Assembly: GCA_949948895.1 (NCBI GenBank)
Contig: CATLHE010000002.1
Span: forward strand, 62,001-126,000
From: an uncultured Christensenella sp.
GTDB lineage: Bacteria > Bacillota > Clostridia > Christensenellales > Pumilibacteraceae
DNA: 64,000 bases
Direction: 5' to 3'
Shown: positions 1 to 64,000 of the stretch, one piece after another
Numbering within the stretch: position 1 is the stretch's first letter
Layout of the letters: every line of letters starts with the position of its first letter
Made by a program: the position numbers and the translations under genes
Notes under the pieces: model-generated
Seen by the model: only the letters and a program-made list of their open reading frames with translations
The model's database searches: none
What the model was told of the DNA's origin: nothing

Positions 1-401
1 CGATCACGTGCTTGGTCCAAAAAGAAGTAGCCGACCGCATTTGCGCCGAGAACGGCGGAGACTTCGGCGCGCTGTCCGCCGCGGTAAGAGCGGTAGCCGA
101 ACCCGAAACGGTGCGCGTAATCAAGTCGTGGGAGTTCACGCCTCAGCCCGACGTAGACAGCGCGCTCGTTCGGATAGTCAAGCGCGACGGCGCGGTGTTC
201 TCAGATGAGCTGTATTCGTTCTTTAAGATATGCTTTGCGCAAAAGCGCAAGACGCTCGTAAACAATCTGACTACTGCGGGTGTGGAAAAGCAAAAGGTGT
301 TGGACGCGCTGTCAGCTCTCGGTTATTCGCCTACGGCGCGCGCGGAAGAGCTGGGCGCGCAAAACCTCAAAGCATTGGGCGAAACGCTTAAAATGGTATG
401 A
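1..401 (+). CDS. rsmA: RsmA (KsgA) 16S rRNA dimethyladenosine transferase, C-terminal part
   Basis: The reading frame is open from base 3 and stops at 399-401, so the N-terminal SAM-binding half lies outside the window. The visible start reads LVQKEVADRI, followed by a YGALS-like stretch (FGALSAAV) and PDVDSALVRI; these are typical of RsmA/KsgA just after the catalytic NLPY motif. The enzyme dimethylates two adjacent adenines in the 3'-terminal hairpin of 16S rRNA late in small-subunit assembly. The C-terminal helical domain (SFFKICFAQKRKTLVNNL) is intact. In many Bacillota rsmA lies near veg and ispE, which follow here after several kilobases. It is truncated only by the window edge. Confidence 0.93.
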   Translation, partial: ITCLVQKEVADRICAENGGDFGALSAAVRAVAEPETVRVIKSWEFTPQPDVDSALVRIVKRDGAVFSDELYSFFKICFAQKRKTLVNNLTTAGVEKQKVLDALSALGYSPTARAEELGAQNLKALGETLKMV

Positions 402-414
402 CCGAGCATACCGG

Positions 415-501
415 AACCTACTTTATTGGGTGACGCGTGTCAGACGCAACTATGTATAGAACCGCGTCGCGCAATTATAAAAGCACCTACTTTATTGGGT
501 G
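415..501. repeat. Two copies of an 18-bp direct repeat after rsmA
   Basis: The motif CCTACTTTATTGGGTG occurs at about 417-432 and again at about 486-501. The second copy runs straight into the 52-bp tandem array that follows. The intervening sequence (gacgcgtgtcagacgc) is a small hairpin. No terminator is obvious directly behind rsmA. Confidence 0.6.
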
Positions 502-649
502 TAACCTCAAACCACTATATGCAGTAAACACACAACGGTTAAAAAATTGGGTGTAACCTCAAACTAATATATGCAGTAAACACACAACGGTTAAAAAATT
601 GGGTGCTATCCCAAACTAATATATGCAGTAAACACACAACAGTAAAAAA
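494..649. repeat. 52-bp tandem repeat, three units, upstream of pckA
   Basis: Three head-to-tail units start at 494, 546 and 598. Each begins ATTGGGTG and contains ATATGCAGTAAACACACAAC. Units 1 and 2 are nearly identical; unit 3 differs in its first third and last few bases. Each unit contains TTGGGT, 17 bp, then TATGCA, which could be a weak promoter, but the match is poor. No clearer promoter for pckA is visible, so the array probably holds its regulatory sites (inference). Confidence 0.8.
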
Positions 650-670
650 CTTTTAAAAAGGAGCAATTAT

Positions 671-2248
671 ATGCAAACTTACGGAATCGAAAAGCACGGG
701 ATCGTCGGTCCCAAAAAAGTCGATCGCAACCACAGCCCTGCGGTGCTGACGGAAGAAGCGCTCAAAACCGAGCCTTGCTCGCTGATGGACACGGGCGCAT
801 TGCTCGTCGAAACGGGTGCATACACCGGTCGCAGTCCCAAGGACAGATTTATTGTGGATGAAGCCGGCATAAGCGGCAAGATCGGCTGGGGCAGCGAGAA
901 CAAAAAGTTCCCGCTCGACAAGTTCGAGCTCATATATAAAAAAGTGGGCGAGTACCTTTCGGGCAAGAATATCTATATATTCGACGGGTTTGCGGGCGCC
1001 GATCCCAAATACCGCGTTTCCGTTCGCGTCATCAACGAGCTCGCTTCCGAAAACCTTTTCATGCACAACATGCTCATTCGTCCTACCGACAAAGAGCTGG
1101 AAAAGTTCAAAGAGGATTACACGCTCATCGCCGCGCCCGGACTCAAACTCGATCCCAAAGAGTGCGGCACCAACAGCGAGGCGGCTATACTTTTGTGCTT
1201 GGAGCGCAAGATAATCCTCGTCGTGGGCTCGCAGTACGCAGGCGAAATGAAAAAATCGGTATTCTCGCTCATGAACTACCTGCTTCCGCAAAAGGGCGTA
1301 CTCGGCATGCACTGCTCGGCAAACAAAGCGCTCGACGGCAGCGAGGACACCGCGTTGTTCTTCGGGCTTTCGGGCACGGGCAAAACGACGCTTTCCGCCG
1401 ATCCCAAGCGCGGGCTCATCGGCGACGACGAGCACGGTTGGTCGGACGACGGCATATTCAATATCGAAGGCGGCTGCTACGCCAAGTGCATAGACCTGAG
1501 CAAAGAGCACGAGCCCGAGATCTACGGCGCTATCAAGTTCGGCTCGCTCGTCGAGAACGTAGTAGTCGACAAAGCGACGCGCGCGCCCGACTATACCGAC
1601 CGCAGTCTTACCGAAAATACGCGTGTATCGTACCCCATAGACTTTATACCCAATAAGGTCGTGCCGTCGGTGGGTAAGCACCCCAAGACCGTAATATTCC
1701 TTACCGCCGACGCTTTCGGCGTACTGCCGCCCGTAGCCAAGCTCACCAAGGAACAGGCGATGTTCTACTTCGTATCGGGCTATACGAGCAAGGTCGCGGG
1801 AACGGAGCGCGGCATCACCGACCCCGTCAGCACGTTCTCCACGTGCTTCGGCGCGCCGTTCATGCCGTTGCCCTCCGGCGTATACGCTAAGCTCCTCGGC
1901 GAAAAAATCGAAAAGCACGGCTCGTCCGTATACCTTATCAATACGGGCTGGACGGGCGGCGCTTACGGCGTAGGCAAGCGCATGAGCCTGCCCGCGACCC
2001 GCGCTATCGTTACCGCGGCGCTAAGCGGCGAGCTCGCCAAAGTCGAGTACGAGACCGAGCCGTTCTTCGGTCTTGCTATCCCCAAGACCTGTCCCGGCGT
2101 GGAAAGCAATATCCTCAATCCCAAAAACGTTTGGAAGGATAAAAAGGAATACGACCGCCTTGCCAAAAAGCTTGCGCATGACTTTGCGGAAAACATCAAA
2201 AAGTACGACCTTGACCCCGTAATAGTGGCAGCCGGTCCCAAAGCGTAA
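671..2248 (+). CDS. pckA: Phosphoenolpyruvate carboxykinase (ATP)
   Basis: A 525-residue protein of the ATP-dependent PEPCK family, which interconverts oxaloacetate plus ATP with PEP, CO2 and ADP in the cytosol. The kinase-1a P-loop GLSGTGKTTLS lies near residues 232-242 and is followed by the kinase-2 motif GDDEHGW. The N-terminal TGRSPKDRFIVDE substrate-binding segment and the C-terminal NTGWTGGAYGVGKRMSL are present. Length is usual for the family. An AAGGAG SD at about 657-662 supports the ATG at 671. The gene is monocistronic, with a hairpin terminator behind it. With the citrate synthase at 35.4-36.8 kb it suggests a partial TCA/anaplerotic node; in anaerobes the enzyme often runs towards oxaloacetate (known for the family, not shown here). 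Confidence 0.97.
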   Translation: MQTYGIEKHGIVGPKKVDRNHSPAVLTEEALKTEPCSLMDTGALLVETGAYTGRSPKDRFIVDEAGISGKIGWGSENKKFPLDKFELIYKKVGEYLSGKNIYIFDGFAGADPKYRVSVRVINELASENLFMHNMLIRPTDKELEKFKEDYTLIAAPGLKLDPKECGTNSEAAILLCLERKIILVVGSQYAGEMKKSVFSLMNYLLPQKGVLGMHCSANKALDGSEDTALFFGLSGTGKTTLSADPKRGLIGDDEHGWSDDGIFNIEGGCYAKCIDLSKEHEPEIYGAIKFGSLVENVVVDKATRAPDYTDRSLTENTRVSYPIDFIPNKVVPSVGKHPKTVIFLTADAFGVLPPVAKLTKEQAMFYFVSGYTSKVAGTERGITDPVSTFSTCFGAPFMPLPSGVYAKLLGEKIEKHGSSVYLINTGWTGGAYGVGKRMSLPATRAIVTAALSGELAKVEYETEPFFGLAIPKTCPGVESNILNPKNVWKDKKEYDRLAKKLAHDFAENIKKYDLDPVIVAAGPKA

Positions 2249-2274
2249 AGTCAATTAAAAGAATAAATAAAAAG

Positions 2275-2308
2275 ATCCGTAACGACAAACCGTCGCTACG
2301 GATTTTTT
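2275..2308 (+). terminator. Rho-independent terminator of pckA
   Basis: An 11-bp stem, ATCCGTAACGA (2275-2285) with TCGCTACGGAT (2293-2303), has one mismatch and is followed by a run of T. Confidence 0.85.
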
Positions 2309-2327
2309 GTTGCCGAAATATTAAAGT

Positions 2328-2549
2328 TCAGTTGCGCGAGCCGTCCTCGTTTTCGAGTCCAATAAGATAATCTGCCGTCACGTTAAAATATTCAGCCAAT
2401 TTTTTCAGCATCGATATTTTAGGCTCGCTCATGCCGTCGCACCAAAAAATCACGGTCTGCTTATTGACCCCTATATCTTTGGCGAGCCGATACATCGATA
2501 TGCCGTTTTCGTTTATCAACTCTTTGAGCCTTTGCGTGAATACTTCCAT
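2328..2549 (-). CDS. Small XRE-family DNA-binding protein (repressor)
   Basis: A 73-residue protein that is essentially one helix-turn-helix domain: LKELINENGISMYRLAKDIGVNKQTVIFWCDG, then a helix ending YFNVTADYLIGLEN, the usual end of a Cro/CI-type domain. There is no effector or oligomerisation domain. It is divergent from the lipoprotein gene at 2701. Its own -10 (TATAAT, complement of 2561-2566) overlaps the first of three operator-like repeats, which points to autoregulation plus control of the lipoprotein gene. The start codon is only 11 nt from that -10 and no convincing SD is seen. The regulatory role is inferred from layout. Confidence 0.88.
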   Translation of the reverse strand: MEVFTQRLKELINENGISMYRLAKDIGVNKQTVIFWCDGMSEPKISMLKKLAEYFNVTADYLIGLENEDGSRN

Positions 2550-2560
2550 TTCTACTTTAG

Positions 2561-2656
2561 ATTATACTAAAAGTCTAGCCTATATGCTCAATAACGCTAA
2601 AATATTAGCCTATACGCTTGACACGGCTAATATTTTAGCCTATAATAAGTGCATGG
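2561..2656. promoter_or_regulatory. Divergent promoter region with three 30-bp operator repeats
   Basis: Three direct repeats start at 2567, 2597 and 2627, each beginning CTAA and containing TAGCCTATA. Each holds an inverted repeat: CTAAAAGTCTAG, GCTAAAATATTAGC and GGCTAATATTTTAGCC. Their centres are 30 bp apart, about three helical turns. The third lies exactly in the 17-bp spacer of a consensus promoter, TTGACA (2618-2623) and TATAAT (2641-2646), that drives the lipoprotein gene. The first overlaps the minus-strand -10 of the XRE gene. The likely ligand is the XRE protein encoded next door. Confidence 0.8.
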
Positions 2657-2700
2657 GTCACGACGCGATCCAAATAATTACAACTTTAAAGGAGAAAAAT

Positions 2701-3147
2701 ATGAAAAAAAGATTAGTGACGGCATTTCTTACGGTAGTCATGGCGGTGGCTTGCATGGCAGGACTAACGGCGTGCGTTGACAATGACGACGGTGAAGGAG
2801 CGTCTCATGGTGACGTCGGTAGCGTCAATGGAACGTATGATTTGTATATAGGCAATACAAAGACGAAAGAAGCTGATAAGGCGATTACCACCATTGTGTT
2901 AAACGACGGAGTGTTTACGATTCTGATCGAGGGACATTCAGTTAGGTGCAGTTATGACGTTATAAATGACAATATCGTAATGATAAACGGGTCTATGAAA
3001 CAGACATACACCAAAGAACATAACTATTATTATGCGCAATCGGGGGCTAGCATAGATGATCCTATGTTCGAAGAATTAAAATACGAAGTCGAGATAATAT
3101 GCAAACAAGGGGAAACACCCGAAGGCTATACGATATCTGAGTTATAG
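2701..3147 (+). CDS. Secreted lipoprotein of unknown function
   Basis: A 148-residue protein that I do not recognise. It starts MKKRLVTAFLTVVMAVA and has a lipobox LTAC around residue 22, so it should be a Cys-anchored lipoprotein on the outer membrane face. The mature part is small and probably beta-rich (TYDLYIGNTKT, TIVLNDGVFTILIEG, SVRCSYDVINDNIVMINGSM), a lipocalin-like or copper-amine-type small beta pattern without a clear family. The ATG at 2701 was chosen because AAAGGAG lies just upstream and a signal peptide begins there; earlier in-frame codons are in the operator region. Its promoter is occupied by the operator array, so it is probably the regulated target of the XRE protein. Confidence 0.85.
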   Translation: MKKRLVTAFLTVVMAVACMAGLTACVDNDDGEGASHGDVGSVNGTYDLYIGNTKTKEADKAITTIVLNDGVFTILIEGHSVRCSYDVINDNIVMINGSMKQTYTKEHNYYYAQSGASIDDPMFEELKYEVEIICKQGETPEGYTISEL

Positions 3148-3221
3148 TTGCGTAGACAAAGCAGATTAAAAAATGCCTTGCGTAAGAGTTTCAAAAGTAG
3201 ATAGTTTTGTCCCGTTTATGC

Positions 3222-3255
3222 AAAAAAAGCGTGTGGCGCGTCGCACGCTTTTTTT
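3222..3255 (+). terminator. Terminator after the lipoprotein gene
   Basis: A 12-bp perfect stem, AAAAAAAGCGTG with CACGCTTTTTTT, encloses a 10-nt loop. Confidence 0.85.
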
Positions 3256-3276
3256 GCGGTTTTTGTATAAAGTTTA

Positions 3277-3305
3277 TTGTCTTTTCGTAATTTGTATGAT
3301 ATACT
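3277..3305 (+). promoter_or_regulatory. malQ promoter
   Basis: TTGTCT (3277-3282), a 17-bp spacer and TATACT (3300-3305) are followed by an AAGGGGTGA-type SD before the ATG at 3333. Confidence 0.75.
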
Positions 3306-3332
3306 TAATATATAAACGGAAGGGGTGATATC

Positions 3333-4775
3333 ATGGAACGTAAAGCAGGCGTGTTAATGCACATTTCGTCGCTTCCCAACGAGCGCGGCATCGGCTCTAT
3401 GGGTAAATCGGCTTACGAGTTTGTCGACTTTCTCGAAAAAGCCAAGCTCGGGCTCTGGCAGGTATTGCCGCTGTGTCCGACGTCGTACGGCGATTCGCCG
3501 TACCAATCGCCGTCGGCGCTCGCGGGCAACCCGTACTTTATCGATCTTGACGTGCTCGTCGAGGAAAAGCTGTTAAATCCCGAGGAGCTTCCGACTTACA
3601 AGATAGCGCCCGTCGATTATGCGGCGGTGTACTTCGAGCGTTACGACACGCTCAAAAAAGCGTTTAAGCGGTTCATAAAAAAGCCGCCCGCGGACTATGC
3701 CGAGTTCAAGGAAGAAAACTCGTTCTGGCTTGACGACTACGCGCTTTTCATGGCTATCAAGGAAGCGCACGACATGCAGGCGTGGGAGACTTGGGAGGAC
3801 TGCTACAAGTTCCGCTCGGCAAACATGCAAAAGTTTGAAAAGGCGGCGGAGTTCCACAAGTTTTTGCAGTACGAATTTTTCACGCAGTGGGCTAGGCTCA
3901 AAGAGTACGCCAACAGCAAGGGCGTGAAGATAGTGGGCGATATGCCTATTTACGTAGCCTACGACTCCGTCGAGGTGTGGGGCAATCCCAAGCAGTTCCT
4001 GCTCAACGACGATCTTTCGCGCAAAGTCGTGGCGGGCGTTCCCCCCGATTATTTCTCGGCGGACGGACAGCTTTGGGGCAATCCCATTTACGATTGGGAA
4101 TATATGAAAAGCACAAATTACGATTGGTGGGTCATGCGCATGAGAATGGCGCTCAAACTGTACGACGTAGTGCGTATCGATCACTTCCGCGCGTTTGCCG
4201 ATTACTACGTGATACCCGCCGACCGCACCGATGCGCGCGTGGGCGAGTGGCGTCCCGGTCCCGGCATGGAACTGTTTAACGTGATAAACCGCGAACTCGG
4301 CAATCCCGCCATAATCGCCGAAGACCTCGGCGAGCTTCACGACTGCGTGCGCGAGCTCGTGCGCGCGACGGGATTCCCCGGCATGAAGATCATGCAGTTC
4401 TCGTTCGACGGCAATCCGTACAATGATTTCTACTATACCAACTATCAACCGAACTGCGTGGCGTACCCCGGCACGCATGACAACGATACCACACGCGGCT
4501 GGTACGAGGCGCTCGACGACAATATGAAATCGCTCGTTAAAAGAACGCTCGGTTACGACGGCGACGAGATAGCGGCGGAGATAGTCGAGCGATTGATGTC
4601 GTCAAACGCCGATACCGTCATAATCCCCATGCAAGACTTTTTGGATCTTCCCACAAAAGCGCGTATGAATATCCCGTCCACTCTCGGCGGCAACTGGGCG
4701 TGGCGCAGTAAAGCCGTTTGGACGAAGAAAGCCGCGGCTATACGCAAGCTCGTGGAAAAGTATGGAAGAGCGTAA
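3333..4775 (+). CDS. malQ: 4-alpha-glucanotransferase (amylomaltase, GH77)
   Basis: A 480-residue bacterial-type MalQ, which transfers 4-alpha-glucan segments between maltodextrins and releases glucose in cytosolic starch, maltose or glycogen use. Family hallmarks are the N-terminal RKAGVLMHISSLPN and IGSMG, the GDSPYQSPSALAGNPYFIDL acceptor region, VRIDHFRAFADYYVIPA around the catalytic Asp nucleophile, AEDLG with the acid/base Glu, and the PGTHDNDTTRGWYE segment. Length is typical. It has its own promoter and SD. The small membrane protein gene that follows overlaps its end by 14 nt. The glucokinase at 16.3 kb and the sugar importer starting at 61.9 kb fit the same metabolism but are not adjacent. 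Confidence 0.97.
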   Translation: MERKAGVLMHISSLPNERGIGSMGKSAYEFVDFLEKAKLGLWQVLPLCPTSYGDSPYQSPSALAGNPYFIDLDVLVEEKLLNPEELPTYKIAPVDYAAVYFERYDTLKKAFKRFIKKPPADYAEFKEENSFWLDDYALFMAIKEAHDMQAWETWEDCYKFRSANMQKFEKAAEFHKFLQYEFFTQWARLKEYANSKGVKIVGDMPIYVAYDSVEVWGNPKQFLLNDDLSRKVVAGVPPDYFSADGQLWGNPIYDWEYMKSTNYDWWVMRMRMALKLYDVVRIDHFRAFADYYVIPADRTDARVGEWRPGPGMELFNVINRELGNPAIIAEDLGELHDCVRELVRATGFPGMKIMQFSFDGNPYNDFYYTNYQPNCVAYPGTHDNDTTRGWYEALDDNMKSLVKRTLGYDGDEIAAEIVERLMSSNADTVIIPMQDFLDLPTKARMNIPSTLGGNWAWRSKAVWTKKAAAIRKLVEKYGRA

Positions 4776-5094
4776 CGAGCTAAGCGTTAAAAAGCAAGCG
4801 CTTTTTGCGCTTATCCCGTTAGTCGGATATGCGATCTTGTTTTACGGCGTATTTGTGATCGCACAGCGGCGGGGTAAGGGCAAAGCGTTTTTGTATTACA
4901 TGCTGTGTGCTGCCGTGTTGTTAGCCGCGGTGTTGGGTTTTGTCTTGACTCTTCTTTTGGCGAGCATGCCGCAAGAGGCATTGATAGCTTTTGCCGTTAT
5001 CGGTGGCGCCGTGCTTATTTGGGGCGTACCTTATTTGTCGCTTGCGATAGAAACCGCGTTTTTGCGGAGCGGGAATTCAGATAAGAATAAATGA
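4762..5094 (+). CDS. Small three-helix membrane protein
   Basis: A 110-residue protein of unknown function. Three hydrophobic segments are visible: ALFALIPLVGYAILFYGVFV, YYMLCAAVLLAAVLGFVLTL and ALIAFAVIGGAVLIWGVPYL. Short charged linkers (AQRRGKGKAF) separate them, and the C-terminus is a polar SGNSDKNK tail. It overlaps the last 14 nt of malQ in another frame, so it is probably translationally coupled and cotranscribed. Nothing in it suggests a transporter or enzyme. The overlap and the terminator just behind it support a real gene. Confidence 0.7.
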   Translation: MEERNELSVKKQALFALIPLVGYAILFYGVFVIAQRRGKGKAFLYYMLCAAVLLAAVLGFVLTLLLASMPQEALIAFAVIGGAVLIWGVPYLSLAIETAFLRSGNSDKNK

Positions 5095-5100
5095 TAATGA

Positions 5101-5130
5101 AAAAAGCTACGGATAGTTCCGTAGCTTTTT
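5101..5130. terminator. Bidirectional terminator
   Basis: A 13-bp perfect stem, AAAAAGCTACGGA with TCCGTAGCTTTTT, has a TAGT loop and A/T tracts on both sides. It serves the plus-strand operon and the convergent gene at 5155-5655. Confidence 0.9.
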
Positions 5131-5154
5131 ATAATGCTTTTTGATAAGCGACGA

Positions 5155-5655
5155 TCAATCCTCGTCCTCTTCTTCCTCGTCGTCGACGTAGTCGTTGGGG
5201 TCTACGTTAAAGTCGAAGTCGTCGGGTTCGTCGGAGACAGACTCGACTATTTCGTCTTCTTCCTCTTCTTCCTCTTCCTCGTCGATAAGTATTTCTTGCA
5301 TGCCGTCGGGGATCTCTTCTTCGTCCTCGTCGCCGAACGGCTCCCAATCGGCGGGGTTATCTTCGTCCTCGGAAGCTTCGCTTGCTTCCTTTTCTTTGTC
5401 GTCGCGTTCTTTCTTGCATTCTATGCAGATCTCTTCGTCTTCGCCCAAAACGTTTACGCCGCAAACGGGACACATGCGTTCGACCTGCGCTTCTTCTTCG
5501 TCGGGCAAAAGAATGGAAGGATCGCCCATGCCGAGCTCCGCTTTGCAAACGGCGCAAAGCTTTTCTTTTTTATCGATGTAGTTGATCTCGCAGCGCGGGC
5601 ACAGCACGTATACGGGGCGTGCGTCTTGTTGTGTTGCTTTGTCTGTTTTTTTCAT
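5155..5655 (-). CDS. Acidic double zinc-ribbon protein
   Basis: A 166-residue protein of unknown function. The N-terminal half has four CxxC knuckles (CPRC, CAVC, CPVC, CIEC), enough for two zinc ribbons. The C-terminal half is almost entirely Asp/Glu (EEEEEEEEDEIVESVSDE and DYVDDEEEEDED) and should be disordered. The start at 5655 (MKKTDKATQQ) was chosen over an upstream GTG at 5682 because a TATAAT -10 (complement of 5685-5690) lies only just upstream of that GTG. Acidic tails on zinc ribbons occur in proteins that contact basic partners such as ribosomal proteins or polymerase; that role is speculation here. Confidence 0.75.
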   Translation of the reverse strand: MKKTDKATQQDARPVYVLCPRCEINYIDKKEKLCAVCKAELGMGDPSILLPDEEEAQVERMCPVCGVNVLGEDEEICIECKKERDDKEKEASEASEDEDNPADWEPFGDEDEEEIPDGMQEILIDEEEEEEEEDEIVESVSDEPDDFDFNVDPNDYVDDEEEEDED

Positions 5656-5835
5656 TGTGATTTCCCTAGATTGAATTCGCACATATTATATGCGTTTTGT
5701 GCGGTTTTGTAAACTGTTTGGCGTGCGTTTTCGCAAAAATTTTAAAGATTATTTTTGAGGTTTTTTGCGTCGATAAGCGCCCGCACGTATGCCGAGAACA
5801 AAAATCGGTAATAATCGATGCGGAGGATACACAGC

Positions 5836-6075
5836 ATGAGAGCGCGCGTTCAAAACATTCAGCAGGTAAAAGACCGTATCGCGGGACTAAAAGGCAAGAG
5901 CCTTTCGGTATCTGTCAATAAGGGCAGAAAAAAGGTCGTTAGCCTTAACGGCGTGATAACCGACGTTTTCCCGTCCGTGTTCACGTTTAAAGCGTCGGCG
6001 GGCGATCTCGTATCGTTTTCGTACTCGGACGTTATTTGCGGCGATATAGTTATCGGCGCGGTCGACGCAGGTTAG
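5836..6075 (+). CDS. veg: Veg-family protein
   Basis: A 79-residue homologue of the Veg family (DUF1021), small cytosolic proteins of Bacillota encoded between rsmA and ispE. Family pattern seen: a short N-terminal helix (VQNIQQVKDRIAGLKGKSL), a basic strand (NKGRKKVVSLNGVI), then TDVFPSVFTFKA and VSFSYSDVICGDI. The ATG at 5836 follows GGAGG (5822-5826) at 9 nt; an in-frame ATG at 5818 would put that SD inside the gene. In Bacillus subtilis veg is linked to biofilm gene control; whether that holds here is unknown. A hairpin terminator follows at 6138. Confidence 0.88.
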   Translation: MRARVQNIQQVKDRIAGLKGKSLSVSVNKGRKKVVSLNGVITDVFPSVFTFKASAGDLVSFSYSDVICGDIVIGAVDAG

Positions 6076-6137
6076 GCGGAGCAAATACTGCCGCTACTGC
6101 CTAAGTGATCGACTTTATATATGATATGCCGCATGTG

Positions 6138-6171
6138 AATACGCGTGACAGGATATGCGCGCGTATTTTTT
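6138..6171 (+). terminator. Terminator after veg
   Basis: The stem AATACGCG (6138-6145) with CGCGTATT (6160-6167) is followed by T-rich sequence. Confidence 0.75.
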
Positions 6172-6248
6172 GGCGTTTTTAAATCACCGGTATATTTTTC
6201 TTGCAAGCCGAATACGATAGAAGCGTATCAAACTTCAAGGAGTCGAAT

Positions 6249-7733
6249 ATGCCCGATAACATCAATATCAAAAGTGACGATCTAGCCCCCATTGCACGCG
6301 GTCAAGCCGTAGTCGAAGCGCGGCTTACTCCCGAGGGAGAAAACGTGCGAGTTCTTTCGGTAACGGCGCACGCCGTTGCGACGCCGAGCGAGGTATTTGC
6401 GGGGGAAATACGGTACGCGGGCAAGGTGAGATTCGATTGCCTCGTACTGACCGACGGCAAGGTCCAATGCGTATCCGCGGTCGCGGAGTTTTCGGACAAG
6501 ATAACCGAGACGTCCGTTTCCGCAGGCATGAATCCGTTTATCACTACCGAAGTGATCAACGTGGAAGCTACCAAGAACGACTCGGCTATAAAAGTCGTGG
6601 CGGTCATCGATACCGTAGCGTTTGCCGTGGTGCATAAGGATTTTTCGTGCATTTGCGAGCCCGAAGCGGGCGTGTATGCCGAAAAGCATGTGATCGACTA
6701 CTGCACCGCGGTCTCCGAGCCTAGCGAAACGGCGTACATAACCGATTCGGTATCGGGCGTAAAAACGAGCGCGATCATGTTTTCTTCGAGCCGCGCGGTC
6801 GTGAACGGCGCGGAGTGTGCGTCCGACGAAGTCAAGCTGACGGGCACCGTGTATACCACCGTCGTGGCGCGCACCGACGACGATCTTATCACGTCGTTCA
6901 AATTTACTACGCCGTTTGTCAAGAGTCTGTCCGCGCCCGGCATAAACGACGGACACATCGCGATAGCGCATGCTTCCGTTACCGAGTCCACGGCGACGCT
7001 TATAGAGGACGAGGGCGCTTGCTCCGTAGACCTTGCCGTGACCCTCGCACTCGGCGCTACCGTTGTCGTCCGCGGTCAGGCGACCGTTGCCACCGACGTA
7101 TTCTGCGCCGATAACGAGATAGAAGCTGCGACGCTTTCGGCGGACGTATGCACCGTCGAGCCCGTCGTGACCGTGCTTGACAGCGTGGACGGTCAGGTCG
7201 CGCTTGAGAGCGACAGGCTCGCCGCCGATACCGTGCTTTGCGTAGCCAATACTTTCTGTACCGTCTCCAATGCCAAGATAGAAGAGCGGCGCGTGTGCGT
7301 CGAGGGTCTCGTAGGAGGCGACGTCGTTTACTACAACGCCGAAAAGAACGCAGTCGATTCCATAGCGTTCAGACTTCCGTTCTCCATGCCGCTCAACATA
7401 AATACGGCGGCGGAAAGCGTGTCCGTAAACGCGATAGTTACAAACGTATCGGTCAAGATACGAAGAGAGTCCGTGTTCGACGTAAAGACCGAAGTCGCGT
7501 TTTCCGCAAGACTTACGTCGAATAAGCGCGTTTCGGTAGTCGAAAACGTCAAGATCGGCGAAGCGATCCCGCGCCCCGACGCGACGGTGATCGTGCATAT
7601 AGCAAAACAGGGCGAGACGCTTTGGCAGGCGGCAAAAGCGCTCTGCTGTTCGCCCGAGAGCGTCGACGCGCAAAACACGGCGAGAGCGCCGTACGAGGGC
7701 GGCGAGCGTTTGGTCAATTTCTGTCGGAGATAA
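6249..7733 (+). CDS. SPOCS (DUF3794) and LysM domain protein
   Basis: A 494-residue protein with SPOCS-type modules, the domain of spore coat and cortex assembly proteins such as SpoVID/SafA relatives, ending in a LysM-like motif (HIAKQGETLWQAAKALCCSP). Recurrent signatures are VSVKIRRESVFDVKTEVAFSA and VNAIVTNVS near the end, and related beta-rich repeats with RVLSVTAHAVA and KVVAVIDTVAF near the N-terminus. The ATG at 6249 was chosen because AAGGAG (6237-6242) precedes it by 6 nt. In related Clostridia such a gene sits just upstream of ispE, as here. A function in the spore envelope is the likely role (inference from domains). Confidence 0.87.
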   Translation: MPDNINIKSDDLAPIARGQAVVEARLTPEGENVRVLSVTAHAVATPSEVFAGEIRYAGKVRFDCLVLTDGKVQCVSAVAEFSDKITETSVSAGMNPFITTEVINVEATKNDSAIKVVAVIDTVAFAVVHKDFSCICEPEAGVYAEKHVIDYCTAVSEPSETAYITDSVSGVKTSAIMFSSSRAVVNGAECASDEVKLTGTVYTTVVARTDDDLITSFKFTTPFVKSLSAPGINDGHIAIAHASVTESTATLIEDEGACSVDLAVTLALGATVVVRGQATVATDVFCADNEIEAATLSADVCTVEPVVTVLDSVDGQVALESDRLAADTVLCVANTFCTVSNAKIEERRVCVEGLVGGDVVYYNAEKNAVDSIAFRLPFSMPLNINTAAESVSVNAIVTNVSVKIRRESVFDVKTEVAFSARLTSNKRVSVVENVKIGEAIPRPDATVIVHIAKQGETLWQAAKALCCSPESVDAQNTARAPYEGGERLVNFCRR

Positions 7734-7756
7734 CGGGATATAAAATAAAAGGCTGT

Positions 7757-7785
7757 AAAAGCGGAAGGGGCGCTCTTCCGCTTTT
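7757..7785 (+). terminator. Terminator after the SPOCS/LysM gene
   Basis: An 11-bp perfect stem, AAAAGCGGAAG with CTTCCGCTTTT, has a 7-nt loop and a T tract. Confidence 0.9.
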
Positions 7786-7800
7786 TGTCGTATAAAGAGA

Positions 7801-7830
7801 TTGACTTTAAAATCGAGTATGCGATATAAT
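7801..7830 (+). promoter_or_regulatory. ispE promoter, probably giving a leaderless mRNA
   Basis: TTGACT (7801-7806), 18 bp and TATAAT (7825-7830). The -10 ends 6 nt before the ATG at 7837, so the expected +1 is at or next to the start codon. Confidence 0.75.
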
Positions 7831-7836
7831 ATGCTC

Positions 7837-8715
7837 ATGAAAAGCGTAAGACTAAGGGCGTTTGCCAAGGCAAACCTATCTCTCGATATAACGGGCAAAA
7901 ACAACGGACTGCACACGCTCGACAGCGTAATGGTCTCGCTAGACGCGTTCGATACCGTGACGGTGACGGAGCGCGCGGATAAGGCTGTCAACGTAACGTT
8001 TACGGGCGCGGACGGCATCTCCGCAACCGATAATACCGCATACCGCGCTGCAAAAGCGGTACAGGATATCATAGGTTGCAACGGCTTCGATATCACCGTC
8101 GAAAAGGGCATACCCGTGGGCGCAGGGCTGGGCGGGTCTTCTGCCGACGGCGCGGCGGTGCTTCGCGCGCTCGATATTTTTTACAGACTGCCGTCTATGG
8201 GCGTGGATATGCGCGCTCTCGCGCTCTCTATCGGCTCGGACGTTCCGTTCATGTTGACGGGCGGCACGGCGCGCGTCGAGGGCAAGGGCGAGAACTTGTA
8301 TTTTATCAAGAACAAGCTTGAGCTGTTTGCGATAGGGCTTATGTCCGAAAGCGTGTCCACGTCGGAGGCGTACAAACTGTTCGACAAACTCAACCCTTCG
8401 TGTAAACTCGTTCTTTCGGACAATGCCGAGCTGTGCGAAAGATTGATGAAGGGCGAAAGTTCTGCGCTCGAACTTTTTTCCAATGCGCTCGCCGCGCCCG
8501 CGGAAAGTCTCGCGCCTTCCGTCAAAGCCAATGCGAAAAAGCTAAAAGAGCACGGCGCAAAAGCGTGTCTTACGGGCTCGGGCGGAATGACCCTCGGCTG
8601 GTTCACCGATCTCGACGCGTTTGCAAAAGCGTGCGGGCGTCTCAAAAACGAGCAGGGCTTCCGAGCATTTACGACTACCGGACTCGGTATCTTGCACGAA
8701 TGGATAACTAAATAA
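7837..8715 (+). CDS. ispE: 4-(cytidine 5'-diphospho)-2-C-methyl-D-erythritol kinase
   Basis: A GHMP kinase of 292 residues from the chosen start. IspE phosphorylates CDP-methylerythritol in the non-mevalonate isoprenoid pathway. Visible motifs are the N-terminal FAKANLSLDITGK with the active-site Lys, the ATP-binding GHMP loop GIPVGAGLGGSSADGAA, the GSDVPFMLTGGTARVEGKGE segment and the C-terminal SGSGG-like stretch (CLTGSGGMTLGWF). The ATG at 7837 starts MKSVRLRAF, which fits family N-termini. In-frame ATGs further upstream fall inside the promoter. No SD precedes it, in line with a leaderless transcript. Confidence 0.95.
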   Translation: MKSVRLRAFAKANLSLDITGKNNGLHTLDSVMVSLDAFDTVTVTERADKAVNVTFTGADGISATDNTAYRAAKAVQDIIGCNGFDITVEKGIPVGAGLGGSSADGAAVLRALDIFYRLPSMGVDMRALALSIGSDVPFMLTGGTARVEGKGENLYFIKNKLELFAIGLMSESVSTSEAYKLFDKLNPSCKLVLSDNAELCERLMKGESSALELFSNALAAPAESLAPSVKANAKKLKEHGAKACLTGSGGMTLGWFTDLDAFAKACGRLKNEQGFRAFTTTGLGILHEWITK

Positions 8716-8739
8716 TGTCTGCCGAAATGTCGCAGAAAG

Positions 8740-8772
8740 TGTCACGAACTTAACAGTTTGTGGCATTTTTTT
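8740..8772 (+). terminator. Terminator after ispE
   Basis: TGTCACGAACT (8740-8750) pairs with AGTTTGTGGCA (8755-8765) through G-U pairs and is followed by seven T. Confidence 0.8.
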
Positions 8773-8797
8773 ATCAAGTTTATGTGTTTTTATGCAA

Positions 8798-8873
8798 AAT
8801 ATTAAAAAAGTTAATATAAATATTAAAAAAGTTAATAAAACTACTTGACAAGTTTAATATTAGGCATTATAAT
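8798..8873 (+). promoter_or_regulatory. Promoter and upstream repeats of the DUF2089 operon
   Basis: A consensus promoter, TTGACA (8845-8850) with a 17-bp spacer and TATAAT (8868-8873), is preceded by two 19-bp direct repeats containing ATTAAAAAAGTTAATA at 8798-8816 and 8819-8837, 21 bp apart (two helical turns). They could be activator sites or an UP element. The 5' UTR of about 120 nt up to 9001 holds a small GC hairpin (GGGCGGCACACGCC region). Confidence 0.75.
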
Positions 8874-9000
8874 GTGGCTATAAATCAAATTGCTTGCTTG
8901 CAAGAAGCGGTTTGAGGTCGATGCGCAAAGACCATAGCTAATAATTGTAAAAAGAGTAGGGCGGCACACGCCGTCCGAATACAGAACTATCGAGGTAAAA

Positions 9001-9363
9001 ATGTTAAAAGTACCCACCACATGCCCGATATGCGGCAAGAAGACGCACGTTGCGGTAGTCAAGTGCGACAGTTGCGGCACGACGGTAAATAACAAATTCG
9101 ATTTTTCGGCGTTCGACCGATTGGACGACAAACAAACCGAGTTCGTTCTTTCGTTTATCGAATGCGAAGGTTCGATAAAAGAAATGGAAAAAAAGTTCGG
9201 GATATCTTATCCCACGGTCAAGGCGAGGCTGTCGGATATAAAACGCGTCCTCGGTCTCGACGATCGCGGTAAGTCGTACAGAATGCAGGTGCTGGACGAT
9301 CTCGGCAACGGAGATATTGACGTGGAAGCCGCTTTAAAACTCATAAAAAATAAGGAGAAATAG
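9001..9363 (+). CDS. DUF2089 zinc-ribbon/HTH regulator
   Basis: A 120-residue protein of the DUF2089 family. The N-terminal zinc ribbon has CPICGKKTHVAVVKCDSCGT (two CxxC), followed by a FSAFDRLDDKQTEFVLSFI linker and an HTH, GSIKEMEKKFGISYPTVKAR, typical of this family. It is probably a transcription factor that controls its own operon from the repeats upstream. The stop is 2 nt from the start of the next gene, whose AAGGAG SD lies inside the DUF2089 coding end. In Bacillota DUF2089 genes commonly precede a membrane or SHOCT/bactofilin-like partner; here the partner is the Asp-rich protein. Confidence 0.9.
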   Translation: MLKVPTTCPICGKKTHVAVVKCDSCGTTVNNKFDFSAFDRLDDKQTEFVLSFIECEGSIKEMEKKFGISYPTVKARLSDIKRVLGLDDRGKSYRMQVLDDLGNGDIDVEAALKLIKNKEK

Positions 9364-9365
9364 CG

Positions 9366-10334
9366 ATGTCTAAAAATAATCGCGAAGAAATAGAAGCGGT
9401 AAACGAGTTATACCGCAACGGCAAAATAACGAAAGAGCAAAGAAAAGCTCTTATAAACGCGCTCAAAAGTTCGGATGACGAAGATGAAAAGCAAGGAGCG
9501 CGTGACAAAAACAAAGCTGTCGAGTTTGTGTTTTCGGTGTCGGACATGAACGATCCCTACGACGCTTCGAGAGTGTGCGGCATTTGTGCAAAACAAGACG
9601 GCGCGGTTAGAGCGAACGCGGACGTAAAAAGCGGTCGCGTGACCGTGTTCGGCGAGATCGATCCGACCGCAACGGCAAAAGCGCTCACGGAAGCGGGCTA
9701 TCCCGCGCGTCCCGTAGATATTAAAATTTCTGACGAGTCGGATGACGAGGATTTCCTCGACGCGGATGAGGAACTCAGCGAACTTGACGAAGAACTCAAC
9801 GAGCTTGACAAAGAGCTCGATGAACTTGATAAAGAGCTCGACGAATCTTTTGATGACGATGATGACGATGATGACGATGACGACGATGACGATGACGACG
9901 ATGACGACGATGACGATGACGACAAAGGACCGCTTTGGCCCGCTATGTCCAAGCTTGGCAAAAAAGTAAAGGAAATCGTCAAGGCGGGGTTGCGTCAAGC
10001 CGAACGCGCCGAAAAGAAGGCGGCGGATGCACTCAATAGCGCGTTAAGCGGCACGTTTATAGGAAAAGACAGGGTTTTCAAAAAAGATCCCGCGACTTAC
10101 GAGGGCGTAGACTATAACGATATGATAATGACCGTCAAGTACGTCGACGAATCGGTATGCAAATGGACGGACAGGGCGGAAAAATCGGCAGCCGCGCTCG
10201 ACTATTTTAGGCAACGTATGGACGACGATACGTTCGAGATACTCAAAGAGCTTATCGAGACGAAATTCGTCGGCACGTGCAAATCGATACAAGACGGAAA
10301 AGTATTCAAGATGACAGTCTTTCCCGCCGACTGA
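9366..10334 (+). CDS. Asp-rich partner of the DUF2089 regulator
   Basis: A 322-residue soluble protein. Residues 1-40 form a SHOCT-like helix pair (AVNELYRNGKITKEQRKALI). Residues about 70-120 resemble an HMA-type ferredoxin fold lacking the CxxC pair (VRANADVKSGRVTVFGEIDP, then a TATAKALTEAGYPA-type end). An ELDEELNELDKELDELDKELDE heptad-like stretch follows, then exactly 24 consecutive Asp (9852-9923, residues 163-186). A basic helix (KLGKKVKEIVKAGLRQAERA) follows, and the C-terminal 100 residues are a mixed domain ending YVDESVCKWTDRAEKSAAAL and beyond. No known function. Cation (Ca2+ or Mg2+) or nucleic-acid-mimic binding by the Asp run is possible but untested. Confidence 0.8.
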   Translation: MSKNNREEIEAVNELYRNGKITKEQRKALINALKSSDDEDEKQGARDKNKAVEFVFSVSDMNDPYDASRVCGICAKQDGAVRANADVKSGRVTVFGEIDPTATAKALTEAGYPARPVDIKISDESDDEDFLDADEELSELDEELNELDKELDELDKELDESFDDDDDDDDDDDDDDDDDDDDDDDDKGPLWPAMSKLGKKVKEIVKAGLRQAERAEKKAADALNSALSGTFIGKDRVFKKDPATYEGVDYNDMIMTVKYVDESVCKWTDRAEKSAAALDYFRQRMDDDTFEILKELIETKFVGTCKSIQDGKVFKMTVFPAD

Positions 10335-10360
10335 ATAAAATTGAATATATAACGCGGACA

Positions 10361-10396
10361 AAAAGCGCGCTCGGATATTTCCGAACGCGTTTTTTG
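10361..10396 (+). terminator. Terminator of the DUF2089 operon
   Basis: AAAGCGCG and CGGA pair with TCCG and CGCGTTTT around a TATT loop, with one small internal mismatch, followed by a T run. Confidence 0.8.
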
Positions 10397-10483
10397 TTGC
10401 TTTGATCAACAATATTTATTTCTTTCGTGTGTGTTTTGTATACGGCGTATATATTTTTCAAAAGAGTCAACAATCTATGTACC

Positions 10484-11011
10484 ATGAAAAAACTACGTTT
10501 GTACAGAAAGATCGTTTGCGTATTACTGTCTGCCGTCATCCTTTTTTGCGTTCCGTCAATATTTTGCGGATGTATAGGCAATAATATATACGACGGAGAG
10601 CTTTTAAGGCTGCATATACGCGCCAACTCGAACTCGCAAGTCGATCAGGAAGTCAAGCTGAAAGTGCGCGACGCCGTAAACGATTATATCGAGCGCAACG
10701 TTAAAAAGAGCACTTTTGCCGAGGCGTATGCGGATATAGGCGCGAGGCTTTTGGAGCTGGACGCGATAGCTACCGAAACGCTTAGGAAAAACGGGTTTTC
10801 GTACTCGGCGAAGTCCAAGCTCGTAAACGAGTATTTCCCGGCGCGCAAGTACGGCGACACGGTGGTGCCCGACGGCTATTACGACGCGTTGATAATCGAG
10901 CTCGGAGAAGCGAAGGGCGATAATTGGTGGTGCGTCGTGTATCCGCCGCTGTGCTACGGCGAGGGCGAGAAGTTCGAGTACAAATCGTTTTTTGCGGAAC
11001 TGTTCGGCTGA
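10484..11011 (+). CDS. spoIIR: Stage II sporulation protein R
   Basis: A 175-residue protein with an N-terminal hydrophobic export segment (KIVCVLLSAVILFCVPSIFC) followed by the SpoIIR domain: ELLRLHIRANSNSQVDQEVK, KLKVRDAVNDYIERN, LVNEYFPARKYGDTVVPDGYY and the diagnostic GDNWWCVVYPPLC. SpoIIR is made in the forespore under sigma-F and signals across the septum to SpoIIGA, triggering processing of pro-sigma-E. The ATG at 10484 (MKKLRLYRK) starts the signal sequence; no strong SD or sigma-A promoter is seen in front of it, compatible with a sporulation sigma factor. SleB follows 60 nt downstream. Confidence 0.95.
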   Translation: MKKLRLYRKIVCVLLSAVILFCVPSIFCGCIGNNIYDGELLRLHIRANSNSQVDQEVKLKVRDAVNDYIERNVKKSTFAEAYADIGARLLELDAIATETLRKNGFSYSAKSKLVNEYFPARKYGDTVVPDGYYDALIIELGEAKGDNWWCVVYPPLCYGEGEKFEYKSFFAELFG

Positions 11012-11071
11012 TCGGCGTGCGCCGGTTCGTCCGATGACGAGCTCGCCGTCTAATATAAAGGAACGAAAGAA

Positions 11072-12223
11072 ATGGAAACAGTAAGATCATCGAAAACAAG
11101 AAAAGCAATACTGCCGATACTGTTTGCCGCGCTTATAGTAGCTGTATCGTCGGCGTTCGGCGCTACGTATGTGCATGCGAGCGTATCCAAGGGCAACAGT
11201 TTCGGCAACGTCGCGGCGGTGCAGGTGCGGCTCAAAACGCTCGGGTACTACAAGTCGACGGTGGACGGCGCGTGGGGAAGCAATACCAAAGCCGCGGTGA
11301 AAAAATTCCAATCGGCGTACGGTCTGTCTTCCGACGGCGTAGTCGGTTCGGCTACCGAGCGCGCACTCGGATTGAAACTGCCGATAAACAGCGGCATTTC
11401 CAAGGGTAAAACGACGTACAATATCGCGGTGCTTCAAGCAAGACTCAAAACACTCGGATACTATACGAAAACGGTGGACGGTGCTTGGGGCAACGGCACG
11501 CTTGCCGCCGCGCTCAGGTATCAATCGGACAGCGGTCTTGCCGTGGACGGCGTAGTGGGCGGCGGAACGGAAAGAAAGCTGGGCGTTACGCTCTCGACTT
11601 CGTCCAAGAGCGGCGGTATCGTCAAGGGCAAGACAAGCTCCAACGTTCGCGCCGTACAGCAACGGCTCAAAAACTTGGGCTACTATAACTCGACAGTGGA
11701 CGGCGCGTGGGGAAAGCGCACGATGTGCGCGGTCATGAGTTTTCAGTCCGATCACGGTCTGTCAATCGACGGCAACGTGGGCGGCGCGACGGAAAAAGCT
11801 ATGGGCATAACGCTCGGCTCCGGTAATTCGGGCTCGTCTTCGGGCGGTACGGGCAGTACCTCCAATATCAGTCAGAGCGATCTCAATCTGCTCGCAAGAT
11901 GCGTTTACGGCGAGGCGAGGGGCGAGCCGTATAACGGTCAGGTAGCTGTGGCGGCGGTCGTACTGAATCGTGTGCGCTCGTCAAAGTTCCCCAACACCAT
12001 ATCGGGCGTCATTTATCAATCGGGCGCGTTTACTGCTGTCAGCGACGGGCAGATTAATCTTTCGCCCAACGAATCGGCGTATTCGGCGGCTCGCGACGCT
12101 TTGGGTGGTTGGGATCCTACGGGCGGCTGCCTGTACTACTACAATCCCGCGACGGCTACGTCAAGCTGGATATGGTCGCTTACGGTGCATATCCGCATAG
12201 GCAAGCATAACTTTGCGCTTTGA
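11072..12223 (+). CDS. sleB: Spore cortex-lytic enzyme SleB-like, three peptidoglycan-binding repeats
   Basis: A 383-residue exported protein: signal peptide (ILPILFAALIVAVSSAFGATYVHA), three PG_binding_1 repeats of about 65 residues each with the VQxRLKxLGYYxxxVDGAWG core, a Gly/Ser-rich linker (GSGNSGSSSGGTGS) and a C-terminal hydrolase_2 domain (LLARCVYGEARGEPYNGQVA). The latter carries the Glu of EARGE and ends in the family's IGKHNF. SleB/CwlJ enzymes are lytic transglycosylases for muramic-lactam cortex peptidoglycan during germination. SleB of Bacillus has one binding repeat, so three is an expansion. It lies directly upstream of ypeB, its usual partner. Confidence 0.95.
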   Translation: METVRSSKTRKAILPILFAALIVAVSSAFGATYVHASVSKGNSFGNVAAVQVRLKTLGYYKSTVDGAWGSNTKAAVKKFQSAYGLSSDGVVGSATERALGLKLPINSGISKGKTTYNIAVLQARLKTLGYYTKTVDGAWGNGTLAAALRYQSDSGLAVDGVVGGGTERKLGVTLSTSSKSGGIVKGKTSSNVRAVQQRLKNLGYYNSTVDGAWGKRTMCAVMSFQSDHGLSIDGNVGGATEKAMGITLGSGNSGSSSGGTGSTSNISQSDLNLLARCVYGEARGEPYNGQVAVAAVVLNRVRSSKFPNTISGVIYQSGAFTAVSDGQINLSPNESAYSAARDALGGWDPTGGCLYYYNPATATSSWIWSLTVHIRIGKHNFAL

Positions 12224-12272
12224 CGTATGGTATATCAAACTACGCACAATATAACAACAAGAGGAAATTAAA

Positions 12273-13463
12273 ATGGTAAACGATCTATCCGAAAAACGGA
12301 GCAATATTGGAATAGTAGCGGCGCTTATAGCGGCATTCATCTTTTCGCTGTCGGCGCTCGTGACGGGGCTTGTCTTGGGCATACGCAACAATATGAACGC
12401 CGACCGAAGAGTGAGAACCAACGACATGCCGCATTATCTTTTGATAGACTCGGCGGAAAGCCTCAATCACACGCTGTCGGCTATGCGGTTATGCAAAGAC
12501 CGCGACGCGGCGCGCGAACTCGAAGACACGGCGCTCGTGTTTACCGTTCGCGCAGAGACCGCGCTCGAATGCGAAAACCTCGATTGGCTTGCCGAGCGCG
12601 ACGGCGAAGCGTTTTTAAACGATCTCGCAACGCTGTTGCATTCCGCCGAAACGGTCGACGCGCTCAAATATGCCGACGCGGCATACGGCTATTCGCAAGC
12701 ATTTTTGAAGCACGTCAAAAATGGCGAAAGCTTTAAGTACGACGGTGGACTCGACCTCAGCGGCGGCGCGCAAAACAGAACAGATAAGAGCGCGGGACGC
12801 GCCGATAAAAAGCAGGGCGAGAGCGAAAGCAATGTGAGCGACGCGCAAAAGCAAAAAGCGGAAAAGCTCATCGAAAAAACGTTAAAGACGGACAAGATAG
12901 AGTTTGTCGGCGGTTACGGCAAGAAAGCGGAGTTCTCCGTCGAGCGTGACGGCGTGATAGGCTACGCCACTGCCGAGGGCGATAAGATTACCGAGTTCGC
13001 GTTTTCGCACGGCGGGTACGGTTCGCAGTCGAAAGACAAAAACGGCATAAAAAAAGATGACGCGGTAAAGATAGCGACCGAGTGCGCAAAGGCGTGCGGG
13101 TACGACGGATTGAACGTGTTTAATACCGAGATAAACGGCGATACCGCGACAGTCAAGCTGTGTAAGGCGTTTAAAGGCGCTATGGCGTGCGACGAGTGCG
13201 CGAGCGTAATAGTGTCGGGCGATAAAGCCGTTGCGTTTACGGCGGGCAAGAGCGACTGCAAGCACGACGTTCCGAGCGTGAAAGTCACGGAAGAAAAGGC
13301 GCGCGAGTCCGCGCCCGAAGGCGCGCGAAGCACGGGCGTGCTCGTCACCCGAAAGGTAAACGGCAAGGAGCGCGTTTGTTACGAATACGCCTACGATCTC
13401 GACGACGGAGTGCATTATGTGTACGTGTGCGCCGAGAACGGCAAGCAAATGCAAGTGAAATAA
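12273..13463 (+). CDS. ypeB: Germination protein YpeB
   Basis: A 396-residue YpeB-family protein, required in Bacillus to place or stabilise SleB in the spore. The N-terminal signal anchor (IGIVAALIAAFIFSLSALVT) is followed by a helical domain in the family style (SLNHTLSAMRLCKDRDAARE) and C-terminal PepSY-like modules (KDDAVKIATECAKACGYDGL and KVTEEKARESAPEGARS, with VCYEYAYDLDDGVHYVYV at the end). A low-complexity linker rich in Lys, Glu and Ser lies near residues 165-205. It is somewhat shorter than Bacillus YpeB (about 450). It follows sleB by 49 nt with SD AAGAGGAAA, so the pair is one operon, and it ends at a terminator. Confidence 0.92.
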   Translation: MVNDLSEKRSNIGIVAALIAAFIFSLSALVTGLVLGIRNNMNADRRVRTNDMPHYLLIDSAESLNHTLSAMRLCKDRDAARELEDTALVFTVRAETALECENLDWLAERDGEAFLNDLATLLHSAETVDALKYADAAYGYSQAFLKHVKNGESFKYDGGLDLSGGAQNRTDKSAGRADKKQGESESNVSDAQKQKAEKLIEKTLKTDKIEFVGGYGKKAEFSVERDGVIGYATAEGDKITEFAFSHGGYGSQSKDKNGIKKDDAVKIATECAKACGYDGLNVFNTEINGDTATVKLCKAFKGAMACDECASVIVSGDKAVAFTAGKSDCKHDVPSVKVTEEKARESAPEGARSTGVLVTRKVNGKERVCYEYAYDLDDGVHYVYVCAENGKQMQVK

Positions 13464-13484
13464 TCTTATATAATATGCAAGAGT

Positions 13485-13518
13485 GAGCGCATTCCGTATC
13501 GGCATGCGCTCTATTTTT
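13485..13518 (+). terminator. Terminator of sleB-ypeB
   Basis: GAGCGCAT (13485-13492) pairs with ATGCGCTC (13504-13511), followed by TATTTTTT. Confidence 0.85.
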
Positions 13519-13554
13519 TGCAAGAACGCACGCATGAAAAATTAATTAAATGGC

Positions 13555-13583
13555 TTGCAATAGCGTACGTATTGTGTTAGAAT
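13555..13583 (+). promoter_or_regulatory. corA promoter
   Basis: TTGCAA (13555-13560), a 17-bp spacer and TAGAAT (13578-13583). The expected +1 is close to the GGAGG at 13590-13594. Confidence 0.7.
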
Positions 13584-13599
13584 ATATTCGGAGGATGCA

Positions 13600-13635
13600 A
13601 TGGACAGTTCAGACGGTAGTAGTTTAACCGATTGA
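13600..13635 (+). CDS. Possible 11-codon leader peptide of corA
   Basis: An ORF reading MDSSDGSSLTD starts at an ATG 5 nt after GGAGG, has a stop at 13633-13635 and lies between the promoter and the corA start. An alternative ATG at 13595 would give a 10-codon ORF (MQWTVQTVVV). The ORF stops just before a hairpin, and corA itself lacks an SD, so coupling or attenuation through the leader is possible. In Salmonella mgtA and corA have leader ORFs, but there is no sequence similarity to them. Confidence 0.45.
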   Translation: MDSSDGSSLTD

Positions 13636-13638
13636 TTG

Positions 13639-13657
13639 CGCCCGAAAACTTCGGGCG
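13639..13657 (+). promoter_or_regulatory. Hairpin between the leader ORF and corA
   Basis: A perfect 8-bp stem, CGCCCGAA with TTCGGGCG, has an AAC loop and is followed by U-rich but interrupted sequence (tgttgctcgttgttttt). It could be an attenuator or could occlude initiation. It is not a clean terminator. Confidence 0.6.
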
Positions 13658-13679
13658 TGTTGCTCGTTGTTTTTGTACT

Positions 13680-14618
13680 ATGCTTAATATTTACGCAATG
13701 GAGAGCGGGAAGCGTGAGCTTGCCTGCCGCGATAAAATAGAGAGCGGCGTATGGATCGATCTCGAAAACCCGTCCGACTTGGAGATCGGCACGGTTTGCA
13801 AGGAGACCGGCATACCCGAAGACATGATAAAAGCCGCGCTCGACGAAGAAGAGCGCGCGCATATCGACAACGACGGAGAGTATACTCTTATCGTTATCGA
13901 TATACCCGTAATAAACGAGGAGATAGATACTTACGTTTATTCGACGCTCCCGCTTGCGATGATTTATTCGGATAAATTTTTCGTAACGGTGTGCTTGCGC
14001 GAAACTTCGGTCGTGGGCGATTTCGTCAACGGCGTGGTGCGCAACTTCGACGTCAACAAGCGCACGCGGTTCATTTATCAGATACTGTACGCCAACGCGA
14101 CCAAGTACCTGCATTATCTCAAACTAATAGACAGAACGGCGAGTCGCATACAGCAGTCGTTGCACCGCGCGCTCAAAAACACCGAGCTTATTAAATTATT
14201 GGATCTCGATAAAGCGCTCGTTTACTTTTCCACGTCGCTTTACGCCAACCAAGTGGTCATAGACCGCATACGGCAGTTGTCCGCTATCAAGCATTACGAG
14301 GAAGATAACGATCTTCTCGACGACGTTATCATCGAGAACAAGCAGGCGATAGAAATGGCGTCCATTCACCGCGAAGTTTTGTCGGGCACGATGGATACTT
14401 TTGCTTCGGTCATTTCCAACAACCAAAACACCGTAATGAAACTGCTCACGGCTATCACCATTCTCCTTACTATTCCAACGCTCATATCGAGTCTTTGGGG
14501 GATGAACGTGCCCGTGCCTTTTCAAGATAAGTGGTACGGTTTTTTGGTGCTCGTGGGCATAATCGTCGCGATATTGGTTCCCGTCATAATAATAATGGTA
14601 AAGAAACGAATGTTTTGA
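13680..14618 (+). CDS. corA: CorA-family divalent cation transporter
   Basis: A 312-residue CorA-family protein, a pentameric Mg2+ (or Co2+/Ni2+) channel of the inner membrane. The cytosolic N-terminal domain starts MLNIYAMESGKRELACRDKI and contains VWIDLENPSDLEI and IDNDGEYTLIVIDIPV, as in Bacillota members. The long helical stalk contains LDLDKALVYFSTSLYANQVV. Two C-terminal transmembrane helices flank the signature GMN (SLWGMNVPVPF), and the protein ends in basic KKRMF. The start at 13680 matches family N-termini, but there is no SD; an upstream TTG at 13632 is in frame and would add 16 residues encoded by the hairpin, which is less likely. Confidence 0.93.
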   Translation: MLNIYAMESGKRELACRDKIESGVWIDLENPSDLEIGTVCKETGIPEDMIKAALDEEERAHIDNDGEYTLIVIDIPVINEEIDTYVYSTLPLAMIYSDKFFVTVCLRETSVVGDFVNGVVRNFDVNKRTRFIYQILYANATKYLHYLKLIDRTASRIQQSLHRALKNTELIKLLDLDKALVYFSTSLYANQVVIDRIRQLSAIKHYEEDNDLLDDVIIENKQAIEMASIHREVLSGTMDTFASVISNNQNTVMKLLTAITILLTIPTLISSLWGMNVPVPFQDKWYGFLVLVGIIVAILVPVIIIMVKKRMF

Positions 14619-14653
14619 ATATGTGCGCATGTGTGCATTTATAGCAAAAAATC

Positions 14654-14684
14654 AATACGGGCGAGCGATCGTCCGTATTTTTTT
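14654..14684 (+). terminator. Terminator after corA
   Basis: AATACGG (14654-14660) pairs with CCGTATT (14673-14679), followed by T. Confidence 0.8.
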
Positions 14685-14726
14685 GACGCGTTCGGTCAAT
14701 TTAGTCGAAAAAAAACCTTTTATGGA

Positions 14727-14755
14727 TTGACAAACCGATTCGGCGGTTGTATAAT
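14727..14755 (+). promoter_or_regulatory. Promoter 6 nt from the 14762 start codon
   Basis: TTGACA (14727-14732), 17 bp and TATAAT (14750-14755). Only TGAAGC separates the -10 from the ATG, so the mRNA should be leaderless. Confidence 0.8.
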
Positions 14756-14761
14756 TGAAGC

Positions 14762-16309
14762 ATGGATTTCGGCAAGATCGAAAACATAATATTAGTGGCG
14801 GTAGCAGCGGCGCTCGGCGTGTTTTTCCTGATTGCGTTTTTTGCCGTGGTCTCCAAGGGTAAGCGCAAGTGCGGCGGAGCGGATATCGCGCTTCGCGTGT
14901 TCGCGTCGATAGTTATGCTCGTTTGCGCGGTTCTGTTTGTCGGCGCGATATTTACGGAGCTCACGGGCGATACACGTATCGACGCGGCTGTCGATCCCGC
15001 GGTGCTTTACATAGGCGGGAAGGCGACGGAACTGCCTTTATCCGAGCTGTTTGTAATGCTTACGCAAAAGACGGTGCACGAGATAATCATCATCGAGTTT
15101 TTTGCCGCGTTTATCGCGCTCTCCGCCGATTGCATGCTTGCCAATAAGAAAGCGGGCAAGAAGAAAAAAGTAAAAGGTAAAACTACCGCCGAGGAAGATA
15201 AGCGCGCAGTCGAGCTTGAAAAAATAAGACGGCTCGGTAACTCCGCAGTTCAAAAGAGCAGTGTTGCCGCAGCCGACAGCACCGCCGAAAAAACAGAGAC
15301 AGCGGCGCAAGAGCAAAGCGTAGAAGACAAAAACGACGATTTCGATTGGCGAGTCGATACCGCGCCAGATACGACGGAGCATGATAAAGAATTTGTCGGG
15401 CTCAGCGATACGCAGGACGACGGGTTCGACAGCTTTGACGACGACGGGTCGGATGAAAGATCGGACGAAGATACCGACGAAAGTACTTATACAGAAGATA
15501 CGAATGTTGTAGAAGATAACGATACGGTCGAAGAAAGCAGTGATACGGTCGAGACCGATAGCATCGAAGATGATTTTTCTGAGTTTGAAGAAACGGTCGA
15601 GACGGACGACGAATTTATTGAAGAGACAGAGACGCGTGTCGAACGCGAAGAGACGACGGATATCAAAGACGATTTCGAGGAAACGTATGCCGAAACGGAG
15701 GATGCGTATGCTTCGGAAGATACTGGATCCTTTGACGATAAAATCGAAGACGACGGCGAAACGCCTTGGTACGCGGTAGGCGGCGAGGACGACTCGAACG
15801 CGAGCACCGACTACGGGTATAACGACGCCGATATAGATACGCGGATAAATAGCGTGACGGGCGAAGAGCGGCCGGAAGAATATATAGGCGCGTCCGACGG
15901 CTTTGACGACGTCCAGCCCGACAGAGGGATATACATACCCAAGGTGCGCACGGTGGAGCGTAAGACGAAAGCTGCGAAAAAGCCCGCGACGGGTCCGACG
16001 CGTAAGCGTACCGCGACTGCGAAAACGGAGAGCGGAGCGCCCGCCAAAAAGCGCGCGTCGTCCGCTGCCAAAAAGAGCACGGCGCAAAAGAACGGAGGAA
16101 AGACGGCTAAGAAACCGACGGCGGCGAAGCCGAGTGAAAAGCGGAGCGCGTCCACCAAGCCCGACGGCAAGAAACTGCCCGTAACGCGCAGGTACGTCAT
16201 ACTCGACAGGACCAATGCCGTTAATATTTTCAGTAATTATTTAAAGGACCGCGACGGCGCGGATCAAGACAAGCTCAAGTCTTCCATAAATACGATAATA
16301 ATCAAATAG
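14762..16309 (+). CDS. Membrane protein with acidic region and Lys/Ala-rich tail
   Basis: A 515-residue protein that I do not recognise. Three hydrophobic segments lie in the first 130 residues (NIILVAVAAALGVFFLIAFF, VFASIVMLVCAVLFVGAIF, EIIIIEFFAAFIALSADCML). A disordered acidic stretch of some 200 residues rich in Asp, Glu, Ser and Thr follows (about 180-380). Then comes a basic Lys/Ala/Pro/Thr-rich segment resembling histone-H1-like tails (KKPATGPTRKRTATAKTESG; KKSTAQKNGGKTAKKPTAAK). A short folded-looking end reads RYVILDRTNAVNIFSNYLKD. The opposed acidic and basic blocks could interact or bind a polyanion. The start is fixed by the promoter 6 nt upstream. Confidence 0.75.
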   Translation: MDFGKIENIILVAVAAALGVFFLIAFFAVVSKGKRKCGGADIALRVFASIVMLVCAVLFVGAIFTELTGDTRIDAAVDPAVLYIGGKATELPLSELFVMLTQKTVHEIIIIEFFAAFIALSADCMLANKKAGKKKKVKGKTTAEEDKRAVELEKIRRLGNSAVQKSSVAAADSTAEKTETAAQEQSVEDKNDDFDWRVDTAPDTTEHDKEFVGLSDTQDDGFDSFDDDGSDERSDEDTDESTYTEDTNVVEDNDTVEESSDTVETDSIEDDFSEFEETVETDDEFIEETETRVEREETTDIKDDFEETYAETEDAYASEDTGSFDDKIEDDGETPWYAVGGEDDSNASTDYGYNDADIDTRINSVTGEERPEEYIGASDGFDDVQPDRGIYIPKVRTVERKTKAAKKPATGPTRKRTATAKTESGAPAKKRASSAAKKSTAQKNGGKTAKKPTAAKPSEKRSASTKPDGKKLPVTRRYVILDRTNAVNIFSNYLKDRDGADQDKLKSSINTIIIK

Positions 16310-16318
16310 GGGAAAGTT

Positions 16319-17266
16319 ATGTACTGCATTGGTATCGATATAGGCGGAATGTCTATCAAGGTCGGTATTGTCGACCGCGACGGACATATCATCAAGAAAG
16401 ACCGCGTAGTGACCGACGTCGAGGGCGGTCCCAATAAGATCATTGACGATATCGGCAAGCTTGTTCGGTCGTTGATAGATCCCAAAGACCGCGATTTTGT
16501 CGGTATCGGTATCGGGTGCCCGGGCGCTATCAATTCCGCGACGGGTACGGTCGATCGTGCGTACAATCTCAAGTGGGAGAACGTGCCGCTTGCCGAGCTT
16601 TTGGCGCGGTACATAAACAAGCCCATAAAAGTGAGCAACGACGCCAATGTTGCCGCGCTCGGCGAGACGATGTTCGGCGTGGGCAGAATGTACAGCGATA
16701 CGATATTCCTCACGCTCGGCACAGGCGTCGGCGGCGGGATAATAATAGACAACAAGCTTTACGAGGGCAATGAGAGCAAGGGCGCGGAGCTCGGGCACAT
16801 GGTGCTCGTTGTGGACGGCGAGCCGTGCTCGTGCGGACGGCGCGGGTGTATGGAAGCGTACTGCTCTGCGAGCGCGCTCATACGCGAGACCAAAAAGATG
16901 ATGGAGCGCGACAGGAACTCGCTCATGTGGAAGTATTCGCCTACGCTCGACGAGGTAAACGGCAAGACGGCGTTCGAGTGCAGTAAACAGGGCGACGGCG
17001 CGGCGTGCGAAGTGGTCAATTATTACGTTAAGTATTTGGGCGAGGGTATGCTCAATTTTGCCAATATTTTTCGTCCGCAAGCCATTATACTCGGCGGCGG
17101 CGTTTGCGCGCAGGGCGATTATCTTATTTACAAGCTTAAGGATTATTGCAAGGACAGAAACTACGGGTTCTACGGCACGCCGAGGTTCGATATACTCACC
17201 GCACAGCTCGGCAACGACGCGGGCATTATCGGCGCGGCGGGCTTGATATTCTCCGATCTTAAATAG
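16319..17266 (+). CDS. glcK: ROK-family glucokinase
   Basis: A 315-residue ROK kinase that probably phosphorylates glucose to glucose-6-phosphate. Seen: the N-terminal phosphate loop IGIDIGGMSIKVGIVD, the TLGTGVGGGIIIDNKLYEG segment, GAELGHMVLV with the conserved Glu/His, and the ROK zinc-binding signature CSCGRRGCMEAYCS. The C-terminal ADP-binding IILGGGVC is present. An AGGGG SD stands 7 nt from the ATG, and it starts 9 nt after the previous gene ends, so the two may be cotranscribed from the leaderless promoter at 14727. The sugar specificity cannot be read from sequence with certainty; glucose is the default for this subgroup. Confidence 0.9.
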   Translation: MYCIGIDIGGMSIKVGIVDRDGHIIKKDRVVTDVEGGPNKIIDDIGKLVRSLIDPKDRDFVGIGIGCPGAINSATGTVDRAYNLKWENVPLAELLARYINKPIKVSNDANVAALGETMFGVGRMYSDTIFLTLGTGVGGGIIIDNKLYEGNESKGAELGHMVLVVDGEPCSCGRRGCMEAYCSASALIRETKKMMERDRNSLMWKYSPTLDEVNGKTAFECSKQGDGAACEVVNYYVKYLGEGMLNFANIFRPQAIILGGGVCAQGDYLIYKLKDYCKDRNYGFYGTPRFDILTAQLGNDAGIIGAAGLIFSDLK

Positions 17267-17281
17267 TAATACGTAATTTGG

Positions 17282-17316
17282 CGCGCCGCGTAAGACACTT
17301 GCTCGGCGCGTTTTTG
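17282..17316 (+). terminator. Terminator after glcK
   Basis: CGCGCCG (17282-17288) pairs with CGGCGCG (17304-17310), followed by TTTTTGTTTT. Confidence 0.85.
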
Positions 17317-17411
17317 TTTTGGATTTTTGCTGTTTTGCGAAAGGTTCGCGTATACGACGCGATAGTTTATAATTCGCGTTTTTTTGCCGTATTTAGCGGT
17401 TTTCGGCGGTG

Positions 17412-17450
17412 TATAATAAGCAAAATATATCCTAAGCAAGGAGCTTATTA
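17412..17450 (+). promoter_or_regulatory. -10 region and SD-flanking inverted repeat of the rubrerythrin gene
   Basis: TATAAT lies at 17412-17417; no good -35 is seen. An 8-bp inverted repeat, TAATAAGC (17414-17421) and GCTTATTA (17443-17450), overlaps both the -10 and the start-codon region and brackets the AAGGAG SD. It could be a repressor operator, or an RNA hairpin if transcription starts upstream. Confidence 0.5.
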
Positions 17451-17989
17451 TGAAAGAGCTGAAAGGCACCAAGACCGAAGAGAATCTTATGACGGCGTTC
17501 TCGGGCGAGAGCATGGCGAGAAACAAGTATGATTTTTATGCGTCGCGCGCGCGTAAGGACGGGTACGAGCAGATAGCCGATATTTTCGCGGAGACGGCGG
17601 CTAACGAGCGCGAGCATGCCAAGATATGGTTCAAGCTGTTGCACGGCGGGATCGATAATACGGCTAACAATCTCAAGGACGCCGCAGACGGCGAGCATTA
17701 CGAATGGACGGACATGTACAAGACGTTTGCCGAGGAAGCCGACGCGGAGGGGTTTACTCAGATCGCCGAGCTGTTCCGCAAGGTCGCCGCGGTCGAAAAG
17801 ACGCACGAGGAGCGGTATGTTCGGCTCGCGGTTAATATCGAAAAAGGCGAGGTGTTCAAGAAGGGCGTTCAGGTCGTTTGGGTATGCCTTAACTGCGGGC
17901 ATATGGTCGTGGGTAACGAGCCGCCGCAGGTCTGTCCCGTGTGCGCGCACCCGCGCTCGTTCTTTGCCATGAAAGCCGAAAACTACTAA
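17450..17989 (+). CDS. Rubrerythrin
   Basis: A 179-residue rubrerythrin, a cytosolic peroxide reductase of anaerobes. The N-terminal ferritin-like domain has the diiron ligands in [20 protein letters not shown] and [11 protein letters not shown], and a second pair in [20 protein letters not shown] and EKTHEERY. The C-terminal rubredoxin domain has CLNCGH and CPVCAHP, four Cys for one iron. Length and domain order are canonical. The AAGGAG SD is 8 nt from the ATG. It is a single gene, followed by repeats without a clear terminator. Confidence 0.96.
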
Positions 17990-17999
17990 CAAGCCAAAG

Positions 18000-18284
18000 G
18001 CTTGGCGTCTGTCGTGTGCCAACCAAATGTTGGACGATTGTCGTGTGTTTGCGTGGGAGATTGATTTTCACGTTTCACCCGAAAAAGAACGGACATGATT
18101 TTAACTTGTCATTCTGAGCCGCAGGCGAGGAATCTTTGGCGTAGCCGCAAAGCGTAAACGTTAAACCAATAGTTACCCATCCGTAGGGAGCGCAGACCAC
18201 TGCGCTCCGCAAACCAAATGTTTGACGGATGTCGTGTGTTTGCGTGGGATATTGATTTTGCGATACACCCGAATAATTACGTTA
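18000..18284. repeat. Dispersed intergenic repeats (families A and B)
   Basis: Two copies of a modular repeat (family A) occur at about 18000-18098 and 18181-18284: a GC hairpin or CCAAATGTTGG-type hairpin, then GTCGTGTGTTTGCGTGGG, then a short AT stretch and CACCCGAA. Between them lies a family-B element at about 18109-18145 (TTGTCATTCTGAGC, then GGAATCTTTGGCG). Matching copies of both occur at 61.2-61.75 kb. No ORF is credible here. Confidence 0.8.
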
Positions 18285-18371
18285 CAAAACACCTCGGTAC
18301 GCCGCTTTTGCGTGCTTAAAAAAACTGTATTTGATTGGCTCTGCTTTTTTTATCGGAAATTGTAAAAACTC

Positions 18372-18400
18372 TTTACTTTTATGATTGTGTTTGTTATAAT
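18372..18400 (+). promoter_or_regulatory. Promoter of the structured RNA
   Basis: TTTACT (18372-18377), a 17-bp spacer and TATAAT (18395-18400) put +1 at about 18407, the first base of the RNA's closing stem. Confidence 0.7.
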
Positions 18401-18406
18401 GAGCAT

Positions 18407-18595
18407 GCCAAACAAATCATTACAAGTAGTAGGGGGTCTCTTTTTTATTTTAATTTTTTCACCGATTGATTTTGTATTTGTCAAAAATGTAACTCTTTTC
18501 AATTGGTGAATGGGTAACCTTTACTATTTGTGATTTGTTTGGCGACAATCGGAGTTTGCGTTTTTGGTGCGTCGGCTTCGGTTGGCGCACTTTTT
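18407..18595 (+). ncRNA. Structured RNA candidate, 6S-like hairpin followed by a terminator
   Basis: The predicted +1 begins a 13-bp perfect stem, GCCAAACAAATCA (18407-18419) with TGATTTGTTTGGC (18531-18543). After a 3-nt bulge it continues with 9 bp, CAAGTAGTA with TACTATTTG (one G-U). A large internal bubble follows (18432-18457 against 18511-18521), then a 12-bp apical stem, TTCACCGATTGA with TCAATTGGTGAA (one G-U), and a small terminal hairpin. A terminator (GTGCG with CGCAC, then TTTTT) ends at 18595. One long hairpin with a central bubble recalls 6S RNA, but 137 nt is short. Alternatively it is a switching leader of the gene at 18625, because CCGATTG (18462-18468) could pair with CAATCGG (18546-18552). 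Confidence 0.6.
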
Positions 18596-18624
18596 ATTTG
18601 CAAAAAAACTAAAGGAGATTAATT

Positions 18625-19437
18625 ATGGATGAAATAATAAGACCGAACCCCGTCAGCGGGTATTTGGAATTGACGGTCGCCGATATAGGCAAGAAAGTTG
18701 CTTTCGGAACTCAAATATATGAGGACCCTGACATTGGGAAAGAAAGATTATGGGATACAGGATGTAAGCACGAAAAAAAAGACATGATTTGGCTAGTGCT
18801 TGACGTATTTGACGATGCGTTACGCGGTACGACAGCGTTACTGCTAAGCCAAACAAGTCCATACGAAAAAGATAACGGTGCTATGTCATATAATCGTAAA
18901 GATTACTATGAAATATTGGAAAACTTTTGGAAAAATTTTTGTGAAAAAGTTTTTTCGAGTGCCGAGCGAGAAATAATCCATTCCGAAGATCTATACTACC
19001 AATGCGGCACACTAAGCAAAGGTGATGTAGCACGCTATAAAGATTTGATATTTTCACGAAATAATATATACAATGGTGCATATAAGTGTTTGCGTTTGCT
19101 GATGTTTAATGATGTTTCTAGAATATACGGAGAAACAGTGTACGGTAGCGGATATGTCGAAAAAGAAGTAGATACAGGGTATTATCGTGGTGGTAATTGT
19201 ACTTGTTTTGGCATACAACATGCAATAAAAATTGCGTGCACAAAAGAGGGAAGAGAAAAACTAAAAGCATATCGTGAGAGAGTAATGCAGGATGCCATAG
19301 AGCATCGAAAGCGTGAAGAAGAGCGTAAGAATAAGCAAGCTCATTTGAGAAAGAAAGGGGTTTGTCAATACTGCGGCGGCAAATTCGGTTTGCTCAAAAA
19401 GGTTTGCAAAGACTGCGGTAGACGCAAGGATTATTGA
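18625..19437 (+). CDS. Unknown protein with a C-terminal zinc ribbon
   Basis: A 270-residue protein that I cannot assign. The N-terminal part has a pattern weakly like DUF6273 proteins (KVAFGTQ, then MIWLVLDVFDD, TTALLLSQ, then FWKNFCEKVFSSAEREII). The tail is a Lys/Glu/Arg helix (YRERVMQDAIEHRKREEERK) and a zinc ribbon (CQYCGGKFGLLKKVCKDCGR). The SD AAAGGAG lies 9 nt from the ATG and 29 nt after the terminator of the upstream RNA. Codon use is clearly more AT-rich than in neighbours and repeats flank the region, so recent acquisition is possible. Readthrough of the upstream terminator may control it. Confidence 0.7.
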   Translation: MDEIIRPNPVSGYLELTVADIGKKVAFGTQIYEDPDIGKERLWDTGCKHEKKDMIWLVLDVFDDALRGTTALLLSQTSPYEKDNGAMSYNRKDYYEILENFWKNFCEKVFSSAEREIIHSEDLYYQCGTLSKGDVARYKDLIFSRNNIYNGAYKCLRLLMFNDVSRIYGETVYGSGYVEKEVDTGYYRGGNCTCFGIQHAIKIACTKEGREKLKAYRERVMQDAIEHRKREEERKNKQAHLRKKGVCQYCGGKFGLLKKVCKDCGRRKDY

Positions 19438-19496
19438 CGGCGTGTCGTGGTCGTCACGCCATACGATTTGGTTGCGATTGGTTTAACGCATACGTT

Positions 19497-19543
19497 CTGC
19501 GGCGGATCGCCTAGATCCTTCGGCTTCGCCTCAGGATGACAGG
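19497..19543. repeat. Family-B dispersed repeat
   Basis: GCGGCGGATCGCC, then GATCCTTCGGC, ending CTCAGGATGACA, is the same element in the opposite orientation to the copy at about 18109 and like those at 61.3-61.57 kb. Further sequence up to 19640 shows nothing recognisable. Confidence 0.75.
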
Positions 19544-19644
19544 TTTAATTTCGCGGGATATTCTGCATAGAATTAGCATTTTTTTTATTATCGACATAAA
19601 TTCGAATGGTGTTATGGTGTCGTAAATTCTTTTATTGCAAATGC

Positions 19645-19673
19645 TTGAAAATATCGCGGGAATGGTGTATAAT
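19645..19673 (+). promoter_or_regulatory. Promoter of the flavodoxin-like gene
   Basis: TTGAAA (19645-19650), 17 bp and TATAAT (19668-19673). GGTGT and ACACC arms flank the -10, a possible operator. Confidence 0.7.
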
Positions 19674-19703
19674 GTCTACTATAACACCGTTAAAGGGGCA
19701 GAC

Positions 19704-20546
19704 ATGAAAGGTAAACTTCTCGTCGTATTTTATTCGAAGCACGGATATGTAAAACGCTACGTGGATATTTTGGGCAACGCGCTCGGTTGTGACGCCGTGC
19801 CCGCCGCCAAGCTCAAAGGCGAGATGCTTGCCGATTACGACAAGATACTGTATATAGGCTCGCTCAAAAACGACGAAGTAAACGGGTTTAAAAAGTTCGG
19901 CGAGTATCTCGACGCCGTTTACAAAAAGACGATACTTTGCGGCGTGGGGCTCACGCCGTACCGCAACTATATGCCGCGCAGGATAAAGGAAGCGACGGTG
20001 CGCGTCGATTACGAAAAGTTTATACCGACGTTTTACGTTCAGGGCGGATTCAACGTCGACGAGCTCGGTCGGCTCGAAAAGTTTGCCGTGGCTTTCCGCG
20101 TGCGGCAGATCAAGGTCGCAAGCATAATCAACGATGATGATACGTTTTTCATGAACGCGGTCAGCACCCCCGTCGACGAGGTCAAAAAGGAAAACATTCA
20201 GCTTCTTATAGACTATCTCGAGGGCAAGGAAGTTGACGAGACCCTGTATTCGCCGCCCGAGATAACCGATCCCGAGGAAGAAAAACAGTTCTTCGAGGAA
20301 CTCGAGCGCGCCGCGAAAGCGCCCGAAAACAAAAAGCGCTCAATCAAGAAAAAGCTCCGTCAAAGCTTCGGATCGTCTGACCGCGACGGCAGCGAGAGCG
20401 AATCCGATAAAAGCGACGAGGACAAAAAAGAAAGCGCGACGGCAACCGAAACGCCCGACAAGCCCGCAGAAGAGAAAAATGAAAGCGACGAGTCCGCTCC
20501 CGATGCGGAAGAGCAAAGCGAGGCGGATACCGCTAAGTCCGAATAA
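19704..20546 (+). CDS. Flavodoxin-like protein with charged C-terminal tail
   Basis: A 280-residue protein. Residues 1-170 have a flavodoxin-type fold pattern: LLVVFYSKHGYVKRYVDILG matches the FMN phosphate-loop position, followed by DYDKILYIGSLKNDEVNGFK and a TILCGVGLTPYR strand. It resembles flavodoxin-domain proteins related to HemG-type protoporphyrinogen oxidase. The last 100 residues are Lys/Glu/Asp/Ser-rich (DKSDEDKKESATATETPDKP) and probably disordered. The ATG at 19704 follows AAAGGGG by 5-6 nt; earlier in-frame codons overlap the promoter. The redox partner is unknown. Confidence 0.75.
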   Translation: MKGKLLVVFYSKHGYVKRYVDILGNALGCDAVPAAKLKGEMLADYDKILYIGSLKNDEVNGFKKFGEYLDAVYKKTILCGVGLTPYRNYMPRRIKEATVRVDYEKFIPTFYVQGGFNVDELGRLEKFAVAFRVRQIKVASIINDDDTFFMNAVSTPVDEVKKENIQLLIDYLEGKEVDETLYSPPEITDPEEEKQFFEELERAAKAPENKKRSIKKKLRQSFGSSDRDGSESESDKSDEDKKESATATETPDKPAEEKNESDESAPDAEEQSEADTAKSE

Positions 20547-20570
20547 TAAAAACATCATTTATACGAAAGG

Positions 20571-20590
20571 ACGGCGCAAGCCGTTTTTTC
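20571..20590 (+). terminator. Terminator after the flavodoxin-like gene
   Basis: ACGGC pairs with GCCGT around a GCAA tetraloop, followed by TTTTTT. Confidence 0.8.
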
Positions 20591-20643
20591 GTGTGAAAAA
20601 TATAAAAATCTTCAAATTATTTTATAAAACGGCATTCATTCGA

Positions 20644-20705
20644 TTGACATATACGCCGTTTTTATTTATACTTATCAAGTTTAATAAAACTAAACTAAAA
20701 GTTTA
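20644..20705 (+). promoter_or_regulatory. Promoter and two operator palindromes of the XRE-cupin gene
   Basis: TTGACA (20644-20649), 17 bp and TATACT (20667-20672). Directly downstream are AGTTTAATAAAACT (20678-20691) and TAAACTAAAAGTTTA (20691-20705), two abutting palindromes with AGTTTA/TAAACT arms over the transcription start. This suits repression by the XRE-cupin protein (inference). Confidence 0.75.
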
Positions 20706-20727
20706 AATAAAGTCAACCGAGGGCGAC

Positions 20728-21282
20728 GTGCAAGAATCAAAAAACGCATACACCATAGGCGCGAAGATACGCGATCTGCGATTAAAGAACGGGCTGACGC
20801 AAGAGGAGCTTGCCGACCGCGCGGAGCTTTCCAAGGGTTTTATCAGTCAGTTGGAAAACGATCTGACGTCGCCGTCGATAGCTACGCTCATAGACATACT
20901 GACGCTGTTGGGGTCCAATCTTTCGGAGTTCTTTTCGGACGACGACAAGGAGCAGTTGATATTTACGCGCGAGGATTTTTTCGTCAAGGAGACGGAAAAC
21001 TCCACGGTCACTTGGATAGTTCCGACGGCGCAAAAGAACATGCTCGAACCCATAATAGTGGAGCTCGAAGAAAACGCCTGTCTCGATCCAGATATACCGC
21101 ACGAGGGCGAAGAGTTCGGGTACGTGCTCGAAGGCGCGGTTGAGGTGACGGTGGGCGACCGCAAGGGAATAGCCCGAGCGGGCGAGACTTTTTATTTCTC
21201 GTCCGACCGCAAGCATTTTATAAAAAACGCCGCAAACGGCAAAAGCAAGATATTATGGGTCTCGTGCCCGCCGACTTTTTAG
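20728..21282 (+). CDS. XRE-cupin transcriptional regulator of the polyamine operon
   Basis: A 184-residue regulator with an N-terminal HTH (YTIGAKIRDLRLKNGLTQEE, then LSKGFISQLENDLTSPSIAT) and a C-terminal cupin domain (HEGEEFGYVLEGAVEVTVGD, then GETFYFSSDRKHFIKN), the PuuR/PotR layout. Such proteins bind small molecules in the cupin barrel, and polyamines are likely given potABCD just downstream. The start is GTG at 20728 after GAGGG; the first residues are QESKNAYTIG. Two palindromes at its promoter suggest autoregulation. A hairpin-rich repeat of 300 bp separates it from potA, and no independent potA promoter is obvious. Confidence 0.9.
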   Translation: MQESKNAYTIGAKIRDLRLKNGLTQEELADRAELSKGFISQLENDLTSPSIATLIDILTLLGSNLSEFFSDDDKEQLIFTREDFFVKETENSTVTWIVPTAQKNMLEPIIVELEENACLDPDIPHEGEEFGYVLEGAVEVTVGDRKGIARAGETFYFSSDRKHFIKNAANGKSKILWVSCPPTF

Positions 21283-21318
21283 CCGCGTCGGTGTATCCAT
21301 CACGTGATTAACATACAA

Positions 21319-21523
21319 GCAGATTTGCTTGCTTGCAAAGGCAAATCTGCGCCGTACGGACACCGAAGGTATACAGGCTACGTGCGGCGCGACTGCTCGG
21401 TCATGTACGTCAGTGTACACTCCCTTCACAGCCTCGCCGCCTGTTGCCTGTCTGACGTGCGGCTACACCGCCGCTACGGATTTAATACCTAGGCAGGCAG
21501 CACTGCTTGCTGTAAGTGGTATT
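21319..21523. repeat. Palindromic dispersed repeat (family C), copy 1, with flanking hairpins
   Basis: It begins with a 10-bp hairpin, GCAGATTTGC with GCAAATCTGC (21319-21350). A longer imperfect palindrome follows around the core TCATGTACGTCAGTGTACAC (21401-21420). It closes with AATACC (21484-21489) against GGTATT (21518-21523). The core TCATGTA(C/G)GT, then (C/G)TACACTCC, recurs at 42917. It fills the gap between the regulator and potA and may act as a processing or partial termination element. Confidence 0.7.
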
Positions 21524-21582
21524 TACTAAACGCCACACCCCCCGTTGCTACGGTGACGGTATAAAGCCAAGGAGGTAAACAC

Positions 21583-23076
21583 ATGCCCGCTCCGAGAGAG
21601 AAATTCGATAATATTATCGAGATCAAAAACGTAAGCAAAGTATTCGACGGTATCACGGTCGTGGACAACGTCAATCTTGCCGTCAGGCGCGGCGAGTTTG
21701 TCACGCTGTTGGGACCGTCGGGCTGCGGCAAGACCACGCTTCTTCGCATGATAGCGGGCTTCGAGATGCCGACGAGCGGCTCGATATTTTTGGAGAAGCA
21801 GGACGTGACCACCATGCCGCCGCACTTGCGACCCATAAACACGGTATTTCAAAAGTACGCGCTTTTCCCGCATCTCAATGTTTTTAAGAACATTGCGTTC
21901 GGACTCAAACTCAAACGCATACCCACGGGCGAGTACGATAAAAAAGGCAAGCCGATTTATCGCAAGTTCACAAAGGACGAGATAGCCGAAAAGGTGGAGC
22001 GCGTTCTCAAACTCGTCAATCTCGAGGCGTACGGGCACCGCGATATTACGGGGCTGTCGGGCGGACAGCAACAGCGCATAGCGATAGCGCGCGCTATCGT
22101 GTGCGAGCCCAAAGTGTTGCTATTGGACGAACCGCTCGGCGCGCTCGATCTCAAAATGCGCAAAGAGATGCAGTTGGAGCTTGCCGCCATGCACAAGAAT
22201 ATAGGCATTACGTTTATATTCGTTACGCACGATCAAGAGGAAGCGCTCACCATGTCCGATAAGATAGTCGTAATGACCGACGGTGCGGTGCAGCAGTACG
22301 GCACGCCCAAAAATATCTACGACGAGCCCGCAAACGCGTTTGTGGCGGACTTTATCGGTGAGAGCAATATTTTATCGGGCGTTATGAAACGCGATTATCT
22401 GGTCGAGTTTTGCGGCGCGGAGTTCAAGTGTCTCGATCACGGTTTCGGCAAAGACGAGCGCGTAGACCTCGTCGTAAGACCGGAAGATATCAAGCTCGAC
22501 GGCAAGAAAGGCACGCTTAAAGGCGAGGTCGTCTCGTCGGTGTTTAAGGGCACGTACTACGAGATGGAGATACTCGCGGCGGGCTATGAGTTTACAGTTC
22601 AGAACACCGTCGAGTTCGGCGTCGGGAGCAGCGTGTATCTTTCAGTCGAGCCCGACGGCATACATATCATGAAAAAGCTCAAAGTCGTCAACGAGTTCGA
22701 CGGCGTAGTGACTTCCGAAAACACGGTCGGTTTTTGCGGCGGCGAGTTTGAGTTTATCAACGACAAGGGCTTTGAAAAAGGCGACGCGGTGCGCGTCAAA
22801 ATACCGTTTGACAAGGTGGAACTCACCGACGACGAAGAGGACGGCATTATCGGCGCGAACGTGACGCAGACTTTCTATAAAGGCACATATTATCAGGTCC
22901 AAGTATATACCGATAACGACGTAGACTTTTTCATAGACACCGTGGACGAGTGGGATATAAACGACCGAGTAGGTATCAAGATAAGACCGGAGGACATAGA
23001 GATCACGGCGGCTGTCGAAAGTTCGGACGAGCATGACGGTTTGCAAGCGACCGAAGCGGAGGGCGGAAATGACTGA
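21583..23076 (+). CDS. potA: Spermidine/putrescine ABC transporter ATPase with two TOBE modules
   Basis: A 497-residue PotA. Walker A GPSGCGKTT lies near residue 43, the ABC signature LSGGQQQRIAIARAI near 157, Walker B VLLLDEPLGALD, and the H-loop FVTHDQEEA. The first C-terminal TOBE region (VDLVVRPEDIKLDG, VVSSVFKGTYYEMEIL) is followed by a second similar block (VTQTFYKGTYYQVQVYTDND and RVGIKIRPEDIEIT). The protein is therefore over 100 residues longer than usual PotA (about 370). A strong SD (AAGGAGG) supports the ATG at 21583. Its end overlaps potB by 8 nt. It energises polyamine import with PotBCD. Confidence 0.95.
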   Translation: MPAPREKFDNIIEIKNVSKVFDGITVVDNVNLAVRRGEFVTLLGPSGCGKTTLLRMIAGFEMPTSGSIFLEKQDVTTMPPHLRPINTVFQKYALFPHLNVFKNIAFGLKLKRIPTGEYDKKGKPIYRKFTKDEIAEKVERVLKLVNLEAYGHRDITGLSGGQQQRIAIARAIVCEPKVLLLDEPLGALDLKMRKEMQLELAAMHKNIGITFIFVTHDQEEALTMSDKIVVMTDGAVQQYGTPKNIYDEPANAFVADFIGESNILSGVMKRDYLVEFCGAEFKCLDHGFGKDERVDLVVRPEDIKLDGKKGTLKGEVVSSVFKGTYYEMEILAAGYEFTVQNTVEFGVGSSVYLSVEPDGIHIMKKLKVVNEFDGVVTSENTVGFCGGEFEFINDKGFEKGDAVRVKIPFDKVELTDDEEDGIIGANVTQTFYKGTYYQVQVYTDNDVDFFIDTVDEWDINDRVGIKIRPEDIEITAAVESSDEHDGLQATEAEGGND

Positions 23077-23929
23077 CGAAAAAACAGTTAAGCCGAATGC
23101 GCCCGCGCAGAGCGGAGAGGTCAGGCGCGAAAAAAAGCGCAAGATACGCGGCGTCAAGCGCACGGCGTTTGCAATGCCGTACTTGGCGCTGTCCGTCATA
23201 TTCGTAGTCGTGCCGCTCTTTATAATGCTGTACTACGCCTTTACCGATCTTGATGGCGGGTTCACGCTCGATAATTTCGCGCACTTTTTCAGCCGCCCGA
23301 ATATTATGGCGGTCATGGGAAAATCCTTTCTCGTAGCGCTTTTGACTACCGTCGTTTGTTTCTTGCTGGCGTACCCGCTCGCGCTCGCGCTGTCGTCTAC
23401 CGCGCTCAACAAAAAGTTTATACTCGTCATGCTGTTCATAATGCCCATGTGGATAAACTCGCTGCTTCGCACGTACGCAATGAAGATAGTATTGCACATT
23501 CTGAGCGTGAGCAACGCTTGGACGGCGGTCACGGTGGGACTCGTGTACGACTTTTTCCCGTTCATGCTTTTGCCGCTGTATTCGGCACTCTCGGGCATGG
23601 ATAAGTCGCTTATAGAAGCGTCGCAGGACCTCGGCGCGTCGCCCGTCAAAACGCTTTTCAAAGTGAAACTCCCGCTCTCTCTTCCCGGGATAGTGTCGGG
23701 CGTTCTCATGGTGTTTATGCCGACGGTGTCTACGTTTGCCATATCGGATATACTCGGTGATACTTCCACGTATCTTTTCGGAAACGTTATCGATCAGTGG
23801 TTTCGCAACAGCGGCGGCTGGCACATAGGCTCGGCATACTCGTTCATACTGCTCGCGCTTATCGCGGTCACCGTCGTGATAGCCAACAAGCTCACGAAAG
23901 GCAAGAAAGAAGTGGGGGGTGTGCTGTGA
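23069..23929 (+). CDS. potB: Spermidine/putrescine ABC transporter permease PotB
   Basis: A 286-residue inner-membrane permease. It starts at the ATG at 23069, which overlaps the potA stop; earlier in-frame codons lie inside potA. A basic N-terminus (REKKRKIRGVKRTAF) precedes about six transmembrane helices (YLALSVIFVVVPLFIMLYYA, then FLVALLTTVVCFLLAYPLAL). The EAA loop that docks the ATPase reads SLIEASQDLGASPVKTLFKV, then LPLSLPGIVSGVLMVF. It pairs with PotC to form the transmembrane pore. Confidence 0.95.
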   Translation: MTDEKTVKPNAPAQSGEVRREKKRKIRGVKRTAFAMPYLALSVIFVVVPLFIMLYYAFTDLDGGFTLDNFAHFFSRPNIMAVMGKSFLVALLTTVVCFLLAYPLALALSSTALNKKFILVMLFIMPMWINSLLRTYAMKIVLHILSVSNAWTAVTVGLVYDFFPFMLLPLYSALSGMDKSLIEASQDLGASPVKTLFKVKLPLSLPGIVSGVLMVFMPTVSTFAISDILGDTSTYLFGNVIDQWFRNSGGWHIGSAYSFILLALIAVTVVIANKLTKGKKEVGGVL

Positions 23930-24720
23930 AAAAACAGGTCAAGACCGCGCTTATCTGGTCGTTCGTTATAGTCATGCTGTTTATCATGTACGTGCCCATA
24001 CTCATTCTTATAATCTATTCGTTTACCGACGCAAAGGCGCTCGGGGTATGGAACGGATTTTCTTTCGAGCTTTACAAGAACTTGTTTACCGATTCGGAGA
24101 TCATGGGCGCGCTCGGCAATTCGCTTATTTTGGCAGCGGTGAGCGCGACGCTCGCGACGGTGCTCGGCACAGCCGCCGCAGTCGGTATTTACTACATGAA
24201 ACGCCGCAAAAAATCGGCGTCCGAGTTTGTCGCAAATATAACTATGGAGAACGCGGAGATAGTCACGGGCGTGGCGTTCATGATGTTCTTTTTGGCGGTG
24301 AATATACACTACGGCTGGGCGGCGCTCATAATAGCGCATACGATAATCACCGTGCCGTACGTCATACTTTCCGTAACGCCCAAGCTGTCGCAGATAAACC
24401 CCAATCTCTACGAAGCGGGGCTCGATCTCGGCGCGTCGCCCGTCGGCTCTATGCTCAAAGTGGTCGTGCCGCAACTGATCCCCGGCATGCTGAGCGGGTT
24501 TATCATGGCGTTTACGCTGTCGCTGGACGACTTTATCGTGTCCAAGTTTATCAACGGCGGAGTGGAGACCATACCCATTTATCTTTATAACGCGCTCGCA
24601 AAACGCGGCGCCGATCCCACGCTCCGCGCGCTGTCGTCGGTGCTGTTCGTGGCGGTTTTGAGCGTGCTTATCGCGCTTAACGTAGTGAGCGCAAAACGCC
24701 GCAAAAAAGCGGTCGTATAG
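23926..24720 (+). CDS. potC: Spermidine/putrescine ABC transporter permease PotC
   Basis: A 264-residue permease starting at the GTG at 23926, whose last two bases begin the potB stop codon (GTGA overlap). The first helix is IWSFVIVMLFIMYVPILILI, and the EAA loop reads NLYEAGLDLGASPVGSMLKV, then VVPQLIPGMLSGFIMAFTLS with the family's LDDFIV. Length is canonical. The overlapping start implies translational coupling and equal stoichiometry with PotB. Confidence 0.95.
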   Translation: MKKQVKTALIWSFVIVMLFIMYVPILILIIYSFTDAKALGVWNGFSFELYKNLFTDSEIMGALGNSLILAAVSATLATVLGTAAAVGIYYMKRRKKSASEFVANITMENAEIVTGVAFMMFFLAVNIHYGWAALIIAHTIITVPYVILSVTPKLSQINPNLYEAGLDLGASPVGSMLKVVVPQLIPGMLSGFIMAFTLSLDDFIVSKFINGGVETIPIYLYNALAKRGADPTLRALSSVLFVAVLSVLIALNVVSAKRRKKAVV

Positions 24721-24730
24721 GAGGAATCGC

Positions 24731-25963
24731 ATGAGAGCAAAAAAGATCTGTGCCGCACTGTCCGCGGCAGCCGTTGCCGCTATGAGCGCGACTGCGTTTT
24801 GCGCGTGCGCGCCAAGAAGCGAAGTGCTTAAAATATATAATTGGGGCGACTACATAGAAGAAAGCCTCATCGAAGAATTCGAGGCGTGGTATAAAGAAGA
24901 AACGGGCGAGCGCATATCCGTCAAGTACGACACGTTCGATACTAACGAGACGATGATAATGCGCATAGAAACCCAAAAAGCCGATTACGATCTCGTTTGT
25001 CCGTCCGACTATATGGCGGAGCGCATGATAAAGACGGGGCTTGCAAAAAAAGTCGATCGCGAAATTTTCGATATGCAAGGCGATATTTTTTACGACGGGC
25101 TTGCCGAGATGATACAGCCGTTCGACGAGCGCAACGAGTATTTTGTGCCGTACGTGTGGGGCACTTTCGGCATTATGTACGACGTGGACCGCATAGAGGC
25201 GGGCTCGCCCGAAATGGAGAGCTGGGGCGCGCTTTGGAGCGACAAATGGCAGAAGTCTAGCGGTAAAAAGCGCACGCTCATGAAGGACAGCGTTCGCGAC
25301 GCGTACTCGCTCGCTCGAATTTACGCGAATACCGAAAAGCTATCGGAGCTGTCCGACGGCTTTACCGACTATAACGAAGCGTACCGCGAAGAGCTTGTTT
25401 CGTACTTTTCGGAGATAGACGGAGCGGCGATAAAGGAAGCGCAAAACGCGCTCATCAAACAAAAGCCGGTGATCTGCAAGTACGAAGTGGACGACGGCAA
25501 AAACGACATGCTCGCGGGCACTACCGACGCGTGGCTCGGGTTCTTTTGGTCGTGTGACGCGGGGCTTATCATGATAGAAGACGGCGGCGATCATTTTTAT
25601 TATACCGTGCCCAAAGAGGGCAGTAACGTTTGGGTGGACGGTTGGGTGATACCCAAGTACGCCAAAAACACCAAAGCCGCAAACTACTTTTTGAAGTTCA
25701 TCAATATGCACGAGTACGCCGCGATAAACTTCGAGTGGATGGGCGAGTCGGTGTCGGTAAAGAGCGTTATGGACGAGGCGAAGCAAGCGATAATCGACGA
25801 CGATGCGTTCGAGGACGATTATTACGAAGGATACAAACAGATGTATCTCGACATGATGTTCCCGCCCGAGGACGTGCTGAATAGATGCGGCATAATGCGC
25901 GACTTCGGCATAAAGATGAACACCGAGCTTGACAGCATGTGGATAGACGTAAAGACGATGTAG
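24731..25963 (+). CDS. potD: Spermidine/putrescine-binding lipoprotein
   Basis: A 410-residue extracellular binding protein. The signal peptide ends at a lipobox FCAC (near residue 25). The mature start VLKIYNWGDYIEESLIEEFE is characteristic of PotD/PotF, followed by YDLVCPSDYMAERMI and WGTFGIMYDVDRI. The polyamine-coordinating acidic/aromatic residues cannot be assigned with certainty, but TTDAWLGFFWSCDAGLIM and WVDGWVIPKYAKN correspond to the usual binding segments. An AGGAGG SD precedes the ATG at 24731. It closes the potABCD operon at a terminator shared with glyS. Confidence 0.95.
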   Translation: MRAKKICAALSAAAVAAMSATAFCACAPRSEVLKIYNWGDYIEESLIEEFEAWYKEETGERISVKYDTFDTNETMIMRIETQKADYDLVCPSDYMAERMIKTGLAKKVDREIFDMQGDIFYDGLAEMIQPFDERNEYFVPYVWGTFGIMYDVDRIEAGSPEMESWGALWSDKWQKSSGKKRTLMKDSVRDAYSLARIYANTEKLSELSDGFTDYNEAYREELVSYFSEIDGAAIKEAQNALIKQKPVICKYEVDDGKNDMLAGTTDAWLGFFWSCDAGLIMIEDGGDHFYYTVPKEGSNVWVDGWVIPKYAKNTKAANYFLKFINMHEYAAINFEWMGESVSVKSVMDEAKQAIIDDDAFEDDYYEGYKQMYLDMMFPPEDVLNRCGIMRDFGIKMNTELDSMWIDVKTM

Positions 25964-26046
25964 GAGGTTTTCGCCGCAAACGAACATATGCGCATGTGCG
26001 CACATACGGTATTTAATGTGCGTTTGCCTTGATAAAAACTTTAATA

Positions 26047-26084
26047 CAACAAAAAAGCGCGGAGATATTATATCTTCGCGCTTT
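26047..26084. terminator. Bidirectional terminator between potD and glyS
   Basis: A 14-bp stem, AAAGCGCGGAGATA with TATCTTCGCGCTTT, has a TTA loop and one G-U. On the minus strand it is followed by TTTTTTGTTG, so it is a strong glyS terminator; the plus-strand T tract is short. Confidence 0.85.
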
Positions 26085-26101
26085 GTGTATTTGATTGAGA
26101 T

Positions 26102-27481
26102 TTAATTGAACTGTATGCGCTCGTCTACGTACGGTATAACTTCGTCTATCTTTATGCGGATCTGCTCCATGCTGTCTCTGTCGCGCACTGTCACGCATCC
26201 GTCGGTAGCGGTGTCGTAGTCCACCGTCACGCAGAACGGCGTGCCTATCTCGTCCTGTCTGCGGTAGCGTTTTCCTATCGAGCCCGCTTCGTCGTAGTCG
26301 CACATGAATTTTTTGGAAAGCTTTGCGTACACGGCTTTCGCGCTTTCCGCAAGGTTCTTTTGGAGCGGGAGTATCGCGACTTTGTAAGGCGCGATGGCGG
26401 GGTGGAAGTGCATGACTACGCGCGTTTCGCCGCCGTCAAGAGCTTGCTCTTCGTACGCCGCGCACAGAAGCGCCAGAGTCAGTCTGTCCGCGCCTATCGA
26501 GTATTCGATAACGTTGGGAATGTATTTCTCGTTGGTGAATGGATCGATATAGATCATGCTCTTGCCCGAGTATTCCTGATGACGGGAAAGATCCCACACG
26601 CCGCGGTGGTGTATGCCGTTAAGCTCCTGCCAACCCATGGGGAAGTTGTACTGAATGTCGCACGCGGCTTTTGCGTAGTGCGCGAGCTTGTCGTGGTCGT
26701 GGTAACGGAGGTTTTCGGCTTTCAAGCCCAAGTCCTCTATGTATTTGAGCGCTTTTGCTTTGTAGTCTGCGTAAATATCCATCGACTGTTCTTCGCGGCA
26801 GAACATTTGAAGCTCCATTTGCTCGAACTCGACGGTGCGGAAGAGAAAGTTTCCGGGCGTTATCTCGTTGCGGAACGATTTACCTATCTGCGCTATCGCA
26901 AACGGGACTTTGGCGCGTGCCGTTCTTTGTACGTTTAAAAAGTTGACGTATTCGCCTTGGCAGGTCTCGGGGCGGAGATACACTTTGTCGGCGTCCGATT
27001 CGAGCGTGCCGCGCGATGTGACGAACATGGGGTTGAACTTACGTATGGGCGTCCAATTCCTCACGCCGCAGTGCGGGCACTTGACATCGTGCTCCGCGAT
27101 ATACGCTTCCATTTCCTCGTCGGTCATGGCTTCCGCCGCGACCGTGCCTTTGGAATGTGCTTCTATGAGCGTGTCGGCGCGGAAGCGCTGTTTGCAGTTT
27201 TTGCAGTCCATTTTGGGATCGCCGAAGCTCTGTACGTGTCCGCTCGCTTCCCATACGCGCGGGTTCATGAGTATCGCCGCGTCCACGCCGTAAGTGTCGG
27301 GGCTTTCTTGCACGAAACGTTTCCACCAACTGCGTTTGACGTTGTTTTTAAGTTCCACGCCCACCGGACCGAAGTCCCAAGTGTTTGCAAACCCGCCGTA
27401 AATATCGCTGCCGGGATAGACGAATCCACGGGTCTTGCACAGGTTGACTATCTTATCCATTGTGAGTTTTGTTTCCGCCAT
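26102..27481 (-). CDS. glyS: Glycyl-tRNA synthetase (single-chain, alpha2 type)
   Basis: A 459-residue class II synthetase of the alpha2 type found in many Bacillota, not the alpha/beta GlyQS form. Features: the N-terminal KIVNLCKTRGFVYPGSDIYG, motif 1 region WDFGPVGVELKNNVKRSWWK, a zinc insertion (CKNCKQRF, then CPHCGVRNW), motif 2 (FRNEITPGNFLFRTVEFEQM), and a GADRLTLALL motif 3. The anticodon-binding domain ends the protein (IAPYKVAILPLQKNL). The SD GAGGAG lies 7 nt from the ATG. No T-box leader is visible: the promoter is less than 75 nt upstream of the start. Confidence 0.97.
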   Translation of the reverse strand: MAETKLTMDKIVNLCKTRGFVYPGSDIYGGFANTWDFGPVGVELKNNVKRSWWKRFVQESPDTYGVDAAILMNPRVWEASGHVQSFGDPKMDCKNCKQRFRADTLIEAHSKGTVAAEAMTDEEMEAYIAEHDVKCPHCGVRNWTPIRKFNPMFVTSRGTLESDADKVYLRPETCQGEYVNFLNVQRTARAKVPFAIAQIGKSFRNEITPGNFLFRTVEFEQMELQMFCREEQSMDIYADYKAKALKYIEDLGLKAENLRYHDHDKLAHYAKAACDIQYNFPMGWQELNGIHHRGVWDLSRHQEYSGKSMIYIDPFTNEKYIPNVIEYSIGADRLTLALLCAAYEEQALDGGETRVVMHFHPAIAPYKVAILPLQKNLAESAKAVYAKLSKKFMCDYDEAGSIGKRYRRQDEIGTPFCVTVDYDTATDGCVTVRDRDSMEQIRIKIDEVIPYVDERIQFN

Positions 27482-27527
27482 AATAAGCTCCTCAACGCAT
27501 TTTCGCGCTTTGATTTTTACGTTATTT

Positions 27528-27556
27528 ATTGTAATTGAAACGGCGCTTTAAGTCAA
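27528..27556 (-). promoter_or_regulatory. glyS promoter
   Basis: On the minus strand, TTGACT (complement of 27551-27556), 17 bp and TACAAT (complement of 27528-27533). Confidence 0.75.
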
Positions 27557-27604
27557 GCGAATTGGATAATGCGTCGTACATTTTAGGTATACGTTATCGC
27601 GCGC

Positions 27605-27634
27605 TTGCTTTTTTCCATGCGCGTGTGTTATAAT
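27605..27634 (+). promoter_or_regulatory. mnmG promoter
   Basis: TTGCTT (27605-27610), 18 bp and TATAAT (27629-27634). A small hairpin, GCATT with AATGC (27641-27657), is at the start of the transcript. Confidence 0.7.
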
Positions 27635-27678
27635 TTTTTTGCATTTAAGACGAATGCGTAAACAGGGCGCATAAGACA

Positions 27679-29538
27679 ATGGAAAAACAGTATTACGATG
27701 CAATAGTTATAGGCGCGGGGCACGCGGGGATAGAAGCGGCGCTCATACTCGCCAAAACGGGAGCAAAGACCCTAGTTACGTCCATAACGGTCGATAACGT
27801 GGGGTATATGGCGTGCAATCCGTCGATAGGCGGAACGGGCAAGGGACATTTGGTGCGCGAGCTCGACGCTATGGGCGGGTTCATGGGCATTGCCGCCGAC
27901 AGGTGCGCGACGCAGATACGTATGCTCAATTCGTCCAAAGGTCTTGCCGTTCGCAGTCTGAGAGCGCAAGCCGATAAGTATAAATACCACGCGTTTACCA
28001 AAGCCGCGCTCGAGCGCGCCGATAATCTTACCATGCGCCAAGACGAGGTAAAGAGCATCGTCAAAAACGGCGGCGGCGACTTTACCGTCGAATGTGTGAC
28101 GGGAAGCGTTTACGTCTGCCGCGCGGTTGTCGTAGCGACGGGCGTATATCTCGACAGCACGATAATATGCGGCAAGTCGGTGCAAAAGCACGGACCCGTT
28201 TGCTTTACGGGCAGTTACTGTCTGTCGGACAGTCTGCGCGCGCTCGGGTTTAAACTTCGACGGTTCAAGACGGGCACGCCTGCGCGGCTCGCGGGGCGAA
28301 CTATCGATTTTGACAGGCTTGAAGTTCAATGCGGCGACGCCGTGCCGTACACGTTTTCGGCGTTGACGTCTAAGCCGCCTAAAAACACTTCGGTGTGCTA
28401 TCTCGGCTACACCAACGAAAAGACTCACGAGATAATCCGCGCCGCGTTGCCCGAATCGCCGCGCCGCGCGGGGCTTATCACGGGCACGGGCGCGAGGTAC
28501 TGTCCGTCGATAGAAGACAAGATAGTCAGGTTTGCCGACAAGCCGCGCCATACTTTCTTTTTGGAGCCCGAGGGCGCGGGCACGGACGAGTGGTATATTC
28601 AGGGTATTTCCACGTCGTTGCCGCCCGCCGTTCAGCGCGAAATGTACCGCTCGATAGAAGGGCTCGAAAACGTATCGGTCGTTCGCGACGCGTACGCGAT
28701 AGAGTACGAGTGTATAGACGCGCGCGAGCTTTTCGCAAGCCTTATGAGTAAAAGGATAGAGGGCTTATTTTTTGCGGGGCAGATAAACGGCACGAGCGGG
28801 TACGAAGAAGCCGCCGCGCAAGGACTGCTCGCGGGTATAAATGCGTCGGCGTACGTTCGCGGACTGCCGCCGCTTGTACTCGACCGCACCAACAGTTATA
28901 TAGGCGTCATGACCGACGATCTCGTTACCGTCGGCAGCGACGAGCCGTACCGCATGCTCACGGGACGCGCCGAGTGTCGGCTCAGTCTCAGACAGGACAA
29001 CGCCGATCTCAGGCTGACCGAAGCGGTGGAAAAATACGGAGTTATCGACGGAAAGCGTAAAAGGTTGCTCGAAAAAAAGAAGCGCGATATCGTGCGCTGT
29101 GAGGAACTGGTTAAGACGCGGCTGACGGAAGCCGAAGTGAAGGAACTGTTTGAGGCGGCGGGCGAGGACGCGCCGCATGCCATGACGGTGGGCGAAGTAT
29201 TAAAGCGTCCCGCAGTCACGCTGGAACTGTTCAACGAAAAGTTTCGCACTTTCGATAACGTACTACCGTCCGCCGCGCTCGAAGTTTACGCTAGGCTTAG
29301 GTACGATAGCTACCTCAAACGGCAAGAAGCGGAGCTTAAAGAAAAATCGCGGTTGGAGAATATGCGGCTGTCGCCCGATATCGATTATCACAAAGTGGAC
29401 GGACTTCGGCTGGAAGCGCGCGAAAAACTGAGCGCCGCAAAGCCGCTGTCGGTAGGTCAGGCGTCGCGCGTTCCCGGCGTTACGCCCGCCGACGTGTGGG
29501 TATTGATAGGAAAAATCAAAGAAGGCGGGATAATATAG
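27679..29538 (+). CDS. mnmG: tRNA uridine 5-carboxymethylaminomethyl modification enzyme MnmG (GidA)
   Basis: A 619-residue FAD enzyme that acts with MnmE to modify U34 of several tRNAs. The FAD Rossmann motif is VIGAGHAGIEAALILAKTG, followed by MACNPSIGGTGKGHLVREL, the GidA signature. Cys-containing GTYCLS-like and TGTPARL (KTGTPARLAGRTIDF) segments are present, as is GQINGTSGYEEAAAQGLLAG. The C-terminal helical MnmE-binding domain is complete. No GidB or MnmE gene is next to it. The SD is weak; the start at 27679 gives the expected N-terminus KQYYDAIVIGAGHAG. Confidence 0.97.
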   Translation: MEKQYYDAIVIGAGHAGIEAALILAKTGAKTLVTSITVDNVGYMACNPSIGGTGKGHLVRELDAMGGFMGIAADRCATQIRMLNSSKGLAVRSLRAQADKYKYHAFTKAALERADNLTMRQDEVKSIVKNGGGDFTVECVTGSVYVCRAVVVATGVYLDSTIICGKSVQKHGPVCFTGSYCLSDSLRALGFKLRRFKTGTPARLAGRTIDFDRLEVQCGDAVPYTFSALTSKPPKNTSVCYLGYTNEKTHEIIRAALPESPRRAGLITGTGARYCPSIEDKIVRFADKPRHTFFLEPEGAGTDEWYIQGISTSLPPAVQREMYRSIEGLENVSVVRDAYAIEYECIDARELFASLMSKRIEGLFFAGQINGTSGYEEAAAQGLLAGINASAYVRGLPPLVLDRTNSYIGVMTDDLVTVGSDEPYRMLTGRAECRLSLRQDNADLRLTEAVEKYGVIDGKRKRLLEKKKRDIVRCEELVKTRLTEAEVKELFEAAGEDAPHAMTVGEVLKRPAVTLELFNEKFRTFDNVLPSAALEVYARLRYDSYLKRQEAELKEKSRLENMRLSPDIDYHKVDGLRLEAREKLSAAKPLSVGQASRVPGVTPADVWVLIGKIKEGGII

Positions 29539-29562
29539 CCGAGTACTGCTTGGCTTATCGGC

Positions 29563-29591
29563 TTGATTTTATTCGGGCGCGGTGATATAAT
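29563..29591 (+). promoter_or_regulatory. Promoter 6 nt from the 29598 start codon
   Basis: TTGATT (29563-29568), 17 bp and TATAAT (29586-29591), then ACGGAC and ATG. A leaderless mRNA is expected. Confidence 0.8.
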
Positions 29592-29597
29592 ACGGAC

Positions 29598-30440
29598 ATG
29601 GAAGAGGTCGTTTCTACAAAGGCGTTGTATCGCGATAAAAGAAGGCGGGTGTGGGAACTCGATTTTTTGCGCGGCTTGGCTGTTATATGTATGTGTTTCG
29701 ACCACTTGATGTGCGACTTTGTATATCTGGACGGATGGTTTTCCAATTTTAACGAGATAGAAAATTCGTTTATTTCGTTCATGGTCGATTTTTCGCAAAT
29801 GTATTGGGAAAGCGCGTTCAGGTTTTTCGCGCATTACATATTCGTATTTTTATTTTTGTTTTTGGTGGGGACGAGCTGCGCGCTGTCGCGCGACAACGTA
29901 AAGCGCGGCTCGGCGCTCGGCGTGTTCGCTTTGGCGTTTACCGGTGTGTCGTTCGTACTCAAAAATATGGGGATACTCGAATACGGCATAGTTTTCGGCA
30001 TACTCGACTGTATCGCGCTTTCCATACTGTGCGCTGCGGCGGTCGATATCGCGACGGAAAAATGCAAGCCGCTCAACGTATTTTTGCCGCTCGTATTGGG
30101 CGTAATTATATTATCGGTCGGCATAGGCAAAGGGTTTTGGAATATCGAGTACGACAAAGAGTTCCAAACCTCGCATATGCTCGGGTACATTGTCGGCACA
30201 AACGCTTTCGGCGACGATTGGTTCGGACTGTTTCCGTATGTGAGCGCGGTGCTTATGGGCATGTATTTCGGGAAAGCCGTATACGCGTCCCGAGCCTCGC
30301 TTTTGCCCAAGCTAAACGGGAAATGGAACAAGCCGTTCCGTTTTGTCGGACGGCATGCGCTCATATTTTACGCAGTACATCAAGTTTTGTTGGCGGGCTT
30401 GGTCATGCTTATATGCCTGGCGATAGGTTATAAAATTTAG
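29598..30440 (+). CDS. DUF1624/HGSNAT-like membrane acyltransferase
   Basis: A 280-residue protein with about seven hydrophobic helices. The start RVWELDFLRGLAVICMCFDH matches the heparan-alpha-glucosaminide acetyltransferase catalytic domain family (DUF1624), whose members have an R-x-x-x-(L/F)D-x-x-R-G start and a conserved DH. The C-terminal GRHALIFYAVHQVLLAGLVM carries the family's HQ motif. The acceptor substrate is unknown; bacterial members often modify cell-surface glycans. It is first in an operon with an AMP-forming ligase (9 nt downstream) and an MBL hydrolase, suggesting that an activated acyl group is handled. Confidence 0.82.
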   Translation: MEEVVSTKALYRDKRRRVWELDFLRGLAVICMCFDHLMCDFVYLDGWFSNFNEIENSFISFMVDFSQMYWESAFRFFAHYIFVFLFLFLVGTSCALSRDNVKRGSALGVFALAFTGVSFVLKNMGILEYGIVFGILDCIALSILCAAAVDIATEKCKPLNVFLPLVLGVIILSVGIGKGFWNIEYDKEFQTSHMLGYIVGTNAFGDDWFGLFPYVSAVLMGMYFGKAVYASRASLLPKLNGKWNKPFRFVGRHALIFYAVHQVLLAGLVMLICLAIGYKI

Positions 30441-30449
30441 GAGTGTAAA

Positions 30450-32039
30450 ATGTTGCTTTATCAGATGCTCGAAGATCATGTAAAAAAAGACGGTAAGTGG
30501 AAAGCCCTGTCGTATATGGGCAAGGATTTTACGTATGCCGATCTCTTTGACGGAATAGACGACGCGGCGCGTAGACTGTCTTCCGTAGTCGCGGCGGGCG
30601 ACGTGGTCACGATATGTATGCCCAATACGCCCGAATGCGTGTACTGCTTTTACGCCATAAACCGCATAGGCGCGATAGCTCACATGGTGCACCCTTTGAC
30701 GCCGTATAATCAGCTCAAAAAATTTATGGCGGCGGCACGATCCAAACTTCTCATAACGCTTTCGATAAACCTAAGTAAGTATGCGCCGCTCACCGAGTCG
30801 TATCCTATAATTTCGGTTCATCCCGCGCGCTCGCTGTCGCCTGTGCTTAGGTTTTTGTTCGATATAAAGACCAAGCCGTATCGCGGCGACATGACGGGCA
30901 TCACAGCATACGACGACGTAAAAAAATGCGAACTGCCCGAAAATCCGAGTAGGGACGGCGGCACCACGGGCGTGTATCTTCACAGCGGCGGCACGGGCGG
31001 CGAGCCCAAGATAATCGAGCTTTCCGACGATTCGATAAATAAGCTCGCGGCGCGAGGCAAAGAAGCGTTGCAGATAGACGACCCGACGGGAATGTACATG
31101 CTCGCGGCTCTGCCCATGTTCCACGGGTTCGGCTTGGCTATGTGCATACACGCGGCGCTCTCGCACGGGTGCACCAGCGTGCTCATGCCCAAGTTCGACG
31201 CAAAGACGGCGGTCAAGCTGATCAAAAAGAACAGACTGCATTTTATCATAGGCGTGCCCGCGCTTTTCCGCGGACTGCTCCGCGAAAAAGGTTTCAGCGG
31301 CAAAACGCTCAAAAACGTGTACATCGCGTTCGTCGGCGGAGACTGCGCTCCGCAGGATCTTCTGGACGAATTCAATTCGAGAATGGAAGCCGCGGACGCT
31401 ACGGCGAGGCTGTTCGAGGGCTACGGTCTTACCGAGACCGTGACGGTGTGCGCTGTAAATAACTTCGCGCACAGCAGAAGAGGATCTATGGGTTATATGC
31501 TGTCCGGGCTGAAAGCGGCGATAGTAGAGCCCGACGGAAATACGACTCTATCCGCGGGCGAGCGCGGCGAGATAGTAGTGGCGGGCGACACGCTCATGAA
31601 CGGTTATCTCGACAATGCCGAAGAGAACGCGCGAGTATTCATCGATATAGACGGTGAAAAATACGTCCGCACGGGCGACTTCGGATATACCGACGAAGAC
31701 GGATATCTGTACTTTATACAACGTTTGAAGCGCATAATAAAAATAGCGGGCATATCCGTGTATCCCAAAGAAATAGAAGCTTCTGCGGGCGAGATAGACG
31801 GCGTTACGGGCGCGTGCGCCGTAGAGTACAAGTCGGACGGCAAAACGTATATCGCACTGTTTTTGACGGGCGCGCCGCAGGATGCGGCGGCGGTTCGGAC
31901 AAAAATAGAAAACGATCTTTCGCGCTATGCCGTGCCCAAGATGGTAAAAGTTATAGACGCCATACCGGTAACGCCCGTTATGAAAGCCGATACCATCGCG
32001 TTGACCGCGCTTGCCGAAAAGCTTGCAAATGAAGCTTGA
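30450..32039 (+). CDS. AMP-forming acyl-CoA/fatty acid ligase
   Basis: A 529-residue adenylate-forming enzyme (ANL superfamily), probably activating a carboxylate as acyl-AMP. The P-loop reads YLHSGGTGGEPKIIELS, a variant of the usual TSGTTGxPK. The A5 motif is EGYGLTETVTV, A7 is RTGDFGYTDEDGYLYF, A8 is RIIKIAGISVYPKEIE, and the A10 Lys is in PVTPVMKADTIALTAL. An SD (GGAG) precedes the ATG at 30450. No carrier protein gene is nearby, so CoA is the probable acceptor. The substrate cannot be read from the sequence. Confidence 0.87.
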   Translation: MLLYQMLEDHVKKDGKWKALSYMGKDFTYADLFDGIDDAARRLSSVVAAGDVVTICMPNTPECVYCFYAINRIGAIAHMVHPLTPYNQLKKFMAAARSKLLITLSINLSKYAPLTESYPIISVHPARSLSPVLRFLFDIKTKPYRGDMTGITAYDDVKKCELPENPSRDGGTTGVYLHSGGTGGEPKIIELSDDSINKLAARGKEALQIDDPTGMYMLAALPMFHGFGLAMCIHAALSHGCTSVLMPKFDAKTAVKLIKKNRLHFIIGVPALFRGLLREKGFSGKTLKNVYIAFVGGDCAPQDLLDEFNSRMEAADATARLFEGYGLTETVTVCAVNNFAHSRRGSMGYMLSGLKAAIVEPDGNTTLSAGERGEIVVAGDTLMNGYLDNAEENARVFIDIDGEKYVRTGDFGYTDEDGYLYFIQRLKRIIKIAGISVYPKEIEASAGEIDGVTGACAVEYKSDGKTYIALFLTGAPQDAAAVRTKIENDLSRYAVPKMVKVIDAIPVTPVMKADTIALTALAEKLANEA

Positions 32040-32101
32040 CGTGCGAAAAAAAGCACATTCGCGGTGCAATGCATAACCGCCTTATTTAGGAGACCGATAT
32101 A

Positions 32102-32944
32102 ATGAAGCTGAAGTTTTTGGGCACGGCAGCCGCCGAGGGCGTGCCCGCGGTGTTTTGCAACTGTTCTGCGTGCAAGCGCGCGCGAAGCGTCGGCGGAAAA
32201 AATATTCGCACGCGCAGTCAAATACTGATAGACGGCGACACGCTGTACGATTTTCCCATGGACACGTATATGCACGCTTTGAGGTTCGGTATCGATCTGT
32301 CTGCGATCAAGCGCGTGCTTATCACGCACTCGCACATGGACCACTGCTATCCGCAGGAGTTTTGCATGCGCGGCGAGCCGTTCGCACATAATATGACCGA
32401 AAAGACCGTCGATATATTTTGCAATGCTGCGGTAAAGGAAATGTTTTTGTCGGACACGGCGCGCGAGATACGCGAAAACGTGAAAAACTCCATAAACGTG
32501 CGCACGCTCTCGCCGTTTGAGACGGTTGAGGACGGCGATATGACGATTATTGCGCTTCCCGCGTCTCATACCGTTGGCGAAGACTGCCTCGTATATTACG
32601 TGCAAAGAGCGGGCGTAGGCGCGCTTCTTTTAAACGATACGGGCATTTTGGACGCGGGCGTATATGAGCGTTTGCACGGTTTCGGCGCAAAAGTGGATAT
32701 AGCGGTATTCGACTGTACATACGGTGCGACCAAGCGCGGGCGCGGCAGACATATGGGTTTGTACGACGTTACCGAACAGATAGAACTTGTCGGCGGTATT
32801 GGGTTGTTCAAACAAAACGTAAAGCTTATAGCTACGCACTTATCGCATAATACCGACCTCGATCACGACGGTATAAGCAAGCTTGCCGAGCCGTACGGCA
32901 TAACCGTCGCTTATGACGGAATGGAAATATCGGCGGGCGAGTAA
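32102..32944 (+). CDS. PhnP-like metallo-beta-lactamase-fold hydrolase
   Basis: A 280-residue MBL-fold enzyme. It starts KLKFLGTAAAEGVPAVFCNC with a C-x-C-x-x-C cluster (CNCSAC), as in PhnP-type phosphodiesterases that hold an extra zinc. The metal site has THSHMDH, then LPASHT, NDTG and TYGA, and a late His (ATHLSHNTDL). PhnP hydrolyses cyclic ribose phosphates, but no phn genes are near, so only the fold class is certain. The SD is AGGAG, 9 nt before the ATG. A small hairpin (GTGC with GCAC) separates it from the ligase gene. Confidence 0.87.
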   Translation: MKLKFLGTAAAEGVPAVFCNCSACKRARSVGGKNIRTRSQILIDGDTLYDFPMDTYMHALRFGIDLSAIKRVLITHSHMDHCYPQEFCMRGEPFAHNMTEKTVDIFCNAAVKEMFLSDTAREIRENVKNSINVRTLSPFETVEDGDMTIIALPASHTVGEDCLVYYVQRAGVGALLLNDTGILDAGVYERLHGFGAKVDIAVFDCTYGATKRGRGRHMGLYDVTEQIELVGGIGLFKQNVKLIATHLSHNTDLDHDGISKLAEPYGITVAYDGMEISAGE

Positions 32945-33021
32945 GGATAAACCGCTTGCAGCGGGTATGGATTTTCTCGCAAAAAGCGGTCATAAAAATC
33001 GAAGAAAATTTCCGAAATATA

Positions 33022-33050
33022 TTGATTGTCGCGTTTGTTTGTGATATAAT
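33022..33050 (+). promoter_or_regulatory. Promoter of the 33083 gene
   Basis: TTGATT (33022-33027), 17 bp and TATAAT (33045-33050), followed by a GGAGG SD at 33073-33077. Confidence 0.85.
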
Positions 33051-33082
33051 TACACTATATACAATTTAAATTGGAGGAAATG

Positions 33083-34957
33083 ATGGCAGAAAAGAAAAAC
33101 GGCGACGATGTCGAAGCCAAGATCGACGACATCGCCCGTGGGCTTAAAGAGCTTCTTGCAGTAAAAGACGCCGAGAGCCCGACCGCCGCGGAAAAGACGG
33201 AAGAGAAGAAACCCGCGGCAAAAAAGCCTGCGGCAAAAAAGCCCGCGGCGAGCAAGAGCACGGCAACCAAGTCGTCGTCCGGCGCGGCGAAAAAGCCCGC
33301 GGCGAGCAAGACCTCGACGGCGGCAAAGAAACCCGCGGCTAAAAAACCTGCGGCAAAAAAGCCCGCGGCGGCTAAAGCCGAACCCAAAGCGGAAGAGGTT
33401 GCGGAAGGCGTTACCGTAAACCAGACGACCGACGGCAATTCGACTCAACCTATTATTCAGGTAATAGTCCAAGCCCCCGCGCCAGCACCTGCGGAAGCGC
33501 CCAAAACGGAAGAGCCCGTGCCCGTAGAAGAAGTAAAAGCGGAAGAACCTGTACCCGCGCCTGTGGAAGAGGTCAAAGCGGAAGAACCCGCACCCGCACC
33601 TATAGAAGAAGTGAAAGCGGAAGAACCCGCGCCTGCGGAATCGCCCAAAGCCGAAGAGCCAAAAGCCGAAGCCGCGGCGACAACTACGACTACGGTAACG
33701 ACGACGGTCACTACGACCAAGAAAAAGTCGACAATGCAAAAGATCAACGACTTTATCAACAACAAAGGTAAGCTCCCGATCTTTATCGTCGTCAACGCAC
33801 TGTTCCTTATAAGCGCAATACTCTTGATGTTCAATTCGTTCCATTTCGAGTTGAACGGAAAGACTTACAACTATAATATTTTCCAATATATGGGAAATTC
33901 CGCCTTGGTTAAATCGTCGCTTCTGAGTCAAGCGGGAAACTGGACCAACGGCGCGTACACCATGCTCGGCATACTGATGTTTATAGCGATGCTCGTACCG
34001 CTCGCGTTGCTTGTCAAAAACGTGGTATTGCTTGCAATCAAAAAGAAGAAAGACGTTTACAACTTTGACGCTATCGTGTATTTTGCGGCTATGATGTTCT
34101 TGATAGCAATGGCAAACATATTCGGCGCGTTCCTTTCTTTCGGTCAAGTATTCAGCCTTATTATCTCGGCTATCATCTTCGTATTTACCGTGTTTGCGCT
34201 TTTGCTTTCGGGCAGTGCGAAGAGAGTGCCGATATTCTCCATAGCAAACGTCGTGCTTGCGTTTATAGCGATATTGCTCCTCACTTCCAAAGTATACGGC
34301 GCGGTCGTCGACGGAGAAGCTTATTCTTGGTACGCTGCTGCCGCGGCAGGCGAGTTCAAAGCGGGCGGATTTATGTTCCTTATGCTCTTTATAGCGATAT
34401 GCGCGCTTGTGCTCCTCGTTATTTTGCAGATAAAGAGATTCCCCGGCGCAGTGGGGCATATCGTCGAGATAGTCGCTCCGCTCGCCGCCGCAGTCTGCGC
34501 GATAATCGCGCTCGTCGTAGCGGGAGCCAATAAGTCCGCCGCCGCGGAAGCTGCGGGCTGCACGCTCAAGATGGGCGGTGGCTTCGTGTTCGGCGCGATA
34601 CTAGCGGCGATAATTGCCGTAGCCGACACGCTTCTTACCTTCCTCGCTCCGCTTAAAAAGTACAAAGTAACAGTCAACGACGAGGCGAATACGAGCGTTA
34701 CTACGACGACTACGACCACGACCACCGTTTCGTCCACAGTCGGCGCGCCCGAATCGACAGCCGATAACGCGGCGACGGAAGAAAAAGCGGAAGCCCCCGC
34801 GGCGGAAGCGACCGCTCCCGCGCCTGCGGAAGAGAAAAAGACGGAGGCGCCCGCGAGCGAGCAGCACGCAAAGAGCGGTACGCTTTGCCCGAGATGCGGA
34901 ACGCCCAATCCCGAAAATTCCAAGTTCTGCTCCAAATGCGGCAGTAAGCTGTATTGA
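33083..34957 (+). CDS. Multi-helix membrane protein with Ala/Lys/Pro repeats and a C-terminal zinc ribbon
   Basis: A 624-residue protein of unknown function. Residues about 30-110 are histone-H1-like repeats (PAAKKPAAKKPAAS). About 130-215 are PAPAEAPKTEEPVPVEEVKA-type acidic repeats, four rounds of EEVKAEEP. A Thr/Val run (TTTTTVTTTVTTTKKKS) leads into a membrane part with about eight helices (LPIFIVVNALFLISAILLMF, then YTMLGILMFIAMLVPLALLV). A second Thr-rich linker ends in a zinc ribbon (CPRCGTPNPENSKFCSKCGS). The start at 33083 is 5 nt from GGAGG; ATG 33080 is too close. Basic/acidic repeats on the cytosolic side might bind nucleic acid or ribosomes (speculative). Confidence 0.78.
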   Translation: MAEKKNGDDVEAKIDDIARGLKELLAVKDAESPTAAEKTEEKKPAAKKPAAKKPAASKSTATKSSSGAAKKPAASKTSTAAKKPAAKKPAAKKPAAAKAEPKAEEVAEGVTVNQTTDGNSTQPIIQVIVQAPAPAPAEAPKTEEPVPVEEVKAEEPVPAPVEEVKAEEPAPAPIEEVKAEEPAPAESPKAEEPKAEAAATTTTTVTTTVTTTKKKSTMQKINDFINNKGKLPIFIVVNALFLISAILLMFNSFHFELNGKTYNYNIFQYMGNSALVKSSLLSQAGNWTNGAYTMLGILMFIAMLVPLALLVKNVVLLAIKKKKDVYNFDAIVYFAAMMFLIAMANIFGAFLSFGQVFSLIISAIIFVFTVFALLLSGSAKRVPIFSIANVVLAFIAILLLTSKVYGAVVDGEAYSWYAAAAAGEFKAGGFMFLMLFIAICALVLLVILQIKRFPGAVGHIVEIVAPLAAAVCAIIALVVAGANKSAAAEAAGCTLKMGGGFVFGAILAAIIAVADTLLTFLAPLKKYKVTVNDEANTSVTTTTTTTTTVSSTVGAPESTADNAATEEKAEAPAAEATAPAPAEEKKTEAPASEQHAKSGTLCPRCGTPNPENSKFCSKCGSKLY

Positions 34958-34977
34958 TGAAGTAAACGATTAAAGCG

Positions 34978-35012
34978 ACAAGCTCTCCGTAAATGACGGG
35001 GAGCTTGTTTTA
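34978..35012 (+). terminator. Terminator after the 33083 gene
   Basis: ACAAGCTCTCCGT (34978-34990) pairs with ACGGGGAGCTTGT (34996-35008), with one G-U, then a T-rich tract. Confidence 0.85.
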
Positions 35013-35112
35013 TATAACACCATGATATTTACTCAGGGCTTTTGGCAATATGACAAGACAAATACCCATAATATTGTATAATTAAAAAGCCTATTGCTAA
35101 AGGAGCTACCGT

Positions 35113-35349
35113 ATGAAAGAAATAGTCAACTGCGATATGATCCGCGGCTACATTACGGAAAACGGTCTGACTGTAAAAGAATTTTGTAAGCAATGCGGTG
35201 TAGGAGCTTCGACGTTTTACAGAATAATGAACGGCGGAGAATTCAATCTGGATTCGATATACAAAATAACAAAGCGCATGAACGTGCCCATGCACATGAT
35301 TTTTAAACGTGCGTCGGAATCGCCGACTAAAACAGATAGGGAAGAATAA
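35113..35349 (+). CDS. Small XRE-like HTH protein
   Basis: A 78-residue single-domain DNA-binding protein: MIRGYITENGLTVKEFCKQC, then GVGASTFYRIMNGGEFNLDS, a helix-turn-helix whose recognition helix carries a STFYRIM motif, and MNVPMHMIFKR at the end. The SD AAAGGAG is 8 nt from the ATG. A TATAAT lies at 35077-35082 without a clear -35. It stands alone between the terminators at 34978 and 35353. Its target is unknown; the convergent citrate synthase gene is the nearest neighbour but shares no promoter region with it. Confidence 0.78.
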   Translation: MKEIVNCDMIRGYITENGLTVKEFCKQCGVGASTFYRIMNGGEFNLDSIYKITKRMNVPMHMIFKRASESPTKTDREE

Positions 35350-35352
35350 TAA

Positions 35353-35379
35353 AAAAGCGCGATATGTTATCGCGCTTTT
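35353..35379. terminator. Bidirectional terminator
   Basis: A 12-bp perfect stem, AAAAGCGCGATA with TATCGCGCTTTT, has a TGT loop and serves the XRE gene and the convergent citrate synthase gene. Confidence 0.85.
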
Positions 35380-35408
35380 AAACGGCGTATGTTAAAGGAG
35401 CAGACAAG

Positions 35409-36803
35409 CTACCTTTTATTTATGGGAACGTACTTGACTTTTTGCGATACGCATTTATAATTGGGGCGTATTATCTTGCCTTTGTTTACGAGTTCTTCTA
35501 TGCGGTGCGCGCTCCAGCCGACTATTCTTGCCGTTGCAAAAGCGGGGGTAAACATTTCGGGCGGAATACCGAGCATTGTGTAAACAAGCCCCGAGTAAAA
35601 GTCTATATTGGCGCTTACGCCTTTATATATAGAACGCTTTTCGGCTATTATTTCGGGCGCGAGTTTTTCGACGCGCGAGTATAGCTCGTACTCGCTTTCC
35701 ATATGTTTTTCGGTAGCGAGCTTTTCTACGTACTTTCGCACAAGCAGGGCGCGTGGATCGGATACCGTATACACCGCGTGTCCCATGCCGTAAATAAGTC
35801 CGAGTTTGTCAAACGCTTTTTTGTCGAGTATATCGGATAGATATTTTCTTATCGACGCGTCCGAACGGTCTTTTATGTGGAGCTTCATATCTTCCATCAT
35901 GCGCGTCACTTTTATATTGGCGCCGCCGTGGCGCGGACCTTTGAGCGAGCCGAGCGACGCTGCCATGACCGAATACGTGTCCGTTCCCGAAGAACTGAGC
36001 ACGTGCGTCGCGAAAGTGGAATTGTTTCCGCCGCCGTGCTCGGCGTGCAGTACGAGCATAAGGTCGAGCACGCGCGCTTCTATCTCCGAGTATTTACCGT
36101 CGTCGCGCATCATCATGAGTATGTTTTCGGCTGTGGACAGGTCGTGCGCGGGCTTATGTATGATAAGACTGTTAAGGTCGTGATAGTATTTATGGACTTG
36201 GTACGAATACACGCTGAGCATGGGAAACTGCGCTATGAGCTGGAGACATTGGCGCAAAACGTTGGGGAGCGATATATCGTCGGGATTGTCGTCGTACGAG
36301 TACAGGTACAGCACGCTTCTGGCGAGCCCGTTCATCATATCGATAGACGGGGCTTTCATGATGACGTCGCGCACGAACGATACGGGCAGCATGCGAAAGC
36401 CTTGCAGTATTTCTTTGAACGCGGCGAGTTCTTTTGCGGACGGAAGCACGCCGAAGAGCAGGAGATAAGTGACTTCCTCGAAACCGAATCTGCCTTCCGA
36501 TATAAACCCGTTTACTATGTCCTCTATTTCGATACCTCTGTATCTCAATCTGCCTTCTGCGGGAATGCGTTTGCCGTCGTCGGCATGCTTGAACGTGCCG
36601 TCGGGGTTTTCCTCAAAGGCGACTATATCCGATATATCTGTAAGACCCGCAAGCACGCCCGTGCCGTTTATATCGCGAAGTCCGCGCTTGACGTCGTACA
36701 TCTGATAGAACGTGTCGTCTATAAGAGTGCTTTCGCCCGCCAGCATGCTGAGCTTGCGGATCTTGGGCATTATTTCGGTTACAAAGGTTTCGAATTGCGC
36801 CAC
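35409..36803 (-). CDS. Citrate synthase
   Basis: A 464-residue type I citrate synthase, condensing oxaloacetate and acetyl-CoA. Seen: RLRYRGIEIEDIVNGFISEG, the active-site regions LHAEHGGGNNSTFATHVLSS and GPRHGGANIKV, then GMGHAVYTVSDPRA and ANIDFYSGLVYTMLGIP with the catalytic Asp. The start was placed at GTG 36803 (VAQFETFVTEIM), 5 nt downstream of GGAGGTG, not at the longer in-frame start 33 nt upstream, which would include the SD. At about 460 residues it is the long clostridial form. With PEPCK it can feed glutamate synthesis. Its 5' region has palindromes, see separate entry. Confidence 0.95.
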   Translation of the reverse strand: MAQFETFVTEIMPKIRKLSMLAGESTLIDDTFYQMYDVKRGLRDINGTGVLAGLTDISDIVAFEENPDGTFKHADDGKRIPAEGRLRYRGIEIEDIVNGFISEGRFGFEEVTYLLLFGVLPSAKELAAFKEILQGFRMLPVSFVRDVIMKAPSIDMMNGLARSVLYLYSYDDNPDDISLPNVLRQCLQLIAQFPMLSVYSYQVHKYYHDLNSLIIHKPAHDLSTAENILMMMRDDGKYSEIEARVLDLMLVLHAEHGGGNNSTFATHVLSSSGTDTYSVMAASLGSLKGPRHGGANIKVTRMMEDMKLHIKDRSDASIRKYLSDILDKKAFDKLGLIYGMGHAVYTVSDPRALLVRKYVEKLATEKHMESEYELYSRVEKLAPEIIAEKRSIYKGVSANIDFYSGLVYTMLGIPPEMFTPAFATARIVGWSAHRIEELVNKGKIIRPNYKCVSQKVKYVPINKR

Positions 36804-36831
36804 GCACACCTCCGAGTGTCGTATTTTTTTC

Positions 36832-36943
36832 TGCACATATTCGCATATGTGCAGTCGATATATTCCAACGCTTCCGATATTATCGGGTGAAATATCTTAT
36901 CGAATATATCATATATTTTACCATATTTCTTCCGATAAAGCAA
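36832..36943 (-). promoter_or_regulatory. Citrate synthase promoter, operator-like palindrome and 5' UTR hairpin
   Basis: On the minus strand, TTGCTT (complement of 36938-36943), 17 bp and TAAAAT (complement of 36915-36920). A perfect 13-bp palindrome, CCGATATTATCGG (36874-36886), lies in the early transcribed region, and further TATCGG/CCGATA half-sites overlap the promoter. A 9-bp hairpin, TGCACATAT with ATATGTGCA (36832-36853), precedes the SD. Repressor control is likely. Confidence 0.65.
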
Positions 36944-36986
36944 GCCGATAAACGGCTGTATGTTTTATGCAATCGAGCCGAATCGA

Positions 36987-37015
36987 TTGACAAGAGCGCG
37001 CATAGGTGATAGACT
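36987..37015 (+). promoter_or_regulatory. Promoter of the structured leader
   Basis: TTGACA (36987-36992), a 17-bp spacer and TAGACT (37010-37015). The expected +1 is about 37022, at the 5' edge of the RNA's closing stem. Confidence 0.8.
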
Positions 37016-37020
37016 GAATG

Positions 37021-37142
37021 CGTATTCTAAGTCGAAAGGGTAGCCTGACGGCAAAGAGGACGAAAATTCAATGATAGTGCGTCGGCTTTTTGCCGCGCCT
37101 TTGTTTCGATTTTTTCACCCTCGATTTCAGAATACGGGGGTG
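37021..37142 (+). ncRNA. Structured 5' leader, riboswitch candidate
   Basis: The leader starts with CGTATTCT (37021-37028), which pairs with AGAATACG (37129-37136), immediately before the SD (GGGGGTG). Inside, TCGA (37032-37035) pairs with TCGA (37121-37124) and GGGT (37038-37041) with ACCC (37117-37120), giving a multi-part closing stem. The interior has GGCAAAGAGGACGAAAAT and the hairpin GGC/TTTTT/GCC (37084-37094). The geometry, from +1 to SD, is that of a translation-controlling riboswitch. I compared it mentally with TPP, cyclic-di-GMP, THF and SAM aptamers and saw no match to their core motifs. Confidence 0.6.
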
Positions 37143-37147
37143 TTTTT

Positions 37148-37435
37148 ATGTGTGAACAAAACGTAACGGCAAATGTTTCGGAAACGGTCATAGATAAGCG
37201 CGTCGCGGTGATAGGCATAATAGTGTCCGAGCCGTCGGCTGTGGAAAGCGTAAACGGTGTGTTGCACGAGTTCGGCGAGTATATCGTCGGGCGCATGGGA
37301 TTGCCGCTTCGCGACCGCAACGTAAACGCGATAAGCGTGGTGACGGACGCGCCCGCGGGCGTTATCAACGCGATTACGGGCAAGCTCGGCGGCATAAACG
37401 GCGTAAGCGCAAAGGCGCTTTTTCAAAAGCTGTAA
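37148..37435 (+). CDS. TM1266-like iron-only hydrogenase system regulator
   Basis: A 95-residue protein with a ferredoxin-like (ACT/NikR C-terminal-like) pattern: RVAVIGIIVSEPSAVESVNG, LHEFGEYIVGRMGLPLRDRN, INAISVVTDAPAGVINAITG, then KLGGINGVSAKAL. This is the family annotated as putative iron-only hydrogenase system regulator, often beside hydrogenase maturation or cofactor genes. It has no DNA-binding domain, so it is probably a ligand sensor. It is the first gene after the structured leader, with a G-rich SD 5 nt upstream, and heads an operon with an NMT1/SsuA-like ABC importer. Confidence 0.82.
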   Translation: MCEQNVTANVSETVIDKRVAVIGIIVSEPSAVESVNGVLHEFGEYIVGRMGLPLRDRNVNAISVVTDAPAGVINAITGKLGGINGVSAKALFQKL

Positions 37436-37479
37436 TGCGATAAATACTATATATGTAATTTCATTCGGAGGTTTAATAT

Positions 37480-38499
37480 ATGAAGATCAAACGCGTGATA
37501 TGTGCGGCGATAGCCGCGGTAGTGGGAGCAATGCCGCTCGCGGCGTGCGGAAACGACGGCGACTCTGCCGCCGTCAAGGTGTATATGCCCGACGGCGCGC
37601 CCGCCATTGCGCTCGGCAAGCTCATGGCGGATGGTTTTGACAACGCGGAATTTACCGTTGTTTCGGCTACGTCCATAACCGAGTATGTAAAAAGCGGCAC
37701 GGCGGATATCGCGGTCATGCCGGTAAACGCGGCGGCTGCAGTGTATAACGGCGGAGTCAAGATAAAAATGCTGTCAGTCAATACGCACGGCAATCTTTAT
37801 CTTGTGGGCAATTCCGACGAGACCGTCGGACTGGACGGCTTAAAAGGTAAGCGCGTGGGCGTTATCGGTCAGGGTCAAGTGCCGGATATTACTCTTAAAA
37901 TGATGCTCGACGAGAGCGAGATAACTTACGTCGTGTCCAATGCCGCCGACGGCGACAACGTGTCGCTGAGGTACGGCGCAAACGGACCCGCGCTGTTGCC
38001 GTTGTTGGCGCAGGGCGAGCTCGACTATGTGTTTTTGGCTGAGCCCGCCGCCAATAATGCGGTGACGGCTATGGGCAAGCACATAGTCATGGACGCGCAG
38101 GAGACGTGGCGTTCGCTCATGGATGGCGACTATCCGCAAGCGTGCGTCGTCGCAAAGGACAGCCTTATAAGCAATAATCCCGAGTATATCAAGAAGTTTA
38201 TGACGGCGCTCGAAGCTTCGGACGGCTGGGCGGAGAACAACGCTCAAACCGCGCTCAAAGCGATAAAATCGCACATGGCTGAGGGTGTGGCGTCCACGCT
38301 TCCCGATAACCTGCCTGCGGCTGTCATCGAGCGTTGCAATATAAAAACGGTGTCGGCGACAAATTCAAAATCTCAGTGCGACGCGTTTTTCGAAAGGCTG
38401 ACGCGCATGCCCGCGGGCGATCTCGGCGCGACGGTGCTTTCAAAAGTGCCGTCCGCGGGGTTTTATCTGGACGCTTCGGTCTGGACTAATAAAGAGTGA
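37480..38499 (+). CDS. ABC transporter substrate-binding lipoprotein (SsuA/ThiY/NMT1-like)
   Basis: A 339-residue lipoprotein with lipobox LAAC near residue 23 and a mature start VKVYMPDGAPAIALGKLMAD, the NMT1/SsuA-type beginning of a periplasmic-binding fold. Later segments are SGTADIAVMPVNAAAAVYNG, GKRVGVIGQGQVPDITLKMM and LDYVFLAEPAANNAVTAMGK, typical of proteins that bind thiamine precursors, nitrate, sulphonates or similar compounds. The SD is GGAGG, 11 nt from the ATG. The stop overlaps the start of the permease gene (GTGA). No ATPase gene follows in the window, so it must be supplied from elsewhere. The ligand is unknown. Confidence 0.88.
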   Translation: MKIKRVICAAIAAVVGAMPLAACGNDGDSAAVKVYMPDGAPAIALGKLMADGFDNAEFTVVSATSITEYVKSGTADIAVMPVNAAAAVYNGGVKIKMLSVNTHGNLYLVGNSDETVGLDGLKGKRVGVIGQGQVPDITLKMMLDESEITYVVSNAADGDNVSLRYGANGPALLPLLAQGELDYVFLAEPAANNAVTAMGKHIVMDAQETWRSLMDGDYPQACVVAKDSLISNNPEYIKKFMTALEASDGWAENNAQTALKAIKSHMAEGVASTLPDNLPAAVIERCNIKTVSATNSKSQCDAFFERLTRMPAGDLGATVLSKVPSAGFYLDASVWTNKE

Positions 38500-39272
38500 C
38501 GCACAATAGGCTAATAAAAAACGCCGCGAAAAACGCAGTTTATATCGCGGTCGTAATATGCGTTACGCTTGCCGTTTGGGCGATAGCGGCGGCGGCGATC
38601 GGGTCGGAATTGGTCTTGCCCGACGTAGGAGAAACGTTTAAAGAGCTAGGGCGTATGCTCAAAAGACGCGCGTTTTATTCGGCGCTCGGCGGCACGCTTA
38701 TAAGAAGCGCGATAGGCTATGCCGTATCAGTCGCGCTTGCGTTTTTACTCTTTTATTTGAGCTCCGCGTTCAAGACGGCAGAGGGACTTATAAGACCTGT
38801 CGTGTCGCTTTTGCGAACGCTCCCCACAATGGCGGTATCGCTTATCCTTGTCATATGGGCGGGTGCGAACGCCGCGCCCGCCATACTCGGCGTGCTCGTG
38901 ATCGCGCCGTCCGTATACTCGTCGCTAATGGCAAGCACGGCTAGCGTGCCCAAAGAACTTACGGAAGTGGCGAGGCTGTGCGGCGCGGGCAAGACCAAGA
39001 CTTTTTGGTACGTCACGCTGCCTACCGCGGCGGCGGAACTTCCCGAAACTCTGTCCTCGGCGCTGTCGTTTACCGTAAAGATAGTGATTGCTGCGGAGAT
39101 ACTGAGCCAGACTTCCAAAAGCCTCGGCATACTTATGGCGCAGGCTCAGACATACTATATGACGGCGACGCTCATCGCGCTCGTCGCGGCGGCGGTCGTC
39201 GTTTCGGTCGTTTTGGAATATGTGCTCAGAGGCGTGCTACGATTGGCGCTCGTTCGGTTCAGCGATCGGTAA
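38496..39272 (+). CDS. ABC transporter permease (SsuC/ThiX-like)
   Basis: A 258-residue permease with about six transmembrane helices. The GTG start at 38496 overlaps the preceding stop. The BPD-type EAA loop is LTEVARLCGAGKTKTFWYVT, then LPTAAAELPETLSSALSFTV. The first helix is AVYIAVVICVTLAVWAIAAA. It pairs with the binding protein just upstream. The next gene is read from its own promoter at 39297, so a dedicated ATPase is missing from this operon. Confidence 0.9.
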   Translation: MTHNRLIKNAAKNAVYIAVVICVTLAVWAIAAAAIGSELVLPDVGETFKELGRMLKRRAFYSALGGTLIRSAIGYAVSVALAFLLFYLSSAFKTAEGLIRPVVSLLRTLPTMAVSLILVIWAGANAAPAILGVLVIAPSVYSSLMASTASVPKELTEVARLCGAGKTKTFWYVTLPTAAAELPETLSSALSFTVKIVIAAEILSQTSKSLGILMAQAQTYYMTATLIALVAAAVVVSVVLEYVLRGVLRLALVRFSDR

Positions 39273-39296
39273 GAGCCGTGTTCTTTGTCAAAAACC

Positions 39297-39325
39297 TTGA
39301 CAACTAAGGGCGGCGCAAGTATAAT
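39297..39325 (+). promoter_or_regulatory. Promoter of the CtpE-like ATPase gene
   Basis: TTGACA (39297-39302), 17 bp and TATAAT (39320-39325), a consensus promoter. The UTR is about 40 nt. Confidence 0.85.
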
Positions 39326-39371
39326 ATAAGCACGGCGCAGGAGCGTCGTAATACATAAAAGAGCAAGGGCT

Positions 39372-42116
39372 ATGCAGGAGAAAGGTAAAAAAAGTCCGTC
39401 GCGTGCGACGGGAAAAACCAAAACGGTCGATAATGCCGAGCCGAACATCCCGATAACCGACGAGTTCGTTGAGGAGCCTGTCAAAAAGACACGCGCTTCG
39501 TCAAAAAAGACGACGCATATCGTGACCAAAAACAGCGAGATCGAGACCGATTACGACGTGTACTCCGTACCGAGCACGCCCGCGTCCGTAATAGATAACT
39601 CGGTGTTTGACGACGACGTTACCGAGGAGCCCGTCACCGGTTATTATCACAAATCGATGACGATAGACGAGGGCATGCTTTCGCGCGAGCAGGCTGCCGC
39701 CGCAAAGCGCAACCGCCGCAAACAGAAAAAGACCGTCGATCTTGCCGTTGCCGAGCGCTACGACCCCGACTGCGAGGTCGGGCTTTCTTCCGATATCGTC
39801 CAAGCGCGAATGGTTCAGGGCTTTGATAACTTTGTCAAAAAGAACAAGGGAAAGAGCTATCTGTCCATATTCGTCACCAATATTTTCACATTCTTTAACA
39901 TTTTGTGTTTTGTCGTGCTTGCCGCGCTTTTGGTGGTGGGCGCGGGATTTTCGCAGATATTCTTTATAGTCATAATCTCGGCTAATATAATCATCGGCAT
40001 CATCCAAGAGGTGCGCTCGAAATACACGATAGACAAACTGTCGCTCGTGTCGGCGCCGAGCGCGGTGGTCATTCGCGACGGCGAGCGCACGGTAATACCT
40101 ACTTCCGACGTCGTTTTGGACGATATAATTTGTTTCGAGCTCGGCAAGCAGATATGTGCCGACTCTATAGTAGTAAAAGGCGAGTGCGAAGTAAACGAGT
40201 CCATGCTGACGGGCGAGAGCGAACCGGTGCGCAAAAAACCGGGCGACATGCTGTACAGCGGCTCGTTCCTCAGCAGCGGCTCGGTGGTGGCGCGTGTAGA
40301 CAAGGTGGGTAAATCCAATTACGTGGAAACGCTTACCTCGTACGCCAAGCGCTATAAAAAACCCAAGTCCGAGCTGATGAATTCCATCAAGCTCATAATA
40401 AAAGTGCTTTCGCCGTTTATCATTGTGATAGGCGCGCTCATGGTGTGGACCAACTACCGCAACACGGTAGGGAGCGGCACGGCTACTAGCCACGATTGGA
40501 ACACGATAATCACAAGCGCGGCGGGCTCGGTCATAGGCATGATCCCCGCGGGCATGTTCCTGTTGACTTCGCTCGCGCTCGCGGCGTCCGTACTGAGGCT
40601 CGCCAAAAAGCAAACGCTCGTTCAAGACCTTTACTGTATAGAAATGCTTGCGCGGGTGGACGTACTTTGTCTCGATAAGACGGGTACTATTACCGACGGC
40701 TCGATGCAGGTAAACAACGTTATCGAGATAAAGGGCTACGAGGGCAACTTTACAATAAGCGAGATTATAGGCTCGATGCTGACCGCTACGGGCGACAACA
40801 ACCAAACGGCGCTCGCGCTCGCAAACAAGTTCGGTTACAGCAAGGCGATGAAGCCTACCGAAGTATTGCCGTTTTCATCGGCGCGCAAGCTGTCCGCCGT
40901 TACGTTCGAGGGCGAGGGCACGTACATGCTCGGCGCGCCCGAGTATGTGTTAAAGGATATGGGCGTGAGGATCGAGCGCATCATAAACGAGAACGCCGCA
41001 AACGGCTATCGCGTAATGGTGCTCGCGCATTCGCCCGCGGGCATAAGCGGCGACAAACTGCCCGCCGTGCGCCGTCCGCTCTGCCTCATAGTCATAGAAG
41101 ACCACATACGCGAGGACGCGATAGAGACCATAAAATGGTTCAAGGAAAACAACGTCGCCGTCAAGGTCATTTCGGGCGATAACCCCATAACCGTTTCGGA
41201 AGTGGCAAAGCGCGTCGGCGTGGAAAACGCAGAACTATATATTTCGCTCGACGGTCTGTCCGATCAGGAAGTGGTGGAAGCGGCAAACAAGTATACCGTG
41301 TTCGGCAGGGTGACTCCCGACCAAAAACGGCTCTTGGTCCAGTCCATAAAAGCCAAGCGTCACACCGTTGCCATGACGGGCGACGGCGTAAACGACATAC
41401 TCGCCATGCGCGAGTCCGACTGTTCCATTTCCATGGCGTCGGGCGCGGAAGCGGCGAGAAACGTGAGCCACTTGGTATTGTTGGACAACGACTTCACATC
41501 CATGCCCGACGTCGTCATGGAGGGCAGGCGCGTCGTAAACAACGTTCAGGCGTCGTCCGCGATGTTCCTGATGAAGACGCTTATGTCCATAATACTGTCC
41601 ATTATCTTCTTGGGGCTTCAGCAGACGTACCCGTTAAAGACGAACAACACGCTCACGCTCGAGATATGCGTAATAGGCGTGCCGTCGTTCTTCCTCGCGC
41701 TTCAAGGCAATAAGAATATAATTCGCGGTAAATTCCTATCCAACGTCGTTGTGCGGGCAGTGCCGGGCGGCGTCGCGTTAGTGCTCGGCGTCATGGCGAA
41801 TTACGTATTGGCTTTGGTCGTTCCCATGGATCCCAACGCCGTCACTTGCATGATGGTATACACTATCACGTGTATCGGGCTCATGGTACTGTTTAAACAG
41901 TGCGAGCCGTTCAATATTTTCAGAACGGTGCTCATGATAGGCACTATAATACTTACCGCCATATTCATGTACGTAGTGCCGCGCGTCACAGCCGACGGAT
42001 TAGGATTGTATACGCTCAACCTTACACAGGTCTGCTTCACTTCGACGTGCGTCTTGGCAAGCTACTTTGTTGTGTCCATGCTGATGCGCGTGCTCGGCGC
42101 TATCAAGATAAAGTGA
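39372..42116 (+). CDS. P-type cation-transporting ATPase, CtpE-like
   Basis: A 914-residue P-type ATPase. A 130-residue polar N-terminal extension precedes the first helices (SIFVTNIFTFFNILCFVVLA). The actuator TGES is in NESMLTGESEPVRKKPGD; the helix-4 region reads GSVIGMIPAGMFLLTSLALA; the phosphorylation site is DKTGTITDGS at Asp435; MTGDGVNDILAMRESDCSIS is the hinge; and six C-terminal helices follow. IPAGM replaces the PEGL or PEAL seen in Ca2+ pumps, and the QDLYCIEMLARVDVLCLDKT segment resembles CtpE of mycobacteria, which has been linked to Ca2+ uptake. Cation specificity is thus a guess. It is monocistronic, with its own promoter. Confidence 0.88.
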   Translation: MQEKGKKSPSRATGKTKTVDNAEPNIPITDEFVEEPVKKTRASSKKTTHIVTKNSEIETDYDVYSVPSTPASVIDNSVFDDDVTEEPVTGYYHKSMTIDEGMLSREQAAAAKRNRRKQKKTVDLAVAERYDPDCEVGLSSDIVQARMVQGFDNFVKKNKGKSYLSIFVTNIFTFFNILCFVVLAALLVVGAGFSQIFFIVIISANIIIGIIQEVRSKYTIDKLSLVSAPSAVVIRDGERTVIPTSDVVLDDIICFELGKQICADSIVVKGECEVNESMLTGESEPVRKKPGDMLYSGSFLSSGSVVARVDKVGKSNYVETLTSYAKRYKKPKSELMNSIKLIIKVLSPFIIVIGALMVWTNYRNTVGSGTATSHDWNTIITSAAGSVIGMIPAGMFLLTSLALAASVLRLAKKQTLVQDLYCIEMLARVDVLCLDKTGTITDGSMQVNNVIEIKGYEGNFTISEIIGSMLTATGDNNQTALALANKFGYSKAMKPTEVLPFSSARKLSAVTFEGEGTYMLGAPEYVLKDMGVRIERIINENAANGYRVMVLAHSPAGISGDKLPAVRRPLCLIVIEDHIREDAIETIKWFKENNVAVKVISGDNPITVSEVAKRVGVENAELYISLDGLSDQEVVEAANKYTVFGRVTPDQKRLLVQSIKAKRHTVAMTGDGVNDILAMRESDCSISMASGAEAARNVSHLVLLDNDFTSMPDVVMEGRRVVNNVQASSAMFLMKTLMSIILSIIFLGLQQTYPLKTNNTLTLEICVIGVPSFFLALQGNKNIIRGKFLSNVVVRAVPGGVALVLGVMANYVLALVVPMDPNAVTCMMVYTITCIGLMVLFKQCEPFNIFRTVLMIGTIILTAIFMYVVPRVTADGLGLYTLNLTQVCFTSTCVLASYFVVSMLMRVLGAIKIK

Positions 42117-42175
42117 GCGCCGCCGATAATTGATATATCAGCGACATATACTATTAGGCGGGACGGTGTGACTAT

Positions 42176-42862
42176 ATGACAAATTCACAGAGATTTTTCG
42201 ACGCATATAACAAGACCGATAACGCGCTCCACAGTCGGTTCGGTATCAAGCAAACGGTGTCGTATACCGACGCGGTAAGACGCGTCGCGTCTATCAACTC
42301 GCTTGTCAGAAAGTTCGAGGACGACCTGGTCGATTACGGCAGACTGCGTAATGCGATCGTGCATAACTCCGACGCCAACAAAGCGATAGCCGAGCCGCAC
42401 GACGACGTTACCGAACGTTTCGAGCGTATCGCGGAGATATTATGTTCGCCGCCGAAAGCGTCGTCCATAGCGCACGAGCCGAGCTGCGTCAAACCGACCG
42501 CGCGGCTCAAAGATGCGATAGCCGTCATGAACAGGAAAGGCTTTTCCATCATGCCCGTAATTGAAGGCGGCGCGATAACGGGCGTTCTCACCAATAAAAG
42601 CGTTGTGGAGTTTGTCGCAAACAACGTCGGGAATATAGACAACGCATTCGAGACGGCGACTGTTGCCGACGCGGCAAAGGACGGCGACGCGTATTACTCG
42701 ATATCAAAAGACTGCACCGTGGACGACGTGCTCAAAATATTCGAGGATAAGCGAAAAATGCGCATGCTCATACTTACCGACAACGGCAAACCGAACGGTA
42801 AAATATTGGGCATCATAACGATAGGCGATCTTGTTGCCGTTACCAAAATGTTGGATTTCTAA
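42176..42862 (+). CDS. HEPN-like N-terminal region fused to a CBS-domain pair
   Basis: A 228-residue protein. Residues 1-85 are helical and contain LRNAIVHNSD: R-N-A-I-V-H fits the Rx4H motif of HEPN-type RNases or of DUF4145-like domains. Residues about 100-228 form two CBS motifs (AIAVMNRKGFSIMPVIEGGA, then ITGVLTNKSVVEFV; and VDDVLKIFEDKRKMRMLILT, then ILGIITIGDLVAV). CBS pairs bind adenosine nucleotides. No SD is seen in front of the ATG at 42176, which lies 59 nt after the ATPase gene, so cotranscription is likely. It may be a nucleotide-gated RNA-binding protein, or a regulator of the adjacent pump. Confidence 0.75.
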   Translation: MTNSQRFFDAYNKTDNALHSRFGIKQTVSYTDAVRRVASINSLVRKFEDDLVDYGRLRNAIVHNSDANKAIAEPHDDVTERFERIAEILCSPPKASSIAHEPSCVKPTARLKDAIAVMNRKGFSIMPVIEGGAITGVLTNKSVVEFVANNVGNIDNAFETATVADAAKDGDAYYSISKDCTVDDVLKIFEDKRKMRMLILTDNGKPNGKILGIITIGDLVAVTKMLDF

Positions 42863-42863
42863 T

Positions 42864-42990
42864 CTCGGCGGCGTATGCATCGAACGTAGGCGAACTACGT
42901 GCTTGCGCGCACGCAGTCATGTAGGTGGTTCTACACTCCTGCGTGCGCGCTGCGTCTGTTGTCCGCCTACGTCGCGCCTACGCCGCCGAG
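42864..42990. repeat. Long palindromic dispersed repeat (family C), copy 2
   Basis: A 127-bp imperfect palindrome. The outer arms are CTCGGCGGCGTA (42864-42875) and TACGCCGCCGAG (42979-42990). Inner arms are AACGTAGGCG against CGCCTACGT, then GCGCACGCAG against CTGCGTGCGC. The centre is TCATGTAGGTGGTTCTACAC, matching the core of the copy at 21401. It lies directly behind the HEPN/CBS gene and may end its transcript. Confidence 0.85.
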
Positions 42991-43087
42991 ACTGTTTGGA
43001 AGTTCTGCATAGGCTACGTGGATATATAAGACAATATTAAAACGTGTGTTCGATGGACGCACGTTTTTTGTTTCGGAATTAAAATGC

Positions 43088-43268
43088 TATCCCACTGCTT
43101 AAAGTTTTCGTACTTACTTCTTTTTCAAAAGAAATGTTAGGGGAGCGAGAAAAATAGTAAACCATAGAAAAAGAAGAAGTCGATTGTAAAAGGTTATCCC
43201 ACTGCTTAAAGTTTTCTTGCCTACTTCTTTTTCAAAAGAAGTAGGGCTTTTTCAAAAGAAGTAGGGAA
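43088..43268. repeat. Dispersed repeat family D, two copies
   Basis: TATCCCACTGCTTAAAGTTTTC followed by TACTTCTTTTTCAAAAGAAG-type palindromes occurs at about 43088-43135 and 43194-43268; in the second copy the palindrome tail is duplicated. An inverted relative lies at 54373-54415. The rest of 42991-43283 shows only AT-rich spacer. Confidence 0.8.
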
Positions 43269-43283
43269 AGTGCCTTTACCAGT

Positions 43284-43312
43284 TTGACAAGCCGTGCAAT
43301 GTTTGATATAAT
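43284..43312 (+). promoter_or_regulatory. Promoter 7 nt from the 43320 start codon
   Basis: TTGACA (43284-43289), 17 bp and TATAAT (43307-43312), then CGACGGG and ATG. A leaderless mRNA is expected. Confidence 0.8.
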
Positions 43313-43319
43313 CGACGGG

Positions 43320-43985
43320 ATGAAAAAAATAATGTCGATTTTTATAACAACGCTCTTGGCGTGCATGTGCCTTGTCGGTTGCGGCGGCGTGGTTTCTGAC
43401 AGAGACTTGCACGACGCCGACGCCGATCCCTCGCTCAACCCCGCGATAGCGCTCGTAACATTGTACTCGACGGGCGAGCGCGGCAAGGTCGAGCCGGGGC
43501 TCATTGCGTGCGGACATGCCTACACGTCGATAGAAAACATATCGGGCGCGTCGATCATACTCGGCAAAGGCTACGAGCTTCCCGCGGGCGGAACAGTCAC
43601 TATCGCGTCGTGGGAGTTTGACGCGCACAGTGGAGTATGGTTTAATATCGAGCCGACGTACATAGACCAAGGCTGGTTTGTCAAGCGCAAGTCGATCACG
43701 AGAAAAGCGGACAAAGCCGCAATAGACAGAATAAACGCCTATCTCAGAAATGGCGATACCGACAAATGGACGCTCACCAATAACTGCACGCATTTCGCGT
43801 CGCGGCTGTGGAACGCCGCCGCCGACGGCGAAAGGGATGACGTCAAGGTAAAGGGTTTGCCGTCCAACCTCGAAAAAGAAGTCATGCGGTTCAAGGGCTA
43901 CGAGACCGCACGCCCGCACAAGTCCGATCTCCCGATCGGGTATTTCAGCGGCGACAAGTTCATAGAATTCAAGCTGGAAAAATAG
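43320..43985 (+). CDS. Lipoprotein with a possible permuted papain-like fold
   Basis: A 221-residue lipoprotein (signal MKKIMSIFITTLLACMCLVG, lipobox LVGC). The mature part has GHAYTSIENISGASIILGKG near residues 62-81 and later LTNNCTHFASRLWNA. A GHA with a later NC is the order of catalytic His and Cys in circularly permuted NlpC/P60-like (YaeF, LRAT-type) hydrolases, so a cell-surface amidase or acyltransferase is plausible but unproven. The ATG at 43320 is fixed by the promoter and signal peptide. The small membrane protein gene at 43995 follows by 9 nt. Confidence 0.7.
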   Translation: MKKIMSIFITTLLACMCLVGCGGVVSDRDLHDADADPSLNPAIALVTLYSTGERGKVEPGLIACGHAYTSIENISGASIILGKGYELPAGGTVTIASWEFDAHSGVWFNIEPTYIDQGWFVKRKSITRKADKAAIDRINAYLRNGDTDKWTLTNNCTHFASRLWNAAADGERDDVKVKGLPSNLEKEVMRFKGYETARPHKSDLPIGYFSGDKFIEFKLEK

Positions 43986-43994
43986 AGGCGCAAC

Positions 43995-44414
43995 ATGAAA
44001 CTCGATGCAAAAACAAAAAAAATACTCAAGATAGCCGCTGTGTCCGCGCTTGCCATATTGGAGATATACCTGATATACGCGGCTGTGGCGAGCATGACTA
44101 CATACCATCACCACCCGAAGTTCGTATCGGTAGAAGGCGGTCAGGTCGCGCAGTCGAGCGGATACCGCTCGCAGTTTTTCGTGTGCCTGGCGTTTGCGAT
44201 ACTCATACCGATAGGCGCGGGAGTAATGTCGTACTTCTTCTGGTTCCGTAAACCCAAGGCAGTCAAAGCCGCGCAGGAGTCGTCGCGCGTTATAACGTTT
44301 GATTCGTCGGCAGCCGAGCTTGCGGCAACGTCAGACGCCGCGCCCGAAAAACCCGAAACAATGAGATTTATCGAAACGGACGAAGACCCGTCGCCGCTGC
44401 ACGATAACGGATAA
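43995..44414 (+). CDS. Small two-helix membrane protein
   Basis: A 139-residue protein of unknown function with two hydrophobic segments (IAAVSALAILEIYLIYAAVA and FFVCLAFAILIPIGAGVMSY), a short His-rich extracellular or loop segment (TTYHHHPKF), and a polar C-terminal tail of about 50 residues. GAGG lies 6 nt upstream of the ATG. The short gap and shared promoter place it in an operon with the lipoprotein; the two may work together, but nothing in the sequence says how. Confidence 0.65.
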   Translation: MKLDAKTKKILKIAAVSALAILEIYLIYAAVASMTTYHHHPKFVSVEGGQVAQSSGYRSQFFVCLAFAILIPIGAGVMSYFFWFRKPKAVKAAQESSRVITFDSSAAELAATSDAAPEKPETMRFIETDEDPSPLHDNG

Positions 44415-44455
44415 AAAAAGCCTACGGCTATAAATAAAACAAGTGAGGAAAGATT

Positions 44456-46093
44456 ATGGAACTCGTTTACGGCGTAAAAGACAAGCCCACGGCAGGTAAG
44501 CTCATAGTATTCGCTTTACAGCAAATGCTCGCTATACTTGCCGCGACGATAGCTGTGCCCGTCATGGTAAACGGCGGCGTGCTCGAACAGTACGGATTCG
44601 ATCCCGGGCTGTCTCAATCGGCGGCGCTGTTCGGCGCGGGCGTGGGAACGATAGTCTATCTGTTGTTCACGCGGTTCAGAAGCCCCGTGTTCTTGGGTAG
44701 CTCGTTCGCGTTTATCGGTTCTATGACCGCGGCGTTTGCCGGCGGCATAAGCGCGGTCGCGCTCGGGTACTTGGGACTTATTATCGGCGCGGTGTTCGCA
44801 GGGCTTGTTTACGTAGTGATCGCAATCGTGGTCAAGTTTGTCGGCACCAAATGGATAGACAAGATCATGCCCGCCGTCGTCATCGGTCCTACGGTAGCCA
44901 TAATCGGACTCTCGCTCGCAGGCAATGCAATAGGCAATATAACGGCGGGCGGCGGAGCCGCTTTCGAGAGCGGCGTTGGATACACCTCGCTCGTGTGCGG
45001 GCTTGTGACCCTTGCCGTCACCATCGTATGCTCGGTGTACGGCAAAAAAATGATGAAGATGATACCGTTTATCATCGGTATAGTCGCGGGCTACGTCGTA
45101 GCGCTCATATTCACTGCAATCAGCTATGCCGACGGAATGAATGTGGCGGCGCTCAGACTTATAGATTTCAGCGTATTCGAAAACTTGAGCAAGGGCAGCG
45201 CATGGTATCCCGACTTCACGTTTATCAATGCGTTCAAGGGCGGATACGAAGCGGGCGACTTCGGCTCGATAGGCGCGGCGATCGGATCTATTGCCGTGGC
45301 GTACATACCTGTGGCATTCGTCGTGTTTGCCGAGCACATTGCCGACCATAAAAACATTTCCTCGATAATCGAGACCGATCTTCTCAAAGACCCCGGACTC
45401 CACCGCACGCTCTTGGGCGACGGTGTAGGCTCGATAGCGGGCGCGCTGTTCGGCGGCGCTCCCAATACGACGTACGGCGAATCTGTCGGTTGCGTCGCGA
45501 TAAGCGGTAACGCGTCGGTGCGCACTATACTTGTCACGGCGTGCATGGCGATAGTCGCGTCGTTCTTTGCGCCGTTCACTCTGTTCTTGAGCTCCATACC
45601 TTCGTGCGTCATGGGCGGCGTGTGCGTCGCGCTGTACGGCTTTATCGCGGTATCGGGCTTGAAGATGATCCAAAAAGTCGATCTCAACAAAAACAACAAC
45701 CTGTTTACGGTATCGGTCATTCTCATAGCCGGCGTAGGCGGCATGGTCGTGTCGTTCGGCAAAGTAGTCATAACGTCCGTAGCGTGCGCGCTCATACTCG
45801 GCATACTCACCAACCTGCTCGTAAATATCAGGAACAAAAAGACCGCCGAAGAAACCGCGGCGACAGAAAACGCCGAGAGCGCGGCTGCGCCCGAGACAAA
45901 CTCCGATACGGATACTGCGGACAGCGAAGCTGCGGCGACCGCCGAAGCTCAGGACGCGCCTGCGGCGGAAGATGAAAAGTCGGAGTCGACTGAAATACAG
46001 GACAACGCGGCGGCTGAAAACAGCGACAGTGCGCCCGTAACCGAAGAGAAAAAACAAACGCAAAAAACTTCCAAGCCCAAAAAGAAAGCCTGA
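44456..46093 (+). CDS. uraA: Uracil permease (NCS2 family)
   Basis: A 545-residue permease of the nucleobase-ascorbate (NCS2) family, with about 12 to 14 helices. It imports uracil with protons. The N-terminus ALQQMLAILAATIAVPVMVN and the signature NTTYGESVGCVAISGNASVR, then PSCVMGGVCVALYGFIAVSG, match UraA. The last 90 residues are an Ala/Glu/Asp-rich tail ending KKQTQKTSKPKKKA that is absent from typical UraA (about 430). An SD (GAGGAAAG) precedes the ATG. It is followed 67 nt later by upp, so uptake and salvage are linked in one operon. Confidence 0.92.
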   Translation: MELVYGVKDKPTAGKLIVFALQQMLAILAATIAVPVMVNGGVLEQYGFDPGLSQSAALFGAGVGTIVYLLFTRFRSPVFLGSSFAFIGSMTAAFAGGISAVALGYLGLIIGAVFAGLVYVVIAIVVKFVGTKWIDKIMPAVVIGPTVAIIGLSLAGNAIGNITAGGGAAFESGVGYTSLVCGLVTLAVTIVCSVYGKKMMKMIPFIIGIVAGYVVALIFTAISYADGMNVAALRLIDFSVFENLSKGSAWYPDFTFINAFKGGYEAGDFGSIGAAIGSIAVAYIPVAFVVFAEHIADHKNISSIIETDLLKDPGLHRTLLGDGVGSIAGALFGGAPNTTYGESVGCVAISGNASVRTILVTACMAIVASFFAPFTLFLSSIPSCVMGGVCVALYGFIAVSGLKMIQKVDLNKNNNLFTVSVILIAGVGGMVVSFGKVVITSVACALILGILTNLLVNIRNKKTAEETAATENAESAAAPETNSDTDTADSEAAATAEAQDAPAAEDEKSESTEIQDNAAAENSDSAPVTEEKKQTQKTSKPKKKA

Positions 46094-46160
46094 AGTAGGG
46101 ATCAATTAACGGAATAACAACGTTTCGCCGAGCAAGAAGCGCGAGACGAAAGGGGAGATA

Positions 46161-46805
46161 ATGAAAGAGAAGGAACTCAAAAACGTAACCATACTCGACC
46201 ATCCGCTCATCAATCACAAGATAGCGATATTAAGGTCCGTCGATACGCACACCAAAGATTTTCGCGAGCTCGTGGAAGAGATAACCACGCTCATGACGTA
46301 CGAAGCGTTTAAGGACGTGCCTACTCGCGAAGTGGAGATACAGACCCCGCTCGAAAAATGCAAACAGCAGATGGTAGCCGAAAACTCGATAGCGGTCGTT
46401 CCCGTGCTTCGAGCAGGGCTCGGCATGGTCTCGGGCGTGCACACTCTGTTTCCCACGGCAAAGGTAGGGCATATCGGGCTGTACCGCGACGAGGAAACTT
46501 TGGAGCCGCACGAATACTATTGTAAGCTTCCCGACGGTATCGAGAAAATGCGCGTTATAGTGCTCGATCCGATGCTCGCGACGGGCGGTAGCGCGGCGGC
46601 GGCGATAACCATGCTCAAAGCCCGCGGTTGCAAAGATATAAGACAAATGTCCATAATAGCCGCGCCCGAGGGCGTAAAAACGCTCGCAACGGCGCACCCC
46701 GACGTCAAGATATACGTCGCGGTTCAAGACCGTTGCCTCAACGAGAACGGCTACATTCTCCCGGGGCTCGGCGACGCGGGCGACAGACTGTTCGGCACTA
46801 AATAA
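46161..46805 (+). CDS. upp: Uracil phosphoribosyltransferase
   Basis: A 214-residue UPRTase forming UMP from uracil and PRPP. The PRPP-binding loop is [20 protein letters not shown], the N-terminus [20 protein letters not shown] is diagnostic, and the C-terminal uracil-binding segment is [26 protein letters not shown] is 5-6 nt from the ATG. It lies directly behind the uracil permease. Length and motifs are canonical. Confidence 0.97.
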
Positions 46806-46825
46806 TAAGAATACGGCATAACAAA

Positions 46826-46851
46826 AACGGCGCGCGAACGCGTCGTTTTTT
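46826..46851 (+). terminator. Terminator of uraA-upp
   Basis: AACGGCGCG (46826-46834) pairs with CGCGTCGTT (46839-46847) around CGAA, followed by TTTT. Confidence 0.85.
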
Positions 46852-46897
46852 CATGCGGCAAGCTCGGTATATGAGTTTGAATTTAAATTGTGATACG

Positions 46898-47047
46898 CTA
46901 ATTGTAATACGACAGTTCGCCCGCGCATTCGCAGAGCGCGAGTTTTTTGGCGCAGTCCTCGCAGTAGCGACGGTGACAGTCTTCGCAGTGCAAAGCCTCT
47001 TCGGTGGGCAATACTTTTCCGCAACTTTCGCAAATAAACGTTTTCAT
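46898..47047 (-). CDS. Small zinc-finger protein
   Basis: A 49-residue Cys-rich protein: MKTFICESCGKVLPTEEALH, then CEDCHRRYCEDCAKK and LCECAGELSYYN. Eight Cys in CxxC or CxC spacing and a His could bind two zincs in a RING, B-box or FYVE-like cross-brace. It is on the minus strand between upp and pheA. The start at 47047 follows the usual size of such proteins; no SD is visible. The high Cys density in a proper reading frame argues that the ORF is real. Function unknown. Confidence 0.5.
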   Translation of the reverse strand: MKTFICESCGKVLPTEEALHCEDCHRRYCEDCAKKLALCECAGELSYYN

Positions 47048-47168
47048 GTGTCTAGTGTGCGCCGCGCGGCGACTTTTATGCAAAACGTATTTTCGGCAGT
47101 AGCGGCGATATGTTATACAAAAAATTACATAAGCCGCAAATACGCCGCTTCCCCTTTTGTAAAAAGGC

Positions 47169-47197
47169 TTGATTTTTAAAAGGCGTTGTGATAAAAT
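47169..47197 (+). promoter_or_regulatory. pheA promoter close to its GTG start
   Basis: TTGATT (47169-47174), 17 bp and TAAAAT (47192-47197), 8 nt before the GTG at 47206. An mRNA with almost no leader is expected. Confidence 0.7.
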
Positions 47198-47205
47198 GAA
47201 AAACG

Positions 47206-48018
47206 GTGCAAGAGACGAACGGACAAACAGCCTATCTGGGCGACGAATATTCGTATTCGCACGCGGCGGCGGAAAGAATGTCGCGCGGCGCGCTCAAAGC
47301 GTATTCGACAATGTCGGAAACGATAGCGGCGGTAGGGCGTGACTGCGATCACGCCGTGCTTCCCGTCGAGAACAACGTCGAGGGCGCGGTGAACGAAGTG
47401 TACGACGCGTTCTTCGATTCGGGGCTGTTTATCGAGCGCGAGCTGGTACTACCCGTGCGCCACAGTCTTATCGCGGCGCGCGGCGTCGATCTCTGCGACG
47501 TCAAGACGGTATGCTCGCACCCGCAAGCTATTGCGCAGTGTCGGAAGTTTTTGGATAAGCTCGGCGTGCCCGTGGTTGCCGTAGCGTCCACTTCGGCGGC
47601 GCTCGCGGCGGTGGGTAACGGTACGGCGGCTATCGCGTTTCGACCGAAAGACGGACAATACGCGGCGGCGACTTGCATACAGGACAGCGCCATGAACGCG
47701 ACGCGGTTTGCGCTGCTGACAAAAGACCGCACGAACATGGGCGGAACGGTATCGATAGCGTTCGATCTGAAAAACTCGCCCGGCGCGCTGTTGTCGGCGC
47801 TGTCGGTGATAAACGCCCGCGGGATCAATATGTCGCGCATACTGTCGAGACCGCACAGGAGCGGCAACGGGCGGTATAGATTTTTCGTCGATTTCGACTT
47901 CGACGGAACGGACGGCGAGCTCTGCGAACTGTTTGACGGTATCATGCGGTGCTGTTCGGAATTCAGATTTTTGGGCAGGTACGACTGCTCGACCGCGACT
48001 GACTTTGCGGCAAAGTAA
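47206..48018 (+). CDS. pheA: Prephenate dehydratase
   Basis: A 270-residue monofunctional prephenate dehydratase (phenylalanine synthesis). The catalytic domain has AYLGDEYSYSHAAAERMSRG, HAVLPVENNVEGAVNEVYDA, VCSHPQAIAQCRKFLDKLGV and the NATRFALLTK motif with the active-site Thr-Arg-Phe. The ACT regulatory domain follows: IAFDLKNSPGALLSALSVIN, then INMSRILSRPHRSGNGRYRF, which binds Phe. The GTG at 47206 is the first in-frame start behind the promoter; no SD is visible. Confidence 0.94.
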   Translation: MQETNGQTAYLGDEYSYSHAAAERMSRGALKAYSTMSETIAAVGRDCDHAVLPVENNVEGAVNEVYDAFFDSGLFIERELVLPVRHSLIAARGVDLCDVKTVCSHPQAIAQCRKFLDKLGVPVVAVASTSAALAAVGNGTAAIAFRPKDGQYAAATCIQDSAMNATRFALLTKDRTNMGGTVSIAFDLKNSPGALLSALSVINARGINMSRILSRPHRSGNGRYRFFVDFDFDGTDGELCELFDGIMRCCSEFRFLGRYDCSTATDFAAK

Positions 48019-48082
48019 AAAAGGTAATAAGCGGCGTTTGCCGAAGTAAGTATATATGAGCAATGCTCTGTAAGAGGTAAAT

Positions 48083-50794
48083 ATGGGACTGATTTCATTC
48101 ATAACGGGAAGCGATAACCGTCGCAACTTGAAACGACTTTCGGCGCGCGCCGAGCAAGTGCTTGCGCTCGAGGACAGGTTTGCCGCAATGTCGGACGACG
48201 AACTGAAAGGCATGACGGCGGAGTTCAAGCGCAGGTATGCCGAAAACTTCGAAACGCTCGACGATCTTTTGCCCGAGGCGTTCGCCGTCGTCAGAGAAGC
48301 GAGTAAGCGCGTGCTCCACATGAAGCACTTTAAAGTGCAGATCATGGGCGGTATCGCGTTGCATCAGGGCAGGATAGCCGAGATGCGCACGGGCGAAGGT
48401 AAAACGCTCGTCGCCACGCTCCCCGCATACCTTAACGCGCTTACGGGGCGCGGCGTGCATATAGTCACGGTCAACGATTACCTCGCGCGCTATGCCGCGG
48501 AATTGGTGGGCAAGATCCATAAATTTTTGGGACTTACCGTAGGCGTCGCCGTATCGGGCATGAATCCCGAAGCCAAGCGCGCGGCGTACAACTGCGACAT
48601 AACGTACGGCACCAACAACGAACTCGGGTTCGATTATCTCCGCGACAATATGGTCGTGCGCAAGCAGGACATGGTCCAGCGCGATCTTGCGTTTGCCATA
48701 ATCGACGAGGTCGACTCCATTCTCATCGACGAGGCGAGAACTCCGCTCATTATTTCTGGCAAGGGCGGCAAGAGCAGTGAAATGTACTCCAAAGCCAACA
48801 GGTTCGCGCGGCGGCTCGTCAAGGACGACGACTACGAGATCGACGAGAAAAAGCGCGCGATAAACCTTACCGAGCAGGGTATCGAACGCGCCGAGACCTA
48901 CTTTGAAGTGGAAAACCTTGCGGATATAGAAAACACCGAGCTTTATCACTATATAAACAACGCGCTCAAAGCCAACTTTATCATGAGCCGCGACAAGGAC
49001 TATATCATAAGCGACGGCGAGGTAGTCATAGTCGACGAGTTTACCGGCCGTCTCATGATAGGCAGAAGGTACAGTGACGGACTTCACCAAGCGATAGAAG
49101 CCAAAGAAAACGTGCGCATACAGTCGGAAAACAAGACGCTCGCGACGATAACGTTCCAGAACTATTTCAGGCTTTACGACAAGCTCTCGGGCATGACGGG
49201 TACGGCAAAGACGGAAGAAAACGAGTTCCGTTCCATTTACAAGCTCGACGTCGTGACCATTCCCACCAATCTTCCAAGCCAGCGCGTCGACGAAGAGGAC
49301 CTGTTGTTTACTACCGAAAAGGGCAAGCTCCGCGCGGTCGTCGAGGATATTAAAGAATGTTACGAACGCGGTCAGCCCGTGCTCGTCGGTACGACCAACG
49401 TAGAAAAGAGCGAAGAGCTCAGCCGCATGCTTCGCGTTGCCAAAGTTCCGCATAACGTACTGAACGCGAAAAACCACGCCAAAGAAGCGGCGATAGTCGC
49501 GCAGGCGGGCAGGCTCCACCAAGTGACGATAGCCACCAATATGGCAGGCCGCGGTACGGATATAATGCTGGGCGGTAACGCCGAGTTCTTGGCGAAAGAA
49601 AAACTTAAAAGGGAAGGCTACGACGAGCAGACCATCGATCTCGCGTCGTCGGTGTTCCCCGTGACTACGGAGGACGAGCAAAAAGCGCGCGATCAGTATA
49701 ACAAATATATCGAGGAATGTAAAAAGATCGTTGCGGAGGAAAAAGACGAGGTCGTCGCGTTCGGCGGCTTGCGTATAATCGGCACCGAGCGTCACGAATC
49801 GCGGCGTATAGATAATCAGCTCCGCGGCCGTGCGGGGCGTCAGGGCGATATCGGTTCGTCCATATTCTATCTTTCGGCAGAGGACGACGTTTTGAGGCTT
49901 TGGGGCGACAGGCTCAAGAAAGTCATGGCTATGTTCAAAGTGGACGAGGACACGCCGCTCCAAGCCAAAATACTTTCGCGCCAGATAGAAAACGCACAGC
50001 GCAATATAGAAGGGCGCAACTTCTCCGTTCGTAAGTCCGTTCTCGAGTACGACAACGTTATGAACAAACAGCGCGAGATAATCTACGCCGAGCGCGGCAA
50101 GGTGCTTAAAGGCATGCCCATGCGCGACGAGATACTCAGCATGATAAACGGGCGGTGCGTCGCCATAGTTGACGACTACACCGATCCCAAGTCGGATAGC
50201 GACGAGTGGGATGCCGAGGGGCTCAATAAGGAAGTCGAGCGCAAGCTCATGCCCGGCGAGACCGAGTTCTTTACCGAAGAGAAACTGACGAACTACACGC
50301 TCGACGAACTCAAAGATATGCTTTTCGAGGCGGTAAAAGCGACGTATCAAGCCAAGATAGACGATGCGGCTGAACACGGCGTGGACTTCGAAGAGATAGA
50401 AAGATACGTTATGCTCCGCGTCGTCGATAAGCGTTGGATGGATCATATCGATGATATGGACGCATTGAGGAGCGGTATCGGCTTAAAGGCGTACGGTCAG
50501 CAAGACCCCGTCATGGCGTACCAAAAGGAAGGGTTCGATATGTTCGACGAAATGATCGAGCATATCCATGAAGACGTTGTAAACATGCTCATGCACGCCA
50601 ACGTCGAGTATCCGCCCGAACCGCCCAAAAAAGCCAAAGAACAGGAAATGATAGCGACGCACGGAGGCTCGCAGGACGAAGGCAGTGCGAAAAAGCCCGA
50701 GGTCAAGTCCAAGTCTGAGCGCACGGGCAGAAACGATCCGTGCCCGTGCGGCAGCGGCAAAAAGTACAAGAACTGCTGCGGCAAGGAAAGTTAA
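48083..50794 (+). CDS. secA: Protein translocase ATPase SecA
   Basis: A 903-residue SecA, the motor that drives preproteins through SecYEG. Walker A is MRTGEGKTLVATLPAYLNAL, and the DEAD-type box reads IIDEVDSILIDEARTPLIIS. The helicase-type second domain has TNMAGRGTDIMLGGNAEF and GLRIIGTERHESRRIDNQLRG. The C-terminal zinc SEC-C motif is NDPCPCGSGKKYKNCCGKES. An AGAGGT SD precedes the ATG. It is cotranscribed with prfB, whose start follows after 3 nt. Confidence 0.98.
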   Translation: MGLISFITGSDNRRNLKRLSARAEQVLALEDRFAAMSDDELKGMTAEFKRRYAENFETLDDLLPEAFAVVREASKRVLHMKHFKVQIMGGIALHQGRIAEMRTGEGKTLVATLPAYLNALTGRGVHIVTVNDYLARYAAELVGKIHKFLGLTVGVAVSGMNPEAKRAAYNCDITYGTNNELGFDYLRDNMVVRKQDMVQRDLAFAIIDEVDSILIDEARTPLIISGKGGKSSEMYSKANRFARRLVKDDDYEIDEKKRAINLTEQGIERAETYFEVENLADIENTELYHYINNALKANFIMSRDKDYIISDGEVVIVDEFTGRLMIGRRYSDGLHQAIEAKENVRIQSENKTLATITFQNYFRLYDKLSGMTGTAKTEENEFRSIYKLDVVTIPTNLPSQRVDEEDLLFTTEKGKLRAVVEDIKECYERGQPVLVGTTNVEKSEELSRMLRVAKVPHNVLNAKNHAKEAAIVAQAGRLHQVTIATNMAGRGTDIMLGGNAEFLAKEKLKREGYDEQTIDLASSVFPVTTEDEQKARDQYNKYIEECKKIVAEEKDEVVAFGGLRIIGTERHESRRIDNQLRGRAGRQGDIGSSIFYLSAEDDVLRLWGDRLKKVMAMFKVDEDTPLQAKILSRQIENAQRNIEGRNFSVRKSVLEYDNVMNKQREIIYAERGKVLKGMPMRDEILSMINGRCVAIVDDYTDPKSDSDEWDAEGLNKEVERKLMPGETEFFTEEKLTNYTLDELKDMLFEAVKATYQAKIDDAAEHGVDFEEIERYVMLRVVDKRWMDHIDDMDALRSGIGLKAYGQQDPVMAYQKEGFDMFDEMIEHIHEDVVNMLMHANVEYPPEPPKKAKEQEMIATHGGSQDEGSAKKPEVKSKSERTGRNDPCPCGSGKKYKNCCGKES

Positions 50795-50797
50795 GTC

Positions 50798-51895
50798 ATG
50801 GACGTCGAAGAGTGCAAAGAACGGATACGCGCGGCGCTGGGCGTTATAAACGACGCCTATGCCGCCGTGCTTCCCGATAAGCTTAAAGAACGGCGGGCGG
50901 AGTTGGAACTTCGCCAAAACGACCCCGCCTTATATTCCGATCCAAAAGCGGCGCAGGCAGTAAACAGCGAAGCCAAGTATATCGATACGACGCTCGCCAA
51001 GTTCGACAGACTGTTCAAAACGGCGCACGATCTCGAAGCTATGGCGGAACTTCTTACGACCGAAGCGGACGAAGAGCTCGCGCAGGAGCTGTTTGCCGAG
51101 ACCGATACGCTGGAAAAGCAGGCGGACGAAGCGCAGATCGCCGCGCTCTTAAAGGGCGAGTACGATAAGTCCGACGCCATACTTTCACTGCATGCGGGCG
51201 CGGGCGGGACGGAAGCTCAGGACTGGGTGTCCATGCTTTTCCGTATGTACAAAATGTATTGCGAAAAAGCGGGCTACGCCGTCGAGGTGATTGACCGATT
51301 GGACGGAGACGAGGCGGGGATAAAGAGCGTAACGTTTACCGCGCGCGGTATAAATGCTTACGGGTATCTCAAAGCCGAAAAGGGCGTTCACCGCTTGGTG
51401 CGCATTTCGCCGTTCGACGCGAACGCGCGGCGGCACACGTCGTTTGCGAGTCTCGAGGTCATGCCCGAGATAAAGGACGATACGGCAGTTGTCATCAATG
51501 CCGACGATATCCGCGTCGATACGTTCAGGTCGAGCGGCGCCGGCGGTCAGCACATCAACAAGACCGACTCCGCTATACGTATCACGCATTTCCCGACTGG
51601 TATAGTCGTCACCTGCCAGAACGAGCGCAGTCAGACGCAAAACCGCGAGATGGCGTTTACCATGCTCAAGAGCAAGCTCGCCGAGCTGAAAGAGCGCGAA
51701 GCCGCCGAAAAAGCCGCGGGCATAAAAGGCGAGATCAAAAAGATAGAGTGGGGCAGTCAGATCCGCTCGTACGTGTTTCAACCGTATACGCTTGTCAAGG
51801 ACCACCGCACGGGCTACGAAAACTCCGATATACAGTCGGTCATGGACGGGGATATCGAAGGGTTTATTATCGATTACTTAAAGAAAAGCTGTTAG
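50798..51895 (+). CDS. prfB: Peptide chain release factor 2
   Basis: A 365-residue RF2, recognising UGA and UAA stop codons. The tripeptide anticodon SPF is in RISPFDANARRHTSFASLEV (near residue 204), and the peptidyl-tRNA hydrolysis GGQ is in FRSSGAGGQHINKTDSAIRI (near residue 248). Only one frame is needed from the first Met to the stop, so the in-frame UGA/+1 frameshift found in many bacterial prfB genes is absent. The gene lies 3 nt behind secA, as in Bacillus, and tsaD starts 4 nt after it. Confidence 0.97.
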   Translation: MDVEECKERIRAALGVINDAYAAVLPDKLKERRAELELRQNDPALYSDPKAAQAVNSEAKYIDTTLAKFDRLFKTAHDLEAMAELLTTEADEELAQELFAETDTLEKQADEAQIAALLKGEYDKSDAILSLHAGAGGTEAQDWVSMLFRMYKMYCEKAGYAVEVIDRLDGDEAGIKSVTFTARGINAYGYLKAEKGVHRLVRISPFDANARRHTSFASLEVMPEIKDDTAVVINADDIRVDTFRSSGAGGQHINKTDSAIRITHFPTGIVVTCQNERSQTQNREMAFTMLKSKLAELKEREAAEKAAGIKGEIKKIEWGSQIRSYVFQPYTLVKDHRTGYENSDIQSVMDGDIEGFIIDYLKKSC

Positions 51896-51899
51896 TACA

Positions 51900-52931
51900 A
51901 TGAACGGTAATGCGCAACATACGAATAATTCGGTCATTCTCGGTATCGAAACGTCGTGCGACGAGACGTCCGTCGCCGTCATGAAAGACGGCGAGCTTTT
52001 GTCCAACGTTATTTCTTCGCAGATAGAAATACATCGGAGATTCGGCGGGGTCGTGCCCGAGATAGCGTCGAGGAACCATTTGACGGCGATACTGCCCGTT
52101 ATCCGCGAAGCGTTGGAAAAAGCGGGCGTGGATAAGTCCGAGATAACGGCGGTCGCCGTGACTTACGGCGCGGGGCTTGTCGGCGCGCTTCTTGTCGGCG
52201 TGTCGGCGGCAAAGGCGCTTGCGTATTCGCTGGGCGTACCTCTGTACGCGGTCAATCATATCCAGGCGCATATTGCGGCAAACTATATAGCGACGCCCGA
52301 ATTGAAACCGCCGTTCCTTGCCGTGGTCGCGAGCGGCGGGCATACGGGCGTGGTGCGCGTGGACGGATATAACGAGTTCAACGCGCTCACTACGACCTGC
52401 GACGACGCGATAGGCGAGGCGTTCGACAAGGTCGCGCGCGCTTTGGAGTTGCCTTATCCCGGCGGACCCGAGATAGACAGACGCGCCGCGGACGGTCGGG
52501 CTTGCATCGAGTTCGTTTCGCATAAAAAGCGCGACGTGTCGGCTATAAGTTATTCGGGGCTCAAAACGGCTGTGGTCAATTATTTGCACAATGCAAAAAT
52601 GCGCGGCGAAAGCGTCGATATCAACGACGTGTGCGCGTCGTTCCAAAAGACGGCGGTCGATATGCTCGCGGGCGCGGCTGTTGCCGCAGTCAAGGATACG
52701 GGCATCGATACGATCGTGCTTGCCGGCGGTGTGGCGGCTAATTCGTATCTTCGTAAAAAGCTTGCCGACGACGGGCAAAAGCACGGGTTTACCGTTTATT
52801 TTCCGCCTATGTCGCTTTGTACGGACAACGCCGCAATGGTGTGCCGTCGCGCGCTCGATATGATCCGCGAAGGCAAGCCGCCCGCTACGCTCGGGCTCAA
52901 TGCGGTGAGCTATCTCAAAATTTCGGAGTAA
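51900..52931 (+). CDS. tsaD: tRNA threonylcarbamoyladenosine synthase subunit TsaD
   Basis: A 343-residue TsaD (YgjD/Gcp) of the ASKHA superfamily. With TsaB and TsaE it transfers the threonylcarbamoyl group to A37 of ANN-decoding tRNAs. Seen: ILGIETSCDETSVAVMKDGE at the start, VNHIQAHIAANYI with the metal-binding HxxxH, GGHTGVVRVDGYNEF, DDAIGEAFDKVARALELPYP and ACTDNAAM-like MSLCTDNAAMVCRRAL near the end. It starts 4 nt after the prfB stop without an SD, suggesting coupled translation. Confidence 0.97.
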   Translation: MNGNAQHTNNSVILGIETSCDETSVAVMKDGELLSNVISSQIEIHRRFGGVVPEIASRNHLTAILPVIREALEKAGVDKSEITAVAVTYGAGLVGALLVGVSAAKALAYSLGVPLYAVNHIQAHIAANYIATPELKPPFLAVVASGGHTGVVRVDGYNEFNALTTTCDDAIGEAFDKVARALELPYPGGPEIDRRAADGRACIEFVSHKKRDVSAISYSGLKTAVVNYLHNAKMRGESVDINDVCASFQKTAVDMLAGAAVAAVKDTGIDTIVLAGGVAANSYLRKKLADDGQKHGFTVYFPPMSLCTDNAAMVCRRALDMIREGKPPATLGLNAVSYLKISE

Positions 52932-52934
52932 CTG

Positions 52935-53666
52935 ATGAAAAACAAGATTGGATTCATGAACGATTCGGATAAGATATTCGTTACGATCGCGCTGTGGATA
53001 GCCGCGGTGTCGCTGTTTGCTACTGCGCTGACGCTGCCGATGCTGCCCAATCAGGTGACTATATTTTATAAGACGGTCGACGTCGATACTGAGTTTTTCA
53101 GTAAGTACAATAACTTGTTGATAGTGCTTGCGTCCGTTATACCCATAGGTATAATACTCGCCGCAGCGGCGCTTAGGCGGCGCGGAAAGATGACGTATAA
53201 TTTTACGTCGATAATGCTGTTCAGTATCATTCTGTCCGCGTGCTTCGGCGGTGTGACTATCTATGGGATAATACAGCAGTTCCATGCGAGCTCGGCGGTC
53301 GCGCGCACCGATAACAATGCGGTGATTGCGCTTACGGCGTCGTTTATCGTGTCGTTTGCCGTGTCGGTCATACCCGCGTTCTTTCATTCGCGCATGTTTG
53401 CAGCTAGCGTTGAGCGCAGAACGGAGCGCGCTTTGGCATTTTGCAGTATTCTCGATTGCTATTGGTATGTGGGAACATATGTGTTTTTGCTGTCGGGCGC
53501 GGCGTGCTCGTTTCTTGTGGGCGGGTTCGCGTATATCCCGCTCGCCGTGGCGGTCGTGTTTGTCGTGACGTTTTTGGCGGTCAAAACGCGCATAGCGCTC
53601 AAGCGCAAGGCGAAGGCGCGGACGGGTATGCATGACGCCATGGAAATCGATACAAAGCAAGAATAA
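52935..53666 (+). CDS. DUF1648-like membrane protein
   Basis: A 243-residue protein with about six helices (TIALWIAAVSLFATALTLPM, LIVLASVIPIGIILAAAALR, IMLFSIILSACFGGVTIYGI, then VIALTASFIVSFAVSVIPAF). The first loop LTLPMLPNQVTIFYKTVDVD resembles the LPxxIPxH/F beginning of DUF1648/SdpI proteins, which in Bacillus give immunity to killing factors, although the later part differs. The ATG at 52935 is 3 nt after tsaD with GGAG 9 nt upstream, so it belongs to the secA-prfB-tsaD operon. Its role is unknown. Confidence 0.7.
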   Translation: MKNKIGFMNDSDKIFVTIALWIAAVSLFATALTLPMLPNQVTIFYKTVDVDTEFFSKYNNLLIVLASVIPIGIILAAAALRRRGKMTYNFTSIMLFSIILSACFGGVTIYGIIQQFHASSAVARTDNNAVIALTASFIVSFAVSVIPAFFHSRMFAASVERRTERALAFCSILDCYWYVGTYVFLLSGAACSFLVGGFAYIPLAVAVVFVVTFLAVKTRIALKRKAKARTGMHDAMEIDTKQE

Positions 53667-53672
53667 CAAAAC

Positions 53673-53697
53673 AAAAGCGCCGTTGTCGGCGCTTTTT
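53673..53697. terminator. Terminator between the DUF1648-like gene and tetR
   Basis: A 10-bp perfect stem, AAAAGCGCCG with CGGCGCTTTT, has a TTGT loop. It can act in both directions. Confidence 0.85.
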
Positions 53698-53733
53698 AAG
53701 TGCTGTTTTTATTTGGGGTGTTTGGGGTAACGC

Positions 53734-54306
53734 CTAGTCGTCGAGGAATTTTTCGCCGAGGCAGGCGAGGCGTTCGCCCATGCCGGCTATCTCTTCTACC
53801 GATTCTTTCATGCCGTTATTGAGCCAATAGCCCAACAGACCCAGAAAGCCGTTGGATACGTATATGTAGTAAACGTCTATTTTGTGCGCCGAGCAGTCGG
53901 GGTGGAGCTTGGTCATCATGCCCGTGACTTTGTCGCGTCCGCTCTCGAGCGCGCGGGTGAGAAACGAGTTGTTGTTGCCGTGCGGGGAATTGAGGATCAT
54001 TCTGCATACCGATGCGTTTCTTGCCACAAACTCGAAAAACATGACGTAAAAGCTTTTTTCGGGCATGCCGTCGCCCGATAACGCCGCGCGCGCCAGCGAT
54101 TGAGCAAAGTCCTGCTCTATGTGCGTTTCCATTTCGTTGAACACCGACGTTACTGAGTCGTAATGGTAGTAAAACGTTGCGCGGTTTACTTTTGCGGCGC
54201 TACACAGCGAGGTGACGGAGATGTCCTCGAGCGGGGATTTTTCCAGCATTTTTATAAGCGTCGATTTGATCTTATCGGTCGTTCGCTTTTTGGGTTTTGT
54301 CGCCAT
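53734..54306 (-). CDS. TetR/AcrR-family regulator
   Basis: A 190-residue TetR-type repressor. The N-terminal HTH (TTDKIKSTLIKMLEKSPLED, then ISVTSLCSAAKVNRATFYYHYDS) is canonical. The C-terminal ligand domain resembles the DhaS/TetR_C_8 kind (ASVCRMILNSPHGNNNSFLT, then VSNGFLGLLGYWLNNGMKES). It is divergent from copA, but the 318 bp between them hold a dispersed repeat and no shared operator was found, so it may regulate only itself or a distant gene. The SD GAGG is 10 nt from the ATG. Confidence 0.9.
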   Translation of the reverse strand: MATKPKKRTTDKIKSTLIKMLEKSPLEDISVTSLCSAAKVNRATFYYHYDSVTSVFNEMETHIEQDFAQSLARAALSGDGMPEKSFYVMFFEFVARNASVCRMILNSPHGNNNSFLTRALESGRDKVTGMMTKLHPDCSAHKIDVYYIYVSNGFLGLLGYWLNNGMKESVEEIAGMGERLACLGEKFLDD

Positions 54307-54335
54307 ATTCTATCGCCTCGGATCTTATTGCTATA

Positions 54336-54364
54336 ATTATACACCTTTCTAGACATATTGTCAA
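54336..54364 (-). promoter_or_regulatory. tetR promoter
   Basis: On the minus strand, TTGACA (complement of 54359-54364), 17 bp and TATAAT (complement of 54336-54341). TGTCTAGA lies in the spacer. Confidence 0.8.
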
Positions 54365-54372
54365 ATTTATCT

Positions 54373-54500
54373 CGTACTTCTTTTGAAAAAGAAGTACGCA
54401 AGAAAACTTTACAATGACAGCAAGACGGGTGGCGGAGTGCGACGGAAATACGGTATTGCCGAATAAAAGTATTGTACGTTTGAAAAAGAAGTAAGGTCAG
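54373..54500. repeat. Family-D repeat, inverted copy
   Basis: GTACTTCTTTTGAAAAAGAA, then GTACGCAAGAAAACTTTA, is the reverse complement of the family-D unit at 43200-43250. A partial second palindrome arm (TTTGAAAAAGAAGTAAG) lies at about 54480. No gene is seen between tetR and copA. Confidence 0.75.
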
Positions 54501-54586
54501 CTTTTGAGTATCGGCTGATTATGCGGGGTGTATAGCCGGTATGTAATTTAATTCCTAGTAAACTTGTATGAATTAACGTAATTCGC

Positions 54587-54615
54587 TTGACATAATAGTA
54601 TACGGGTGGTAGAAT
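54587..54615 (+). promoter_or_regulatory. copA promoter with possible CsoR-like site
   Basis: TTGACA (54587-54592), 17 bp and TAGAAT (54610-54615), 9 nt from the ATG. The spacer holds TATACGGGTGGTAG, which resembles part of CsoR operators (TACGGG, GGTA). No csoR or copY gene is in the window. Confidence 0.6.
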
Positions 54616-54624
54616 AATATCGAT

Positions 54625-57183
54625 ATGGAAAGGATATTCGATATTAGCGGAATGACGTGCGCGGCTTGCGCGGCGCATGTGGAGAAGGCGGTGAAAAAGG
54701 CGGGCGTCGAGCGCGTTGCCGTCAATCTGCTGTTGAACAGAATGACGGTGGAAGGCGAAGTGCCCGACGCGGATATCATCGCGGCGGTGGAGAGCGCGGG
54801 CTATGGCGCCGGCGTTCGCGGCGGTTCGCAAAATACTAAAAGCGGAGGCGGCGAGAAAGTACAAAAGTCCGCGGAAAAGAGTTACACGGGCACATTGTTG
54901 TTGCGGTTCTTTTTGTCGATCGCGTTTTTGATCCCGCTCATGTATTTTTCTATGGGGCATATGGCGAATTTCCCCATGGGCAGTCTCGACCCGCACACAG
55001 ACCCGGTGTCGTTTGCGCTTATACAGCTTGTTTTGACTACGCCCGTGCTCGTTATAAACTACAAGTTTTTCGTGAGCGGCACGCGCGCCGTTTTGCACCG
55101 CGGAGCGAATATGGATACGCTCGTATCGCTCGGCGCGGGCGTGGCGTACGTATACGGGCTGGTCACGGTGTTTTTGATAAGCGGTAAGGTTTCGGGCGGA
55201 GACTTGCACGGCGCGAGCGAGCTCGCCATGAACTTGTTTTTCGAGTCGGCGGCGACCATACTCACGCTCGTCACGCTGGGTAAGTTTCTGGAATCCAAGT
55301 CAAAAGGCAAAACGCGCTCGGAGGTCGAAAAGCTTTTACGGCTTCGTCCGCAGGAGGCTACCGTCGAGCGCGACGGCAAGCAGATAAAAATACCCGTAGA
55401 CGATATTGCGGTGGGCGATACCGTGATAGTGTTGCCCGGCGAGTACGTGCCGTGCGACGGCGAAGTGACGGACGGCTCGACTACGTTTGACAAGTCTGCG
55501 ATAACGGGCGAGTCCATACCCGTCGAGGCGACGGTGGGCGATACTGCGACCAGCGCGTCGCTCAATCTCACAGGCAAAGTCAAGCTGAAAGCGCGGCGCG
55601 TCGGCGCGGATACCACACTGTCAGAGATAGTGTCGCTCATAGAAAACGCGGGCGGCTCGAAAGCGCCCATACAAAAGATAGCCGACAAAGTGGCGGCGGT
55701 GTTTGTGCCCGTCGTTTTGGGCATAGCGCTCGTCACGCTTATCGTGTGGCTTTCGATAGGCTACGGCGCAGGCAGGGCCGTTACAATGGCTATCTCGGTG
55801 CTCGTGATAAGCTGTCCGTGCGCGCTCGGGCTTGCTACGCCCGTAGCGGTCATGGCGGGCACGGGAAGAGCGGCGGCTTACGGCGTGCTCGTCAAAAATG
55901 CTGAAACGCTGCAGCGGCTTTGCGGTGTGCAGATATATGCGCTCGACAAGACCGCGACCATAACGGAAGGCAAGCCGCGCGTTACGAACGTACTGGGCGG
56001 CGACATGTCGCCCGCATCGGATGAAGTGCGGGACAAGATACTTCGCGTCGCGTCGGCGCTTGAGCGCACTTCCACGCACCCGCTCGCAAAGGCAATAGCG
56101 GAAAGCTATGACGGCGATGCGGAAGCCGAAAAGAGCGAGTACCGCATAGGCTACGGTGTAGTCGGAACGGTCGACGGCGAAGAGTACGCGCTGGGCAGTG
56201 CGCGGCTCGCTAATGAGTTTGGCGTAGGTGTCGAGGAAGCGGACGCGCAAACGGTGTATCTTTGCAAGCGCGGCGAGCTTATCGGCGCGATAACGGTAGA
56301 CGATGCGGTCAAACCGACCAGCCGTCACGCTGTGGAGCTGTTAAAGCGCATGGGCGCGCGCGTAGTCATGCTGACGGGCGACAATGAGCGTCAGGCGCGA
56401 CGCATTGCAGAGAGCGTGGGAATAACCGAAACGTATCACGACGTTTTGCCTGCCGACAAACTCGGGATAGTGGAGCGTCTCAAAAAAGACGGAAAAGTCG
56501 CTATGGTAGGCGACGGTATAAACGACGCGCCCGCGCTCAAAGCGGCGGACGTCGGCATAGCCATAGGCTCGGGCACGGACGTCGCTATCGAGGCGGCGGA
56601 CGTGGTGCTCGTCAAGTCCGATCTCACCGACGTGCCGCGCGCGGCTGCCGTGTCGCGCGCTACGCTCGGCAATATAAAAGAAAATCTGTTCTGGGCGTTT
56701 TTGTACAATACGCTCGGCATACCGCTTGCGGCGGGCGTACTGTTCCCGCTCGGCGTCGCGCTTGATCCCATGATCGCCGCGGGCGCAATGGCGCTGTCGT
56801 CGCTGTTTGTCGTGTGCAATGCGCTCAGGCTTACGGTCATGCGTTTCGACGGTAAGCATTTGGAGCGCAAGATCAAGCGGTTCAGGATAGCGCGCGCCGA
56901 AAAGCGTCCGGGCAAAGAAAAAGAAAGTGCGCCCGCGTGTTGCGCTCAAGATCAAGCATGTAATATAATACCCGAGGAGGTAAGTATGAAAAAAGTGTTA
57001 AAGGTAAGCGGCATGAGCTGCGGACACTGCTCGGCGCGAGTAAAAGCCGCGCTCGAAAAAGTAGAGGGCGTGACTTCCGTAGAAGTCAGTCTCGAAAACG
57101 GTCAAGCGACGGTAGAGGGCGCGTTCGATACGGCGGCGGCGATAGCGGCGGTAAAGGACGCGGGCTACGATTGCGCCGAATAA
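54625..57183 (+). CDS. copA: Copper-exporting P1B ATPase fused to a CopZ-like chaperone
   Basis: An 852-residue fusion. Residues 1-70 are an HMA domain with GMTCAACAAHV. Then come eight helices, TGES (ITGESIPVEA), CPC in SCPCALGLATPVAVMAGTGR (the Cu+ site), the catalytic Asp441 in LDKTATITEGKP, an HP motif (STHPLAKAIAES) and GDGINDAPALKAADVGIAIG. At residues 770-787 a Cys-rich linker (APACCAQDQACNIIPEEVS) leads in frame into a second HMA domain, MKKVLKVSGMSCGHCSARVK (788-852), a complete CopZ. The canonical DKTGT is DKTAT here. Cu+ export across the inner membrane is the inferred role. Confidence 0.93.
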   Translation: MERIFDISGMTCAACAAHVEKAVKKAGVERVAVNLLLNRMTVEGEVPDADIIAAVESAGYGAGVRGGSQNTKSGGGEKVQKSAEKSYTGTLLLRFFLSIAFLIPLMYFSMGHMANFPMGSLDPHTDPVSFALIQLVLTTPVLVINYKFFVSGTRAVLHRGANMDTLVSLGAGVAYVYGLVTVFLISGKVSGGDLHGASELAMNLFFESAATILTLVTLGKFLESKSKGKTRSEVEKLLRLRPQEATVERDGKQIKIPVDDIAVGDTVIVLPGEYVPCDGEVTDGSTTFDKSAITGESIPVEATVGDTATSASLNLTGKVKLKARRVGADTTLSEIVSLIENAGGSKAPIQKIADKVAAVFVPVVLGIALVTLIVWLSIGYGAGRAVTMAISVLVISCPCALGLATPVAVMAGTGRAAAYGVLVKNAETLQRLCGVQIYALDKTATITEGKPRVTNVLGGDMSPASDEVRDKILRVASALERTSTHPLAKAIAESYDGDAEAEKSEYRIGYGVVGTVDGEEYALGSARLANEFGVGVEEADAQTVYLCKRGELIGAITVDDAVKPTSRHAVELLKRMGARVVMLTGDNERQARRIAESVGITETYHDVLPADKLGIVERLKKDGKVAMVGDGINDAPALKAADVGIAIGSGTDVAIEAADVVLVKSDLTDVPRAAAVSRATLGNIKENLFWAFLYNTLGIPLAAGVLFPLGVALDPMIAAGAMALSSLFVVCNALRLTVMRFDGKHLERKIKRFRIARAEKRPGKEKESAPACCAQDQACNIIPEEVSMKKVLKVSGMSCGHCSARVKAALEKVEGVTSVEVSLENGQATVEGAFDTAAAIAAVKDAGYDCAE
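56940..56988 (+). promoter_or_regulatory. Internal promoter-like site, SD and start codon for separate CopZ
   Basis: Inside copA, TTGCGC (56940-56945), 18 bp and TATAAT (56964-56969) are followed by GAGGAGG (56974-56980) and, 5 nt later, an in-frame ATG (56986). The linker residues PEEVS are simply the translation of this SD. A 65-residue CopZ (56986-57183) could thus be made in addition to the fusion. Confidence 0.65.
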
Positions 57184-57210
57184 AACCCGTATCTACAAAA
57201 AAAGATAAAC

Positions 57211-57237
57211 GCGCGGACCGATATCTCCGCGCTTTTT
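57211..57237 (+). terminator. Terminator after copA-copZ
   Basis: GCGCGGA (57211-57217) pairs with TCCGCGC (57226-57232), followed by TTTTTCTTT. Confidence 0.8.
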
Positions 57238-57296
57238 CTTTGACAAAATCCAACATTAGAATATGATTAGAATAAGATTACGATTTGCGGGAAATG

Positions 57297-57325
57297 TTGA
57301 CAAGCGGGGCGGGTTAGCGTAAAAT
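57297..57325 (+). promoter_or_regulatory. Promoter of the 57404 gene
   Basis: TTGACA (57297-57302), 17 bp and TAAAAT (57320-57325). Two ATTAGAATA repeats at about 57255 and 57267 precede it. Confidence 0.75.
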
Positions 57326-57403
57326 ACAATCGTAAAAAATGCCGTAGAACGCCGATAGCGGTCGCTTTTGCGGCGCAGGTCATACCGATTTCAGGAGACT
57401 CAA

Positions 57404-60400
57404 ATGGCAAAAAAAGTAGTTGTTTCGCCCGATGAAGAAGACGAAATAGATAATAAAGAGAGCTGTAAGCGCGCGCGAAGAAAGCGCAGTAAGTGCTGTA
57501 CTTGCTGTCTCGTATTTTTGACGGTCTGCCTCGTATTGATTGCGGCTATATTCGGCGCGGGCTGGTATTTCGGCGATAAGTACGCCAAAGAGTATTTCGG
57601 GCTGTCGCTCGGCGATACCTTCGGCGTGCTTAACGATTTTTATTGGACCAAAGACGACGACGTAGTGACCAATCCGTACAACGATAAAGACCTCGACGGG
57701 TTCTATAACGAAATAAAAGAAAACATGCTCTTGAGAACGGATATCGACGTCGATTTCGACGAAGCGTTAAAATCCGCGCTCGATGCGTATCTCGAACAGA
57801 ACAAGCCCGAAACGGCAGGGCTCAAGAAATCGACCACGGACGGCGAAGAAGTCGGCGGCAACGAGATAATGGATATACTTATCGATATGATAGCCGAAGT
57901 TTTCACGAGCGACAATATCGATAAAGTGCGGCTCGCAGCGTACAGCGAGGATAACGACGAATACATATTCGAGCTTAAGGACAAACAGCTTGCGGCGTTT
58001 GTCAACATGTTCCTTAAAATCGCGCTCGACGGCGGGATAAAGATGGATATGCTCGACAGTGTCGGCGAGTATATTAAGCTGTCGGAAGTAGTGTCGCTCA
58101 AACAAATAAAATTCAAAGTCCAGAGCAAAACCGACGAGCAGGGCGTTTCATATAAAGCCGCGGCGGCGGATCTTACCGTTTGGATAGGCTTACAGAAAGC
58201 CGCGGGTCAAGCGCTCACCGGCTTGGTGGAAGAGCAGGGCTTCGGTTGGGCAGGCGGACTCGCGCGCGGGCTAGGCAATATGCTCTTGCCCAAAAACTTC
58301 TATGCTACGATAACCGTTCCGCTCGAAGAGGGCGCTACGCCGGCTATACGCGTCAACGCCATGAACGCGCAAAAGAGCGAAAATCTTTACAAGATAGTCG
58401 ACGGCGTGTGCAAAAACATAGTCAAGAACGATATGACCGTCGATTCGCTTCTCGGTCAGGTAACGGAAAAGATAGATCCGATATTGGACAAATTGGCGAC
58501 GACGATGGACTTTGCTTCGGCGGGCGACGGCAAAGTTACGCTCGATCTTTTGGGTATGCTTACCGATATGGTAAACGGCGATTCGCCCGATGCCGATCCG
58601 CTCACCAAAGCGGACTTCATGTACATGCTTCAAGCTGTGCTCACGTCCGACGCCGATAAGCGTTTGCACGATCTCGAACCGTACTTATATAAACAATGGT
58701 ACGAGGGAGAGCGTGGCGCGCTCGTATATAAATACGACGAGAGCGTAGACGTTACGGGGCTTACGCACGTAGATTACGAACGGAAATTTATAGAAGAGAT
58801 CAAGCGCGTATATCCGCTCAAGATCGCCGACGACGCGTCGCTATCCGACGTTTTGGCGCTGTTCGGCGTATCGCTCGGCGGCGAAGGCGGAAGCGGTAGC
58901 GGTACGACCACGGACGACATACTCGGCGCGGTGGATTCGGACGCGTTCAGAGAATCGCTGTACAAGAGCCCCGAACGGCTCAAAGTCACCGACAGAATGT
59001 TGGCTTCCATGCTGAGCGGCGAGCTTGACAGCCTCATATCGGGCGGAGAGGGCGCGATTGCCGATATGAAGATAGAACTCGACGCGCTGTCGTTTATAGC
59101 AGACAAGGCTCATCCTACGCATAAGTACGCGCTTCTTGCCGTATCGTTGGACATAAGCGAGATGCTGGGCTCGATGGGTGACGACAATGCGCTCGTTAAA
59201 CTTGCGACAAATGTGCTTCCGTCCAAACTGCTCGTGAGCATTACTATTGATATAACGCAAAGCCTTGCGGCGGGCGACGGGTATACCGAGTCGCAGTTCA
59301 TGATAAACGATTACGAGCAAACGGGTAGAGTGCTCGATACGCTCAAAAAGTTTATACCCGATTTCGACCTTACCGCCATGACGGGCGATATAGAAAAAAT
59401 GCTACGCGACATGGTGCTCAACCTCGACGAAGCGATAGGCATAGAGCTTGTCGTTTCCGACCCGACGGCGACTACCGTCGCGCCCGGCGCGCTCGTTATG
59501 CCCGATATCTTCAGTGTTGTTGCCGATATGGTGTTTGATAAGGACGACGATATATCGCCGACGGCGCTGCAAACCGTGTTGCGCGGGCTCGTCGAGACGG
59601 ACGGGTTCTCCGATACGCCCGACGTGTCGAGCGAAGACGCGTTTGTGGAACGTGTAATAGATCTGTATTATATAAACGACGACGGCACTATCGCGGGAGC
59701 CGATGACAAGTTTGCCGCGCTCACCGAATATCTGACCGACGGCGCCGACGGCTTCTCGTCCGAAAAATTCAGGGTGAAGGGCACCGATCCCAACGTGTCG
59801 TACGTCGCTTACGACCATAGAACTATCGAAGAGCTCAAACCGTACATGACGGGCGCGGAGCTCGCGGGGCTCATCAAAAACCGCTTGAACGACGGCACGG
59901 GCGGCGGCGCGGACGTCAGCATGTTCGAAGTGCTCGGCGTACAAACGTCCGAGACCGAGCTCACCGTTACGCTCAAAGTCGGCATGGGCGATATACTCCC
60001 GACCGAGGTCAAAACGCTTCTCGGCATAGACAGTATATTCGTTACGGCTATAGTCGACGTCGCTCACCCCGCGGCGGGCGCGTATCCCGTGACGGTCGCT
60101 ATCAACCATATGCAACAGGGTAGCGACGAGTTTGACGATTTGCTGAAGATAATACGCTCGCTCGACGCCGACTTCGATATAATGACGCAGGTTTCCGAGT
60201 TCGGTAAAATACTGTACGAACAGCTCGACAGTCTCAAAACGAGCCTCGGCGACGACGAGTTCATATCGTTCAGCGATAGGGGTATGGAGATAGCGGGCTT
60301 CTACGAATTCCTCGCGAGCAAGCTCATAAAAACTGCGACGGGCGGAGAAAGACCCGATCCCGAAACGGTAAAAGCGGCGGTGCAGGGCATGTACGAAAAG

Positions 60401-61114
60401 CCCGATATCGACGGACTTGACGAGTGCGACAACAACTATGTGGCGAGCGACTTTATCGTCAACAAACCCAAAGCGGGCGACGGCTTCGATATTGCCGCCG
60501 GCACGTTTACAGACAGGCAGTTCAACGCCAATATCCAAACGCTTATAGCGCGCAATCCCGACGTGTACGCCGAGCAGACTATCGCGATCGCGGGTAAAGA
60601 CGATTCGGCGGTCGGCGATGTATCCGGAGCGGAAAGATATGTGCTCGATTGGGCAAACGCCAAGATAGCGGGCAGTCCCGTTCGGAGCGATAGGGACCAC
60701 TTGGTAGTCACGTTCAAAATGACTACGGGCAGTTTCTCCGAAAACGGCGCGGGCAAAGAAGCAGAGGGCTTCGTGCCCGATTGGATATACGCCACGGTCG
60801 TGCTCGAGAAAACAGCGGACGACGAGTTCACTTACGTGGGTACGGTGTTCAATAATATGGACGCCGAAGTGTACGACCTGTTGCTCACGCTCATGGGGCT
60901 CGATCCGAGCGGCGACCTCAACGACCCCGATAAAGTCAACCTCAAATCGATCACCGACGATTGCTTGAAAGGACTCAACGATCTCGGTAAGGTCACCCAT
61001 ATCGAGCTCGGCTCGCTCGATACGGATATGGGCTCGCTCGACGCGCCGCACGGCGACGGAACGGCGACCGGTATCGGTTCGATAACGTATACGCCGAAGT
61101 TGCCGATATTATAG
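57404..61114 (+). CDS. Large membrane-anchored surface protein with internal repeats
   Basis: A 1236-residue protein, unknown. A basic, Cys-rich cytosolic N-terminus (KRARRKRSKCCTCC) is followed by one transmembrane helix (LVFLTVCLVLIAAIFGAGWY); all the rest should be outside. The ectodomain is acidic and has at least four similar modules, each a beta-rich half ending in a membrane-distal helix pair: NFYATITVPLEEGATPAIRV, LLVSITIDITQSLAAGDG, SIFVTAIVDVAHPAAGAY and WIYATVVLEKTADDEFTYVG, each followed by a helix such as VLDTLKKFIPDFDLTAMTGD or LLKIIRSLDADFDIMTQVSE. The ATG at 57404 follows AGGAGA by 6 nt. A structural, adhesive or lipid-transfer role is conceivable. Confidence 0.78.
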   Translation: MAKKVVVSPDEEDEIDNKESCKRARRKRSKCCTCCLVFLTVCLVLIAAIFGAGWYFGDKYAKEYFGLSLGDTFGVLNDFYWTKDDDVVTNPYNDKDLDGFYNEIKENMLLRTDIDVDFDEALKSALDAYLEQNKPETAGLKKSTTDGEEVGGNEIMDILIDMIAEVFTSDNIDKVRLAAYSEDNDEYIFELKDKQLAAFVNMFLKIALDGGIKMDMLDSVGEYIKLSEVVSLKQIKFKVQSKTDEQGVSYKAAAADLTVWIGLQKAAGQALTGLVEEQGFGWAGGLARGLGNMLLPKNFYATITVPLEEGATPAIRVNAMNAQKSENLYKIVDGVCKNIVKNDMTVDSLLGQVTEKIDPILDKLATTMDFASAGDGKVTLDLLGMLTDMVNGDSPDADPLTKADFMYMLQAVLTSDADKRLHDLEPYLYKQWYEGERGALVYKYDESVDVTGLTHVDYERKFIEEIKRVYPLKIADDASLSDVLALFGVSLGGEGGSGSGTTTDDILGAVDSDAFRESLYKSPERLKVTDRMLASMLSGELDSLISGGEGAIADMKIELDALSFIADKAHPTHKYALLAVSLDISEMLGSMGDDNALVKLATNVLPSKLLVSITIDITQSLAAGDGYTESQFMINDYEQTGRVLDTLKKFIPDFDLTAMTGDIEKMLRDMVLNLDEAIGIELVVSDPTATTVAPGALVMPDIFSVVADMVFDKDDDISPTALQTVLRGLVETDGFSDTPDVSSEDAFVERVIDLYYINDDGTIAGADDKFAALTEYLTDGADGFSSEKFRVKGTDPNVSYVAYDHRTIEELKPYMTGAELAGLIKNRLNDGTGGGADVSMFEVLGVQTSETELTVTLKVGMGDILPTEVKTLLGIDSIFVTAIVDVAHPAAGAYPVTVAINHMQQGSDEFDDLLKIIRSLDADFDIMTQVSEFGKILYEQLDSLKTSLGDDEFISFSDRGMEIAGFYEFLASKLIKTATGGERPDPETVKAAVQGMYEKPDIDGLDECDNNYVASDFIVNKPKAGDGFDIAAGTFTDRQFNANIQTLIARNPDVYAEQTIAIAGKDDSAVGDVSGAERYVLDWANAKIAGSPVRSDRDHLVVTFKMTTGSFSENGAGKEAEGFVPDWIYATVVLEKTADDEFTYVGTVFNNMDAEVYDLLLTLMGLDPSGDLNDPDKVNLKSITDDCLKGLNDLGKVTHIELGSLDTDMGSLDAPHGDGTATGIGSITYTPKLPIL

Positions 61115-61140
61115 TGATAAAATAGCATAGCTTGATAAGC

Positions 61141-61174
61141 AAAAACGGCGTCGTCGTAAGGCGACGCCGTTTTT
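61141..61174 (+). terminator. Terminator after the 57404 gene
   Basis: A 13-bp perfect stem, AAAAACGGCGTCG with CGACGCCGTTTTT, has an 8-nt loop. Confidence 0.9.
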
Positions 61175-61206
61175 GTGTTGTCATAAATGAGAACGAAGTG
61201 CATTGA

Positions 61207-61745
61207 CGCGTAACCGTAGGGAGCGCAAGCCAAAGGCTTGGCGAATGTCGTGTGTTGGCGGAGACGGTGGAATTACGGTGCACCCGAATAAATGCGGTAA
61301 CGTTTATAGGTTGCGATTGGTTCGGCGTTGTCGTTCTGCGGCTACGCCAAAGATTCTTCACTGCGTTCAGAATGACAGGAAAAGAGCATTATCGACCTTG
61401 TTTTAACGATAACCGCTGAAAAGAATGTCCCACGATATTATTCTTGTCATCCTGAGGCAAGCCGAAGGATCTAGGGCGTAAGCCCGCATGGTTAAGGTAA
61501 TGTTGGTTTTGTGTGTCGATTCTGCGGCGGTTCGCCTGGATCCTTCGCTAACGCTCAGGATGACAATAGGACAGCAATAACGTTCAAACAATCGTAGGGA
61601 GCGCAGACCCCTGCGCTCCGCCAACCAAATGTTGGACGATTGTCGTGTGTTTGTGTATGTGATTTATAAATGGTTGCACCCGAAAAAAGCGATACAACAA
61701 TCAATGGCGTGAAACCAAATGTTTGACGAATGTTGTGCGTGTGCT
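61207..61745. repeat. Cluster of dispersed intergenic repeats (families A and B)
   Basis: Family A copies at about 61207-61296, 61593-61690 and a short one at 61711-61745 contain GTAGGGAGCGCA, a CCAAATGTTGG-type hairpin, GTCGTGTGT and CACCCGAA. Family B copies at about 61328-61380 (GTTCTGCGGC, ending TTCAGAATGACA), 61443-61480 (TTGTCATCCTGAGG) and 61520-61566 (GGATCCTTCGC, ending CTCAGGATGACA) sit between them in both orientations. No ORF is credible in this 0.7-kb gap. Confidence 0.8.
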
Positions 61746-61860
61746 CGGTTGGGACAAAAAGCGACAAAATTCGGCATAATGCCCGAATTTATGTACAAAA
61801 TAAGCATATACGACTTTGGTCATTATGCACAAAAAACAGCTAAAATATTTATGAAATGTA

Positions 61861-61889
61861 TTGACAAAGAAAATTTAGGGTGCTATAAT
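61861..61889 (+). promoter_or_regulatory. Promoter of the sugar-importer operon
   Basis: TTGACA (61861-61866), 17 bp and TATAAT (61884-61889), a consensus promoter. SD GGAGGAAA lies at 61918-61925. Confidence 0.85.
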
Positions 61890-61927
61890 CTTAGCAACAA
61901 GCAAATTTTCATTCAATGGAGGAAAAT

Positions 61928-63301
61928 ATGAAGAAAGTGCTTTCAGTTTTACTTGCCACGGCGACGGCTCTTACCGTTTGCGGCGGCCTTGCGGCATGCG
62001 GTGACAACAGCGGAACCCCCAATGCCGACGATCCCAACACCATCACGATCTGGGCGCCGCTCAACTCGCACGGCAACGACACCAAAGGCTATAAGAGCAT
62101 GATCAAGGGATTCAAAGAACAGTATCCCGAGTATGCAAACTACAACTTCAAGTTCGTCGCAAAAGGCGAGGGCGAAGTTCAAAGCGCTATGGGTAATAAC
62201 CCTGCGGCGGGCGCGGAAGTGTTCTTCTTTGCATCCGACCACTACGGCAATATGCGTCACAACAACTATTTGCAGCCGCTTACCACCGAGTACGAGACGG
62301 CTGTCAAAGGTCGCGACGCTCAGGGTACGTACGAGTTTGTCACCGATACCGACAACAAGATCTATGCGTTCCCCGCGACCAACGATAACGGATATTTCCT
62401 GTGGTATAACGATCAGCTTGTGACGGAAGACCAAGTAAAATCGCTCGACACGCTGCTTCCCGCGTGCAAGGCGAAGGGCGTACACTTCAACTTCCCGTAT
62501 GATACGGCATGGTATTCCGGTTCGTTCTTCTTCGGTCTCGGTTGCGAGTTCAACTATACCGATTCGACTTTGACGCATTATCACGGCGACTTTAATACGC
62601 CGGAAGGTAAAGCGGCGGGTGCGGCTATGCTTCGTTACGCGAGCAGCGACGATAATAAGATCTCCGAAACGAAAAAAGTTATTTCGTCGGCTTCGAGCTT
62701 CTCGGCGGGTATGGCGGACGGCTCTATAGCGGCTGCCGTATCGTATGTATCGTCTTTTGCCGATATCGAAAATGCTGTTATCGCAAACAACACGGATAAA
62801 ACTACTGGCGCCGTTGACGATGCGGCTGTCGAAGAAGCGCTTTCGCACATCAAAGCGACCGTTCTTCCCACCTTTAAAGCGACTGTCGAAGGCGATACCG
62901 AAAAAGATTACCACATGGGTACTTTCTATGGCGGCAAGTACTGCGGCGTAAACCGCGCTAAGTCTTCCGAGAAGATACGTGTATCTATGGCTCTTGCCGA
63001 TTGGTTCACCAATCAAGCGGGTCAGACCGTGCGTTTCAATCTCGACGGTTCCGGTCCCAGCAATCTCGCCGTCGCCGCTACCGATGCTGTGCAGAACAGT
63101 GTCGGTCTTAAAGCGTACAACGCGCAGATAGCGCTCGGTACGGACGTTAACTGCGTGCAGGGCGTTCAGTCCGAGGAGTTCTGGGGTAGTAGCGGTATAA
63201 GCGCGTTTGCTACCGGTGTATTCCAACAAGACGCAGGATTTAAGACTGTCAGCGAAATCAACGCTAAACTTGACGCCCTTGCCGCGGCACTTAACAAATA
63301 A
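61928..63301 (+). CDS. Extracellular solute-binding lipoprotein (MalE-like, carbohydrate ABC)
   Basis: A 457-residue binding protein of family 1. The signal peptide MKKVLSVLLATATALTVCGG ends at lipobox LAAC (near residue 24). The mature start NTITIWAPLNSHGNDTKGYK, then MIKGFKEQYPEYANYNFKFV, is typical of maltose/maltodextrin-binding proteins, as are FPATNDNGYFLWYNDQLVTE and VSMALADWFTNQAGQTVRFN. The ATG at 61928 was chosen over an upstream one at 61916 because GGAGGAAA stands directly before it. It heads an operon with the permease at 63394. The sugar is probably a maltodextrin or other oligosaccharide, fitting malQ and glcK. Confidence 0.92.
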   Translation: MKKVLSVLLATATALTVCGGLAACGDNSGTPNADDPNTITIWAPLNSHGNDTKGYKSMIKGFKEQYPEYANYNFKFVAKGEGEVQSAMGNNPAAGAEVFFFASDHYGNMRHNNYLQPLTTEYETAVKGRDAQGTYEFVTDTDNKIYAFPATNDNGYFLWYNDQLVTEDQVKSLDTLLPACKAKGVHFNFPYDTAWYSGSFFFGLGCEFNYTDSTLTHYHGDFNTPEGKAAGAAMLRYASSDDNKISETKKVISSASSFSAGMADGSIAAAVSYVSSFADIENAVIANNTDKTTGAVDDAAVEEALSHIKATVLPTFKATVEGDTEKDYHMGTFYGGKYCGVNRAKSSEKIRVSMALADWFTNQAGQTVRFNLDGSGPSNLAVAATDAVQNSVGLKAYNAQIALGTDVNCVQGVQSEEFWGSSGISAFATGVFQQDAGFKTVSEINAKLDALAAALNK

Positions 63302-63393
63302 TAAGACTTGTTAAATAATAAATAGTTTGAAATTGTCCGTCGGGTCGGGCTGAACTCGGCTCGGCGGGAATTTCATGTTTATAGGAGTAAATT

Positions 63394-64000
63394 ATGGCAG
63401 ACAATACCAAAGCCGCCACTCCTACTTGGAAGCGATTTAACAGACCTTGGTATCAAAAGCTCGGGCTTGCGATCTGGAATTATATCAAAAATATAGGTCT
63501 GATGCTGTGGAGCATATTAAAAGCCATACCCAAAAAAGTATGGAGTTTAATGTGTTCGATAGGTCGTTGCTTTCAAGGCTTGTGGTTCAGGTTTATCAAA
63601 GGCGATTGGCGCACGAAATTGTCGTATCTCATTATGGGGTTCGGTTGTTTTTCACGCAGTCCCAAGCAGATTATAAAAGGTTTGCTTTGGTTTGCGGTAG
63701 AAGCGCTGTTTATCGTGTACATGATATTCGTCGGCGGTCACAATTTGTGGATGATGGGATCGTTGGGCGACGTCGCACAGCGAAAGTTTATAGATGAGTT
63801 CGGGTTTGAGATCATGCAGACGGTTGATAACTCGCTCGAAATATTGATATTCAGTGTTTTGACGCTCATGTTCATGGTGTTCTTTGTGTATATGTACATA
63901 AAAAATACCAAAGTATGCTACGAAACTCAAAAGAGGGCGGAAGCGGGACTGTCGCTTTCGTCGCCCAAACAACAGCTCAACTATGCGCTTAACGACGGCT
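63394..64000 (+). CDS. MalF-like sugar ABC transporter permease, N-terminal part
   Basis: An open frame from an ATG at 63394 (SD TAGGAG, 8 nt upstream) to the window end, 202 residues visible. It starts MADNTKAATPTWKRFNRPWY with a long amphipathic, Trp-rich region. Predicted helices are QIIKGLLWFAVEALFIVYMI and LEILIFSVLTLMFMVFFVYM. An extracytosolic loop (GGHNLWMMGSLGDVAQRKFI) lies between them. This fits the extra N-terminal helices of MalF-type permeases in front of the core domain. The BPD-type core with its EAA loop lies beyond the window. It is preceded by the cognate binding-protein gene, 92 nt upstream. Confidence 0.75.
   Translation, partial: MADNTKAATPTWKRFNRPWYQKLGLAIWNYIKNIGLMLWSILKAIPKKVWSLMCSIGRCFQGLWFRFIKGDWRTKLSYLIMGFGCFSRSPKQIIKGLLWFAVEALFIVYMIFVGGHNLWMMGSLGDVAQRKFIDEFGFEIMQTVDNSLEILIFSVLTLMFMVFFVYMYIKNTKVCYETQKRAEAGLSLSSPKQQLNYALNDG

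Follow-up and report, generated by a model that had tools for sequence, protein, structure and literature searches.

A predicted pseudoknotted, terminator-bearing RNA leader, apparently of an uncatalogued kind, that precedes patchily distributed genes of gut Clostridia and of a few phage sequences

Between a rubrerythrin gene and a flavodoxin-like gene, the window (by which we mean the whole 64,000-nucleotide stretch of an uncultured Christensenella sp. genome that was analysed) carries a promoter, a long hairpin and an intrinsic terminator directly ahead of an open reading frame. Does this arrangement specify a free regulatory RNA, or a leader that decides whether the adjacent gene is read? 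The first-pass annotation of the locus had entertained both, likening the hairpin to 6S RNA, suggesting two alternative folds and proposing, as another possibility, an attenuating leader. We argue here for a leader, albeit with a different set of competing pairings: the element looks, from its sequence, like a pseudoknot-controlled terminator riboswitch or attenuator. It seems to represent a type of RNA switch not yet catalogued, which in many gut bacteria, and in a small number of phage sequences, precedes many unrelated, patchily distributed genes.

All features of the locus lie on the forward strand. A promoter of the sigma-70/sigma-A type (18372-18400), supported by its own letters and by homologues, has a -35 hexamer TTTACT (18372-18377) and a -10 hexamer TATAAT (18395-18400) separated by a 17-nt spacer; as had been proposed, it stands before the closing stem, and the first base of the RNA would probably be G18407, with 6 nt between it and the -10. 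The stem-loop domain (18407-18543) comprises P1, whose arms GCCAAACAAATCA (18407-18419) and TGATTTGTTTGGC (18531-18543) are exact complements, P2 above it, a one-sided internal loop, P3 and an apical hairpin. Taken with three further bases, it folds at -49.4 kcal/mol against a mean of -22.1 for shuffled sequences (z -8.69, with none of 200 shuffles equally good), and the outline first described, a 137-nt stem-loop with a large asymmetric bubble and a 12-bp apical stem, is present here and recurs in the homologues. The finer dimensions fared less well: the 13-nt arms are complementary as claimed, but in place of a 13+9-bp closing stem and a 26/11-nt bubble the predicted fold of the window copy has 12, 14 and 3 pairs beneath a 17/1-nt loop. 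Further downstream, and again as first read, lies a rho-independent terminator, GTGCGTCGGC-TTCG-GTTGGCGCAC (18567-18595), made up of a hairpin with a UUCG loop (18567-18590) and five T (18591-18595); 29 nt beyond its T-run, with AAAGGAG just upstream, begins a 270-amino-acid reading frame with a C-terminal CxxC...CxxC (18625-19437), which we take to be the regulated gene. Against Pfam, the product of this frame has no match at E up to 0.001, such matches as there were falling below the cut-off.

The strands on which our reading turns lie between P1 and the end of the terminator. CAATCGGAG (18546-18554), the 5' strand of a putative antiterminator, pairs with CTTCGGTTG (18576-18584); 3' of it, the stretch GGAGTTTGCGTTTTT belongs to a 'hinge' (GAGTTTGCGTTTTTG, 18552-18566) predicted to pair with the apical-loop strand CAAAAATGTAACTC (18482-18495) in a long-range, pseudoknotted helix, L. 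In the window, the hinge shares 3 nt (18552-18554) with the antiterminator 5' strand, the rest of it falling within the loop and inner portion of the antiterminator hairpin.

A BLASTN search with 18340-18625 returned the locus itself, the 3' module at four more places in the source genome and some weak, short matches; at E up to 0.01, matches (some of them likewise short and weak) occurred in 43 of 101 relatives' genomes, the source genome included, and the 3' module was present in 33 of an initial set of 38 loci. Shared by the copies are the promoter, the closing stem, an apical motif near GAATTTGRTAAAAATGCAAATTCC, the hinge and the terminator, and most have a gene immediately downstream. A degenerate hinge pattern occurred in at least 117 contig stretches, those listed all being titled Clostridia, one of its families or genera, or Bacillota, and also in four viral contigs; a looser version, run over all loci, gave 149 instances, 143 of them distinct, a few incomplete or misplaced at the 5' end (e.g. 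L120, L036 and L139). Of the 143, 129 passed a filter that required 12 or more of the 13 P1 pairs, an initial GC and sufficient sequence upstream. Most hinge letters are set by the pattern itself, so that in the 143-copy set the conservation of the hinge is partly a matter of construction; the partner strands of the hinge were left free by the search.

Divergent members were sought with R1, a covariance model of the 3' module, which in the source genome detected five full copies, along with a single match that was weak and partial. At E up to 1e-4 it gave a match in 72 of the 297 genomes sampled from the order, spanning 37 of 116 genera, with a best E below 1e-10 in 55 of these genomes and weaker or partial matches in the others. 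In a phylum-wide sample, three of 398 genomes were positive: the source genome, a carrier outside the order and within the same class (G713, seven matches), and one with a partial match. A 42-nt partial match (L167, from genome G385) was left out of the analysis. One carrier record is of a named strain, Pumilibacter intestinalis CLA-AA-M10 (L142); no match to the leader was found in plasmids, and a 47-nt match in Escherichia phage BrunoManser (E 1e-3, inside a terminase gene) was taken as chance. Two loci show tandem hinge matches, at 2323 and 2647 in L049 (324 nt apart) and at 2835 and 3179 in L139 (344 nt), a possible two-leader arrangement. The first-pass annotation had allowed that its reading would suffer if the element proved to be confined to this island of the genome, or if its homologues held no compensatory base changes; homologues were found in other genomes, and their changes are considered below.

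Comparison of these copies strongly supports the structure, and with it a real family of RNA leaders. By statistics computed without a tree of the copies' relatedness, as are all covariation and swap values given here, P1, the apical hairpin and the terminator together are paired in 98.4% of cells across 41 sequences and hold 92 double-change cells against 24.5 after shuffling, a number beyond all 500 shuffles. P1 is 99.8% paired in this set, with double changes at six of 11 pairs, and the terminator, on 68 sequences, is paired in 98.2% of cells with double changes at five of 10; the apical hairpin has none in the 41 sequences, so that its pairing is compatible with the alignment and draws no further support from it. 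P2 and P3 are near-free in sequence and keep their pairing nonetheless (own versus swapped arms, z -29.7 and -44.5, 122 copies). The promoter, too, is largely constant in its layout: of 129 copies, 112 have a 17-nt spacer and 109 a -10 that ends 6 nt short of P1. Its hexamers differ from consensus at a mean of 2.6 in 12 positions versus 4.4 when shuffled.

The rod has a median of 27 bp below and 21 bp above its one-sided internal loop, itself a median of 32/2 nt (121 copies). A fold-back geometry with matched rod halves was considered and given up, as its prediction failed: the lengths of the two halves correlate negatively (rho -0.46, 121 copies), a correlation that may partly stem from the way in which our script splits the fold. 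On the 5' side of the internal loop, some copies (e.g. L026, L128 and L212) have a short hairpin followed by a T-run, which resembles a pause site or a weak, early terminator; under a strict pattern 30 of 143 copies have this feature, and none was seen in the window copy.

The antiterminator is paired in 97.9% of cells across 68 sequences, with 32 double-change cells against 9.1 (none of 500 shuffles reaching this), and in the 41-sequence set its 21 double-change cells, against 7.2, again lie beyond each of 500 shuffles. Helix L (18482-18495 with 18552-18566) is 97.4% paired in the 41 sequences, with 13 double-change cells against 4.2 (0/500). Counted by pair, both helices stay within the range of the shuffles, because few of their columns vary: this applies to double-change pairs and to further pair types, in the antiterminator (286 and 277 of 500 shuffles on 41 sequences; 135 and 195 on 68) and in L (100 and 49 of 500). 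The 3' letters of the terminator covary with the terminator 5' arm as well as with the antiterminator, so that one strand is held to two partners. Within L, the loop base beside the A-run and its hinge counterpart were scored in 113 of 139 copies, and in 99 of these they make a standard pair (A-U 56, G-C 34, U-G 6, C-G 2 and G-U 1).

The mean duplex energy of L is -18.6 kcal/mol with its own apical strand and -6.5 with shuffled apical strands; among the 139 close copies, however, a copy's own strand is barely better than one swapped in from another (-18.58 versus -18.42 kcal/mol, equalled in 263 of 10,000 permutations). We also compared 24 hand-picked divergent copies scoring 29 to 84 bits, among which, for example, L172, L183 and L188 have quite different letters in both partner strands. 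In this set the antiterminator averages -12.0 with its own strands versus -8.4 when swapped (z -6.8; 22 of 24 better than the median swap), and L -15.8 versus -13.1 (z -5.3; 21 of 24), neither being matched in 20,000 permutations. The exceptions are L176, L178 and L180 for L, and two of the 24 for the antiterminator, which do no better than the median swap; P1 keeps 11 or 12 of its 12 positions paired in 23 copies, L180 again being the exception. Taken together, these comparisons establish P1, P2, P3, the antiterminator, the terminator and, with less variation, L as conserved pairings, in so far as alignments can do so.

The pairing first put forward for an alternative fold was another one, between CCGATTG in the apical stem and CAATCGG after the closing stem. 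It could form in the window, but the full 7-bp match is found in the hairpin of only seven of 143 copies, compared with 11 of 143 when the interiors are shuffled; the conserved partner of CAATCGG lies in the terminator, with which all seven positions pair in 125 of the 143. Covariation and the placement of the homologues support, in kind, the proposal of an attenuating leader for the gene at 18625; the alternative fold proposed for the RNA is the wrong one. The antiterminator and terminator that we would put in its place are balanced in mean predicted energy (-16.6 and -16.0 kcal/mol), and in 86 of 139 copies, that of the window among them, the tail is predicted to fold as the antiterminator.

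We propose, with a probability that we would set at about 0.78, that the element is a transcription-attenuating leader with three competing pairings: L, the antiterminator and the terminator. As L and the antiterminator share a strand, and the antiterminator and the terminator share another, such a leader would constitute a three-state switch. Transcription would start at the first base of P1, and the P1-P2-P3 rod would form and present the conserved apical loop. In the 'OFF' state, the strand following P1 would pair with this loop (L, of up to about 15 bp), depriving the antiterminator of its 5' strand, such that the terminator forms and transcription halts ahead of the gene; in the 'ON' state, without L, the same strand would pair with the loop and 3' arm of the terminator, and polymerase would continue into the gene. 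The ratio between the two would then depend on a signal acting either to stabilise L or to block it. The copies have what is expected of a terminator-type attenuator or riboswitch, namely a covarying, competing terminator and antiterminator with a same-strand coding gene directly 3'; we further infer that the switch acts during transcription, that a signal exists and that the adjacent gene is the target.

As to the sign of the switch, we lean towards L meaning OFF. In the opposite arrangement, L would 'kiss' the loop of the antiterminator hairpin and stabilise it, so that L would mean ON; the hinge does sit in the inner part and loop of that hairpin, and since L and the outer antiterminator strand overlap by only 3-4 nt, such an arrangement is conceivable. 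Against this, the aligned L also spans the GGAG of the outer antiterminator strand, which favours exclusion, and we think a positive sign rather unlikely. A further variant concerns the nature of the signal: a protein or a trans-acting RNA, in place of a small molecule, might bind the rod or its loop and tip the balance between L, antiterminator and terminator. The near-interchangeability in energy of apical strands and hinges across copies (-18.58 own, -18.42 swapped) speaks for this, as does a set of downstream genes that lacks a metabolic theme; on the other side, there is no need to invoke a NusG-type factor dedicated to the leader, as 18 of the 21 carriers chosen have a single NusG match, and we hold the variant to be possible, if doubtful. 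A dedicated NusG paralogue was rejected as a candidate, a second NusG match being present in just three of the 21. Cyclic di-GMP is an unlikely signal, because 11 of the 21, the source genome included, have no GGDEF match (10 have one), and no ligand is suggested by the set of downstream genes.

Could the terminated transcript itself be the product, sited by happenstance before genes? Promoter and strong terminator do delimit a discrete RNA, about 185-189 nt long, but a conserved antiterminator would be useless to such a molecule, and the placement of the copies relative to genes is close. In 135 of the 143 distinct copies a start codon could be scored (five being too near a contig end and three without an ORF); chosen by script, it lies a median of 26 nt past the T-run, at 40 nt or less in 95, although more than 60 nt away in 33. 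Moreover, some kinds of gene, judged by eye from the starts of their proteins, recur behind diverged leaders: EcoRI-like adenine methylases, recognised from shared sequence, in L030, L151, L185 and the phage record L212 (PF13651 being matched by one of 126 downstream proteins), 'LRAxxSLxA' proteins in L004, L011, L184 and L190, and 'RFRKSxxxG' proteins in L010, L037 and L181. Such recurrence would be difficult to account for if the leader did not serve the gene, and we regard a free-standing small RNA as improbable. Still further down the scale is a 6S-type RNA, despite the similar outline of a long rod with an open centre. 6S RNA binds the sigma-70 holoenzyme and templates a product RNA. The source genome encodes a canonical 6S on another contig (RF00013, 61.3 bits, E 7.1e-12, G000:C17:24829-25026, corresponding to L001 1501-1698), and the covariance search with the Rfam 6S family that had been suggested at the outset yields no RF00013 row at the window copy (18000-18700) at E up to 10. 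The leader differs from 6S also in its one-sided internal loop and in its position, with each of the five full copies in the genome standing ahead of a gene; pseudoknot, antiterminator and adjacent start codon are not known as features of 6S. Ribosome-mediated attenuation through a leader peptide we consider just as implausible: copies from the window's own family do have AGGAG-like stretches in their internal loop, but short ORFs with a Shine-Dalgarno-like stretch are found in 49 of 131 leaders versus 62 of 131 shuffled once (19 versus 19 with ATG only).

How, then, does a transcription-attenuating leader of this build compare with RNAs already catalogued? The window leader matches no Rfam 15 family at gathering score, and at E up to 10 the only rows to touch it are mir-8250, mir-3613 and rliA, all far below gathering; no Rfam row covers the leader in any of 10 homologue loci (E up to 5) or of 20 divergent ones (E up to 2). 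T-box leaders (RF00230), likewise terminator/antiterminator leaders of Bacillota, gave no match at permissive thresholds in the window leader or in these 10 and 20 loci, and the genes behind our leader, unlike theirs, have no amino-acid theme. In the put RNA, EAR and LoaP-type systems of processive antitermination a leader RNA influences termination, often before surface-type genes, as the present one could; it differs in having its own terminator and competing antiterminator, and in the single NusG match of 18 of 21 carriers. Fluoride and preQ1 riboswitches are of the terminator type with a pseudoknotted sensor. The leader shares with them (for fluoride see PMC11077080, in part) a pseudoknotted RNA, competing folds and an intrinsic terminator directly upstream of a gene, and departs from them in its lack of an Rfam match, its much larger rod, the conservation in sequence of both terminator and antiterminator, and genes without a metabolic link. 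A literature search that took in part of PMC8040213 found no description of the leader RNA; an earlier, unnamed prediction among the supplementary candidates of that paper is possible. What we describe is a well-supported family of putatively regulatory RNA without an Rfam 15 match, in gut Clostridia and at least two phage sequences.

The leader seems to control strain-variable genes and no metabolic pathway. Among 126 downstream proteins searched with Pfam, LRR_5 was matched by 16 and Zn_Ribbon_1 by six, while 40 of the 56 matched families occur once; a simple lipobox pattern is present behind 32 of 135 leaders, as a raw count. A defence theme was rejected, as 23 PADLOC models each matched one of the 126. 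The signal, once known, would tell when these bacteria and their phages turn on surface lipoproteins, leucine-rich-repeat proteins and methylases.

L158, the one of the four viral contigs in which phage genes were examined, encodes terminase subunits and a primase and carries a leader copy before a lipoprotein-like gene; L212, an unverified and unannotated phage record from human faeces, has a copy before its EcoRI-like methylase. In the source genus, the flavodoxin-like neighbour is present in all 20 genomes searched, and in seven of the 19 others a rubrerythrin gene lies 161-520 nt upstream of it; these seven intervals hold no match to the frame at 18625 and, by eye, no leader, so that the unit was either gained here or lost in those seven. 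In the remaining 12, rubrerythrin was not found within the flank examined, and these are uninformative.

We also entertain, as a long shot, a self-recognising regulatory network carried on mobile genes, in which resident, terminated leaders act in trans on newly acquired copies; terminated leaders could so act because nearly any apical loop can pair with the hinge of any copy. Were this the case, copy number, not a metabolite, would set the expression of horizontally acquired and phage cargo genes, and the fast-changing arms of P2 and P3 would limit recombination between copies.

Finally, repeats are visible by eye around the unit. Inverted copies of a sequence like TGTCATTCTGAG... flank leader and gene, at 18107-18136 and about 19513-19541, and hint that the unit was gained through recombination between repeats. 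A second sequence that looks like a repeat, CCAAATGTTnGACGnnTGTCGTGTG...CACCCGAA, is seen at two places upstream of the leader (about 18025-18095 and 18210-18280) and once more near the 6S gene (L001, about 2100-2160).
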